Part shown: one piece after another, positions 1-40,805 of the stretch | Layout of the letters: every line of letters begins with the position of its first letter | Position numbering within the stretch: position 1 is the first letter of the stretch | NCBI GenBank assembly: GCA_017544835.1 | Contig: JAFYDI010000047.1 | Span: forward strand, 1-40,805 | Reading direction: 5' to 3' | Length of the DNA: 40,805 bases | From: Lachnospiraceae bacterium | Lineage (GTDB): Bacteria; Bacillota; Clostridia; Lachnospirales; Lachnospiraceae | The notes under the pieces: model-generated | What the model was told of the DNA's origin: nothing | Database searches by the model: none | Seen by the model: only the letters and a program-made list of their open reading frames with translations | Position numbers and translations under genes: made by a program

Positions 1-162
1 AAACCTGCGGAGAAGCCTCAGGTTCCCAGATTCTTTGAGACTCCCTTACCAATGCCTAAGAGACATGTTAAGAAGTCTATAGACTATGCTTTTGAACCGG
101 GCGAAGACCTGATGAAATATGACGTGGAAATTTCCGCGGATGATGATTTTGACATTAAATAA
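1..162 (+). CDS. C-terminal end of an unidentified protein (partial)
   Basis: Frame 1 is open from the window edge to a TAA at 160-162, giving the last 53 residues of a protein whose start lies outside. The visible tail is rich in proline and lysine (PMPKRHVKKS) and then acidic (DVEISADDDFDIK), which looks like a flexible tail rather than a folded domain. I do not recognise the family from this fragment. In several Firmicutes a ClpP-like protein (TepA/YmfB) lies upstream of ftsK/spoIIIE, so this could be its tail, but that is inference from gene order only. Confidence 0.55.
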   Translation, partial: KPAEKPQVPRFFETPLPMPKRHVKKSIDYAFEPGEDLMKYDVEISADDDFDIK

Positions 163-190
163 AATCTGTATTTATGTTATAATATTTCGA
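149..190 (+). promoter_or_regulatory. extended -10 promoter for ftsK
   Basis: A perfect TATAAT lies at 178-183, preceded by TGT at 175-177, which makes an extended -10 (TGnTATAAT). A consensus TTGACA at 149-154 sits 23 bp upstream, too far for normal sigma-A spacing. The promoter therefore probably relies on the extended -10 with a weak -35. The predicted start near 190 gives a short leader before the ftsK start. The element overlaps the end of the preceding gene. Confidence 0.55.
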
Positions 191-216
191 TATAAAATTA
201 CTGATGGATGGTACCG

Positions 217-2820
217 ATGGGAACGACCAAGAAGACTCAGTCAAGGAGAAGTACTTCGGGCAAAAGAAGAACTTCAACCTCGACACAATCAAGAAGAACC
301 AAACAGGATTATGAACTTGCAAGGGATATTAAAATTGTCCTCTTTGTTTGCGTGTGCATTTTTCTGTTTGTTTGCAATTTTAATCTTGTGGGACGTTTCG
401 GAGCCGCATTATCGGGCTTCTTTTTTGGCGTATTTGGATTGCTTAATTATATAGTGACGATATTTGTGGCAGGATTGTATATATATGCAGCCATGAATGC
501 CGGCCGCAGAGGACTTACGGTTAAGTGTGTGTGCGCGTCATTATTATTCGTATTGGTATCGATGATAATTGACTTAATTAACGGTGTAACGTCCACACTT
601 GATAAATATGATGTTGCGACTTTATATAATTTTTCAAAGACTACACATAAGGGTGGCGGCGTAATAGCAGCCTCTCTTAATTACGGACTTTTGTCCTTGA
701 TAGATTTGGTGGGCACGTTGATAGTAATCATCGCGCTTATCCTTATTTGCATCATTCTTTTGACTGAAAAATCTTTAGTTAAGAGCGTTCAGGACACTAA
801 GGAATTCATGCATGACAAGAAAGAAGAAGACCGTCGTTATAAGGCAGAACTTTATGAAGACCGTCGCACGGAAGCCGCAAGAAGGCGTGAAGAAAAGCGC
901 TTAAGAGCCGAGGAAGACAGGAAAAGAGCCGAAGAAGAACGCGAGGCTCGCGAGCAGGCACTTAAAGAGCGCAAAGAAGCAGAGCGCCAGGCCAAGATGG
1001 ACGAAGAAGTCCTTCGTAAGAATCGTAAGGTTACAGGTGTAACGACCGATACGACGCTTGTTAAAGATACGCAGGAAGTTAAGCCTAAGGTTAAGGACGA
1101 GGTGGGAGATGTTCACGAGATTATTTTGAATAATTTCGATCCCGCCACTTTGACATATAATGTTTCGGATATTCCGATAAACGGTGTGACAGATGTTGCT
1201 CCGATTGAAGAGCCTATAGATGAATATGTGCCCGTCAAGACCGAGCCGGCACCCGGCATTGGCAGAAACGGTTCGGAGGTTAAACGACCTGTTGCAAGAA
1301 AGCCCGAAGAGCCTGCAGTAATTCCGCCTGCGGAAGTATCAGATTACTCCTCGTACAAGCTTCCGCCCTTAAGCCTTTTAAGTGTAGGCACGAAGAAGGC
1401 CGGAGACTCCGCACAGTCCATAAGACAAACGGCTCAGAAGCTTCAGGATACACTTGCAATTTTCGGAGTGGAAGCAACCGTTACGGATATAAGTCAGGGA
1501 CCTTCCGTTACCAGATTTGAACTTCAGCCGAAACTTGGCGTTAAGGTAAGCCGTATTAAGAACCTTTCCGATGATATTAAGCTTAATCTGGCCGCGTCCG
1601 AGATTCGTATAGAGGCACCTATTCCCGGCAAGGCTGCTATAGGTATTGAGGTTCCTAATAAGGAATCCCAGCCTGTTTTGTTAAGAGAACTTTTAGAGAG
1701 CAAAGAATACAAAGATTCCGACTCAAATCTTGCTTTTGCCGTTGGTAAGGACATTACCGGCAGAACAATCGTATATAATATTAACAGTTTCCCCCACCTT
1801 CTTATCGCGGGTGCTACGGGTTCGGGTAAATCGGTTTGTATCAATACCATGATTATGAGTATTTTGTACAAAGCAAGTCCCGACGATGTGAAGCTTATCA
1901 TGATTGACCCCAAGGTGGTTGAGTTAAGCGTATATAACGGTATTCCGCACTTGATGTTACCGGTTGTAACGGATATCAAAAAGGCTGCGGCAACTCTTAA
2001 CTACGCGGTTACCGAGATGCATGAGCGTTTCAACAAATTCGCGGAATACGGTGTAAGAGATATCGAAGGATATTTAAGCGCCCTTAAACAAAGAGGCGAA
2101 CTTGAAGAGAAGAAAATGCCTCATCTCGTTATTATCGTTGACGAGGTTGCGGACTTAATGCTTGCGGAGAGAAAGAACGTTGAAGACTCCATACAGAGCC
2201 TTACACAGCTTGCAAGAGCCGCAGGTATACATTTAATCATCGCAACGCAGAGACCGTCCGTAGACGTCATCACAGGCGTTATAAAGGCCAATATGCCCAG
2301 CCGTATTGCTTTTGCTGTATCAAGTAACGTTGACTCACGTACCATCCTTGATATGGGCGGCGCAGAGGAACTGCTTGGTAAAGGTGATATGTTATTCTTC
2401 CCGAAAGGTCTTAAAAAGCCTATCAGACTTCAGGGCGGCTTCGTGTCGGATAAGGAAGTCAATTCGGTCGTTGAATTTGTTAAGAAGCAGGGTACACCCG
2501 CTTACGACGCAATGATTGAAGAGAAGATTAAAGCATGTGAGAAGAAATCCGAAGGCGGTTCAGGCGCAGCTTCCGCTGACGGTGCTGAAGACGGTAACGA
2601 CCCGCTCTTTACGGATGTAGGCTATTATGTAATAGATTCCAATAAAGCTTCGATAGGAAATATTCAGAGAAAATTCAAGATGGGTTTTAACAGAGCCGCC
2701 AGAATTATGGACCAGTTATCCGACGCAGGGGTTGTAGGCCCCGATGAAGGAACTAAGCCAAGGCAGATAATAATGAGCCGTGACCAGTTTGAGAATTATC
2801 TTGAAGAATACGGCGGATAA
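217..2820 (+). CDS. ftsK: DNA translocase FtsK/SpoIIIE family
   Basis: Membrane-anchored, ATP-driven DNA pump that moves chromosomal DNA through the closing septum or into the forespore. The 867-residue protein starts with a basic Ser/Thr-rich tail (residues 1-38), followed by hydrophobic segments at about 39-58, 63-91, 102-122 and 160-182. A highly charged Arg/Glu coiled-coil linker covers about 195-275. The RecA-like motor has a Walker A (GATGSGKS, 532-539) and a Walker B (VIIVDE, ending at 642-643). A winged-helix gamma domain for DNA-sequence reading covers about 795-867. Domain order and length are normal for the family. I chose ATG 217, which has GGATGG upstream. An in-frame ATG at 208 is possible and adds three residues. 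The gene sits just downstream of an extended -10 promoter. Whether it serves division, sporulation or both cannot be told from sequence. Confidence 0.96.
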
Positions 2821-2840
2821 GTAAGGGAGATACATATTTA

Positions 2841-4511
2841 ATGAAAAGTGACATTGAAATCGCACAGGAAGCCAAAATGCTTCATATTCGTGAAGTGGCG
2901 GCCAAGGCCGGAATTACTGAGGAAGACCTTGAATATTACGGCAAATACAAGGCCAAGATTTCCGACGAATGGTATGAGAAGAATAAGAACAATAAAGACG
3001 GTAAGCTTATTCTTGTTACTGCCATCAATCCCACTCCTGCGGGAGAGGGCAAGACCACTACAAGCATAGGTCTTACTCAGGCTTTTAATAAGCTTGGCAA
3101 GAAATGCGTTGTTGCATTACGTGAGCCCTCACTCGGACCCTGCTTTGGCATTAAGGGCGGTGCAGCCGGCGGCGGATATGCGCAGGTTGTTCCCATGGAG
3201 GATTTAAACCTTCATTTTACGGGCGATTTTCATGCCATTACATCAGCCAATAACCTGCTTGCGGCACTTCTTGACAATCACATCCAGCAGGGTAACGAGC
3301 TGGGAATCGATCCCCGTTGCGTTATCTGGAAGAGATGCCTTGATATGAACGACCGCGCACTTCGCAATATAGTTGTGGGTCTTGGTAAGAAGTCTGACGG
3401 TATGGTCAGAGAAGATCACTTTGTAATCACTGTTGCAAGTGAGATTATGGCTATATTATGTCTTGCCGAAGACATGGCTGATTTAAAGAAAAGATTATCA
3501 CAGATTATTGTTGCTTATAATTTTAAAGGCGAGCCTGTAACCGCAGGAGAGTTAAAGGCAGTGGGATCCATGGCGGTTCTGCTTAAGGATGCCTTGAAGC
3601 CCAATATCATCCAGACCTTGGAGCATACACCTGCGATTATTCACGGCGGTCCTTTTGCCAATATCGCTCACGGCTGTAACTCCGTAAGAGCTACCAAGTA
3701 TGCGCTCAAGATGGCTGACTATGTCATTACCGAAGCAGGCTTTGGTGCAGATCTCGGTGCAGAGAAATTCTTTGACATCAAATGTCGAAAAGCGGGACTT
3801 AAGCCCGATGCGGTTGTGCTTGTAGCTACGGTTCGTGCACTCAAATATAACGGCGGAGTTGCCAAGACCGACCTTGGAACCGAGAATCTTGATGCACTCA
3901 AAAAGGGCATCGTTAATCTTGAAAAGCATATCGAGAATCTTAAGCAGTACAACGTTCCGATAGTTATTACACTTAATGAGTTTTCATCAGATACGGAAGC
4001 GGAGCTTTCTTTTGTCAAAAAGTTCTGTGAGGACAGAGAATGCGAGTTCGCTCTTTCCAAGGTGTGGGAAAAAGGCGGCGAAGGCGGCATAGAGCTTGCA
4101 GAGAAAGTTCTTAAAACTCTTGATGAAAAGAAGAGTAACTTTAAGCCGATTTATGACGATGAATTACCGCTCAAAGAAAAAATCGAGACCGTTGCCACCA
4201 AAATTTACGGTGCTAAGGATGTTGCTTTTTCAACAGAAGCGCTTAAAATGCTTGATAAGCTTACAGCACTGGGCTTTGGTAACGTTCCCGTATGTATTGC
4301 CAAGACTCAGTATTCGCTTTCCGACGATCCTACACTTCTTGGTCGTCCCGAAGGATATACGCTTAATGTGCGTGAAGTATACATATCTGCAGGCGCAGGC
4401 TTTGTTGTGGTTCTTACCGGTCAGGTGGTTACTATGCCCGGCCTTTCCAAGGAACCTGCGGCATACAGAATCGATATCGATGAGAACGGTGTAATCAAAG
4501 GATTGTTTTAA
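2841..4511 (+). CDS. fhs: formate--tetrahydrofolate ligase
   Basis: Makes 10-formyl-tetrahydrofolate from formate, ATP and tetrahydrofolate in the cytosol. The 556 residues match the usual length of this enzyme. The family P-loop variant (TPAGEGKT, residues 65-72) and the downstream conserved stretch ([19 protein letters not shown]) are intact. A Shine-Dalgarno AAGGGAG lies at 2823-2829 before ATG 2841, only 20 bp after ftsK. folD follows after 21 bp, so the two folate genes are probably co-transcribed. In Clostridia this pair serves purine and one-carbon metabolism and, in acetogens, the methyl branch of the Wood-Ljungdahl pathway. No other acetogenesis genes are in this window, so only the general folate role is supported here. 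Confidence 0.97.
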
Positions 4512-4532
4512 TAAAGCAGGCAGGAGGGTGTT

Positions 4533-5372
4533 ATGGAGTTAATAGACGGTAAACTTATTTCACAGACTATAAAGGATGAGCTTAAGACGCGCGTAGCCGA
4601 ACTTAAGAAGCGCGGACACGAAGGTTCGCTTGCCGTTATTCAGGTAGGTAACGACCCCGCTTCCTCCATTTATGTCAAGAACAAGAAAAAGGCATGCGAG
4701 TATATCGGAATAGGTTCGGTATCCTACGAACTTAGCGAGAATACATCAGAAGCCGAGCTTTTAAGTATTATTGATGAACTTAACAATAAGCCTGAGATTA
4801 TCGGTATTCTTGTTCAACTTCCCGTCCCCAAGCATATTAACGAGGATAAGATAATAAGAGCCATCTCACCTGCCAAGGATGTTGACGGCTTTCATGTTGA
4901 AAACGTCGGCGCATTGTGCGTCGGTAACAGGGGATTTGTTTCCTGCACCCCTGCAGGTGTTATCCAGTTACTTAAGAGAAGCGGTGTCGAAATTGCCGGC
5001 AAGCATTGCGTAGTTATCGGACGAAGCAATATAGTAGGCAAGCCCATGGCACTGTTAATGTTAAGAGAGAATGCCACGGTTACCATATGCCATTCCAAGA
5101 CTCAGAATCTTAAAGCTATTTGTAAGGACGCAGATATTCTTATAGCTGCAGTAGGCAAGCCCCGCATGATTAATTCCGAGTATGTCAAGGAAGGTGCAGT
5201 TGTAATCGATGTAGGCATTCACAGAGATGAGAACAACAAAATGTGCGGCGACGTAGATTTTGATGATGTTAAAGATATGGTATCTAAGATTACTCCGGTT
5301 CCCGGAGGAGTAGGTCCCATGACCATTGCCATGCTGATGAACAATTGTGTCGAAGCCATGGAAAACAGATAA
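4533..5372 (+). CDS. folD: bifunctional methylene-THF dehydrogenase / methenyl-THF cyclohydrolase
   Basis: Interconverts 5,10-methylene-, 5,10-methenyl- and 10-formyl-tetrahydrofolate, the step next to Fhs, normally with NADP(H). The 279-residue protein has the catalytic Tyr-x3-Lys pair (Y47, K51 within SSIYVKNKKKACEY). It also has the conserved PAKDVDGFH segment, the Rossmann loop GRSNIVGKPMA and the family signature PVPGGVGPMTIAML near the C-terminus. A strong AGGAGGG site precedes ATG 4533. The gene lies 21 bp after fhs and 18 bp before the zinc-ribbon gene. Nothing is unusual about it. Confidence 0.97.
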   Translation: MELIDGKLISQTIKDELKTRVAELKKRGHEGSLAVIQVGNDPASSIYVKNKKKACEYIGIGSVSYELSENTSEAELLSIIDELNNKPEIIGILVQLPVPKHINEDKIIRAISPAKDVDGFHVENVGALCVGNRGFVSCTPAGVIQLLKRSGVEIAGKHCVVIGRSNIVGKPMALLMLRENATVTICHSKTQNLKAICKDADILIAAVGKPRMINSEYVKEGAVVIDVGIHRDENNKMCGDVDFDDVKDMVSKITPVPGGVGPMTIAMLMNNCVEAMENR

Positions 5373-5390
5373 AAGAGGATTGATTAAGTT

Positions 5391-6839
5391 ATGAAATGTC
5401 CCAATTGCGGAGCCATAATTCCCGACGATAAGCTTTACTGCGAGTCTTGCGGCGCAGAACTTCAAATTGTACCGGAAATTGATTACGATACCGAAGTTGA
5501 AATTGAGAAAGAAATGAATAAGACTTTGTCAGATATTGCCCATGACGAATTCCCGGAAGAATTTGACATGGAATACGATGAAGACCCCAACATTTTCACG
5601 ATGCTTGCGGGTACCAACAAGGGCGGCAAGGTATTATACATTGTAACGGCTATTGTTCTCATTGCTTTTGTGGCCGGTGCCATAATTATAGGACGTAAGA
5701 TAAGCGCCAACGGAAGTTATGAGCATCAGATAGAGATAGCCAAGGAGTATGAGGAATCAGGTAAGCTCCTTGACGCTATTACAGCCCTGGAAGCGGCTTA
5801 CAAGGCTAAGCCCGACGCTGCCATTCTTATGCAGATTGCAGAGCATTACAATACTCTCGGAAGAGAGAACGACTGCATTTATACACTTCAGGAAGTGACA
5901 CAGGGCGCATTCAACGCAATTGACAAGGAAAACGCATATAGAAAGCTTATTTCGATTTACATTGACGGTGAATCCTACGATGATATAGCCAAGCTTCTTG
6001 AAACCTGTGACAACAACGCTATTTTATCGGCTTACAGAGATTATGCGGTATATGAGCCTGAGTTCAATGTGGCTGAGGGCACATACGATGATGCGGTGTA
6101 TCTTAAGATATCAGCCAAGGGCGACGGCAATATATATTACACTTTGGACGGCTCAACGCCCACTACCGGTTCGGCTCGTTTTGAAACCCCTATTTTCCTT
6201 GAAATGGGAAGCTATAAGGTTACGGCAATATTTGTTAACGCTCACGGAGTTAAGGGTAATCCTGTGACCAAGTCATATTTGATAGACAGGGATTTTGTGT
6301 TTGAACCCACCATTCTTACAGATTCGGGCGAATATGACCAGGCTACACTTATAGAGGCAGACGTTCCTGTGTTATATACTTTATATTACACAACCGACGG
6401 CTCGGAGCCTGACAGGAATTCAAAGCGTTACGTAGCGCCCATTCCCATGCCCGAAGGAACCACCAAGTATAGATTTATATGTTATGCTCCCGACGGAACA
6501 CAGAGTTCTGTAATAGAGCGAGAATATACATTTACATTAAGTGCCAATTATACGCCTACCGAGGCAGTATCGCATCTTGGTAACACATTAAGAGCCAAAG
6601 GTGTTCTTTTGCCCGATTCCGAGCTTAAGCCCGGTGTTCAGGGAGAATTTAAGTATATGTACTCCGCAATTTATCCTATTTCGGGACGCGGAACATATTA
6701 TTTTGTTGTAGAATATCATGTGGAATCCGACGGCAATTGGACCAATACAGGTAACGTTTACGCCGTCAATGTCAACGATCTTTCGGTTTATAAGGTTAAC
6801 TCAGAAGGCGACGGAGAGTACAAGCTTATAGATTTTTAA
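5391..6839 (+). CDS. zinc-ribbon membrane protein with TPR-like region and two chitobiase-C-terminal-like repeats
   Basis: Function unknown. The 482-residue protein starts with a zinc ribbon (C3, C6, C17, C20), followed by an acidic stretch and one transmembrane helix (about 81-100). A TPR-like helical region covers about 110-215. Two beta-sandwich repeats follow (about 222-298 and 303-381), each with the hallmark YYTxDGSxP (YYTLDGSTP and YYTTDGSEP) of the CHB_HEX_C/FN3-like family. The C-terminal 90 residues form a separate domain containing GRGTYYFVVEYHVES. The single helix suggests the ribbon is cytoplasmic and the sandwich repeats face outward, so it could pass a wall or surface state to the inside. 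That is inference. The start follows AGAGGATTG after folD. It lies between folD and nfnA but no functional link is visible. Confidence 0.85.
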   Translation: MKCPNCGAIIPDDKLYCESCGAELQIVPEIDYDTEVEIEKEMNKTLSDIAHDEFPEEFDMEYDEDPNIFTMLAGTNKGGKVLYIVTAIVLIAFVAGAIIIGRKISANGSYEHQIEIAKEYEESGKLLDAITALEAAYKAKPDAAILMQIAEHYNTLGRENDCIYTLQEVTQGAFNAIDKENAYRKLISIYIDGESYDDIAKLLETCDNNAILSAYRDYAVYEPEFNVAEGTYDDAVYLKISAKGDGNIYYTLDGSTPTTGSARFETPIFLEMGSYKVTAIFVNAHGVKGNPVTKSYLIDRDFVFEPTILTDSGEYDQATLIEADVPVLYTLYYTTDGSEPDRNSKRYVAPIPMPEGTTKYRFICYAPDGTQSSVIEREYTFTLSANYTPTEAVSHLGNTLRAKGVLLPDSELKPGVQGEFKYMYSAIYPISGRGTYYFVVEYHVESDGNWTNTGNVYAVNVNDLSVYKVNSEGDGEYKLIDF

Positions 6840-6867
6840 GACTATACAAAGAAAGGGAAAATATATC

Positions 6868-7746
6868 ATGTACCAGATTTTAAAGGCAGAAGAACTTACA
6901 ACCAATATTTACTTAATGGTTGTCAAGGCGCCGCGAGTAGCTAAGTCCTGTTTACCCGGACAGTTTGTTATCGTGCGTACCAAAGAGGACAGCGAGCGTA
7001 TTCCTCTTACAATTTGCGATTATGACAGAAAGAACGGCACCATTACGATAGTATTCCAGATAGTCGGTGCGGGAACTCAGTTTATGTCTGAGTTAAAAGC
7101 AGGAGATGCTTTCCATGACTTCGTAGGACCTTTGGGTTGTCCTTCGGAATTTTGCAATGAGCCTCTTGATGAACTTAAGAAGAAGAGTATCCTCTTTGTT
7201 GCAGGCGGTGTCGGAACAGCTCCCGTATATCCTCAGGTTAAATGGCTTAAGGAACAGGGTGTTCTTGCGGACGTAATCGTAGGCGCCAAGACCAAGGATT
7301 TACTTATCCTTGAAAAAGAAATGGAAGCCGAGGCAGGCAACCTTTACATTACCACAGATGACGGTTCTTACGGCAGAAGCGGTATGGTTACCAAGACAAT
7401 CGAAGACCTCGTGGCTGAAGGCAAGCACTACGATGTATGTGTAGCAATCGGTCCCATGATTATGATGAAATTTGTTTGCAAGCTTACCAAGGAACTTGGC
7501 ATTCCCACCGTTGTATCTCTTAACCCTATTATGGTAGACGGTACAGGTATGTGTGGCGCTTGCCGTGTTACTGTCGGTGACAAGGTTAAGTTCGCGTGCG
7601 TTGACGGACCCGAGTTCGACGGTCACCTTGTTAACTTTGATGAAGCAATGAAACGTCAGACCCTTTACAAGACAGCCGAAGGACGTGCATTCCTTGCGGC
7701 CAAAGAAGGTGCGACTCATCACGGCGGTTGCGGTAACTGCAACTAA
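6868..7746 (+). CDS. nfnA: NfnA-type FAD/NAD(P)-binding [2Fe-2S] subunit (NADH-dependent ferredoxin:NADP+ oxidoreductase small subunit)
   Basis: Cytosolic flavin subunit that, with NfnB, couples NADH, ferredoxin and NADP+ by electron bifurcation in many anaerobes. Homologues are often labelled sulfide dehydrogenase or dihydroorotate-dehydrogenase-like electron-transfer subunit. The 292-residue protein has an FAD-binding barrel (residues 1-100) with PLTICDYD, a nucleotide-binding domain with FVAGGVGTAPVYP, and a C-terminal [2Fe-2S] site. The ligands visible are D224, C229, C232 and C244 (VDGTGMCGACR...FACVDG). The Asp ligand is characteristic of NfnA. The extreme C-terminus is HHGGCGNCN. A strong purine-rich site precedes ATG 6868. 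nfnB follows after 33 bp, as expected for an obligate partner. Bifurcation is a family property, not shown here. Confidence 0.92.
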   Translation: MYQILKAEELTTNIYLMVVKAPRVAKSCLPGQFVIVRTKEDSERIPLTICDYDRKNGTITIVFQIVGAGTQFMSELKAGDAFHDFVGPLGCPSEFCNEPLDELKKKSILFVAGGVGTAPVYPQVKWLKEQGVLADVIVGAKTKDLLILEKEMEAEAGNLYITTDDGSYGRSGMVTKTIEDLVAEGKHYDVCVAIGPMIMMKFVCKLTKELGIPTVVSLNPIMVDGTGMCGACRVTVGDKVKFACVDGPEFDGHLVNFDEAMKRQTLYKTAEGRAFLAAKEGATHHGGCGNCN

Positions 7747-7779
7747 TAGGCTTATACTTAATATATAGGAGAATCAGTC

Positions 7780-9168
7780 ATGGACGTATTGAAGAAAGTT
7801 CCCGTTCGTGAGCAGGATCCCAAGGTTCGTGCCACGAATTTTGAAGAAGTATGTTTAGGATATAACAGTGAGGAAGCTATGGAAGAAGCTTCCCGTTGTA
7901 TCAACTGTAAGAATGCTCAGTGTATGAAGGGCTGCCCCGTTGCAATCAATATTCCCGGATTTATCGAGCAGGTTAAGAACGGTGATTTTAATAAAGCTTA
8001 CGAAATCATCAGCGAGTCTTCCGCACTTCCCGCAGTATGCGGACGTGTGTGTCCCCAGGAGAGCCAGTGCGAAGGCAAATGCATAAGAGGTATCAAAGGT
8101 GAGCCTATTTCCATAGGTAAACTTGAAAGATTTGTTGCAGATTACGCATCACAGAACGGTGTTAAGCCGGCAGGCGCTACCGAGAAGAAGGGTCAGAAAG
8201 TTGCGGTTATCGGTTCCGGCCCCGCAGGTCTTACCTGTGCAGGCGACCTTGCTAAGATGGGTTACGACGTTACTATTTTCGAAGCTCTTCATCAGGCAGG
8301 TGGCGTACTTGTATACGGTATTCCCGAGTTCCGTCTTCCCAAGGAGAAAGTAGTTGCCAAGGAAATCGAGAACGTTAAGTCACTCGGCGTTAAGATTGAG
8401 ACAAACGTTGTTGTAGGTAAGTCCGTTACTATCGACGAGCTTTTAAATGACGAAGGCTTCGACGCAGTATTCATCGGCTCCGGCGCAGGACTTCCCAAGT
8501 TTATGGGTATCCCCGGTGAGAACGCCAACGGTGTATTCTCTGCCAATGAATATCTTACCAGAAGCAACCTCATGAAGGCATTTGACGAAACTTCCACCAC
8601 ACCTATCATGCGTGCTAAGAAGGTTGCTGTAGTAGGTGGCGGTAACGTAGCTATGGATGCTGCCAGAACCGCATTAAGACTCGGTGCAGAGGTTCATGTA
8701 GTATACAGAAGAAGTGAAGAAGAACTTCCCGCCAGAGTTGAAGAAGTTCATCATGCAAAAGAAGAAGGCATTATCTTTAACCTTCTTACCAACCCTGTTG
8801 AAATCCTCACGGATGAAAACGGCTGGGTAAAGGGTATCAAGTGCATCCGTATGGAGCTTGGCGAGCCCGATGAATCCGGCAGACGTTCACCCGTTGAAAT
8901 TCCCGGTTCCGAGTTTGAAATCGAAGTCGATGCGGTTATCATGTCACTCGGTACCAGCCCCAATCCCCTTATTTCCTCTACCACAAAGGGCCTTGAGGTT
9001 AACAAGAGAAAATGTATCGTAGCCGAGGAAGAATTCGGTAAGACCTCCAAAACCGGCGTATATGCCGGCGGTGATGCCGTAACAGGCGCAGCTACCGTTA
9101 TCCTTGCTATGGGTGCCGGTAAGAACGCTGCCAAGGGTATCGACGAATACTTAAGAGGATTACGCTAA
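7780..9168 (+). CDS. nfnB: NfnB-type NADPH-binding subunit (glutamate synthase small-chain-like)
   Basis: Partner of NfnA, and also called NADPH-dependent glutamate synthase or GltA in automatic annotation. Near the N-terminus two [4Fe-4S] clusters are predicted from C40, C43, C48, C52 and C87, C91, C97, C101. A first dinucleotide site, GSGPAGL, binds FAD, and a second, GGGNVAMD, binds NADPH. The C-terminal GVYAGGDAVTGAATVILAMG closes the FAD site. At 462 residues it is the size of NfnB (about 460-470), and no glutamate synthase large subunit is nearby. Together with adjacent nfnA this favours transhydrogenase-type electron bifurcation over glutamate synthesis. The RBS TAGGAGA lies ahead of ATG 7780. 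The gene ends just before a perfect hairpin. Confidence 0.93.
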   Translation: MDVLKKVPVREQDPKVRATNFEEVCLGYNSEEAMEEASRCINCKNAQCMKGCPVAINIPGFIEQVKNGDFNKAYEIISESSALPAVCGRVCPQESQCEGKCIRGIKGEPISIGKLERFVADYASQNGVKPAGATEKKGQKVAVIGSGPAGLTCAGDLAKMGYDVTIFEALHQAGGVLVYGIPEFRLPKEKVVAKEIENVKSLGVKIETNVVVGKSVTIDELLNDEGFDAVFIGSGAGLPKFMGIPGENANGVFSANEYLTRSNLMKAFDETSTTPIMRAKKVAVVGGGNVAMDAARTALRLGAEVHVVYRRSEEELPARVEEVHHAKEEGIIFNLLTNPVEILTDENGWVKGIKCIRMELGEPDESGRRSPVEIPGSEFEIEVDAVIMSLGTSPNPLISSTTKGLEVNKRKCIVAEEEFGKTSKTGVYAGGDAVTGAATVILAMGAGKNAAKGIDEYLRGLR

Positions 9169-9177
9169 AGACTATTA

Positions 9178-9221
9178 ATACAAGGAGCCATGAGGCTCCT
9201 TGTATCATACTTTACAAGGAG
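9178..9221 (+). promoter_or_regulatory. intercistronic hairpin with an alternative pairing to the next gene's Shine-Dalgarno site
   Basis: A perfect 12-bp inverted repeat occupies 9178-9189 and 9194-9205 around a 4-nt loop (ATGA). It begins 9 nt after the nfnB stop codon. No T-run follows, so it is not a classical terminator. The right arm (9196-9204, CTCCTTGTA) is also exactly complementary over 9 nt to TACAAGGAG at 9213-9221, which contains the Shine-Dalgarno site for the gene starting at 9230. The two helices are mutually exclusive. One leaves the RBS free and the other hides it. The pairings are read directly, while regulation is inference. Confidence 0.6.
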
Positions 9222-9229
9222 AAGAGACT

Positions 9230-9928
9230 ATGCCTTGGTGTCCCAAATGTAAACTTGAATATATTGAAGGAATAAAGGTTTGTCCCGACTGCAAGACCGC
9301 ACTCGTAGACAGCCTTGATGATATTGCTTCCGAAGAAGCATTTGATTTCAGTGAAGAATTCAAAGAAGAAGGCGAAGATATGGAAGAAGCCTTAGGCGCA
9401 TACTTTGCCGATCTTAAAGAAGAAGAGCGTGAAGACATGATTGAAAACATGAAGAAAGCCGCTCTTATTCCCAAATACAAGTCCAAAGAAGAAGCATATA
9501 CAGAGCATAAATCAGGCGCCGTTTCTCTTACCATAGTAGGAATCCTCGGCCTTGCTTTTGTGGTTCTTACCGCATTAAAGCTTATCAACGTTCCTTTTGC
9601 CGGTAATGCACTTACCAATATCGTTATGGGAGCTTTATTCTTTATTTTCTTGGCTTGCGGTATTCTTTCTTTTGCCAAAGCATCCAAGCTTAAGCCTGCG
9701 GCTACTAAGGAGAAAGAAACAATTGCTCAGATAGTAGAGTTTATGAAAGAGCAGAAGAAAGCCGGCGTCTACACAGTATCCGAAGATGTCGAGAACTTTG
9801 AGACCGAGTACATTAAGCTTAATGACAGAATAGTAAGTGATATAGAAGAAAAGTTTGCTGATTTGGAACCGGGCCTTGCTTATTTTGTAACCGATCGCTA
9901 CGCAGGCGATATACTGGATGAAGATTAA
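9230..9928 (+). CDS. zinc-ribbon protein with two transmembrane helices, function unknown
   Basis: Unrecognised beyond its parts. The 232-residue protein begins with a zinc ribbon (C4, C7, C18, C21 in MPWCPKCKLEY...VCPDC). An acidic region follows (about 25-80), then two hydrophobic helices (about 99-121 and 129-152) and a charged C-terminal helical region. I chose ATG 9230 because AAGGAG at 9216-9221 is 8 nt upstream and the ribbon starts immediately. Reading further upstream would use a TTG inside the hairpin. It overlaps rlmH by 11 bp, so the two are translationally coupled. A role with RlmH or ribosome status cannot be claimed from this. Confidence 0.85.
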   Translation: MPWCPKCKLEYIEGIKVCPDCKTALVDSLDDIASEEAFDFSEEFKEEGEDMEEALGAYFADLKEEEREDMIENMKKAALIPKYKSKEEAYTEHKSGAVSLTIVGILGLAFVVLTALKLINVPFAGNALTNIVMGALFFIFLACGILSFAKASKLKPAATKEKETIAQIVEFMKEQKKAGVYTVSEDVENFETEYIKLNDRIVSDIEEKFADLEPGLAYFVTDRYAGDILDED

Positions 9929-10397
9929 GATTATTTGTGTCGGCAAAATTAAAGAAAAGTTTTACAGAGACGCGATTGACGAATATGTTAAGCGTCTGTC
10001 CCGTTATGCAACCGTGGAAATCTGCGAAGTTCAGGACGAGAAGACACCGGACAAGATAAGCGATAATGAGCGCGATTTAATTCTTGCCAGAGAAGGCGAG
10101 CGTATCAGACTTAAGTTGAAAGACTCGGATTTCTTATGTACACTTGCTATAGAGGGTAAGAAATATTCAAGCGAGGCTCTTGCGGAGAAGCTTAATAATC
10201 TTTTTGTCTCAGGCGTAAGCTCGATTGCTTTTGTAATAGGCGGTTCGCTTGGAATCGATTCATCAATTAAGAAAGATGCGGCGATGTCTTTGAGTTTTTC
10301 GGACATGACATTTCCACACCAGTTAATGCGTGTAATACTACTTGAACAGATTTACAGGGCTTTTAAGATTAACGCTCATGAGCCCTATCATAAATGA
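9918..10397 (+). CDS. rlmH: 23S rRNA (pseudouridine-1915-N3)-methyltransferase RlmH
   Basis: Small SPOUT methyltransferase that methylates pseudouridine 1915 of helix 69 in 23S rRNA on assembled ribosomes, using S-adenosylmethionine. The 159-residue length is exact for the family. It starts with MKIKIICVGKIKEKFY. The SAM-binding knot region AFVIGGSLGID and the C-terminal signature LEQIYRAFKINAHEPYHK (ending HEPYHK) are intact. ATG 9918 lies inside the end of the zinc-ribbon gene. phoH begins 7 nt after its stop. Confidence 0.96.
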   Translation: MKIKIICVGKIKEKFYRDAIDEYVKRLSRYATVEICEVQDEKTPDKISDNERDLILAREGERIRLKLKDSDFLCTLAIEGKKYSSEALAEKLNNLFVSGVSSIAFVIGGSLGIDSSIKKDAAMSLSFSDMTFPHQLMRVILLEQIYRAFKINAHEPYHK

Positions 10398-10404
10398 TAA
10401 TCAT

Positions 10405-11382
10405 ATGGAACGAACAATTGATTTTACCGGAGATGAGTTACGTACTCTTTTCGGACAAAACGACAAATATCTTGAGAAAATCGAGAAAGAATTAAATGTT
10501 TCTATCGTTAACAGAAACGGTGCTCTCAAAATATCGGGTGATGAGGCCGATGTATCAAGCGCCGCTTCACTTATGCGACAGATTATCAGCTCTGTCGGAA
10601 AGGAAGACGATTTGGAAGAACAAAAGGTAGATTATGCCCTCACCCTGGCCAAAGAAAACTGCAGTGAAGACATAACCGTTTTAGACAAAGAAGTAATATG
10701 CCACACCGTAAGCGGTAAGCCCATTAAGCCTAAGACCTTAGGACAGAAAGAATACGTTGAGGCCATGAAGAAGAACATGGTGGTATTCGGTATCGGACCT
10801 GCGGGTACAGGTAAGACTTATCTTGCAATGGCGCTTGCAATTACCGCTTTTAAGAATAATGAGGTTAATAAGATTATTCTCACCAGACCCGCAATCGAAG
10901 CGGGCGAGAAGCTTGGTTTCCTTCCCGGAGATTTGCAGAGTAAGGTAGATCCTTATTTAAGACCTCTGTATGATGCCCTTTATCAGATAATGGGAGCCGA
11001 AGGCTTTCAGAAGAACATGGAGAAAGGGCTTATTGAAGTTGCTCCGCTTGCATATATGCGCGGACGTACACTTGATGATGCTTATATAATCTTAGATGAA
11101 GCGCAGAACACTACACCTGCGCAGATGAAGATGTTCTTAACACGTATCGGTTTTGGCTCCAAGGTAGTAATTACCGGTGACTCCACACAGAAAGACCTTC
11201 CAAAGGATGTTACCAGCGGCCTTGATGTAGCCATTAAGATACTTAACAAAATTGAAGGTATTGCGGTCTGCAATCTTACCAGCAAGGACGTTGTAAGACA
11301 TCCTCTGGTTCAAAAGATTGTTAAGGCTTACGAAACCTACGAAGAGAAGATTTCTAGAAAGAACAAATCTCAAAGGAAATAA
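10405..11382 (+). CDS. phoH: PhoH-family ATPase (PhoL/YbeZ type)
   Basis: Cytosolic P-loop ATPase linked in many bacteria to YbeY and to rRNA/ribosome quality control. The 325-residue protein has a short N-terminal nucleic-acid-binding-like region (about 1-65) and then the PhoH domain. That domain has Walker A GPAGTGKT and Walker B YIILDEAQN, followed by GDSTQKDLP. I chose ATG 10405 (MERTIDFTGDEL), the typical family N-terminus. There is no convincing Shine-Dalgarno there, but the rlmH stop is only 7 nt upstream, so translation is probably by re-initiation. In-frame ATGs at 10342 and 10378 lie inside rlmH and lack support. The order phoH, HD-like membrane protein, ybeY is the standard Firmicute arrangement. 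Confidence 0.94.
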   Translation: MERTIDFTGDELRTLFGQNDKYLEKIEKELNVSIVNRNGALKISGDEADVSSAASLMRQIISSVGKEDDLEEQKVDYALTLAKENCSEDITVLDKEVICHTVSGKPIKPKTLGQKEYVEAMKKNMVVFGIGPAGTGKTYLAMALAITAFKNNEVNKIILTRPAIEAGEKLGFLPGDLQSKVDPYLRPLYDALYQIMGAEGFQKNMEKGLIEVAPLAYMRGRTLDDAYIILDEAQNTTPAQMKMFLTRIGFGSKVVITGDSTQKDLPKDVTSGLDVAIKILNKIEGIAVCNLTSKDVVRHPLVQKIVKAYETYEEKISRKNKSQRK

Positions 11383-11388
11383 ATTACT

Positions 11389-12579
11389 TTGAAAAGCACC
11401 AGAAACAAGTTTTTAATCACAAGTTTTTCAATGTTCATCGCTACGATAGTATTAATTATCGCCGTATCATTTTTGTATGATAAGTCGACGGGGGAAATAC
11501 TTCGAAACGGTGTTTTTGGTGTGTTTTTTTCGTTAGGACTCATTCTTTTGTGCCATTATTCTTTTGCCTTTAATAAGCTTGATTACGACAATGAAATGCA
11601 TCCGTACAGATTTCTTTTAGTATTCTGTGTGGGACTTGTGCTTTCTTGCCTGTTTCCGCTTATCAACAGAGAAGGATGGGTATTTTTGTGTGTTGCGGTA
11701 GCGTTGCTTCTTTTTTCAAACACGCTTGTGGCACTTTACTCAATGTCCGGATTTATCTTTTTATCGCTGTTATTGCTTAAAGACGGAGATATAGTTACAT
11801 ACTTTGTGTATTTTATGGCCGTTATGATAGCGACCGTGTTGTTTCAGGATATTGATAAGAGCTTTAAGGTCGTTCCGGCAATAGCAATATCCAATCTGGT
11901 TTTATTCATACTTGAAACCGCCGGCTTTATCATTAACAAGAACGAAGAACTGTCTGCCGAGCAATTTGTAATTCCGATTACTAATGTGGTGGTTAACTGC
12001 ATAGTCATGTTCTTTGTACTTAAGTACTTTAATACGTACGTTGTTAACCGGTATCGTAATAAATACCTTGAGATTAACGACCAGGAATATAAGGCTTTGG
12101 CGGATTTGAAGAACAGCTCTAAGGATGAATATTTCCGCTCCATTCATACGGCGTATCTTGCGGAGAGAATGGCTGTTGCTATAGGCTGCGATGTAGACAA
12201 TGTCAAGAACTGTGCGTATTATCATCGCATCAAGCAGGCATACTCTTATGACAAAGACGGAGTTGCCAAATTTCTTGAAGACAATCAGTTTCCGCCGGAA
12301 GCATCAAGACTTTTACTTGAATATTACGATAACGAGGGTAAGCCTGTTTCCAAAGAGGCGGGCATAGTATACATTTCCGATAAGCTTATCGCAAGCCTCA
12401 TGAGCTTATTTAAAAAGGACAAAAAGATTAAGGTTGATTACAATGAATTGATTGAGACGTTAATTGACAAGAGTTTGTTTAAGTCCAATATGGCAGACTG
12501 CGACTTAAGCATTAAGGATTTTAACAGCATCAAAGAGATTCTTTTAAAGGAAACATTGTATTATGACTTTTTACGTTGA
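11389..12579 (+). CDS. PgpH-like membrane protein with degenerate HD domain (no extracellular domain)
   Basis: Occupies the slot between phoH and ybeY where Firmicutes normally carry pgpH, a 7TM-HD c-di-AMP phosphodiesterase. It is much shorter (396 residues against roughly 700 or more) and lacks the large extracellular domain. Residues 1-230 hold about seven or eight hydrophobic helices. Residues about 245-396 align by eye with the PgpH HD domain: H253 (IHTAYLAERMA), YYH279-R280 where YYHDIGK is expected, Y312-Y313 where HH is expected, and a retained D331 (YISDK). Loss of the HD aspartate and of the HH pair predicts no metal-dependent hydrolysis. TTG 11389 is chosen, with AAAGGAAA upstream and phoH ending 6 nt before. 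It overlaps ybeY by 17 bp. Nucleotide binding without hydrolysis is possible but untested. Confidence 0.75.
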   Translation: MKSTRNKFLITSFSMFIATIVLIIAVSFLYDKSTGEILRNGVFGVFFSLGLILLCHYSFAFNKLDYDNEMHPYRFLLVFCVGLVLSCLFPLINREGWVFLCVAVALLLFSNTLVALYSMSGFIFLSLLLLKDGDIVTYFVYFMAVMIATVLFQDIDKSFKVVPAIAISNLVLFILETAGFIINKNEELSAEQFVIPITNVVVNCIVMFFVLKYFNTYVVNRYRNKYLEINDQEYKALADLKNSSKDEYFRSIHTAYLAERMAVAIGCDVDNVKNCAYYHRIKQAYSYDKDGVAKFLEDNQFPPEASRLLLEYYDNEGKPVSKEAGIVYISDKLIASLMSLFKKDKKIKVDYNELIETLIDKSLFKSNMADCDLSIKDFNSIKEILLKETLYYDFLR

Positions 12580-13069
12580 GAACGAGACCGAAGAGAAATT
12601 TGAATTTGACATTGAAGCGCTGATTAAAGCCCTCACGGAGAAGGTACTTGAGACCGAATCGGTTCCTTTTAAGGATGTTGCTTTAAATGTTACATTTACG
12701 GATGACGCTTCGATAAGAGATATTAATCGCAAGTTTAGAGAGATTGACAGGGCGACGGATGTTCTTTCTTTTCCTGCCATAGATTTTGAGGCGCCGGCGA
12801 ATTTTAAAGGAATAACGGAAGGTTCTATAGATTATTTCGATCCGGATACTAAAGAGCTTATACTTGGTGATATAATGATATCACTTGAGAGAGCACATGC
12901 TCAGGCAGAAGAGTACGGACATTCTTTTAAGCGTGAGATAGCGTTTTTGATTACACACAGCCTGCTTCATTTGCTTGGTTACGACCACATGGATGACGAT
13001 GAGAGAAAGGTCATGGAAGATAAGCAGGAAGCAGTTCTTAAATCACTTAATATTACAAGAGAGAATTAA
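12563..13069 (+). CDS. ybeY: endoribonuclease / rRNA maturation factor YbeY
   Basis: Zinc-dependent protein involved in 16S rRNA 3' maturation and ribosome quality control, functionally linked to PhoH-type ATPases. The 168-residue protein contains the diagnostic metal site H-x3-H-x5-H (H132, H136, H142 in HSLLHLLGYDHMDDDE) and the upstream segment INRKFREIDRATDVLSFP. Start ATG 12563 lies inside the end of the PgpH-like gene. Its stop TAA overlaps the next start by one base (TAATG). Normal length, nothing odd. Confidence 0.96.
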   Translation: MTFYVENETEEKFEFDIEALIKALTEKVLETESVPFKDVALNVTFTDDASIRDINRKFREIDRATDVLSFPAIDFEAPANFKGITEGSIDYFDPDTKELILGDIMISLERAHAQAEEYGHSFKREIAFLITHSLLHLLGYDHMDDDERKVMEDKQEAVLKSLNITREN

Positions 13070-14724
13070 TGGATACCAAGGGGACAAAGTCTAAAAACAC
13101 CAACAATTTTATAGTTCAGGGAAGCATTCTTGCCATAGCAGGCGTACTTGTACGTCTGCTTGGGCTTTTTAAGCGTATTCCGCTTGCATATATAATAGGC
13201 AACACCGGTAACGGTTATTATGCAACCGCTTTTGATATATATCAGATTTTTTATACTATTTCGGCGTATGGCATACCTGTGGCACTTTCCAAACTTGTTT
13301 CTGCCAAGGTCAGCAAAGGCGAATACAAGAACGCGGACAAGATATTTAAGTGCGCGCTTAAGTTTTCCATAGTGATGGGTCTGCTTTCGTCATTTGTAGT
13401 TTTCTTTTTCAGTAATCAACTTGCCAATGCTTTCGGCGAGCCTATGAGTTTTCTTGCGCTTCGCATGATTTCACCTACGCTTTTGATAGTGTGCGTGTTA
13501 TCGGTGTTCCGAGGCTATTACCAGGGAATGGGAACCATGGTTCCTACCGCGATTTCGCAGGTTATAGAGCAGATTTTTGTGGTGGGAGTCGGTATAGGCG
13601 GTTCATACTTCCTTGCCAAGTATGGTACTAAAGTAGGAATGCTTCTTCACAATGAGAACTACAAGTATTCTTACGGTGCGGCAGGCGCTATTGCGGGCTG
13701 CGTTGCGGGTGCGATACTTGCGCTTGCATTCATGCTTCTTATGTACAAGGCCGGAAGCAGAAGATTTAAGAGAAATATTTATAAAGATCCCACAACGGTA
13801 ATTGACAGTTCATATTCGATTTATCGTTCGGTCATACTTACTATTATTCCTATAGTTATCAGTTCGTCAGTAACCACAGTTTCGGGATTCTGCGATCACT
13901 TTATACATAATAAGGTTATGGATATTAAGGGCTTTTCGGAGCTTAAAACCGCCAACTGGGGTATTTACTCCGGTAAGTACATGGTGCTTGTGTCCGTAGT
14001 GCTTGCACTGTCATCGGCAATGGGTATGGCAACGGTACCGACCCTTTCCGGACATGTTAAGAAAAAAGAATTTGATATAGTTAAATCAAAAGTAAAAAGC
14101 GTTATCCGCATTACCATGATGGTTGCTATACCCGCGGCTGCAGGACTTGCAGCACTTGCGCCTTCGGTAATGTACCTTCTTTTTTCAACGACCGATGTGG
14201 TTGCGCCCACGCTTTTAAGAATAGGCTCTGTGGGAATTGTTCTTTTCTCGCTTTCGTCAATTACGGGATACATTTTACAGGGAATGAGCCATTTGTATGT
14301 GCCTATTAAGCACGCGCTTATTGCGATGGTGATTCATTTGTCCTTGATGACTTTACTGTTATTTACAACAGATTTAAAGGTATACGCCGTAGCACTTTCC
14401 AATAACGTATTTGCTCTTATTATGTGCATTTTAAATGTATTGGCAATTATGAGAATATTAAGATGTCGATTCGACTTATTAAGGACATTCGGAATGCCGT
14501 TTATTTCGTCAGCGGTCATGGGCGTAGCGATTTATTTAATCGACAAGGTGCTTTGCAATAACGGATTTTCAAGAATAAAGATTATTTTCAGTATCATAAT
14601 CGGCGCAATTATTTACGCATTAATCATGCTTTTGACGCGTTCCGTATCTGCCGAGGAATTGTCAAGGTTCCCGGGCGGTAGGAAAATTGCACGAATCTTA
14701 GAAAAGATTCATTTGATAAGGTAA
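13069..14724 (+). CDS. oligosaccharide/lipid flippase of the SpoVB/YtgP/MurJ type
   Basis: Integral membrane protein of the MOP exporter superfamily, whose SpoVB/YtgP branch flips lipid-linked wall precursors. At 551 residues it has the expected 14 or so hydrophobic helices. It also has recognisable family segments: GVLVRLLGLFKRIPLAYIIG near the N-terminus, then GIPVALSKLVSAK, FRGYYQGMGTMVPTAISQ and GYILQGMSHLYVPIK. It follows ybeY with a one-base overlap, in a place where many Firmicutes have dgkA-cdd-era instead. Whether it is the main lipid II flippase or a sporulation-type paralogue cannot be decided here. Confidence 0.88.
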   Translation: MDTKGTKSKNTNNFIVQGSILAIAGVLVRLLGLFKRIPLAYIIGNTGNGYYATAFDIYQIFYTISAYGIPVALSKLVSAKVSKGEYKNADKIFKCALKFSIVMGLLSSFVVFFFSNQLANAFGEPMSFLALRMISPTLLIVCVLSVFRGYYQGMGTMVPTAISQVIEQIFVVGVGIGGSYFLAKYGTKVGMLLHNENYKYSYGAAGAIAGCVAGAILALAFMLLMYKAGSRRFKRNIYKDPTTVIDSSYSIYRSVILTIIPIVISSSVTTVSGFCDHFIHNKVMDIKGFSELKTANWGIYSGKYMVLVSVVLALSSAMGMATVPTLSGHVKKKEFDIVKSKVKSVIRITMMVAIPAAAGLAALAPSVMYLLFSTTDVVAPTLLRIGSVGIVLFSLSSITGYILQGMSHLYVPIKHALIAMVIHLSLMTLLLFTTDLKVYAVALSNNVFALIMCILNVLAIMRILRCRFDLLRTFGMPFISSAVMGVAIYLIDKVLCNNGFSRIKIIFSIIIGAIIYALIMLLTRSVSAEELSRFPGGRKIARILEKIHLIR

Positions 14725-14731
14725 GGGGCAT

Positions 14732-15952
14732 ATGAAAACAGTCGGAATAATCGGTGGGGGCGCAAGCGGTCTTATAGCTGCTTTATATGCCCACAAAAAC
14801 GGAGCATCCGTTACGATATTTGAGAGAAAAGACAGAGTCGGTAAGAAAATTCTGGTAACGGGTAACGGCAGATGTAATTTTACCAATGCTTACATGAAGT
14901 CAGACTGCTATTATACTGATGATACGGACTTTGTGGGAAGAGTTCTCGATAAATATTCAAGAGCAGACCTATGCATGTTTTTTATGGAGTTAGGTCTTTT
15001 AATCAAGGATAAAAACGGTTATTTTTATCCTGCTTGCGAGCAGGCTTCGGCTGTACTTGATGTTATCAGAAATGCTATTGATGATACAGATATAGTAGTC
15101 AAAACCGATTGTCTTGTGACAGATGTCAAGAAAGACAAAAACGGCTTTACGGTAAAGACCGAGGACGGTTCAAAGCTTTCTTTTGACCGCGTTATTGTGG
15201 CTACAGGCGGCAAGGCGGGAATCGGTACCAAGGAAATTGCCAACGGCTATGATTTGTTAAAGTCTTTGGGGCATACGGTTTCCAAGTTATATCCGGGTCT
15301 TACACAGATTAAATGTGAAGGCGCCAATTTTAAAGCGCTGGCAGGCGTAAGAAGCGACTGCGAATTGTTTGTATTTTCGGAAGAAAACCTTATTATAAGG
15401 CAAGCCGGAGAAGTTCTTTTTACGGACAGCGGACTTTCGGGAATAGTGTCATTTCAGGTAAGCCATTGTGTTGCGGAGCTTTTGGACAATAAGAAGCAGG
15501 TATTGATTGTATTAAACTTGCTTCCGGGATTTGAGGTCGAGGACCTTAAAAACTTTGTTATGTCCAAGCTTTTGCTTCAGAGCAATATGACTGTAGAAAA
15601 TTTCTTTACGGGTTTACTTAATAAAAAGTTAAATGTCGAGATTATCAAGCTTAACGGATTAAAGCCGTCCATGCTTGTTTCCGATTGTGATAAAGATGAT
15701 ATTGTCAACGCAATACTTTCCATGCAGGAATTTATAGTAAGTGCGGTTGGCGTAAGCGGTTTCGATAAGGCTCAGGTTACGGGCGGAGGCGTTCCGACTG
15801 CGGAATTGACGGATACTCTTGCATCACGTGTATGTGACGGGCTTTACGTTACGGGTGAACTTATGGACGTTGACGGCATCTGTGGCGGATACAACCTTCA
15901 GTGGGCATTTTCCACCGGTGCAATTGCGGGTAAGGATGCTGCAATTTCTTAA
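14732..15952 (+). CDS. HI0933/YhiN/BaiN-family NAD(P)/FAD-dependent oxidoreductase
   Basis: Flavoprotein of a widespread family with poorly known substrate. The N-terminal FAD-binding loop is GGGASGL (residues 8-14), followed by an acidic residue ending the second strand (IFERKDRVGKKILVTGNGRCNFTN is the family hallmark, positions about 30-53). The C-terminus holds the FAD-closing stretch YVTGELMDVDGICGGYNLQWAFSTG. The length of 406 residues is normal. Shine-Dalgarno AAGGGG precedes ATG 14732. It sits 7 bp after the flippase and 14 bp before a second, unrelated-subfamily flavoprotein, so all three are probably co-transcribed. Old-style product names such as aminoacetone oxidase are not supported by anything here. 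Confidence 0.88.
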   Translation: MKTVGIIGGGASGLIAALYAHKNGASVTIFERKDRVGKKILVTGNGRCNFTNAYMKSDCYYTDDTDFVGRVLDKYSRADLCMFFMELGLLIKDKNGYFYPACEQASAVLDVIRNAIDDTDIVVKTDCLVTDVKKDKNGFTVKTEDGSKLSFDRVIVATGGKAGIGTKEIANGYDLLKSLGHTVSKLYPGLTQIKCEGANFKALAGVRSDCELFVFSEENLIIRQAGEVLFTDSGLSGIVSFQVSHCVAELLDNKKQVLIVLNLLPGFEVEDLKNFVMSKLLLQSNMTVENFFTGLLNKKLNVEIIKLNGLKPSMLVSDCDKDDIVNAILSMQEFIVSAVGVSGFDKAQVTGGGVPTAELTDTLASRVCDGLYVTGELMDVDGICGGYNLQWAFSTGAIAGKDAAIS

Positions 15953-15966
15953 GTAAGGAGATACTA

Positions 15967-17607
15967 TTGTTAATTGTTAATCAGTTAAAACTGAAACCGG
16001 GATATACGGAAAGGGAACTTTTAAGAAAGCTTACCGCTGCTCTTAAAGTTCTTCCGGAAGACATTCTTTCTTATGAACTTGAAAGGATGTCGATTGATGC
16101 GCGCAGAAAGCCGGACATTTTCTTGATATTAAGTGTCGTGTGCAAGGTTAAACATGAAGAAGCAGTTGTAAGACGGCTTAAGTCAGACACGGTGAGCATC
16201 TATAACCCTCCCGAGTACAAGTTTAAAGTTACGGGTAAGACCGAGATAATAAGGCGCCCCGTGATAGTGGGCGACGGCCCATGCGGTCTGTTTGCGGCTT
16301 ATATGCTTGCCAAGAACGGATACAAACCGCTTATACTTGAAAGAGGCTTTCCCGTAGATATGCGCAAGCGGGATGTTGAGAACTTCTGGAACGGCGGGCC
16401 GCTTAACGAGAATTCAAATGTTTTGTTCGGAGAAGGCGGCGCAGGTACTTTTTCCGACGGCAAGCTTAACACCTTAGTAAAGGACAAGGAAGGCCGTAAC
16501 AAAGAAGTGTTACGAACCTTCGTGCAGTTTGGCGCAGACCCGGCTATAATGTATGATGCCAAGCCACATATAGGCACCGATGTACTTGAGAAAATCGTTA
16601 AGGCTATGCGAGACGAGATTACGGCCAAGGGCGGAGAGTTTAAGTTTAATGCCGAGATGACGGATATATGTATCAACAACGGAGCGGTCGAAGGCGTTAT
16701 AGTTAACGGCATTACTAGAATAGACTGTGATGATGTACTTTTATGTATCGGTCACAGCGCACGCAATACTTTCGAAATGCTCTATAAAAAGGGCATCGTA
16801 ATGGAACAGAAGGACTTCGCTGTGGGACTGAGAGTAGAGCACAGTCAGAAGATGATAGACAAAGCCATGTATTCCGATGATGAGGAAGTGTTAAAGAGTC
16901 TTCCGCATGCATCTTATAAGCTTACGTACAAGGCTGATAACGGTCGCGGAGTTTATTCTTTCTGTATGTGTCCCGGAGGTTACGTGGTCAATGCCTCAAG
17001 CGAAAAGGGAATGCTTTGCATAAACGGAATGAGCTATTCCGGAAGACGCGGAGAGAATGCCAACAGCGCGATTGTTGTGACTGTCGGAAGAGACGATTTT
17101 AAAGACGATCATCCTTTAAGCGGCATGGAATTTCAGCGAGAGCTTGAGAGAAAAGCTTACGAAATAGGACATGGCAACATTCCCGCAGAGCTTTACGGTG
17201 ATTTCAAAGCGGAAGTTTATGACAGGGAGAATCTCGATGTAAGCGATGAACGCTCCGTAATAAAGGTTTCGCCGGCTTGCAAGGGAGCTTACACTATGGC
17301 GAGGGTAAGTGAAGTACTTCCTCGTGAAATATCCAAGACTCTGGTAGAGGGTATGGATTATTTCGGTAAGATTATTCCCGGCTTTTCGGACAATTCAACA
17401 ATTGTAAGTGCCGTGGAAACAAGAACCTCATCGCCGGTAAGAATCACCAGGGATGACACATTTCAGGCACTCAATATACAAGGCCTGTATCCTTGCGGAG
17501 AAGGCGCGGGTTATGCCGGGGGAATTACATCGGCCGCAATGGACGGCATGAAGGCAGCGGAGAGAATTGCCGCCAAATATAAGCCATTCAGGAGAGAAAC
17601 AACATGA
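15967..17607 (+). CDS. COG2509-type FAD-dependent dehydrogenase, function unknown
   Basis: Large soluble flavoprotein (546 residues) of an uncharacterised FAD-dependent dehydrogenase family. Residues 1-90 form a small alpha/beta domain ending before the FAD loop VGDGPCGLFAA (about 99-109). The hallmark FGEGGAGTFSDGKLNT follows. The C-terminus GLYPCGEGAGYAGGITSAAMDG closes the FAD site. The start is TTG 15967, supported by AAGGAG at 15955-15960 six nt upstream. It ends in a 4-bp overlap (ATGA) with the DUF896 gene. The substrate is unknown. Cysteines in the FCMCPGG stretch near residue 338 are conserved-looking and could be redox-active, but that is a guess. Confidence 0.87.
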   Translation: MLIVNQLKLKPGYTERELLRKLTAALKVLPEDILSYELERMSIDARRKPDIFLILSVVCKVKHEEAVVRRLKSDTVSIYNPPEYKFKVTGKTEIIRRPVIVGDGPCGLFAAYMLAKNGYKPLILERGFPVDMRKRDVENFWNGGPLNENSNVLFGEGGAGTFSDGKLNTLVKDKEGRNKEVLRTFVQFGADPAIMYDAKPHIGTDVLEKIVKAMRDEITAKGGEFKFNAEMTDICINNGAVEGVIVNGITRIDCDDVLLCIGHSARNTFEMLYKKGIVMEQKDFAVGLRVEHSQKMIDKAMYSDDEEVLKSLPHASYKLTYKADNGRGVYSFCMCPGGYVVNASSEKGMLCINGMSYSGRRGENANSAIVVTVGRDDFKDDHPLSGMEFQRELERKAYEIGHGNIPAELYGDFKAEVYDRENLDVSDERSVIKVSPACKGAYTMARVSEVLPREISKTLVEGMDYFGKIIPGFSDNSTIVSAVETRTSSPVRITRDDTFQALNIQGLYPCGEGAGYAGGITSAAMDGMKAAERIAAKYKPFRRETT

Positions 17608-17810
17608 CAATGGATGAAAAAATAAAGCGTATAAATGAGCTTTACCATTTATCGCAGGAGCGTGCGCTTACGGAAGAAGAGAAAGCCGAGCAGGCGTCGC
17701 TTAGAAGAGATTACATTGATTCGGTTAAGAATAACCTAAAGGCACAGCTTGACAACATAGAAATTCAAGAGAAGGACGGTACGGTAACCAAACTTAAAAA
17801 AAGGAGTTAA
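17604..17810 (+). CDS. DUF896 family small protein (YnzC-like)
   Basis: A 68-residue soluble, helical protein of unknown biochemical role. The family pattern is clear: KIKRINELYHLS, then LTEEEKAEQASLRRDYI, then NLKAQLDNIEI. Known B. subtilis relatives are YnzC and YneF-neighbourhood proteins. The gene overlaps the preceding flavoprotein stop by 4 bp and ends 12 bp before the cyclo-ligase gene, so it is embedded in the operon. Confidence 0.9.
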   Translation: MTMDEKIKRINELYHLSQERALTEEEKAEQASLRRDYIDSVKNNLKAQLDNIEIQEKDGTVTKLKKRS

Positions 17811-17822
17811 ACAAGGGGTATC

Positions 17823-18437
17823 ATGGAAGATAAAAGGGAAATTCGGAAAGAACTGATTTTAAAAAGGGATTCAATTGACGGAAGAGACTGGGAGATTAAT
17901 TCAAAAGCAATTCAGAAGACAATAATACAGTCAAGCTTATACAAGAAAGCAGACTGTATCATGACCTATTCCGATTTTCACGGTGAAGTCGGAACGCTTA
18001 TGATTGTTGAGGATGCGCTTCTTTCGGGCAAACGTGTTTTTTTGCCTAAGGTACTTGATAACTTTACCGAGAGGAAGATGGAGTTTTATGAAATTTTCTC
18101 GACGGTAGATTTAATTTCGGGATACAAAGGCATAATGGAGCCTACAGGTAACAGACAGAGGGCTTTTAACTATAGTGAGTGGGCTGACAAGACGATTCTT
18201 ATGACGGTTCCGGGTGTTGTATTTGACTCGCATAATTATCGTATGGGTTACGGCATGGGTTATTATGACAAGTATTTAAGTGATAAGCCTAGCATTATTA
18301 AGTGCGGTCTTTGCTTTTCCATGCAGATACTTGATGAAATACCCGTGACTGACGAAGATATTAAAATGGATTTTCTCGTATCCGAAACTACGGGACTTGA
18401 CAGACTTGAAGAACTGTCAAAAGATTTTTTGAGGTAA
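17823..18437 (+). CDS. 5-formyltetrahydrofolate cyclo-ligase
   Basis: Converts 5-formyl-THF to 5,10-methenyl-THF with ATP, returning a storage form of folate to the pool used by FolD. The 204-residue protein has the N-terminal REIRKELILKRDSI helix and the core signature GYGMGYYDKYL (YRMGYGMGYYDKYLS). It also has VFLPKV and the expected PGVVFD segment. Shine-Dalgarno AAGGGG precedes ATG 17823. It is far from fhs-folD and instead leads into miaB, a frequent clostridial arrangement for small housekeeping enzymes. Confidence 0.93.
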   Translation: MEDKREIRKELILKRDSIDGRDWEINSKAIQKTIIQSSLYKKADCIMTYSDFHGEVGTLMIVEDALLSGKRVFLPKVLDNFTERKMEFYEIFSTVDLISGYKGIMEPTGNRQRAFNYSEWADKTILMTVPGVVFDSHNYRMGYGMGYYDKYLSDKPSIIKCGLCFSMQILDEIPVTDEDIKMDFLVSETTGLDRLEELSKDFLR

Positions 18438-18442
18438 TTGAT

Positions 18443-19849
18443 TTGAATTTAAACGAAGTAGAATTAAAGCAGCTTGAATACATTGAGCTGTTGAAAGAAA
18501 TTGTTAAAGAAAAAGAATTAAAGTTACAAAGAAAGCTGACATGCCAGGTTACTACTTTCGGATGTCAGATGAACGCCAGAGATTCCGAGAAGCTTCTGGG
18601 AATCTTACTTACTGCAGGATTTGTAGAGACGGAAGATGATGACGCGGATTTTGTAATATACAATACATGCACGGTTCGCGACAACGCCAATCAGCGTGTA
18701 TACGGAAGACTAGGCGCTCTTAAGAGCCACAAGAAACGTAATAAAGACATGAAAATAGCGCTGTGCGGCTGCATGACTCAGGAGCCGAGCGTTGTTGAGA
18801 AGCTTAAGAACAGTTATTCTTTTGTGGATTTAATATTCGGAACGCATAATATTTTTGCTTTTGCCGAGTACTGTGTAAGGATGTATTCGGAGAATAAGCA
18901 GATTGTGGAAGTATGGGACAAGACCGACAAAGTTGCGGAATTCTTACCGGTGTCACGCAAGTATTCTTTCAAGTCGGGCGTTAATATCATGTTTGGATGC
19001 AATAATTTCTGCACATATTGCATAGTTCCTTACGTAAGAGGCCGCGAGAGAAGCCGTTGCTCGGATGAAATAGTGGCTGAGATTGAAAATCTTGTTAAAG
19101 ATGGTGTCGTAGAGGTAATGTTACTCGGACAAAACGTCAATTCATACGGTAAGGGGCTTGAGGACGAAGTTTCTTTCCCCGAACTTCTTAAGAAAGTAGA
19201 GAAGATTGAAGGCCTTGAGCGCATTAGATTCATGACTTCTCACCCGAAGGATTTGTCCGATGAACTTATTAATGTTATGGCTGAGTCTAAGAAGATATGC
19301 AGACATATACATTTGCCTTTGCAGTCAGGCTCAACCGAAGTGCTTACCCGCATGAACAGACGTTATACGAAGGAACAGTATCTTACGCTTGTTGATAAGA
19401 TTCGTGCCGCAATTCCGGATATTGCCATCACAACTGACATTATTGTCGGTTTTCCCGGCGAGACTTATGAAGACGTGCTTCAAACTGTTGATGTAATTAA
19501 TAAGGCTCAGTTTGACAATGCTTTTACATTTATATACTCAAAGAGAACCGGAACGCCTGCTGCCGCGATGGAGGATCAGGTGGACGAAGAAACTGTTAAG
19601 AAGCATTTTGACCTTGTTCTTTCTACGGTTCAGGAAATGGCCAGAAAGCGTACCAAACGTTTTGAAGGTCGCGAGGTAACGGTTTTATGTGAGGGTATCA
19701 ATGAGCAGGATGATTCATATCTTGACGGAAGAATGTCCGAAAATACAATAGTTCACTTTAAAGGCGATAAATCTTTAATCGGCACATTTAAGAAGGTAAA
19801 GCTTACCGATTTTCATGGTTTTTACTACGACGGAGAAATCGTAGAATAA
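18443..19849 (+). CDS. miaB: tRNA-2-methylthio-N6-dimethylallyladenosine synthase MiaB
   Basis: Radical-SAM methylthiotransferase that adds a 2-methylthio group to i6A37 of tRNAs, acting after MiaA. The 468-residue protein has the N-terminal cluster ligands C41 (TFGCQMN), C76 (NTCTVRDNA) and C110 (CGCMTQE). The radical-SAM triad is C186, C190, C193 (FGCNNFCTYC), and a C-terminal TRAM domain ends in FHGFYYDGEIVE. About 30 extra residues precede the core and are helical. Start TTG 18443 follows GAGGT at 18431-18435. miaA lies downstream beyond mutS-mutL, so both steps of the modification are in one cluster. Confidence 0.96.
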   Translation: MNLNEVELKQLEYIELLKEIVKEKELKLQRKLTCQVTTFGCQMNARDSEKLLGILLTAGFVETEDDDADFVIYNTCTVRDNANQRVYGRLGALKSHKKRNKDMKIALCGCMTQEPSVVEKLKNSYSFVDLIFGTHNIFAFAEYCVRMYSENKQIVEVWDKTDKVAEFLPVSRKYSFKSGVNIMFGCNNFCTYCIVPYVRGRERSRCSDEIVAEIENLVKDGVVEVMLLGQNVNSYGKGLEDEVSFPELLKKVEKIEGLERIRFMTSHPKDLSDELINVMAESKKICRHIHLPLQSGSTEVLTRMNRRYTKEQYLTLVDKIRAAIPDIAITTDIIVGFPGETYEDVLQTVDVINKAQFDNAFTFIYSKRTGTPAAAMEDQVDEETVKKHFDLVLSTVQEMARKRTKRFEGREVTVLCEGINEQDDSYLDGRMSENTIVHFKGDKSLIGTFKKVKLTDFHGFYYDGEIVE

Positions 19850-19852
19850 AGA

Positions 19853-19868
19853 GGGTAATTTATTACCC
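19853..19868 (+). repeat. small hairpin between miaB and mutS
   Basis: GGGTAAT at 19853-19859 and ATTACCC at 19862-19868 form a perfect 7-bp inverted repeat (6 bp with a 4-nt loop), starting 3 nt after the miaB stop. No T-tract follows, so it is not a terminator. It lies upstream of the mutS RBS and might stabilise or mark the mRNA junction. Confidence 0.4.
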
Positions 19869-19887
19869 GGATAGGCAGGAACAAACA

Positions 19888-22542
19888 GTGGCTGACTATA
19901 CGCCCATGATGCAACAGTATTTAGAGACCAAAAAAGAATATCCCGATTGCATCCTATTTTACAGATTAGGTGACTTTTACGAAATGTTCTTTGACGATGC
20001 GAAGGTTGCGTCCAAGGAACTTGAACTGACACTTACAGGTAAGAGCTGCGGTATGGAAGAAAGAGCTCCCATGTGCGGTGTTCCGTATCATGCGGTAGAT
20101 TCTTACCTTAATCGTTTGGTTAATAAAGGCTACAAGGTGGCAATCTGTGAGCAGGTGGAAGACCCAAAGCTTGCCAAGGGACTTGTTAAACGTGAGGTAA
20201 TAAGAATTGTATCAAGAGGCACCAACCTTGATACCACAATGATGGACGAGCGTACCAACAACTACCTCATGTGCATATGCTACCTTGACAACGGCTCGGG
20301 AATATCCGTTGCAGACATTACCACAGGTGACTTTTATCTTACGGAAGTTAAGGATATCAGAGGAATTCTCGACGAAGTTATCAGATATTCACCGAGAGAG
20401 ATTATCTGCAACGAGTCATTCATGATGTCAGACTTCCCGTTCTCAAATTTCAAGGACAGGACGGAGCTTTCTTTTAACACTATCGACACTCATTATTTCG
20501 ATGAAAAAGAATGTCTGCGTGCAATCAAATCACATTTTAAAGTTAATTCTGTAGAGGGGTTGGGGCTTCTTGACTACAAGTCCGGTTCGATTGCGGCCGG
20601 GGCTATGTTATCTTATCTTTTTGAAACTCAGAAGAATTCACTTTCCAATCTTTCCACAATACATGCATATGATTCGTCAGACTTCATGCATCTTGACAGT
20701 TCCACAAGACGCAACCTTGAGCTTGTGGAGACTATGAGAGAGAAGCAGAAGCGCGGTTCTCTTTTGTGGGTGCTTGATAAGACCAGGACTGCCATGGGCG
20801 GAAGACTCTTAAGAAGCTACGTCGAGCAGCCTCTTCTTGACAAGAATGCCATGAACGAGCGCCTCGACCTTGTGGAGGAACTTTGCAGGAACCCTGTTAA
20901 CAGAGATGAACTTAGGGAATATCTTGACGAAGTTTACGACCTTGAGCGACTCCTTGGCAAGATTACTTACAAGACCGCCAATCCCAGAGATCTTATAGCA
21001 TTTAAGAATTCTCTTTACATATTGCCGCATATTAAGACCATACTTAAGGATTTTGAATCAGGGCTTGCCTGCGAGATAGAGAATCAGCTGAATCCTCTGT
21101 CTGATTTATACAGGCTTATTGATGATGCCATCTTGGAAGAGCCAGCCATAGCGCTTAAGGAAGGCGGAATTATCAAAGACGGTTACATGGAAGAAATTGA
21201 CCATTTCAGAAAGGCCAAGACCGAAGGCAAAGACTGGCTTTTGGCCCTTGAAGAGAAGGACCGTGAGCGCACGGGTATTAAGAACCTTCGCATTAAGTAC
21301 AATAAGGTTTTCGGTTATTACTACGAAGTTACCAATTCTTTTAAAGACATGGTACCCGAAGATTACATTCGCAAGCAGACTCTTACCAATGCCGAGCGAT
21401 ATACCACCAAAGAGTTAAAAGAAATGGAAGACTCCATCCTTAACGCTGAGGATAAACTTTTCGGCCTTGAATACGATGTATTCTGCAACGTAAGGGATAC
21501 AATCGCAGCCAATGTCGAGCGTATTTATGAGACTTCCAAGGCTATTGCCAAGCTTGACGTATTTGCTTCTTTGTCATATGTTGCCGAGCATAATAAATAT
21601 GTGAGACCTTCTCTTAACGAAAACGGCGTAATAGAGATTAAAGAGGGCCGCCACCCGGTTGTTGAGCGCATCATGGAGAATGGTCTGTTCATTCCCAATG
21701 ATACTAAGCTTGACAACAATAAGAACCTGGTAAGCGTCATTACAGGCCCCAATATGGCCGGTAAATCGACTTATATGCGTCAGGTCGCATTAATTGTATT
21801 ACTTGCACAGATAGGCTCCTTCGTGCCCGCTACAAAGGCCAATATCGGCATTGTGGACAGGCTGTTTACCCGTGTGGGTGCATCGGATGACCTTGCAAGC
21901 GGCCAGAGTACCTTTATGGTTGAGATGAATGAAGTTGCCAATATCTTACGTAACGCTACTTCAAAGAGCCTGCTGATACTTGATGAAATCGGCCGCGGAA
22001 CATCTACTTTTGACGGTTTATCAATTGCCTGGGCAGTTATTGAACATATCAGCAACAAGAAGATTCTCGGAGCCAAGACTTTATTTGCCACACATTATCA
22101 CGAACTGACCGAACTTGAAGGCAAGATTTCAAGCGTCAACAACTACTGCGTAGCGGTCAAAGAAGACGGCGAAGACATAGTATTTCTTCGTAAGATTATT
22201 CCGGGCGGAGCCGACAGAAGTTACGGTATTCAGGTAGCGCGTCTTGCGGGTATTCCCGAGATAGTTCTTAACAGGGCAAGAGAAATAGCTGATGAACTTG
22301 CCGACAATGATATATCGGATAAGATTCACAGCATCAATGTAAATATAAAGAATGACAATACCAGAAAAAAGACAGAGAAAGACGACATGGACTACGGTCA
22401 GATTTCTTTGTTTGAAGCGGTCAAAGACGAGGATGTCATTAATGAACTTAAGACACTCGATCTTACCAATATGACGCCTCTTGATGCGCTCAATCAGCTT
22501 TCGAAGTTTCAGGGAATGCTCAATAATCGTTGGAAAGCTTAA
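19888..22542 (+). CDS. mutS: DNA mismatch repair protein MutS
   Basis: Mismatch-recognition ATPase that starts post-replicative repair together with MutL. The 884-residue protein has the mismatch-binding FYE motif near the N-terminus (LGDFYEMFF). The lever/clamp region follows, then the ABC-type ATPase with Walker A GPNMAGKST (620-628), SGQSTFMVEM and the Walker B LLILDEIGRGTSTFDG. The helix-turn-helix dimerisation region and the acidic C-terminal tail (DYGQISLFE, a beta-clamp-type motif) follow. The start is GTG 19888 preceded by CAGGAA. mutL follows after 12 bp. Confidence 0.98.
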   Translation: MADYTPMMQQYLETKKEYPDCILFYRLGDFYEMFFDDAKVASKELELTLTGKSCGMEERAPMCGVPYHAVDSYLNRLVNKGYKVAICEQVEDPKLAKGLVKREVIRIVSRGTNLDTTMMDERTNNYLMCICYLDNGSGISVADITTGDFYLTEVKDIRGILDEVIRYSPREIICNESFMMSDFPFSNFKDRTELSFNTIDTHYFDEKECLRAIKSHFKVNSVEGLGLLDYKSGSIAAGAMLSYLFETQKNSLSNLSTIHAYDSSDFMHLDSSTRRNLELVETMREKQKRGSLLWVLDKTRTAMGGRLLRSYVEQPLLDKNAMNERLDLVEELCRNPVNRDELREYLDEVYDLERLLGKITYKTANPRDLIAFKNSLYILPHIKTILKDFESGLACEIENQLNPLSDLYRLIDDAILEEPAIALKEGGIIKDGYMEEIDHFRKAKTEGKDWLLALEEKDRERTGIKNLRIKYNKVFGYYYEVTNSFKDMVPEDYIRKQTLTNAERYTTKELKEMEDSILNAEDKLFGLEYDVFCNVRDTIAANVERIYETSKAIAKLDVFASLSYVAEHNKYVRPSLNENGVIEIKEGRHPVVERIMENGLFIPNDTKLDNNKNLVSVITGPNMAGKSTYMRQVALIVLLAQIGSFVPATKANIGIVDRLFTRVGASDDLASGQSTFMVEMNEVANILRNATSKSLLILDEIGRGTSTFDGLSIAWAVIEHISNKKILGAKTLFATHYHELTELEGKISSVNNYCVAVKEDGEDIVFLRKIIPGGADRSYGIQVARLAGIPEIVLNRAREIADELADNDISDKIHSINVNIKNDNTRKKTEKDDMDYGQISLFEAVKDEDVINELKTLDLTNMTPLDALNQLSKFQGMLNNRWKA

Positions 22543-22554
22543 TTTCGGAGGATT

Positions 22555-24504
22555 ATGAATAAGATTACATTACTCAGTAATGAAACAATCGACAAGATAG
22601 CTGCCGGTGAGGTTGTGGAAAGACCTGTCAACGTTGTTAAGGAACTCGTTGAGAACTCTATCGACGCAGGTGCCACAGCCGTTACCGTAGAGATTAAAGG
22701 CGGCGGAAGCGAGTTAATCCGTGTTACCGACAACGGTTCAGGAATAGAGCACGATGAATGCACCAAAGCATTTTTAAGACATGCGACCAGCAAGCTTACC
22801 ACAATAGACGACCTTGAGACGCTTGATTCGCTTGGCTTCAGAGGCGAAGCACTTTCGTCAATCAGCGCAGTATCCAAGACCGAAATGATAAGTAAAGTTA
22901 ACGAGTCTTTGCTTGGTACACATATAGTTGTCGAAGGCGGACGACTTGCGGAGAACTCTGAAGTGGGTGCTCCAAACGGTACCACAATCATCGTAAGAAG
23001 CCTTTTTTATAATACTCCCGCACGCAGAAAGTTTCTTAAATCCCCTACGGCAGAAGCAGCATTGGTAGAGGAAATGCTTGAGAAACTTGCACTTTCAAGA
23101 CCCGATATTTCCGTGCAGCTAATAGTCAATTCAAAGACCAAGATTTCAACTCCCGGTAACGGAAGCCTTAAAGACGTAATATTCCATGTGTTCGGACGGG
23201 AAACTTATAATATCCTGCTCCCTGTAGATTACGAGGAAGAAGGCATTCATATAACAGGCTTCACTGCAAGACCCGAGTTTTCATATCAGGCCAGAAACGG
23301 TGAAATATACTTCGTAAACAAACGTTACTCTAAGTCTAAGGTAGTGAATACTGCAATCGAAGAGGTATACCGCAATTACCTTATGAAGCACCGTTTTCCG
23401 TTCTGCGTGCTATACATAGATATTGCACCTGACAAAATCGATATCAATGTTCATCCGCAGAAGCTTGAAGTCAAATTTGACAACGGAGAGTTGGTATCTA
23501 AAGTTGTTATGCGTGCTCTTGAAGACGCATTTCTGGACAAAGAACTGATTCCTACGGTATCCGCCGATTCAGACGAGCTTGCAGATCCCGAACTTCCGGT
23601 GGTGAGAGAAGAAGCTACAGAAGATTATAAAGTCGATATGCCCGCCCCGGACAGAAGAGAGCCCGTAGCGTCAGTTTTACCCATAGAAGAAGATTCGCTG
23701 TTTAACCCTGTAAGGGAGAATGACGAGAAAGGACAAGCAGATCGCGGCTTTGAGATTGATTTTAGCGATGACACACCTGTCACAACATATATAAATCCGG
23801 AAAAGAGCGAAAAGGCTCCCGAACCCTTTGAGACTTCCAGGAAGAGTGAGTTCAAATATGAAAAAGCACCTGAATTTGTCCAGGAATCATTTTTTGACAA
23901 GAAGCTCATAAATCCGGAAGAAGAGAAGGAATATCGGATTATCGGCGTTGCATTTGACACATACTGGCTCATGGAACTTGAAGACAGCTTATATATCGTC
24001 GACCAGCATGCGGCTCATGAAAAGGTTAATTACGAGAACTTCCTTAAGCACTATAACAGCGAGGACGGTTCATACGGTCAGATGATTTCTCCGCCTACTG
24101 TGTTGCATTTATCGCCGGTTGAAAGCGAGACACTTACCAAATATCTTAGTGTATTTGAGAAGATTGGTTATGAAATAGAGGAATTCGGTATCAATTCTTT
24201 TGCCATAAGAGCAATTCCCATGAATCTATTCGGAATTGACGAGGAAGAATTGTTCCATAGACTTTTGGATGAGCTTATCCAGAAAGACGGCTATTTCCCG
24301 CCCACATTTATACTTGAGAAGCTGGCTTCTTTGTCCTGTAAGGCTGCAATCAAAGGCGGTCAGCATATTACGAAGACAGAAATGGAGAATCTCATGAAGC
24401 AGATGTTTGCGCTTGAGAATCCGTATAATTGTCCTCATGGCAGACCGACATTTATAAGAATTACAGAGACCGAACTTGAGAAGAAATTTAAGAGGATTGT
24501 TTGA
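22555..24504 (+). CDS. mutL: DNA mismatch repair protein MutL (endonuclease-type)
   Basis: GHKL ATPase that couples MutS to strand incision. The 649-residue protein shows the N-terminal ATP motifs ELVENSIDAGA, DNGSGIE and GFRGEALSSI. An acidic linker follows (about 340-450). The C-terminal domain carries the endonuclease metal motif DQHAAHEKVNYE (from D483), so this is a nicking MutL as in organisms without MutH. The C-terminal NCPHGRPTFIRI is also conserved. Shine-Dalgarno CGGAGGA precedes ATG 22555, and the stop overlaps the miaA start by one base (TGATG). Confidence 0.98.
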   Translation: MNKITLLSNETIDKIAAGEVVERPVNVVKELVENSIDAGATAVTVEIKGGGSELIRVTDNGSGIEHDECTKAFLRHATSKLTTIDDLETLDSLGFRGEALSSISAVSKTEMISKVNESLLGTHIVVEGGRLAENSEVGAPNGTTIIVRSLFYNTPARRKFLKSPTAEAALVEEMLEKLALSRPDISVQLIVNSKTKISTPGNGSLKDVIFHVFGRETYNILLPVDYEEEGIHITGFTARPEFSYQARNGEIYFVNKRYSKSKVVNTAIEEVYRNYLMKHRFPFCVLYIDIAPDKIDINVHPQKLEVKFDNGELVSKVVMRALEDAFLDKELIPTVSADSDELADPELPVVREEATEDYKVDMPAPDRREPVASVLPIEEDSLFNPVRENDEKGQADRGFEIDFSDDTPVTTYINPEKSEKAPEPFETSRKSEFKYEKAPEFVQESFFDKKLINPEEEKEYRIIGVAFDTYWLMELEDSLYIVDQHAAHEKVNYENFLKHYNSEDGSYGQMISPPTVLHLSPVESETLTKYLSVFEKIGYEIEEFGINSFAIRAIPMNLFGIDEEELFHRLLDELIQKDGYFPPTFILEKLASLSCKAAIKGGQHITKTEMENLMKQMFALENPYNCPHGRPTFIRITETELEKKFKRIV

Positions 24505-25451
24505 TGGCTTTACCCCTTGTAATTATCGCAGGCCCGACGGCAGTCGGTAAGTCCGACTTTGCTATAGAACTTGCCAAAAGAATAAACGGTGAAATCATAT
24601 CGGCCGACTCCATGCAGGTTTATAAAGGCATGGATATTGGTTCGGCCAAGGTGACACCTGAAGAAATGCAGGGGATAAGACATTATCTTATAGATATACT
24701 CGATCCCAAAGATGAATTCAGTGTTGCGGTTTTTAAAGAATATGCCAAGAAAGCTATTGAAGAAATTGTATCTCACGGTAAGATTCCGATAATCGCAGGC
24801 GGAACGGGCTTTTATATTCAGGCACTTTTATATGATATAGATTTTACGGAATCACTTGGGGAGAATCCCGAGTACAGAAGCTTTTTGTGTCATGAATACG
24901 AAGAAAAAGGTGCGGATTACTTGTTTGAACAGCTTAAGAAAGTCGATCCCGATACAGCTGAGATTATTCATAAGAACGATGAAAAGCGAGTTGTGAGAGC
25001 TCTTGAATTCTACCATGAAACAGGCAAGCCGATTAGTGTTCACAACAAAGAACAATATGAAAAGACAAGTAATTACAACTTTGCGTATTTTGTATTAAAC
25101 GATTACAGAGAGAAGATATACTCTAAAATTGATGAAAGAGTAGACATTATGGTTGAAAAAGGCCTTGTCAAGGAAGTGGAAATGCTTAAAGACAAAGGCA
25201 TGACAATTAAAGATGTATCCATGCAGGGCCTTGGGTACAAGGAAATTTTAATGTATCTTTCGGGTGATATTTCACTCAAAGAGGCGATATATCGCATAAA
25301 GCGTGATTCGAGACATTTTGCCAAAAGGCAGCTTACGTGGTTTAAGCGTGAAAGGGATGTAATCTGGCTTAACAGATATGATTATGATTACGATCTTTCC
25401 AAGCTTTTAGATGCAAGTATCGGCGTCTTGAAAGATAAGTCCATTGTTTAA
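24504..25451 (+). CDS. miaA: tRNA dimethylallyltransferase MiaA
   Basis: Transfers the dimethylallyl group to A37 of tRNAs reading UNN codons, the step before MiaB. The 315-residue protein has the P-loop GPTAVGKS (residues 10-17), the substrate loop SADSMQVYKGMDIGSAK and GGTGFYIQALLYD. It also has the C-terminal RQLTWFKRE signature. I chose ATG 24504, which overlaps the mutL stop (TGATG), rather than TTG 24501. No hfq follows, although hfq often follows miaA in other bacteria. Confidence 0.97.
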   Translation: MALPLVIIAGPTAVGKSDFAIELAKRINGEIISADSMQVYKGMDIGSAKVTPEEMQGIRHYLIDILDPKDEFSVAVFKEYAKKAIEEIVSHGKIPIIAGGTGFYIQALLYDIDFTESLGENPEYRSFLCHEYEEKGADYLFEQLKKVDPDTAEIIHKNDEKRVVRALEFYHETGKPISVHNKEQYEKTSNYNFAYFVLNDYREKIYSKIDERVDIMVEKGLVKEVEMLKDKGMTIKDVSMQGLGYKEILMYLSGDISLKEAIYRIKRDSRHFAKRQLTWFKRERDVIWLNRYDYDYDLSKLLDASIGVLKDKSIV

Positions 25452-25486
25452 GTATTTATTAAAAAACAAGCTTAAGGCTAAATTTA

Positions 25487-25522
25487 TACACAAGATTTGT
25501 GTTTTGTGATATACTTATTGTT
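25487..25522 (+). promoter_or_regulatory. extended -10 promoter upstream of radC
   Basis: TATACT at 25510-25515 is preceded by TGA (25507-25509), an extended -10. A -35-like TACACA (25487-25492, four of six consensus bases) lies exactly 17 bp upstream. The likely start near 25522 leaves about a 30-nt leader before the radC ATG at 25553. It lies in the 101-bp miaA-radC gap and separates the repair/tRNA-modification genes from the cell-shape operon. The 11-mer GTTTTGTGATA at 25501-25511 recurs in the promoter at 40612-40622. Confidence 0.55.
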
Positions 25523-25552
25523 GGTTTTTTTCGGGATGACACTTATAGAGAT

Positions 25553-26260
25553 ATGAGCAGTTATTCCATTGAAGGCAAGTCACCTAAGTTTCTTAAAGAG
25601 AATATGCCGATAGAGCGATTTGAAAGGTTCGGTATTGAGTCTTTAAGCGATGCTGATTTGCTTGCGGTAATACTTAGAACAGGCACCAGGAATTATGATG
25701 TTTTTGATGTGGTTTCTAAGGTTTTACAACTTAATAGTGTTAAGAAATTCGGACTTCCCGGATTATTAAGAGTAGGTAAGGCAGAATTACTTAGAATCGA
25801 TGGTATCGGAAGTGTTAAAGCCGCTCAGATAATGGCGGTTGCGGAGCTTTCAAGAAGAATCAGAGCCTCAAGTGCTTTAGAAGCGATTTCTTTTACCTCT
25901 CCCGAATCGGTTTCGGATTACTACATGGAGGAACTGAGGAATTTAAGGAGAGAGCGGGTCATCGCGGTGTTTCTTGATACCAGATTTAAGAGGATTACCG
26001 AAAGCGTGCTAAGTATTGGTACAGTCAATGCCAGTGTCCTTGATGCAAGAGAATTGTTTTCGGAAGCATTGCTTAACAATGCGGTGTCATTTATTCTGCT
26101 TCACAATCACCCAAGCGGAGATCCTACTCCCGGAAGAGACGACATTACGGTCACAAGAAAGATTAAGGAAGCCGCCAAGATGTTTGAACTTAATTTTTCA
26201 GACCACATAATAATAGGCGACAATCGGTTCTTTTCCATGAAAGAACACGGATACTTATAA
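25553..26260 (+). CDS. radC: RadC-family JAB/MPN domain protein
   Basis: Member of the RadC (UPF0758) family, whose historical DNA-repair role is not established. The 235-residue protein has an N-terminal helix-hairpin-helix region (LLRIDGIGSVKAAQIMAV) and a C-terminal JAMM metal site H184-x-H186-x10-D197 (LLHNHPSGDPTPGRDD). I chose ATG 25553 because an upstream in-frame start at 25499 would lie inside the promoter. The radC-mreB adjacency is ancient and conserved in Firmicutes. mreB begins 20 bp after it. Confidence 0.94.
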   Translation: MSSYSIEGKSPKFLKENMPIERFERFGIESLSDADLLAVILRTGTRNYDVFDVVSKVLQLNSVKKFGLPGLLRVGKAELLRIDGIGSVKAAQIMAVAELSRRIRASSALEAISFTSPESVSDYYMEELRNLRRERVIAVFLDTRFKRITESVLSIGTVNASVLDARELFSEALLNNAVSFILLHNHPSGDPTPGRDDITVTRKIKEAAKMFELNFSDHIIIGDNRFFSMKEHGYL

Positions 26261-26279
26261 AAATGGAGGATTTATTATT

Positions 26280-27290
26280 TTGAATACCAACGCATTCGGA
26301 ATAGACCTTGGAACAAGCAACATACGTATATACAACAGAGCCGACGATGAAATCATGATGGAGAAGAACATGATTGCCATCGAGAATAAGAAGCATGTTT
26401 TTGCTTACGGCGATTCAGCTTTTGAAATGTATGAGAAGGCGCCCGGCAATATCAATATTTCTTATCCGCTTGCCAACGGTGTTATTGCAGATATCAATAA
26501 CATGGAGGTTATCATAAGATTCTTTATTACCGCTCTTATGAATAACAGCGTTAAGCCTGCTGATTACTATATTGCGGTTCCCACAGACGTAACTGAAGTT
26601 GAGAAGAGAGCATTCTACGACCTTATTAAAGAGAGTAACGTCAAGGCCAAGAAGATTATGGTAGTTGAAAAGGCTATCGCAGACGGTCTCGGTATGGATA
26701 TTGATATCAAGAACTCTCAGGGTGTTTTGGTTGTGGATATCGGTTTTGATACTACAGAGATTTCTATTCTTTCTCTCGGCGGTATCGTGCTCAGCCGTCT
26801 TATAAAGATTGGCGGTCTCAAATTTGATGAGGCTATCAAGAATGCGGTTAGAAAAGAATTTTCTTTGTTCATCGGAGGCAAGACTGCAGAGAACGTTAAG
26901 ATTAACCTTGCCGAACTTGAAGCAGCCGGCAAGAACGCAGTTGTATACGGTCGTGACATCGTAACCGGTCTTCCCGTTGAAAGAGAGATTTCAACCGATA
27001 TTGTTAACAGAGCGCTGGAAGAGCATTTTTACTCTATTATCGATAATATTAAAGTTATATTGGAACGTACTCCTCCGGAACTTTCCGCAGATATTTATCG
27101 TCACGGAATCTACTTAACCGGCGGCGGCTCGATGGTCAATAAGCTTGCCGAGAAGATTGCCAACGGTACCGGACTTAAAGTTAACATTGCAGAGAATCCT
27201 CAGAAGAGCGTTGCTTTGGGTCTTGCCAAGATTATCAAGGACGATAATTTCAAAACAGTTGCATACTCGATAGAAGGAATGGGTAAATGA
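26280..27290 (+). CDS. mreB: rod-shape-determining protein MreB
   Basis: Actin-like ATPase that forms membrane-bound filaments guiding lateral wall synthesis by the RodA/PBP2 machine. The 336-residue protein has the phosphate-1 loop GIDLGTSNIRIY (7-18), the connect/phosphate-2 region VVDIGFDTTEISILSLGG, and the adenosine motif YLTGGGSMV. It starts at TTG 26280, supported by TGGAGGA at 26264-26270. The stop overlaps the mreC start by 4 bp (ATGA). It begins the elongasome operon mreB-mreC-mreD-pbp2-minC-rodA. Confidence 0.96.
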   Translation: MNTNAFGIDLGTSNIRIYNRADDEIMMEKNMIAIENKKHVFAYGDSAFEMYEKAPGNINISYPLANGVIADINNMEVIIRFFITALMNNSVKPADYYIAVPTDVTEVEKRAFYDLIKESNVKAKKIMVVEKAIADGLGMDIDIKNSQGVLVVDIGFDTTEISILSLGGIVLSRLIKIGGLKFDEAIKNAVRKEFSLFIGGKTAENVKINLAELEAAGKNAVVYGRDIVTGLPVEREISTDIVNRALEEHFYSIIDNIKVILERTPPELSADIYRHGIYLTGGGSMVNKLAEKIANGTGLKVNIAENPQKSVALGLAKIIKDDNFKTVAYSIEGMGK

Positions 27291-28186
27291 GTCCTGTTAT
27301 CAAGAAAAAAGGAGAAAAATTTACATTACCAAGTAAATATCTCCTTTTTATTTTAACAATTATATGTTCAATCATGCTTGTCGTAACCTACGTAACCGAT
27401 ATTTTCGACAAGCCTCTTGGTTATGCGGTCAATTATATTATTGTCCCTTACCAGAAAGGCATTTCCGCCATCGGTTCAAGACTTTCCGCCAAGAAAGACG
27501 AGCTTGTAATGATAGCCGATCTTATTGAGGAAAATGAAGCCTTAAAGGCCAAGGTTAACGAACTTGAAGATGAGAACACAAGGCTTATGCAGGATAAGTA
27601 TGAGCTTAACAATTTAAGAACGCTTTTTGAACTTGATGCGGCATATGAAGGATACAGAAAGACCGGGGCCAGAGTTATTTATCATGACGCCAGCAACTGG
27701 TTTTCAAACTTTATCATCAATAAAGGCTCCAATGACGGAATAGAGCTTAATATGAATGTTGTGGCAGGTAACGGTTTGGTAGGTTATGTTTCTATGGTAG
27801 GACCCGACTGGGCAAGAGTTACCAGCATTATTTCAGACAATACCAATGTATCGGGAACTGTTCTTTATTCATCCGAGAACCTTATTGTGTCGGGCTCCCT
27901 TGAACTTATTAATTCAGGCTACATCTCATATTCACAGCTTCTAGATTCCAAGGAAACCGTCGGCGAAGGCGATAAAGTCGTTACCAGTAACATAAGTGAC
28001 AAGTATCTTCCCGGTATTCTTATAGGCTATATTCAGACTATCGAGAACGATGCCAATAACCTTACCAAATCAGGGCTTTTAATCCCTGCGGTAAATTTTG
28101 AAAATATCGAAGAGGTCCTCGTAATACTCGACCAGAAGAAGAATATTACCGACAAGGACATTGAAGACGCACAGAAACTTGAATAA
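27287..28186 (+). CDS. mreC: rod-shape-determining protein MreC
   Basis: Bitopic scaffold protein of the elongasome. The 299-residue protein has a short basic cytoplasmic tail and one transmembrane helix (about 20-40). An outer coiled coil covers about 78-110 (ENEALKAKVNELEDENTRL), followed by the beta-rich MreC domain with VIYHDASNWFSNFIINKGS and GLVGYVSMVGPDWARVTSI. Normal length and topology. It overlaps mreB by 4 bp and is followed 3 bp later by mreD. Confidence 0.95.
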   Translation: MSPVIKKKGEKFTLPSKYLLFILTIICSIMLVVTYVTDIFDKPLGYAVNYIIVPYQKGISAIGSRLSAKKDELVMIADLIEENEALKAKVNELEDENTRLMQDKYELNNLRTLFELDAAYEGYRKTGARVIYHDASNWFSNFIINKGSNDGIELNMNVVAGNGLVGYVSMVGPDWARVTSIISDNTNVSGTVLYSSENLIVSGSLELINSGYISYSQLLDSKETVGEGDKVVTSNISDKYLPGILIGYIQTIENDANNLTKSGLLIPAVNFENIEEVLVILDQKKNITDKDIEDAQKLE

Positions 28187-28189
28187 CGC

Positions 28190-28708
28190 ATGAAGAGAAC
28201 CATCATAGGCATAGTACTTATAATTACATCTTTTGTCTTACAGGGAACACTCTTTAAAGCTCTGGATTTTGGCAACGTATCACCGAATCTTTTGCTTATA
28301 ACCGTTGTATCCATGGGACTTATGAAAGGGCAGAGAACAGGCCTCATCGCAGGCTTTTTTTCGGGCCTTCTTTGTGATGTGTTCTTAAGCCCCTATATAG
28401 GCTTTTATGCGATTGTTTACATGTATTTGGGATACATGGCCGGAAGCTTTAACAAGGTTTTCTTTCCCGAAGATGTTAAGCTCCCGATGGCTTTGATTGC
28501 CGGAAGCGATTTGATATACGGATTTGCCTGCTATGTATTTATGTTTTTATTAAGAGGAAAGCTTCACATCGGATATTACATGCTACACGTATGTATACCC
28601 GAATGTATCTATACAATGGTTATAACCGTTATCCTGTATCCGGCGTTACTGTGGCTGCACAAACGCCTAGAAAAGGGCGAAAGAAAGCAGGAAAAGAAGT
28701 TTGTTTAA
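28190..28708 (+). CDS. mreD: rod-shape-determining protein MreD
   Basis: Multi-pass membrane partner of MreC. The 172-residue protein has five to six hydrophobic helices, starting with RTIIGIVLIITSFVLQGTLF. It has the conserved-position phrase NLLLITVVSMGLMKGQRTGLIAGFFSGLLCD. Its stop lies inside the pbp2 start region (8-bp overlap). MreD is poorly conserved in sequence, so position in the operon adds weight to the call. Confidence 0.92.
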   Translation: MKRTIIGIVLIITSFVLQGTLFKALDFGNVSPNLLLITVVSMGLMKGQRTGLIAGFFSGLLCDVFLSPYIGFYAIVYMYLGYMAGSFNKVFFPEDVKLPMALIAGSDLIYGFACYVFMFLLRGKLHIGYYMLHVCIPECIYTMVITVILYPALLWLHKRLEKGERKQEKKFV

Positions 28709-31526
28709 TAAGATTAAAGAATATTTTTTAAGCTTAATAACGACACGTGTCATATATCTTATAGTGATTTTTTGCGTCCTTTTTTCTATCCTTGTGGGAC
28801 GTCTTTTCGATCTTCAGATTGTTCATGGTGACGACTACAAAGACAACTTTGAACTTAAGAGCAAAAAGGAACGTACCATAAATTCTACAAGAGGCAAGAT
28901 TTATGACTGTAACGGTGTTCTTTTGGCATACAACGAACTTGCATACTCCGTTACAATAGAGGACGTACTTGATTCAGGCAAGACCAAGAACGAAAAGCTT
29001 AATAAGATAATTTACAAGACAATAAACATTATCGAAGACAACGGCGATAAGCTTGTTACCGATTTTGCCATTAAGCTTGATGAGAGAAATCGATATGTGT
29101 TTACGCTTTCGGGCTCAAGACTCGATAGATTTAAGGCTGATATTTACGGGCGCAAATATGTTTATGAAATGGACTACTCCGAGTCTTCGTCAACTCCCGA
29201 TGAAATGATGGAATATCTGGCCGGAGAAGACCGTTTTGACATTCAGATTGAGAACCTGCCCAAGGATAAATTGCTTCAGATTGTGGCTATAAGATATGCC
29301 ATGAGCTTAAACGCATATCAGAAATACATTACCACCACAATTGCCGACGATGTTTCACTTGAAACGGTTGCCGTAATCTATGAGAATTCCGATATTTTGC
29401 CGGGTGTCAATATAGCGGAGAACACCAAGCGTGTATACCCAAACGGCATCTATACATCCCAGATAGTGGGTTATACAGGTAAAATTAACGCCGAAGAGCT
29501 TGCAGAGCTTCAGGACGATGAACAATATTCGTTAAACGATATAATCGGTAAGACAGGTATCGAGAAGAGTATGGACTCTGTTTTAAGAGGCTTAAAGGGC
29601 TCGGAGACCATCTATGTCAACACCACAGGTAAAGTAATTTCTATAGATGACCATGTGGATCCGACCGCGGGCAATGACATATATTTATCCATCGATTCAA
29701 AATGGCAGGAAGCCATGTATGATTTGCTTGAGCAGACCCTTGCCGGCATCCTTCTTAAGAAGATATTTAACGCCAAGGAATACAAGCCCAACGATAACAG
29801 CACTGCTCAGGACATCATGATACCGATTTATGACGTATATTATGCGCTTATCAACAACTCGGTTCTTGATATCACACATTTTTCTGACCCTGATGCATCA
29901 CCCGCTGAGCATGAAGTATACGAAGCCTTTCTGAAAAAGAAAGACGATGTAATAACCAAACTCACCGAAGAACTTAATGTAAAGCATACTCCTTACAATA
30001 AGCTTTCCACAGAGTATAAGGTTTACGAAAACAGAGTGGAAGATATTCTGCTTAGTAAAGGTATTCTTGTTAATTCCAAAATTGACAAAGAAGACGCCAC
30101 CTACCTTGCCTGGTACAAAGACGAGACAATCAGCCTTTATGATTACCTTAACTATGCAATTTCCCAAAGCTGGATAGATATTGATGCATTGGATCTTGAA
30201 ACCGATTATTCCGAATCGGGCGAGATATTCGATGCAATGGTACGAATCGTTACGGATGTATTGTCTACCGACATCTTGTTTGAAAAACAGATGTTTAAAT
30301 ATATTGTCAAGAACGACAACGTCAAGCCTCGCGTAATCTGCCAATGTCTGCTAGATCAGAACGTTGTGGTACTTTCCGATGAAGAACGTGCATCGTGGGA
30401 TGCGGGTAAGATTTCGGCATATGATTTTATGCTTCGCAGAATTGAGAACCTTGAAATTACACCGGCTCAGCTTGCTCTTGAACCGTATGCGGCTTCGATG
30501 GTTATAACGGATGTCAATACAGGTAAAGTAAAGGCTTTGGTATCGTACCCCAGTTATGACAATAACTATATTGCCAACGGTGCCGACTCTGCTTATCTGG
30601 CCAAGATTACCAATGACTTATCCATGCCGTTATTTAACTACGCAACCCAGCAAAGAACAGCGCCCGGTTCAACATATAAGATGGTATCGTCTACGGCAGG
30701 ACTTATGGAAGGAGTTATCAGTTTAAATACGCTTATTACCTGTACAGGTTCTTTTACTGTTGCTACAGATACGCACAAATGCTGGGTATGGCCGGGCTCT
30801 CACGGAGCACTGAATGTTACGGGCGCCATAAACAAATCCTGTAACTCTTTCTTTTACAACGTAGGTTACAGATTAAGCCTTGATGAAAACGGTATCTATA
30901 ATTCCGACCTTGGTGTAGAGAAACTTAACAAATATGCCGAAATGTACGGTTTATGTGATAAATCCGGCGTGGAGATAGAAGAATATTCGCCCAATCCGAC
31001 CACCAAGTTTTCGGTTCCGTCAGCTATCGGTCAGGGTACCAACTCATTTACAACTGTGGGACTTGCAAGATATGTGACTGCCATAGCTAACAGAGGAACA
31101 GTTTATAATCTTACGCTTCTTGACAAGATTACGGACAGCGATGCCAATGTATTGGTTGAATGCAAGGCAGAAGTAAAGAATGAAATAGAGATGAAAGACT
31201 CTTACTGGGACGCTATTCAGGAAGGTATGAGAAGAGTGGTGGCAGACACCGCATACTTTAAGGAGCTTCCTTTTGAAGCTGCGGGTAAGACAGGTACGGC
31301 TCAGCAGTCGACTTCTCATCCTGACCATGCATTATTTGTTTCTTTTGCACCATACAAGGATCCGCAGTATTCGATTGCAATAAGAATTGCCAATGGTTAT
31401 ACATCAAGCTATCCTTCACATGTTGCCAAAGATGCTTACAAATACATCTTCAATGTGGGAGATAAGAGTGATACTATTACAGGTACGGCCACAGATATTA
31501 CGGTTTCAGGTACCCATGGGGATTAG
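28701..31526 (+). CDS. mrdA: penicillin-binding protein 2 (elongasome transpeptidase) with a large internal insertion
   Basis: Class B PBP that cross-links peptidoglycan with RodA during elongation. It has an N-terminal helix (about 14-34) and a dimerisation/pedestal domain with IVGYTGKINAEEL and IIGKTGIEKSMDS. The catalytic motifs are S657-x-x-K660 (GSTYKM), S713-C-N715 and K863-T-G865. At 941 residues it is about 250 longer than typical PBP2 (about 650-700). The excess lies between the first strand of the transpeptidase domain (YLSIDSKWQEAMYDLLEQ, ending about 346) and ASMVITDVNTGKVKALVSYP (about 588 on). It is an acidic helical segment of about 235 residues. TTG 28701 overlaps mreD by 8 bp. 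Confidence 0.94.
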   Translation: MFNKIKEYFLSLITTRVIYLIVIFCVLFSILVGRLFDLQIVHGDDYKDNFELKSKKERTINSTRGKIYDCNGVLLAYNELAYSVTIEDVLDSGKTKNEKLNKIIYKTINIIEDNGDKLVTDFAIKLDERNRYVFTLSGSRLDRFKADIYGRKYVYEMDYSESSSTPDEMMEYLAGEDRFDIQIENLPKDKLLQIVAIRYAMSLNAYQKYITTTIADDVSLETVAVIYENSDILPGVNIAENTKRVYPNGIYTSQIVGYTGKINAEELAELQDDEQYSLNDIIGKTGIEKSMDSVLRGLKGSETIYVNTTGKVISIDDHVDPTAGNDIYLSIDSKWQEAMYDLLEQTLAGILLKKIFNAKEYKPNDNSTAQDIMIPIYDVYYALINNSVLDITHFSDPDASPAEHEVYEAFLKKKDDVITKLTEELNVKHTPYNKLSTEYKVYENRVEDILLSKGILVNSKIDKEDATYLAWYKDETISLYDYLNYAISQSWIDIDALDLETDYSESGEIFDAMVRIVTDVLSTDILFEKQMFKYIVKNDNVKPRVICQCLLDQNVVVLSDEERASWDAGKISAYDFMLRRIENLEITPAQLALEPYAASMVITDVNTGKVKALVSYPSYDNNYIANGADSAYLAKITNDLSMPLFNYATQQRTAPGSTYKMVSSTAGLMEGVISLNTLITCTGSFTVATDTHKCWVWPGSHGALNVTGAINKSCNSFFYNVGYRLSLDENGIYNSDLGVEKLNKYAEMYGLCDKSGVEIEEYSPNPTTKFSVPSAIGQGTNSFTTVGLARYVTAIANRGTVYNLTLLDKITDSDANVLVECKAEVKNEIEMKDSYWDAIQEGMRRVVADTAYFKELPFEAAGKTGTAQQSTSHPDHALFVSFAPYKDPQYSIAIRIANGYTSSYPSHVAKDAYKYIFNVGDKSDTITGTATDITVSGTHGD

Positions 31527-31534
31527 GAGTATTT

Positions 31535-32212
31535 ATGAATTCAAAGGTTTATATTAAAAGTTACAAAAACGGACTTACGGTGAATCTTGATTCGGAGTGT
31601 AATTTTACGGATATTCTTGATGAGATTATAAGGAAATTCCGCGAATCGAGAGACTTTTTCAAGGGAGGTCAAATAGCGGTTTCTTATGAAGGCCGAAAGC
31701 TTGATCCGGGTGAAGAAAGAGCCCTTACCGCAGCAATTGAAGAAGCTGCGGATGTGACGGTTTTATACATTATCGGCAAGGATGAAGAGTCTGACGAGAA
31801 CTTTAAGAAGGCAGTGGACAGGCCTATACCGCACCGTGAGGATGATGCTTTATATGCAAGATTCTATTACGGAAATATTAGAAAAGATACCAAGATAGAA
31901 TCCGATTGCAGCGTTGTAATAGTCGGTGATGTGGAACCGGGTGCCAAGGTTTATGCGAAAGGCAACATTATTGTTCTCGGCGGATTGTATGGTACTGCCG
32001 TAAGCGAAGCTGCCACAGATATTTACAAATATTTCGTTGCAGCCATGAACTTAAGCGCAGAGAAGGTAATGATTGGCGGTCATCGTTATTATTCCAAGGA
32101 GAAAGCAAGATGGGTGGTTCGCCCCAAGATGACTCCCAAGTTATTGTATGTATCAGGTGACGAGATTGTTGCCGAAAATATCACTTTGGAAGCTTTGCAG
32201 AATTTGAAATAG
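31535..32212 (+). CDS. minC: MinC-like septum-site protein without adjacent minD/minE
   Basis: MinC normally blocks FtsZ assembly away from midcell and is recruited to the membrane by MinD. The 225-residue protein has the MinC N-terminal domain (about 1-95, with RESRDFFKGGQI and EGRKLDPGEERAL). The C-terminal beta-helix domain has VVIVGDVEPGAKVYAKGNII. Both regions tied to MinD contact are altered. The RSGQ motif position reads RKDT (116-119), and the RGxAHAGA-type stretch reads YGTAVSEA (152-159). The gene is directly followed by rodA 10 bp later, so minD and minE are missing from their usual place. TAGGAGT precedes ATG 31535 and overlaps the pbp2 stop. It may act without MinD or have a new partner in the elongasome. 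Confidence 0.88.
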   Translation: MNSKVYIKSYKNGLTVNLDSECNFTDILDEIIRKFRESRDFFKGGQIAVSYEGRKLDPGEERALTAAIEEAADVTVLYIIGKDEESDENFKKAVDRPIPHREDDALYARFYYGNIRKDTKIESDCSVVIVGDVEPGAKVYAKGNIIVLGGLYGTAVSEAATDIYKYFVAAMNLSAEKVMIGGHRYYSKEKARWVVRPKMTPKLLYVSGDEIVAENITLEALQNLK

Positions 32213-32221
32213 GAATTGTAA

Positions 32222-33367
32222 ATGTTTAAAAGATTAAAAATAACGGATTACGACTTTAAACTGATCGCTTTTATAATTGCGATAAACGTAATCGGAAATC
32301 TTGCCGTAGGAAGTGCCAATCCCTCTTATGTAAAGAAGGAACTTCTGGGCTCGATTCTCGGTTTCTTTTTGATGGTTGTGGTTTCGCTTTTTGATTACAA
32401 TGTAATATTAAAGTTTCACTGGCTGTGGTATTTTATATGCTGCGGACTGCTTCTTGCGGTACTTGTTGCGGGCTCGTCTTCTCATAACGCAACACGTTGG
32501 TTTGAAATCGCCGGGATACGATTCCAGCCATCTGAAACGGCGAAAATAATGTTGATTATTTTTTTCGCACAGTTTATTATGAAATATAGGGAAAAGATTA
32601 ATACATTGATGTTCTTAGTCAGCTATTTTGTGCTGTGCGGCATACCTATGGGACTTATTTACAAGCAGCCCGATATGTCCACCACAATCGTTATAGCTAC
32701 GCTTGTAATATCGATTTTGTTTGTGTCGGGAATCAGCTGGAAGCTTATTATAGGAGCGATAACGGTTGCCATTCCTTCCTCGATTGTATTCTTAAGCATG
32801 ATACTTAAGGAGGATCAGACGCTTCTTAAAGATTACCAGCGTAACAGAATTCTTTCTTTCTTTTACCCTGAGAAATATGTCGACAACGCTTATCAGCAGG
32901 CCAATTCCGTTATAGCCATAGGTTCAGGCGGACTTATGGGTAAGGGACTTAACAATAATGAGATTACCTCTCTTAAGAACGGTCGTTATATTATCGAGCC
33001 CGAGACCGACTTTATATTCTCGGTAATCGGTGAAGAGCTTGGGTTTATGGGAACACTTGCAGTAATTATTTTGCTTTTCCTTATTGTGATTGAATGCTTT
33101 CTCATTGCAAGACGCGTACATGATATCGCAGGCAGAGCGATTTGCGTCGGAATGGGTACTCTTATCGGAATACAGACATTTTTTAATATAGGTGTTACAA
33201 CATTTATCCTGCCCAATACAGGTCTTACATTACCGTTTGTAAGTTATGGACTCACTGCACTTGTGAGTATGTATATAGGTATGGGGTTTGTCTTAAGCGT
33301 AAGGCTTCACAGTAAGCCGCCGAGAGACAAAAGAGAAGTGTCTTTTTTATCTTTTAAAGGGGAATAG
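32222..33367 (+). CDS. rodA: rod-shape-determining protein RodA (SEDS glycosyltransferase)
   Basis: Polytopic SEDS peptidoglycan polymerase that pairs with PBP2. The 381-residue protein has about ten transmembrane helices. It has the family segments NATRWFEIAGIRFQPSETAK, GMGxx-like QANSVIAIGSGGLMGKGLN, PETDFIFSVIGEELGF and the C-terminal TGLTLPFVSYG. FtsW is an alternative name for the superfamily, but the mreBCD-pbp2 context and mgsA downstream favour RodA. A weak TAGGAATTG site precedes ATG 32222. Confidence 0.94.
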   Translation: MFKRLKITDYDFKLIAFIIAINVIGNLAVGSANPSYVKKELLGSILGFFLMVVVSLFDYNVILKFHWLWYFICCGLLLAVLVAGSSSHNATRWFEIAGIRFQPSETAKIMLIIFFAQFIMKYREKINTLMFLVSYFVLCGIPMGLIYKQPDMSTTIVIATLVISILFVSGISWKLIIGAITVAIPSSIVFLSMILKEDQTLLKDYQRNRILSFFYPEKYVDNAYQQANSVIAIGSGGLMGKGLNNNEITSLKNGRYIIEPETDFIFSVIGEELGFMGTLAVIILLFLIVIECFLIARRVHDIAGRAICVGMGTLIGIQTFFNIGVTTFILPNTGLTLPFVSYGLTALVSMYIGMGFVLSVRLHSKPPRDKREVSFLSFKGE

Positions 33368-33384
33368 ATTAAGTGGAGGGAAGA

Positions 33385-33780
33385 ATGAACATAGCTTTAA
33401 TAGCGCACGATGCCAAGAAAAAACTTATGCAGAACTTCTGCATAGCTTACAGAGGCATCTTAAGTCGCAATGATTTGTATGCTACAGGTACTACAGGCAG
33501 ACTTATAGAGGAAGTTACCAATTTATCGGTGCACAAGTATCTTGCAGGCCATCTCGGAGGAGAGCAGCAGATAGGCGCACAGATTGAACACAATCAGATT
33601 GACCTTGTAATTTTCTTGAGAGACCCGCTTACTCAGAAGACTCATGAGCCCGATGTAAGCAACCTTATGAGACTTTGCGATATGCACAACATCCCGCTTG
33701 CCACCAATCTTGCAAGTGCGGAGCTTTTAATCAAATCACTTGATCGAGGAGATCTTGAGTGGCGTGAAATGTACAAATAA
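33385..33780 (+). CDS. mgsA: methylglyoxal synthase
   Basis: Converts dihydroxyacetone phosphate to methylglyoxal and phosphate, a bypass of lower glycolysis under phosphate limitation. The 131-residue protein begins [15 protein letters not shown]. It carries the family sequence [20 protein letters not shown], then [14 protein letters not shown] with the catalytic Asp, then [11 protein letters not shown] with the substrate His. I chose ATG 33385 because GGAGGG at 33375-33380 lies just ahead. A GTG at 33373 lacks an RBS. Its place after rodA is a common clostridial linkage. It overlaps the next gene by 17 bp. Confidence 0.96.
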
Positions 33781-34744
33781 ATTCTGCTACATTTTAATAG
33801 TTGTCTTAATGGTATCTTGTCTTTTCGGCTGTTCTAAGGCTGAGACAAAGATGCCATTTTCTGATTTTCCCATGGATGATACAGAGACGGGCGTTACATT
33901 TTCAAAGTCGGATGGTGTTATTACCGGCTTTTCTTGTGATGTCGCAACTTTTAAAGACGATTACAGCGACGGTTTCGTACTTGAAAATGCTGCTTCGGGT
34001 ATGCTTGTAGACGTTAATAACAATAAAGTGTTATTCGCTCAGAATGCTTTTGAATTAAGAGCTCCCGCAAGCCTTACCAAGATTATGACTGCGTATCTTG
34101 CACTTAAGTATTGCAGTATGGATGAAACTGTTGTTATCGGAACGGAAGCCGTGAATATCAGTGACCCTACGGCTACACGCCTCGGAGTTAATTTGGGCGA
34201 TAAGATGACTATGGATCAGGCGTTGAATCTTTGCCTTATTCCTTCATCCAATGATATAGCTATAGCTATCGGTTGCCACATTAGCGGAACCGAAGAAGAA
34301 TTTGCAAAGCTTATGACGGAAGAAGCGGTTGCATTAGGAGCGACATCGACCAACTTTACCGATGCTTGCGGTCTTGGAAGCGATACTCACCTTACCACGG
34401 CTTATGATATGTACCTTATTTTTTCAGAGGCACTTAAAGACCAGAGATTTCGTGACATTATCCAGAAGAAAGAATACCAGACCACCTACAAAGACCGTAA
34501 TGATAAAGATGTATCGGCAACCGTACGCTCCACCAATCTATACTTCAGGGGAGATGTTTCAATGCCCGATTCAATTACAATAATGGGAGCCAAGACCGGC
34601 ACCACAACGGAAGCGGGAAGCTGCCTCCTCCTTTTGGCGCAGGATAAGTTTGGGAATCCATATATAGCCATAATTCTGGGCGCCGACACCAGAGATCTTT
34701 TGTATAAACAAATGACTGATTTGTTAATACAAATCACTAATTAA
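33764..34744 (+). CDS. lipoprotein D-alanyl-D-alanine carboxypeptidase (DacA/S11 family)
   Basis: Low-molecular-weight PBP that trims the terminal D-Ala of peptidoglycan stem peptides outside the membrane. The 326-residue protein has all three active-site motifs: S103-x-x-K106 (ASLTKIM), S161-S-N163 and K277-T-G279 (GAKTGTT). The N-terminus is a short basic stretch, a hydrophobic segment and a lipobox LFGC near residue 22-25, so it should be a lipoprotein rather than anchored by a C-terminal amphipathic helix. The start is read as GTG 33764, inside mgsA, with AGGAG at 33747-33751 at a long spacing. An upstream in-frame TTG at 33740 is less likely. Confidence 0.88.
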
Positions 34745-34747
34745 GTG

Positions 34748-34783
34748 TTGTATTTTAAGGCTCCATAATCTATAATAAATATA
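34748..34783 (+). promoter_or_regulatory. sigma-A-type promoter for the small P-loop gene
   Basis: TTGTAT at 34748-34753 and a perfect TATAAT at 34771-34776 are separated by exactly 17 bp. The predicted start near 34783 gives a leader of about 38 nt to ATG 34821. The promoter begins right after the carboxypeptidase stop codon and opens a new transcription unit in the same direction. Confidence 0.65.
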
Positions 34784-34820
34784 AGTCCTTAGGGACAAAA
34801 TGAAAGACGGAGGGTTTCCA

Positions 34821-35240
34821 ATGGTACAATTAATTGTAGGCGAAAAGGGAAAGGGCAAGACCAAACACCTTCTTGACAAAGTTAATAGTGAGATTAAAAC
34901 AGTATCGGGTAACATCGTTTATCTGGACAAGAGCACTAAGCACATGTATGAGCTCAACAATAAGGTCAGATTGATTGATGTATCCGATTATTTTATTGAA
35001 AATTTCAGTGAATTTTTGGGCTTCGTATGCGGTATAATTTCTCAGGACCACGATCTTGAGCAGATGTATTTTGACAGTTTCTTCCCTATCTCCAAGGCTA
35101 ACGTAAGCGACCTTGATGCATGCATTGAGAAACTTGAGAAAGTCGGAGAGAAGTTTGGGGTAGATTTTGTGGTATCAGCTTCCGTAACAGAGGCAGACCT
35201 TTCAGATTTCGCCAAGAAAAAGGTACTTATTTCTCTTTAA
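34821..35240 (+). CDS. small P-loop ATP-binding protein (often labelled PilT-like), function unknown
   Basis: A 139-residue soluble protein with an N-terminal Walker A (GEKGKGKT, residues 7-14). No obvious Walker B of a full motor ATPase follows, but VDFVVSASV near residue 120 could be the second nucleotide strand. Database entries for such proteins are sometimes called twitching motility protein PilT, but the length and absence of PilT motifs argue against that. I chose ATG 34821 because GGAGGG at 34809-34814 is correctly spaced. An upstream ATG at 34800 has no RBS. It has its own promoter and is followed by an intrinsic terminator, so it may be a one-gene unit. Confidence 0.82.
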   Translation: MVQLIVGEKGKGKTKHLLDKVNSEIKTVSGNIVYLDKSTKHMYELNNKVRLIDVSDYFIENFSEFLGFVCGIISQDHDLEQMYFDSFFPISKANVSDLDACIEKLEKVGEKFGVDFVVSASVTEADLSDFAKKKVLISL

Positions 35241-35253
35241 TTTGAAATCAGGC

Positions 35254-35283
35254 GCCCCGGCAGGTTAGCCGGGGCAATTTTTA
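35254..35283 (+). terminator. intrinsic terminator after the P-loop gene
   Basis: A perfect 8-bp GC-only stem, GCCCCGGC (35254-35261) and GCCGGGGC (35268-35275), with a 6-nt loop is followed by AATTTTTA. This is a textbook Rho-independent terminator 13 nt after the stop. The next start codon is only 23 nt beyond the T-tract, leaving little room for a full promoter. Confidence 0.85.
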
Positions 35284-35305
35284 TAGTTGCGGGAATTTTA
35301 AGAAT

Positions 35306-36709
35306 ATGGCTAATAACAAGAACATCATACAATATCATAATGTCAGAACCAAAGACCTGGGAATAGCCATATTCGCAGTTATTCTTTTGTATGTAATAAT
35401 TTGCCTTTTTATTTCTTCTAAGAATGAGTCTATAACCGGTTATCAGGTTAAAGTCGGAACACTTTCCGAAAACAGACAATACAGCGCAATTGCTCTTCGA
35501 GACGAACATGAAGTTATGAGTGATTACTCGGGATATATTAATTACTTTATCAGAGAAGGTGAGCGCTCGGCTTATGCCAACCTTGTGTATTGTATCGACG
35601 AAACCGGTAAGATTTCCGATTTGATAGGCAAGTCTCCGATTGAAGACAACTCTTTGTCAAAGGCTGAGCTTAAGTCTCTTAAGCAGGACGTTATGCTTTT
35701 TTCAAAGACCTTTGACGAGAAGACATTCGCGGATGCCAAGGCTTTCAGCAATAAGACTGAGAATGCACTTTCACAGATTGAGAATCGTCGTATTATTGAA
35801 GACGTTACCAAGATTACGGCAGACCACTCTAACGACATGATTAATTTCTGTCGCGCTAAGGCTGCGGGAATCACACTTTTTTATCATGACGGATTTGAAG
35901 AATTAAAAGCAGACGACTTAACGCCCGACAGTTTTAACAAGGAAAAATATCAAAGAACCGATATTTTAAACGATGATTTGGTCGAAGCCGGTTCTTTTGC
36001 CTATAAATATGTCAACAACGAGAACTGGTCGCTTGTCATTCTTGCCACACCTGAGGAAGCCAAGAGAGTTGCGGGCATGGACTACGTAGAGGTTAAGTTT
36101 TTAAAAACGTTAACCTCCTCCTGGGGCAAGATTGCGGTAATTAAAGAGACCGATGAGTATTCGATTATAGAGCTTTCTTTTACCAATTCAATGGTAGCTT
36201 TCTGCAAGGACAGATTTGTGGATATCGAGTTAATGGTGGAAGAGGACAACGGTCTTAAGATTCCCAATTCATCAATAGCCGAAAAGCCCTTCTTCTTAAT
36301 AGACAAAGAATATGTCACTAAGGGTGGCAATTCATCGAATCTTTCGGTTCTCAGAAAAGAACAAAGCGAGAACGGTGAGATTGTTAAGAACGTTGAGATT
36401 TCGGTGTACAAGGAAGACGCTGATGTATACTATGTCGATACTACGTCGCTTGCACCCGGCAACATCCTGATTAAGCCCGATACAGCCATTACGACCGACA
36501 ACTCCAATCAATTTGTTGTGGGCAAGCAGGGCACGCTTACAGGCGTTTATAACATTAACAAAGGATATGCGGATTTTAACAGAATAGAGATTCTTTATTC
36601 CAATGATGAATATACGATAATAGAGCCCAATATCAGCTTCGGTTTGCGAGCTTATGACTATATTGCTCTTGATGCGTCTATCGTATCGGACAAAGATTTT
36701 GTATATTAA
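35306..36709 (+). CDS. HlyD-like single-pass membrane protein of the yggS-sepF neighbourhood
   Basis: The 467-residue protein has a short cytoplasmic N-terminus, one transmembrane helix (about 18-37) and a long extracytoplasmic part. A lipoyl/HlyD-like hairpin segment near residues 65-95 (DYSGYINYFIREGERSAYANLVYCID) explains the usual label efflux adaptor. The C-terminal strand-rich region ends RAYDYIALDAS. No transporter ATPase, permease or outer-membrane partner is nearby. The gene sits directly upstream of yggS and sepF, a position conserved in Clostridia. A role tied to division or envelope assembly is therefore as likely as export, but is inference. The RBS is weak and the upstream terminator is very close. 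Confidence 0.7.
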   Translation: MANNKNIIQYHNVRTKDLGIAIFAVILLYVIICLFISSKNESITGYQVKVGTLSENRQYSAIALRDEHEVMSDYSGYINYFIREGERSAYANLVYCIDETGKISDLIGKSPIEDNSLSKAELKSLKQDVMLFSKTFDEKTFADAKAFSNKTENALSQIENRRIIEDVTKITADHSNDMINFCRAKAAGITLFYHDGFEELKADDLTPDSFNKEKYQRTDILNDDLVEAGSFAYKYVNNENWSLVILATPEEAKRVAGMDYVEVKFLKTLTSSWGKIAVIKETDEYSIIELSFTNSMVAFCKDRFVDIELMVEEDNGLKIPNSSIAEKPFFLIDKEYVTKGGNSSNLSVLRKEQSENGEIVKNVEISVYKEDADVYYVDTTSLAPGNILIKPDTAITTDNSNQFVVGKQGTLTGVYNINKGYADFNRIEILYSNDEYTIIEPNISFGLRAYDYIALDASIVSDKDFVY

Positions 36710-36723
36710 GGCCGAGAGAAATT

Positions 36724-37416
36724 ATGATTAAAGATAATTTGGAAGTAATCAGACAGGGAATCGTCGATTCCTGCAATAAATCAGGCAGAGATACTAAGGA
36801 CGTTACGCTTATTGCTGTCAGCAAGTTTAAGCCTATAGAAGATTTAAGAGAAGCTTATGAAGCGGGCGTCAGAGACTTTGGCGAGAACAGAGTTCAGGAA
36901 CTTGTAGAGAAGTATGATTTAATGCCTCGTGATACAAGATTTCACATGATAGGTCATTTGCAAAAGAACAAGGTTAAATATCTTATAGGCAAGACCGTTC
37001 TTATTCACAGTGTAGACAATCTTGAACTTGCCAAGACAATTCAGAAAGAATCTGCCAAGGCCGGAGTCGTTACAGATGTGCTTATTGAAGTCAATATAGC
37101 AGGTGAAGAGACCAAGTTTGGCTGCACTAAAGACGATGCAATTTCCTTGGTTAAAGAGATATCTGAGTTTAATAATGTCAGAATAAGAGGCCTCATGACA
37201 ATAGCACCATATGTAGAAAATGATGAGGAAAATCGTCAACATTTTGTTGCTTTGAGGCAATTAGGCATTGACATAGAAAGTCAAAACATCGATAATGTTT
37301 CTATGGAAATCTTTTCCATGGGAATGACTTGCGACTATAAAGTTGCGGTCGAGGAAGGTGCCACGATGGTAAGAGTAGGCACCGCTATATTTGGGGAAAG
37401 GAATACTAATTTATAA
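36724..37416 (+). CDS. yggS: YggS/PLPBP family pyridoxal-phosphate homeostasis protein
   Basis: PLP-binding fold-type III protein without known enzymatic activity that keeps vitamin B6 and amino-acid pools balanced (YlmE in B. subtilis). The 230-residue protein has the PLP lysine K34 (AVSKFKP), DFGENRVQEL, FHMIGHLQKNKVKYL and the phosphate-binding SMGMTCDYKVAVEEGATMVRVGT. Normal length. Its gene lies 14 bp after the HlyD-like gene. sepF starts 13 bp after its stop. Confidence 0.96.
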   Translation: MIKDNLEVIRQGIVDSCNKSGRDTKDVTLIAVSKFKPIEDLREAYEAGVRDFGENRVQELVEKYDLMPRDTRFHMIGHLQKNKVKYLIGKTVLIHSVDNLELAKTIQKESAKAGVVTDVLIEVNIAGEETKFGCTKDDAISLVKEISEFNNVRIRGLMTIAPYVENDEENRQHFVALRQLGIDIESQNIDNVSMEIFSMGMTCDYKVAVEEGATMVRVGTAIFGERNTNL

Positions 37417-37429
37417 GGAGAGTATAGTT

Positions 37430-37894
37430 ATGAGCATGATGGATAAACTTTCTTCCATGTTTAAACCTGGAGATGACATTGATGATGAATATGATTATGA
37501 AGACGAAGACGATTATGAAGAGCCTGCAAAACCTGCAAGGTCTGAAGTCTCAGATAGTAAGATAGCTAAGCCTTTCGAGAAGAAATCGGCTCCTCAACCC
37601 AGAAAGAAGGTTAGTATGACTGATTCTGCAGTTTGTGTATTTAAACCTACAGGATTTGATGAATCCAGAGAAATCGTAGATACATTCCTTGAGGACAAGA
37701 CCGTACTTATGAATTTTGAAGGCGTTGACCTTGCAATTTCTCAGCGTATTCTTGATATTGTGACCGGTGCTTGTATTGCTGTGGGAGGCAATCTTCAGAA
37801 GGTATCCAATTATATCTTTATTGCAACTCCCGCAAGCGTAGATGTTTCCGGAGAGTTTCAGGATTCTTTAACCGGGGCGTTCGATTCTTTATAA
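37430..37894 (+). CDS. sepF: cell division protein SepF
   Basis: Cytosolic FtsZ-binding protein that bundles FtsZ and tethers it to the membrane. The 154-residue protein starts with an amphipathic membrane-targeting helix (MSMMDKLSSMF). It continues with an acidic disordered linker rich in Asp/Glu/Tyr (about 15-40) and ends with the globular SepF domain (about 65-150, DKTVLMNFEGVDLAISQRILDIVTGACIAVGG is its core). I chose ATG 37430 because AAGGAGA at 37415-37421 is properly spaced. A terminator follows directly. The genes usually found next (ylmG, ylmH, divIVA) are absent. Confidence 0.94.
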   Translation: MSMMDKLSSMFKPGDDIDDEYDYEDEDDYEEPAKPARSEVSDSKIAKPFEKKSAPQPRKKVSMTDSAVCVFKPTGFDESREIVDTFLEDKTVLMNFEGVDLAISQRILDIVTGACIAVGGNLQKVSNYIFIATPASVDVSGEFQDSLTGAFDSL

Positions 37895-37907
37895 GTTTTG
37901 ATTTTTC

Positions 37908-37947
37908 AGTCCTGTCATAGAGCAATTTATGGCAGGACTTTTATTTT
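37908..37947 (+). terminator. intrinsic terminator after sepF
   Basis: AGTCCTGTCAT (37908-37918) and ATGGCAGGACT (37929-37939) form an 11-bp stem with one G-U pair in RNA and a 10-nt loop. It is followed by TTTATTTT. It separates sepF from aroB. Only 25 nt remain to the aroB start. Confidence 0.85.
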
Positions 37948-37972
37948 ATGCATAGATAGTGAGGTTTTATTA

Positions 37973-39070
37973 ATGGAAATTCCTGTTACATCCAAGAAAT
38001 CAGAAGGTTATTCAATATATATCGAGCATGACTTTTCTGGCTTTAAAGACAAATTTGTTCTGCTTTTCCCGGAAGCGCGTAAGGTTTGTATTGTTTCCGA
38101 TGAATCGGTATATTCTTTGTACAAAGATTCGGTGGAACCGCTTCTTAAAGACAATTTCGAAGTGGTTTCTTTTGTTATTAAACCGGGTGAAGCTTCTAAA
38201 GATATAAATGTTGTTCTTGAGATAGAAAAGTTTTTAAAGGAATCCGGCTTTTCAAGAAAAGATGTGCTTCTTGGTATCGGCGGCGGAGTTGTATCGGATA
38301 TTACGGGATTTGCCGCAAGTCTTTACCTTAGAGGAATAGCACATGTATTTATTGCGACAACTCTTCTTGCTATGACTGATGCTTCCATAGGTGGTAAGAA
38401 TGGCGTGGATTTTGAGGGCATCAAGAACATTCTCGGCTCATTTAAAATGCCTGCTATGATATATATGCCGCTTAATACTCTGGATACACTTCCCGAGAGA
38501 GAATTTTATGCGGGATTTGCAGAGATTATGAAGCATGGTCTGCTTGCAGATGCGAAGTTTTATATGTGGCTTATCGACAACATGTATGAAATCTGCGACA
38601 AGGACAAAGATACTATTGCCAATATGCTTGAGACTTCCATAAATATCAAGAAAGCAATCGTAGAGAAAGATCCTTTTGAGAACGGTGACAGAGCACTTCT
38701 TAATCTGGGACATTCCATCGGACATGCGCTTGAAAGTTATTTCGCAGGCGAGTATGTTCACGGTGAAGCAGTTGCGCTTGGCTGTGTAGCCGCTGCTTTT
38801 ATCTCATGGAAGCTTAATAAGATTTCCATGGAAGATTACTATGAAGTACGTGATATGTTCGTGCCTTTTAATCTCCCGATATCCATTCAGATGGATAAAG
38901 CCGATTACGAAGATGTTTACAGCCGCCTTACTAAGGATAAGAAGAATTCCGGCGGAAACATTAATATGGTGCTTCTTAAGAAAATCGGTAAGGCAGAATT
39001 GGTTAAAGATATATCAAAAGAAATGGTTTTTGCAGCATTAGACGAGCTTAACTTTACAGAAGAAGACTGA
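37973..39070 (+). CDS. aroB: 3-dehydroquinate synthase
   Basis: NAD- and metal-dependent enzyme of the shikimate pathway that converts DAHP to 3-dehydroquinate. The 365-residue protein has the NAD loop GIGGGVVSDITGFAAS and the LLAMTDASIGGKNGVDFEG segment. The metal-binding residues are in AEIMKHGLL, NLGHSIGHALES and HGEAVALG. I chose ATG 37973 with GAGG at 37961-37964. An open frame extending upstream to 37898 would run through the terminator. The substrate loop reads GVDFEGIKN rather than the enterobacterial NHPxGKN, a variant found in other anaerobes. No other shikimate gene is adjacent. The gene sits between sepF and lspA. Confidence 0.92.
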   Translation: MEIPVTSKKSEGYSIYIEHDFSGFKDKFVLLFPEARKVCIVSDESVYSLYKDSVEPLLKDNFEVVSFVIKPGEASKDINVVLEIEKFLKESGFSRKDVLLGIGGGVVSDITGFAASLYLRGIAHVFIATTLLAMTDASIGGKNGVDFEGIKNILGSFKMPAMIYMPLNTLDTLPEREFYAGFAEIMKHGLLADAKFYMWLIDNMYEICDKDKDTIANMLETSINIKKAIVEKDPFENGDRALLNLGHSIGHALESYFAGEYVHGEAVALGCVAAAFISWKLNKISMEDYYEVRDMFVPFNLPISIQMDKADYEDVYSRLTKDKKNSGGNINMVLLKKIGKAELVKDISKEMVFAALDELNFTEED

Positions 39071-39072
39071 TT

Positions 39073-39609
39073 ATGTCCACGAAACGTATTAAGAAGAGCA
39101 AACTTTATATAATCGACGCAATAATATTTGTTATTGCTGTGCTAATCGACAGACTTACTAAGATATATGCAATCCATAATCTCAAGGACAGACCTGCTGT
39201 TTCAGTAATATCCGGCATTTTGGAGCTTCAATATCTTGAGAACAAGGGGGCTGCGTTTGGGCTTCTTAAGGGGCAGCGTTCTTTTATTATACTGGTAGGC
39301 GTAATTGTAATTCTTGCGTGTCTATATGTGCTTGTTAAAAGCCCCGGCAAGAAGAAGTATGTGATGTGTCATGTACTTATAGCGCTGATTGTCTCCGGTG
39401 CCGTCGGCAATCTTACAGACAGAGTTATGTACAATTACGTCGTTGATTTCATATATTTCAGTTTTATTAAGTTTCCGATTTTTAATATGGCAGATATTTT
39501 TATAACCGTTGCGACTTTTGTTCTTGTGGTTTTGCTCCTGTTTTATTACAAAGAAGACGATTTAAATTTCCTACGCTTTATGGAGAAAAAGCTGCGAGAC
39601 GTTGATTAA
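39073..39609 (+). CDS. lspA: lipoprotein signal peptidase (SPase II)
   Basis: Membrane aspartyl protease that removes signal peptides from prolipoproteins, such as the carboxypeptidase encoded at 33764. The 178-residue protein has four hydrophobic helices and the box LENKGAAFGLLKGQ. The catalytic aspartates are D116 (VGNLTDRV) and D141 (NMADIFI). It begins 2 nt after the aroB stop, so translation is probably coupled. The charged C-terminus is slightly longer than usual. Confidence 0.95.
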   Translation: MSTKRIKKSKLYIIDAIIFVIAVLIDRLTKIYAIHNLKDRPAVSVISGILELQYLENKGAAFGLLKGQRSFIILVGVIVILACLYVLVKSPGKKKYVMCHVLIALIVSGAVGNLTDRVMYNYVVDFIYFSFIKFPIFNMADIFITVATFVLVVLLLFYYKEDDLNFLRFMEKKLRDVD

Positions 39610-39622
39610 TCCGCTTTGCGGA
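39610..39622 (+). repeat. small hairpin between lspA and rluD
   Basis: TCCGC (39610-39614) and GCGGA (39618-39622) form a perfect 5-bp stem around TTT, starting at the base after the lspA stop. There is no T-tract. It resembles the other short stop-proximal hairpins at 9178 and 19853 and may affect coupling to rluD. Confidence 0.3.
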
Positions 39623-39636
39623 ATAGGTTAATTTGT

Positions 39637-40554
39637 ATGAAAGAATTTAACTTTATCGTATCAGATGAAGACGAGGGCATCAGAGTCGATAAATATTTGT
39701 CTGATGTGTTGCCTGATTTATCAAGATCATATATTCAAAAGCAAATAAGCGACGGGCTTTTAAAGGTTAACGATAAGCCGTCCAAAGCGGGATATAAGCT
39801 TAAGGCAGATGACGACATTTTTTTGCAGGTTCCCGATTCTGTAGTGCCTGATATAGAGCCTGAGGATATTCCGATTGATATTGTATATGAAGACGATGAT
39901 GTAGCAATCGTAAATAAGCCCCGTGGAATGGTCGTACACCCCAGTGCGGGTCATTACAGCGGAACACTCGTTAATGCATTGCTATACCGCTTACAGGGGC
40001 GCTTAAGCGGCATAAATGGGGTATTAAGGCCCGGAATAGTACACAGAATCGATAAGGATACCTCCGGACTTCTGATTATATGTAAAAGTGATTTTGCTCA
40101 CGCTCAAATTGCCGAGCAGTTAAAAGAACACTCGGCTGACCGAATATACCATGCTATTGTTCACGGTAACGTTAAGAACGATGAAGGAACGATAGATGCA
40201 CCTATTGCAAGAAGCCCCATAGATCGTAAGAAAATGGCTATTGTTCCAGATGGCAAGAGAGCGGTGACACATTATAAGGTATTGGAACGATTTAACGGAT
40301 ATACGTATGTGGAACTTAAGCTTGAAACCGGCAGAACCCATCAGATAAGGGTTCACATGACGAGTTTAGGCCATCCGTTAATGGGCGATCCTGTATACAA
40401 TCCGCAGAAAGAACCGATTAAATGTAACGGACAGATGCTTCATGCCAAGACCATTGGCTTTATGAGCCCATCACTTAAGAAATATATTGATTTTGATTCG
40501 GAAATTCCGGAAGATTTTCAAAAGGCATTAAAATTTTTGAGAGATAACAGGTAA
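39637..40554 (+). CDS. rluD: RluA/RluD-family 23S rRNA pseudouridine synthase
   Basis: Isomerises specific uridines in rRNA (RluD: positions in helix 69 of 23S rRNA). The 305-residue protein has an N-terminal S4 RNA-binding domain (about 10-75, RVDKYLSDVLPDLSRSYIQKQI). The catalytic domain has the Asp motif HRIDKDTSGLL (D139) and GRTHQIRVHM. I chose ATG 39637. An in-frame TTG at 39616 lies inside a small hairpin and is unlikely. The lspA-rluD pair is conserved in Firmicutes. Assignment to RluD rather than another RluA member rests on this context. A terminator follows. Confidence 0.92.
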   Translation: MKEFNFIVSDEDEGIRVDKYLSDVLPDLSRSYIQKQISDGLLKVNDKPSKAGYKLKADDDIFLQVPDSVVPDIEPEDIPIDIVYEDDDVAIVNKPRGMVVHPSAGHYSGTLVNALLYRLQGRLSGINGVLRPGIVHRIDKDTSGLLIICKSDFAHAQIAEQLKEHSADRIYHAIVHGNVKNDEGTIDAPIARSPIDRKKMAIVPDGKRAVTHYKVLERFNGYTYVELKLETGRTHQIRVHMTSLGHPLMGDPVYNPQKEPIKCNGQMLHAKTIGFMSPSLKKYIDFDSEIPEDFQKALKFLRDNR

Positions 40555-40565
40555 GAATCCAATGG

Positions 40566-40600
40566 GGTTAACATAATAATATTATGTTAACCTTTTCTTG
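40566..40600 (+). terminator. intrinsic terminator after rluD
   Basis: A perfect 12-bp AT-rich stem, GGTTAACATAAT (40566-40577) and ATTATGTTAACC (40581-40592), with a 3-nt loop is followed by TTTTCTT. It ends the rluD transcript 11 nt after the stop codon. Confidence 0.8.
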
Positions 40601-40633
40601 CAATTTTCGAAGTTTTGTGATAGAATAATACAA
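40598..40633 (+). promoter_or_regulatory. promoter for the terminal cytidylate-kinase-like gene
   Basis: TTGCAA at 40598-40603 and TAGAAT at 40621-40626 are 17 bp apart, and TGA at 40618-40620 gives an extended -10. The predicted start near 40633 leaves about a 53-nt leader containing the strong Shine-Dalgarno AAAGGAGGT at 40669-40677. The -35 box begins within the tail of the preceding terminator. It shares GTTTTGTGATA (40612-40622) with the radC promoter. Confidence 0.65.
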
Positions 40634-40685
40634 AAGTAGTAGATTGTCAGAATATTTCTTTTTTATAAAAGGAGGTTGATAAGTT

Positions 40686-40805
40686 ATGCAAACTGTTATA
40701 ACTATCGGAAGACAATACGGTTCGGCCGGTCACGAAATCGGAGAGAAGGTAGCCAAGTACTTCGAGATTCCTTTTTACGACAAGTCTATACTTACAAGAG
40801 CAGCC
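40686..40805 (+). CDS. cytidylate-kinase-like family protein (N-terminal part)
   Basis: Only the first 40 codons are in the window. The start MQTVITIGRQYGSAGHEIG carries the glycine-rich nucleotide loop (GRQYGSAG) typical of the cytidylate-kinase-like family (Cytidylate_kin2), followed by FEIPFYDKSIL. True CMP kinases (Cmk) have a canonical GxxxxGKS loop, which is not seen, so the substrate is uncertain. ATG 40686 follows AAAGGAGGT with good spacing and has its own promoter. Confidence 0.8.
   Translation, partial: MQTVITIGRQYGSAGHEIGEKVAKYFEIPFYDKSILTRAA

Follow-up and report, generated by a model that had tools for sequence, protein, structure and literature searches.

MinC is a brake on cell division that MinD normally carries to the membrane, and the question raised by the stretch of DNA described here (the window, 40,805 nucleotides of contig JAFYDI010000047.1 from Lachnospiraceae bacterium GCA_017544835.1) is how a minC that stands without minD might still act. 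The gene (31535..32212, + strand), identified as an open reading frame with Pfam MinC_N and MinC_C matches and a fold match, encodes 225 amino acids. It begins 8 bp after pbp2 (mrdA; 28701..31526, +; NCBIfam pbp2_mrdA, 417.6 bits against a cut-off of 455), which stands upstream of the minCDE slot, and its stop lies 9 bp before the start of rodA (32222..33367, +; NCBIfam rodA_shape, 289.7 bits against 336.7), with mreB, mreC and mreD (26280..28708, +; NCBIfam) upstream in the same operon. The gene order thus confirms the orphan minC between pbp2 and rodA that a first-pass annotation had described. About 5 kb downstream of minC is sepF (37391-37894; Pfam SepF, 81 bits); SepF is a membrane anchor that binds the FtsZ tail.

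Both MinC domains are present in the product by Pfam: the N-terminal domain (residues 5-76; 31547..31762, +; MinC_N_1), which inhibits FtsZ in known MinCs, and the C-terminal beta-helix domain (residues 111-212; 31865..32170, +; MinC_C), supported by an AlphaFold model and a match to 4v02. The predicted fold, built on an alignment of 35 sequences and with a mean pLDDT of 80, agrees with solved MinC structures, which were the only structures found at E<=0.001 in a fold search with the model. The NCBIfam equivalog cut-offs for MinC were not reached (TIGR01222, 58.6 bits versus 95.25; NF001775, 65.8 versus 292). The N-domain pattern IKS..NG is kept throughout the genus, with I7, K8, S9, N12 and G13 invariant in 10 thinned members, and the minC frame is open and free of stops in all 16 genus members with a match. 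MinC is under strong purifying selection in close relatives, with dN/dS of 0-0.08 in eight close genus pairs, where PBP2 has 0.017-0.040; two wider pairs, with dS of 1.2-1.9, give about 0.29 for MinC and 0.08-0.09 for PBP2. FtsZ with a recognizable C-terminal peptide was found in all eight orphan-MinC genomes looked at, and the MinC of the window may be a functional FtsZ inhibitor operating without MinD.

The first-pass annotation had proposed a search of the genome for the partner genes, and neither was detected. The genome of the window, which is 96.6% complete, gave no minE match at E<=10 and nothing over the cut-off for minD; its highest-scoring MinD relative is a neighbor of FlhF and was taken to be FlhG. 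Among 18 genomes of the genus, MinC was found in 16, MinD over the cut-off in none and MinE in none, and minC is followed directly by rodA in 15 of the 16 that carry it. DivIVA over the cut-off was likewise absent from all 18, with one match below the cut-off in G005. The arrangement of the window is repeated in Lachnospiraceae bacterium YSD2013, whose MinC is 95% identical.

Comparison across the family and order revealed that the common arrangement is pbp2-minC-minD-minE-rodA, and that the pbp2-rodA slot may otherwise hold CD, DE, D or C, or be empty. MinD scored over the cut-off in 287 of 396 genomes sampled from the family, all of them at least 85% complete. From best E-values, 92 newly seen MinD-lacking genomes were picked by eye, and 80 of them were searched for MinC, the 12 of the same genus being left out. 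A MinC_C match at E<=1e-4 was found in 28 of the 80 (27 over the cut-off) and was lacking in 52. At 25 of these 27 loci the order is pbp2-minC-rodA; of the two others, L120 has minC with a minD cut by the contig end and L134 has minC with a divergent minD. MinC without MinD is therefore not singular and recurs within one bacterial family. On a 70-genome tree of MreD, PBP2 and RodA the C-only state required five label changes, four of them forced by supported branches, and 11 changes, seven of them forced, on a tree of 149 rows built from shorter pieces (G018 was left out of the trees). MinDE is thus missing from the slot in several lineages, with at least seven supported label changes. The reverse state, with minD-minE kept and minC gone, was seen at L078, L080, L081, L083, L193-L195, L198, L202 and L205, that is, at six of 60 high-scoring MinD loci examined plus four in the first set. 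Genome G020 has, besides a second pbp2-like gene, an additional minCDE set (L110) that lies apart from the mre operon. In another genome, one of the 25 with pbp2-minC-rodA (L128:547-2046, - strand; G151), MinC continues into a C-terminal domain that matches ParA/MinD-type Pfam families weakly and whose Walker A motif looks degenerate by eye, a possible second way of tethering MinC without a MinD ATPase.

RSGQ is the MinD-binding motif of E. coli MinC, and by alignment its position reads RKDT in the window protein (31880..31891, +), a change that the first-pass annotation took as a sign of freedom from MinD. That interpretation does not hold, as exact RSGQ is also absent from 17 of 37 minCDE relatives, ten of which lack the arginine too. 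Equivalents of MinD helix-7 residues S148 and D154 are present in all 37, so the motif can evidently erode with MinD present, and its loss was rejected as a marker of MinD loss. (A passage of PMC6771821 gives D154 to MinC and R133 to MinD; two other papers have the reverse, which is followed here.) The second motif, of the RGxAHAGA type, was also described as lost. YGTAVSEA of the window (31988..32011, +) aligns opposite RGRALAGA of E. coli with E158 at the glycine position; the glycine is lost in 15 of 16 genus members and kept in 36/36 and 55/55 MinDE-bearing relatives. Relatives with intact minCDE thus share the erosion of RSGQ-type residues, and among those examined none shares the loss of the glycine, which appears to be more telling than RSGQ about MinD. 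Glycine loss as a general outcome of MinD loss was ruled out, since most other C-only proteins keep it (5/5 in the first set and 23/25 in a later set, where L128, one of two exceptions, is misaligned); the genus of the window appears to be further diverged at this position than other C-only lineages. Together, the genus-wide absence of MinD and MinE, the purifying selection and the loss of this glycine favor the earlier suggestion that this MinC may be independent of MinD.

A further difference lies in the segment that joins the last beta-helix strand to the strands of the C-terminus, where the window protein has a basic-aromatic loop, K188-K198 (KEKARWVVRPK; 32096..32128, +), proposed to contact either membrane or FtsZ. 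Genus loops resemble K[ED]K.[KR]W.[IV][KR]PK, and W193 (32111-32113, +), P197 and K198 are invariant in 10/10 thinned members (G035, with its N-terminus cut, was left out of residue-conservation and loop comparisons). In most minCDE loops examined (23/36 and 49/55), IAR or IGR comes first instead, and a basic stretch of variable sequence follows. In the predicted model the loop has no secondary structure, with a mean pLDDT of 55 over residues 191-200, and a segment that is conserved yet without predicted structure suggests a contact surface.

Loops were scored by a rule requiring F or W with a net charge of at least +3 within five residues, L128, a misaligned fusion, being left out of loop counts and rate tests. 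In the first set 20 of 21 C-only proteins satisfied the rule versus 5 of 36 CDE proteins; in the later set the figures were 16/24 versus 3/55 (Fisher p 2e-8), a comparison that is not blind because the rule was fixed after the loops of both sets were known, and in which the 55 CDE controls came mostly from best-scoring MinDs. At a net charge of at least 2 the later set gave 19/24 versus 6/55, and at least 4 gave 9/24 versus 2/55. Four of the eight later C-only proteins that fail the rule have neither F nor W in the loop. Loop net charge alone gave no clear difference between C-only and CDE proteins (p 0.09), and a looser rule admitting F, W, L, I or M was discarded for its poorer separation (19/24 versus 16/55 at net charge of at least 3). 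Outside the loop, basic-aromatic stretches occur at 0.57-0.58 per protein in C-only MinCs versus 0.25-0.28. A second orphan group has AGFLR[KR] in 11/11 named genomes.

The loop is not exclusive to orphan MinCs, an idea ruled out by loop-bearing minCDE genomes of the same clade: the five of 36 in the first set all belong to the clade of the window's genus, and the loop is present at 10 of 16 minCDE loci chosen for closeness to the window. Since minCDE relatives have it, the loop is compatible with MinD and predates the minDE losses. This also accounts for the result of an independent-pairs test, in which seven pairs gave no significant association between loop and minDE loss. A fitted model gave a minDE loss rate of 3.3 on loop-bearing branches versus 0.055 on others (LRT p 1.4e-10), although this model is weakened by few loop gains and by state-dependent sampling.

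Genomes in apparent transition provide another view of this history. The C-terminal amphipathic helix of MinD binds membrane for MinCD, and loss of this anchor where MinC has the loop is a prediction of the idea that the anchor moved from MinD to MinC. MinC and MinD without an adjacent MinE were found in eight genomes, seven of them with the MinC loop. Measured as residues beyond the conserved GE-VP element, the MinD tails of minCDE loci are 22-33 residues long in 37/37, and this is the site of the amphipathic helix. Tails of only 0-12 residues were found in five of the seven loop-bearing genomes, which fall in three genera (G061 and G396 in one, G126 and G406 in another, and G319); G270 and G305 keep both the MinD helix and the MinC loop. 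The eighth genome, G057, has no loop, and its MinD retains a basic-aromatic tail; it was left out of the tail counts, being split over two contigs. An attempt to recognize the MinD membrane helix by regular expression was abandoned, the pattern having missed five helix-like CDE tails and passed two truncated ones. By locus, the MinDs at L134:1869-2555, L226, L229, L221, L213 and L063 (G061) lack the C-terminal membrane helix and have an intact-looking Walker A; each adjoins a loop-bearing MinC with no minE beside it. MinDs without a membrane-targeting sequence could be decaying.

The explanation we tentatively favor is that this MinC, with MinD gone, still inhibits FtsZ and that its loop binds membrane directly. 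In this scheme MinC of the clade would already have gained, behind its C-terminal beta-helix, an exposed loop that is basic and contains Trp; the loop would bind membrane as the MinD amphipathic helix does for MinCD; and MinE and MinD, having become dispensable, would have been lost from between minC and rodA. MinC would then hold the membrane by its own loop and FtsZ by its domains, a membrane-tethered, ATPase-free inhibitor with no need of MinD. With MinE and DivIVA both lacking, such a MinC would not be expected to oscillate or to follow a DivIVA-based gradient. Somewhat less probable is the wider proposal that in Lachnospiraceae a loop exposed on MinC turned into a membrane-targeting element, after which MinE, the MinD helix and finally MinD itself were lost, several independent times, to leave a one-protein, ATPase-free, non-oscillating division inhibitor. 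In experiments described in the review PMC6803595, MinC that the membrane-targeting sequence of MinD holds at the membrane impedes division without MinD; the review also describes MinD as adding activity to membrane-tethered MinC, which counts against anchoring by the loop alone.

The chief rival to membrane anchoring is that the loop binds FtsZ rather than lipid, at the C-terminal peptide or at an acidic patch near helices H9-H10, giving a MinD-independent, possibly cytosolic inhibitor of higher affinity. The basic-aromatic composition of the loop would suit an acidic partner, and FtsZ tails could be recognized in all eight orphan genomes looked at. PMC3618327 places MinC-resistance mutations of B. 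subtilis FtsZ in a negative patch, and PMC6803595 describes binding of the FtsZ tail by the C-domain of E. coli MinC, largely dependent on MinD. However, this explanation does not predict the loss of the MinD helix in loop-bearing transitional genomes, and several loops, such as the AGFLR[KR] of the 11 named genomes, resemble short membrane helices; we regard it as unlikely.

Less probable again is that the flagellar MinD relative FlhG replaced MinD as the ATPase partner of MinC. FlhF-FlhG pairs occur in the genome of the window and in three other orphan genera, and an FlhG-like match was found in 22 of 25 later orphan-MinC genomes versus 22 of 51 genomes with neither MinC nor MinD (p 2e-4), where FlhG-like means E<=1e-24 to the MinD model, a proxy threshold, and the statistic ignores phylogeny. 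Flagellated rods may, however, keep MinC for other reasons; the FlhG of the window's genome has Y at the MinD contact D154 (read by eye, unaligned), and the canonical contact residues of MinC are gone too. The three orphan genomes without an FlhG-like protein (G129, G275 and G241) also have a loop that contains neither F nor W (L129, L131 and L142).

The first-pass annotation had instead looked to the operon, proposing PBP2, RodA or MreC as the protein that recruits MinC. MinC must be placed somehow, and a shared operon makes co-expression likely; but in relatives the whole of minCDE lies at this position, between pbp2 and rodA, so that minC has inherited its place in the elongasome operon and the place tells nothing of a partner. 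The present neighbors are what remained after minDE loss, operon position was accordingly rejected as evidence, and nothing noticed in the sequence points to such a partner, so that this recruitment seems improbable, slightly more so than a role for FlhG. Overall, the first reading of the orphan MinC is partly supported. Least probable is that MinC is a relict kept by operon structure alone: MinC_C matches are lacking in most of the 80 MinD-lacking genomes searched and MinC evolves faster than PBP2 in the two wider pairs, but the uninterrupted frame, the low dN/dS of the close pairs and the conserved loop all argue otherwise.

Anchoring by the MinC loop, as favored here, can be set beside known systems. 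The MinCDE systems of relatives in Clostridia and Lachnospiraceae share the operon slot and the MinC fold and are orthologous by position; the window differs in having no minD or minE, in loss of the second-motif glycine, and in the conserved basic-Trp loop that replaces the usual IAR[SC]xD-type loop. MinCD-MinJ-DivIVA of Bacillus subtilis is alike in having no MinE, but here MinD is absent and DivIVA was not detected over the cut-off in the genus. Bactofilin was also named among the closest known systems. Engineered MinCs fused to the membrane-targeting sequence of MinD or the transmembrane domain of ZipA, described in PMC6803595, are likewise held at the membrane without MinD, whereas the present case is natural, is proposed only, and involves an internal loop instead of a fusion. 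According to the same paper, MinC of E. coli acts in the absence of MinD only when overproduced 25- to 50-fold. Among the matches listed from the open-access literature, none describes a natural MinC without MinD or a MinC with its own membrane element or lipid binding. The nearly identical MinC belongs to YSD2013, a record without a metagenome-assembly label, so that a direct test may be feasible. A MinC that recurs without MinD and is under selection provides natural test material for what MinD adds besides membrane recruitment, and also for whether cells need oscillation or polar gradients in the first place.
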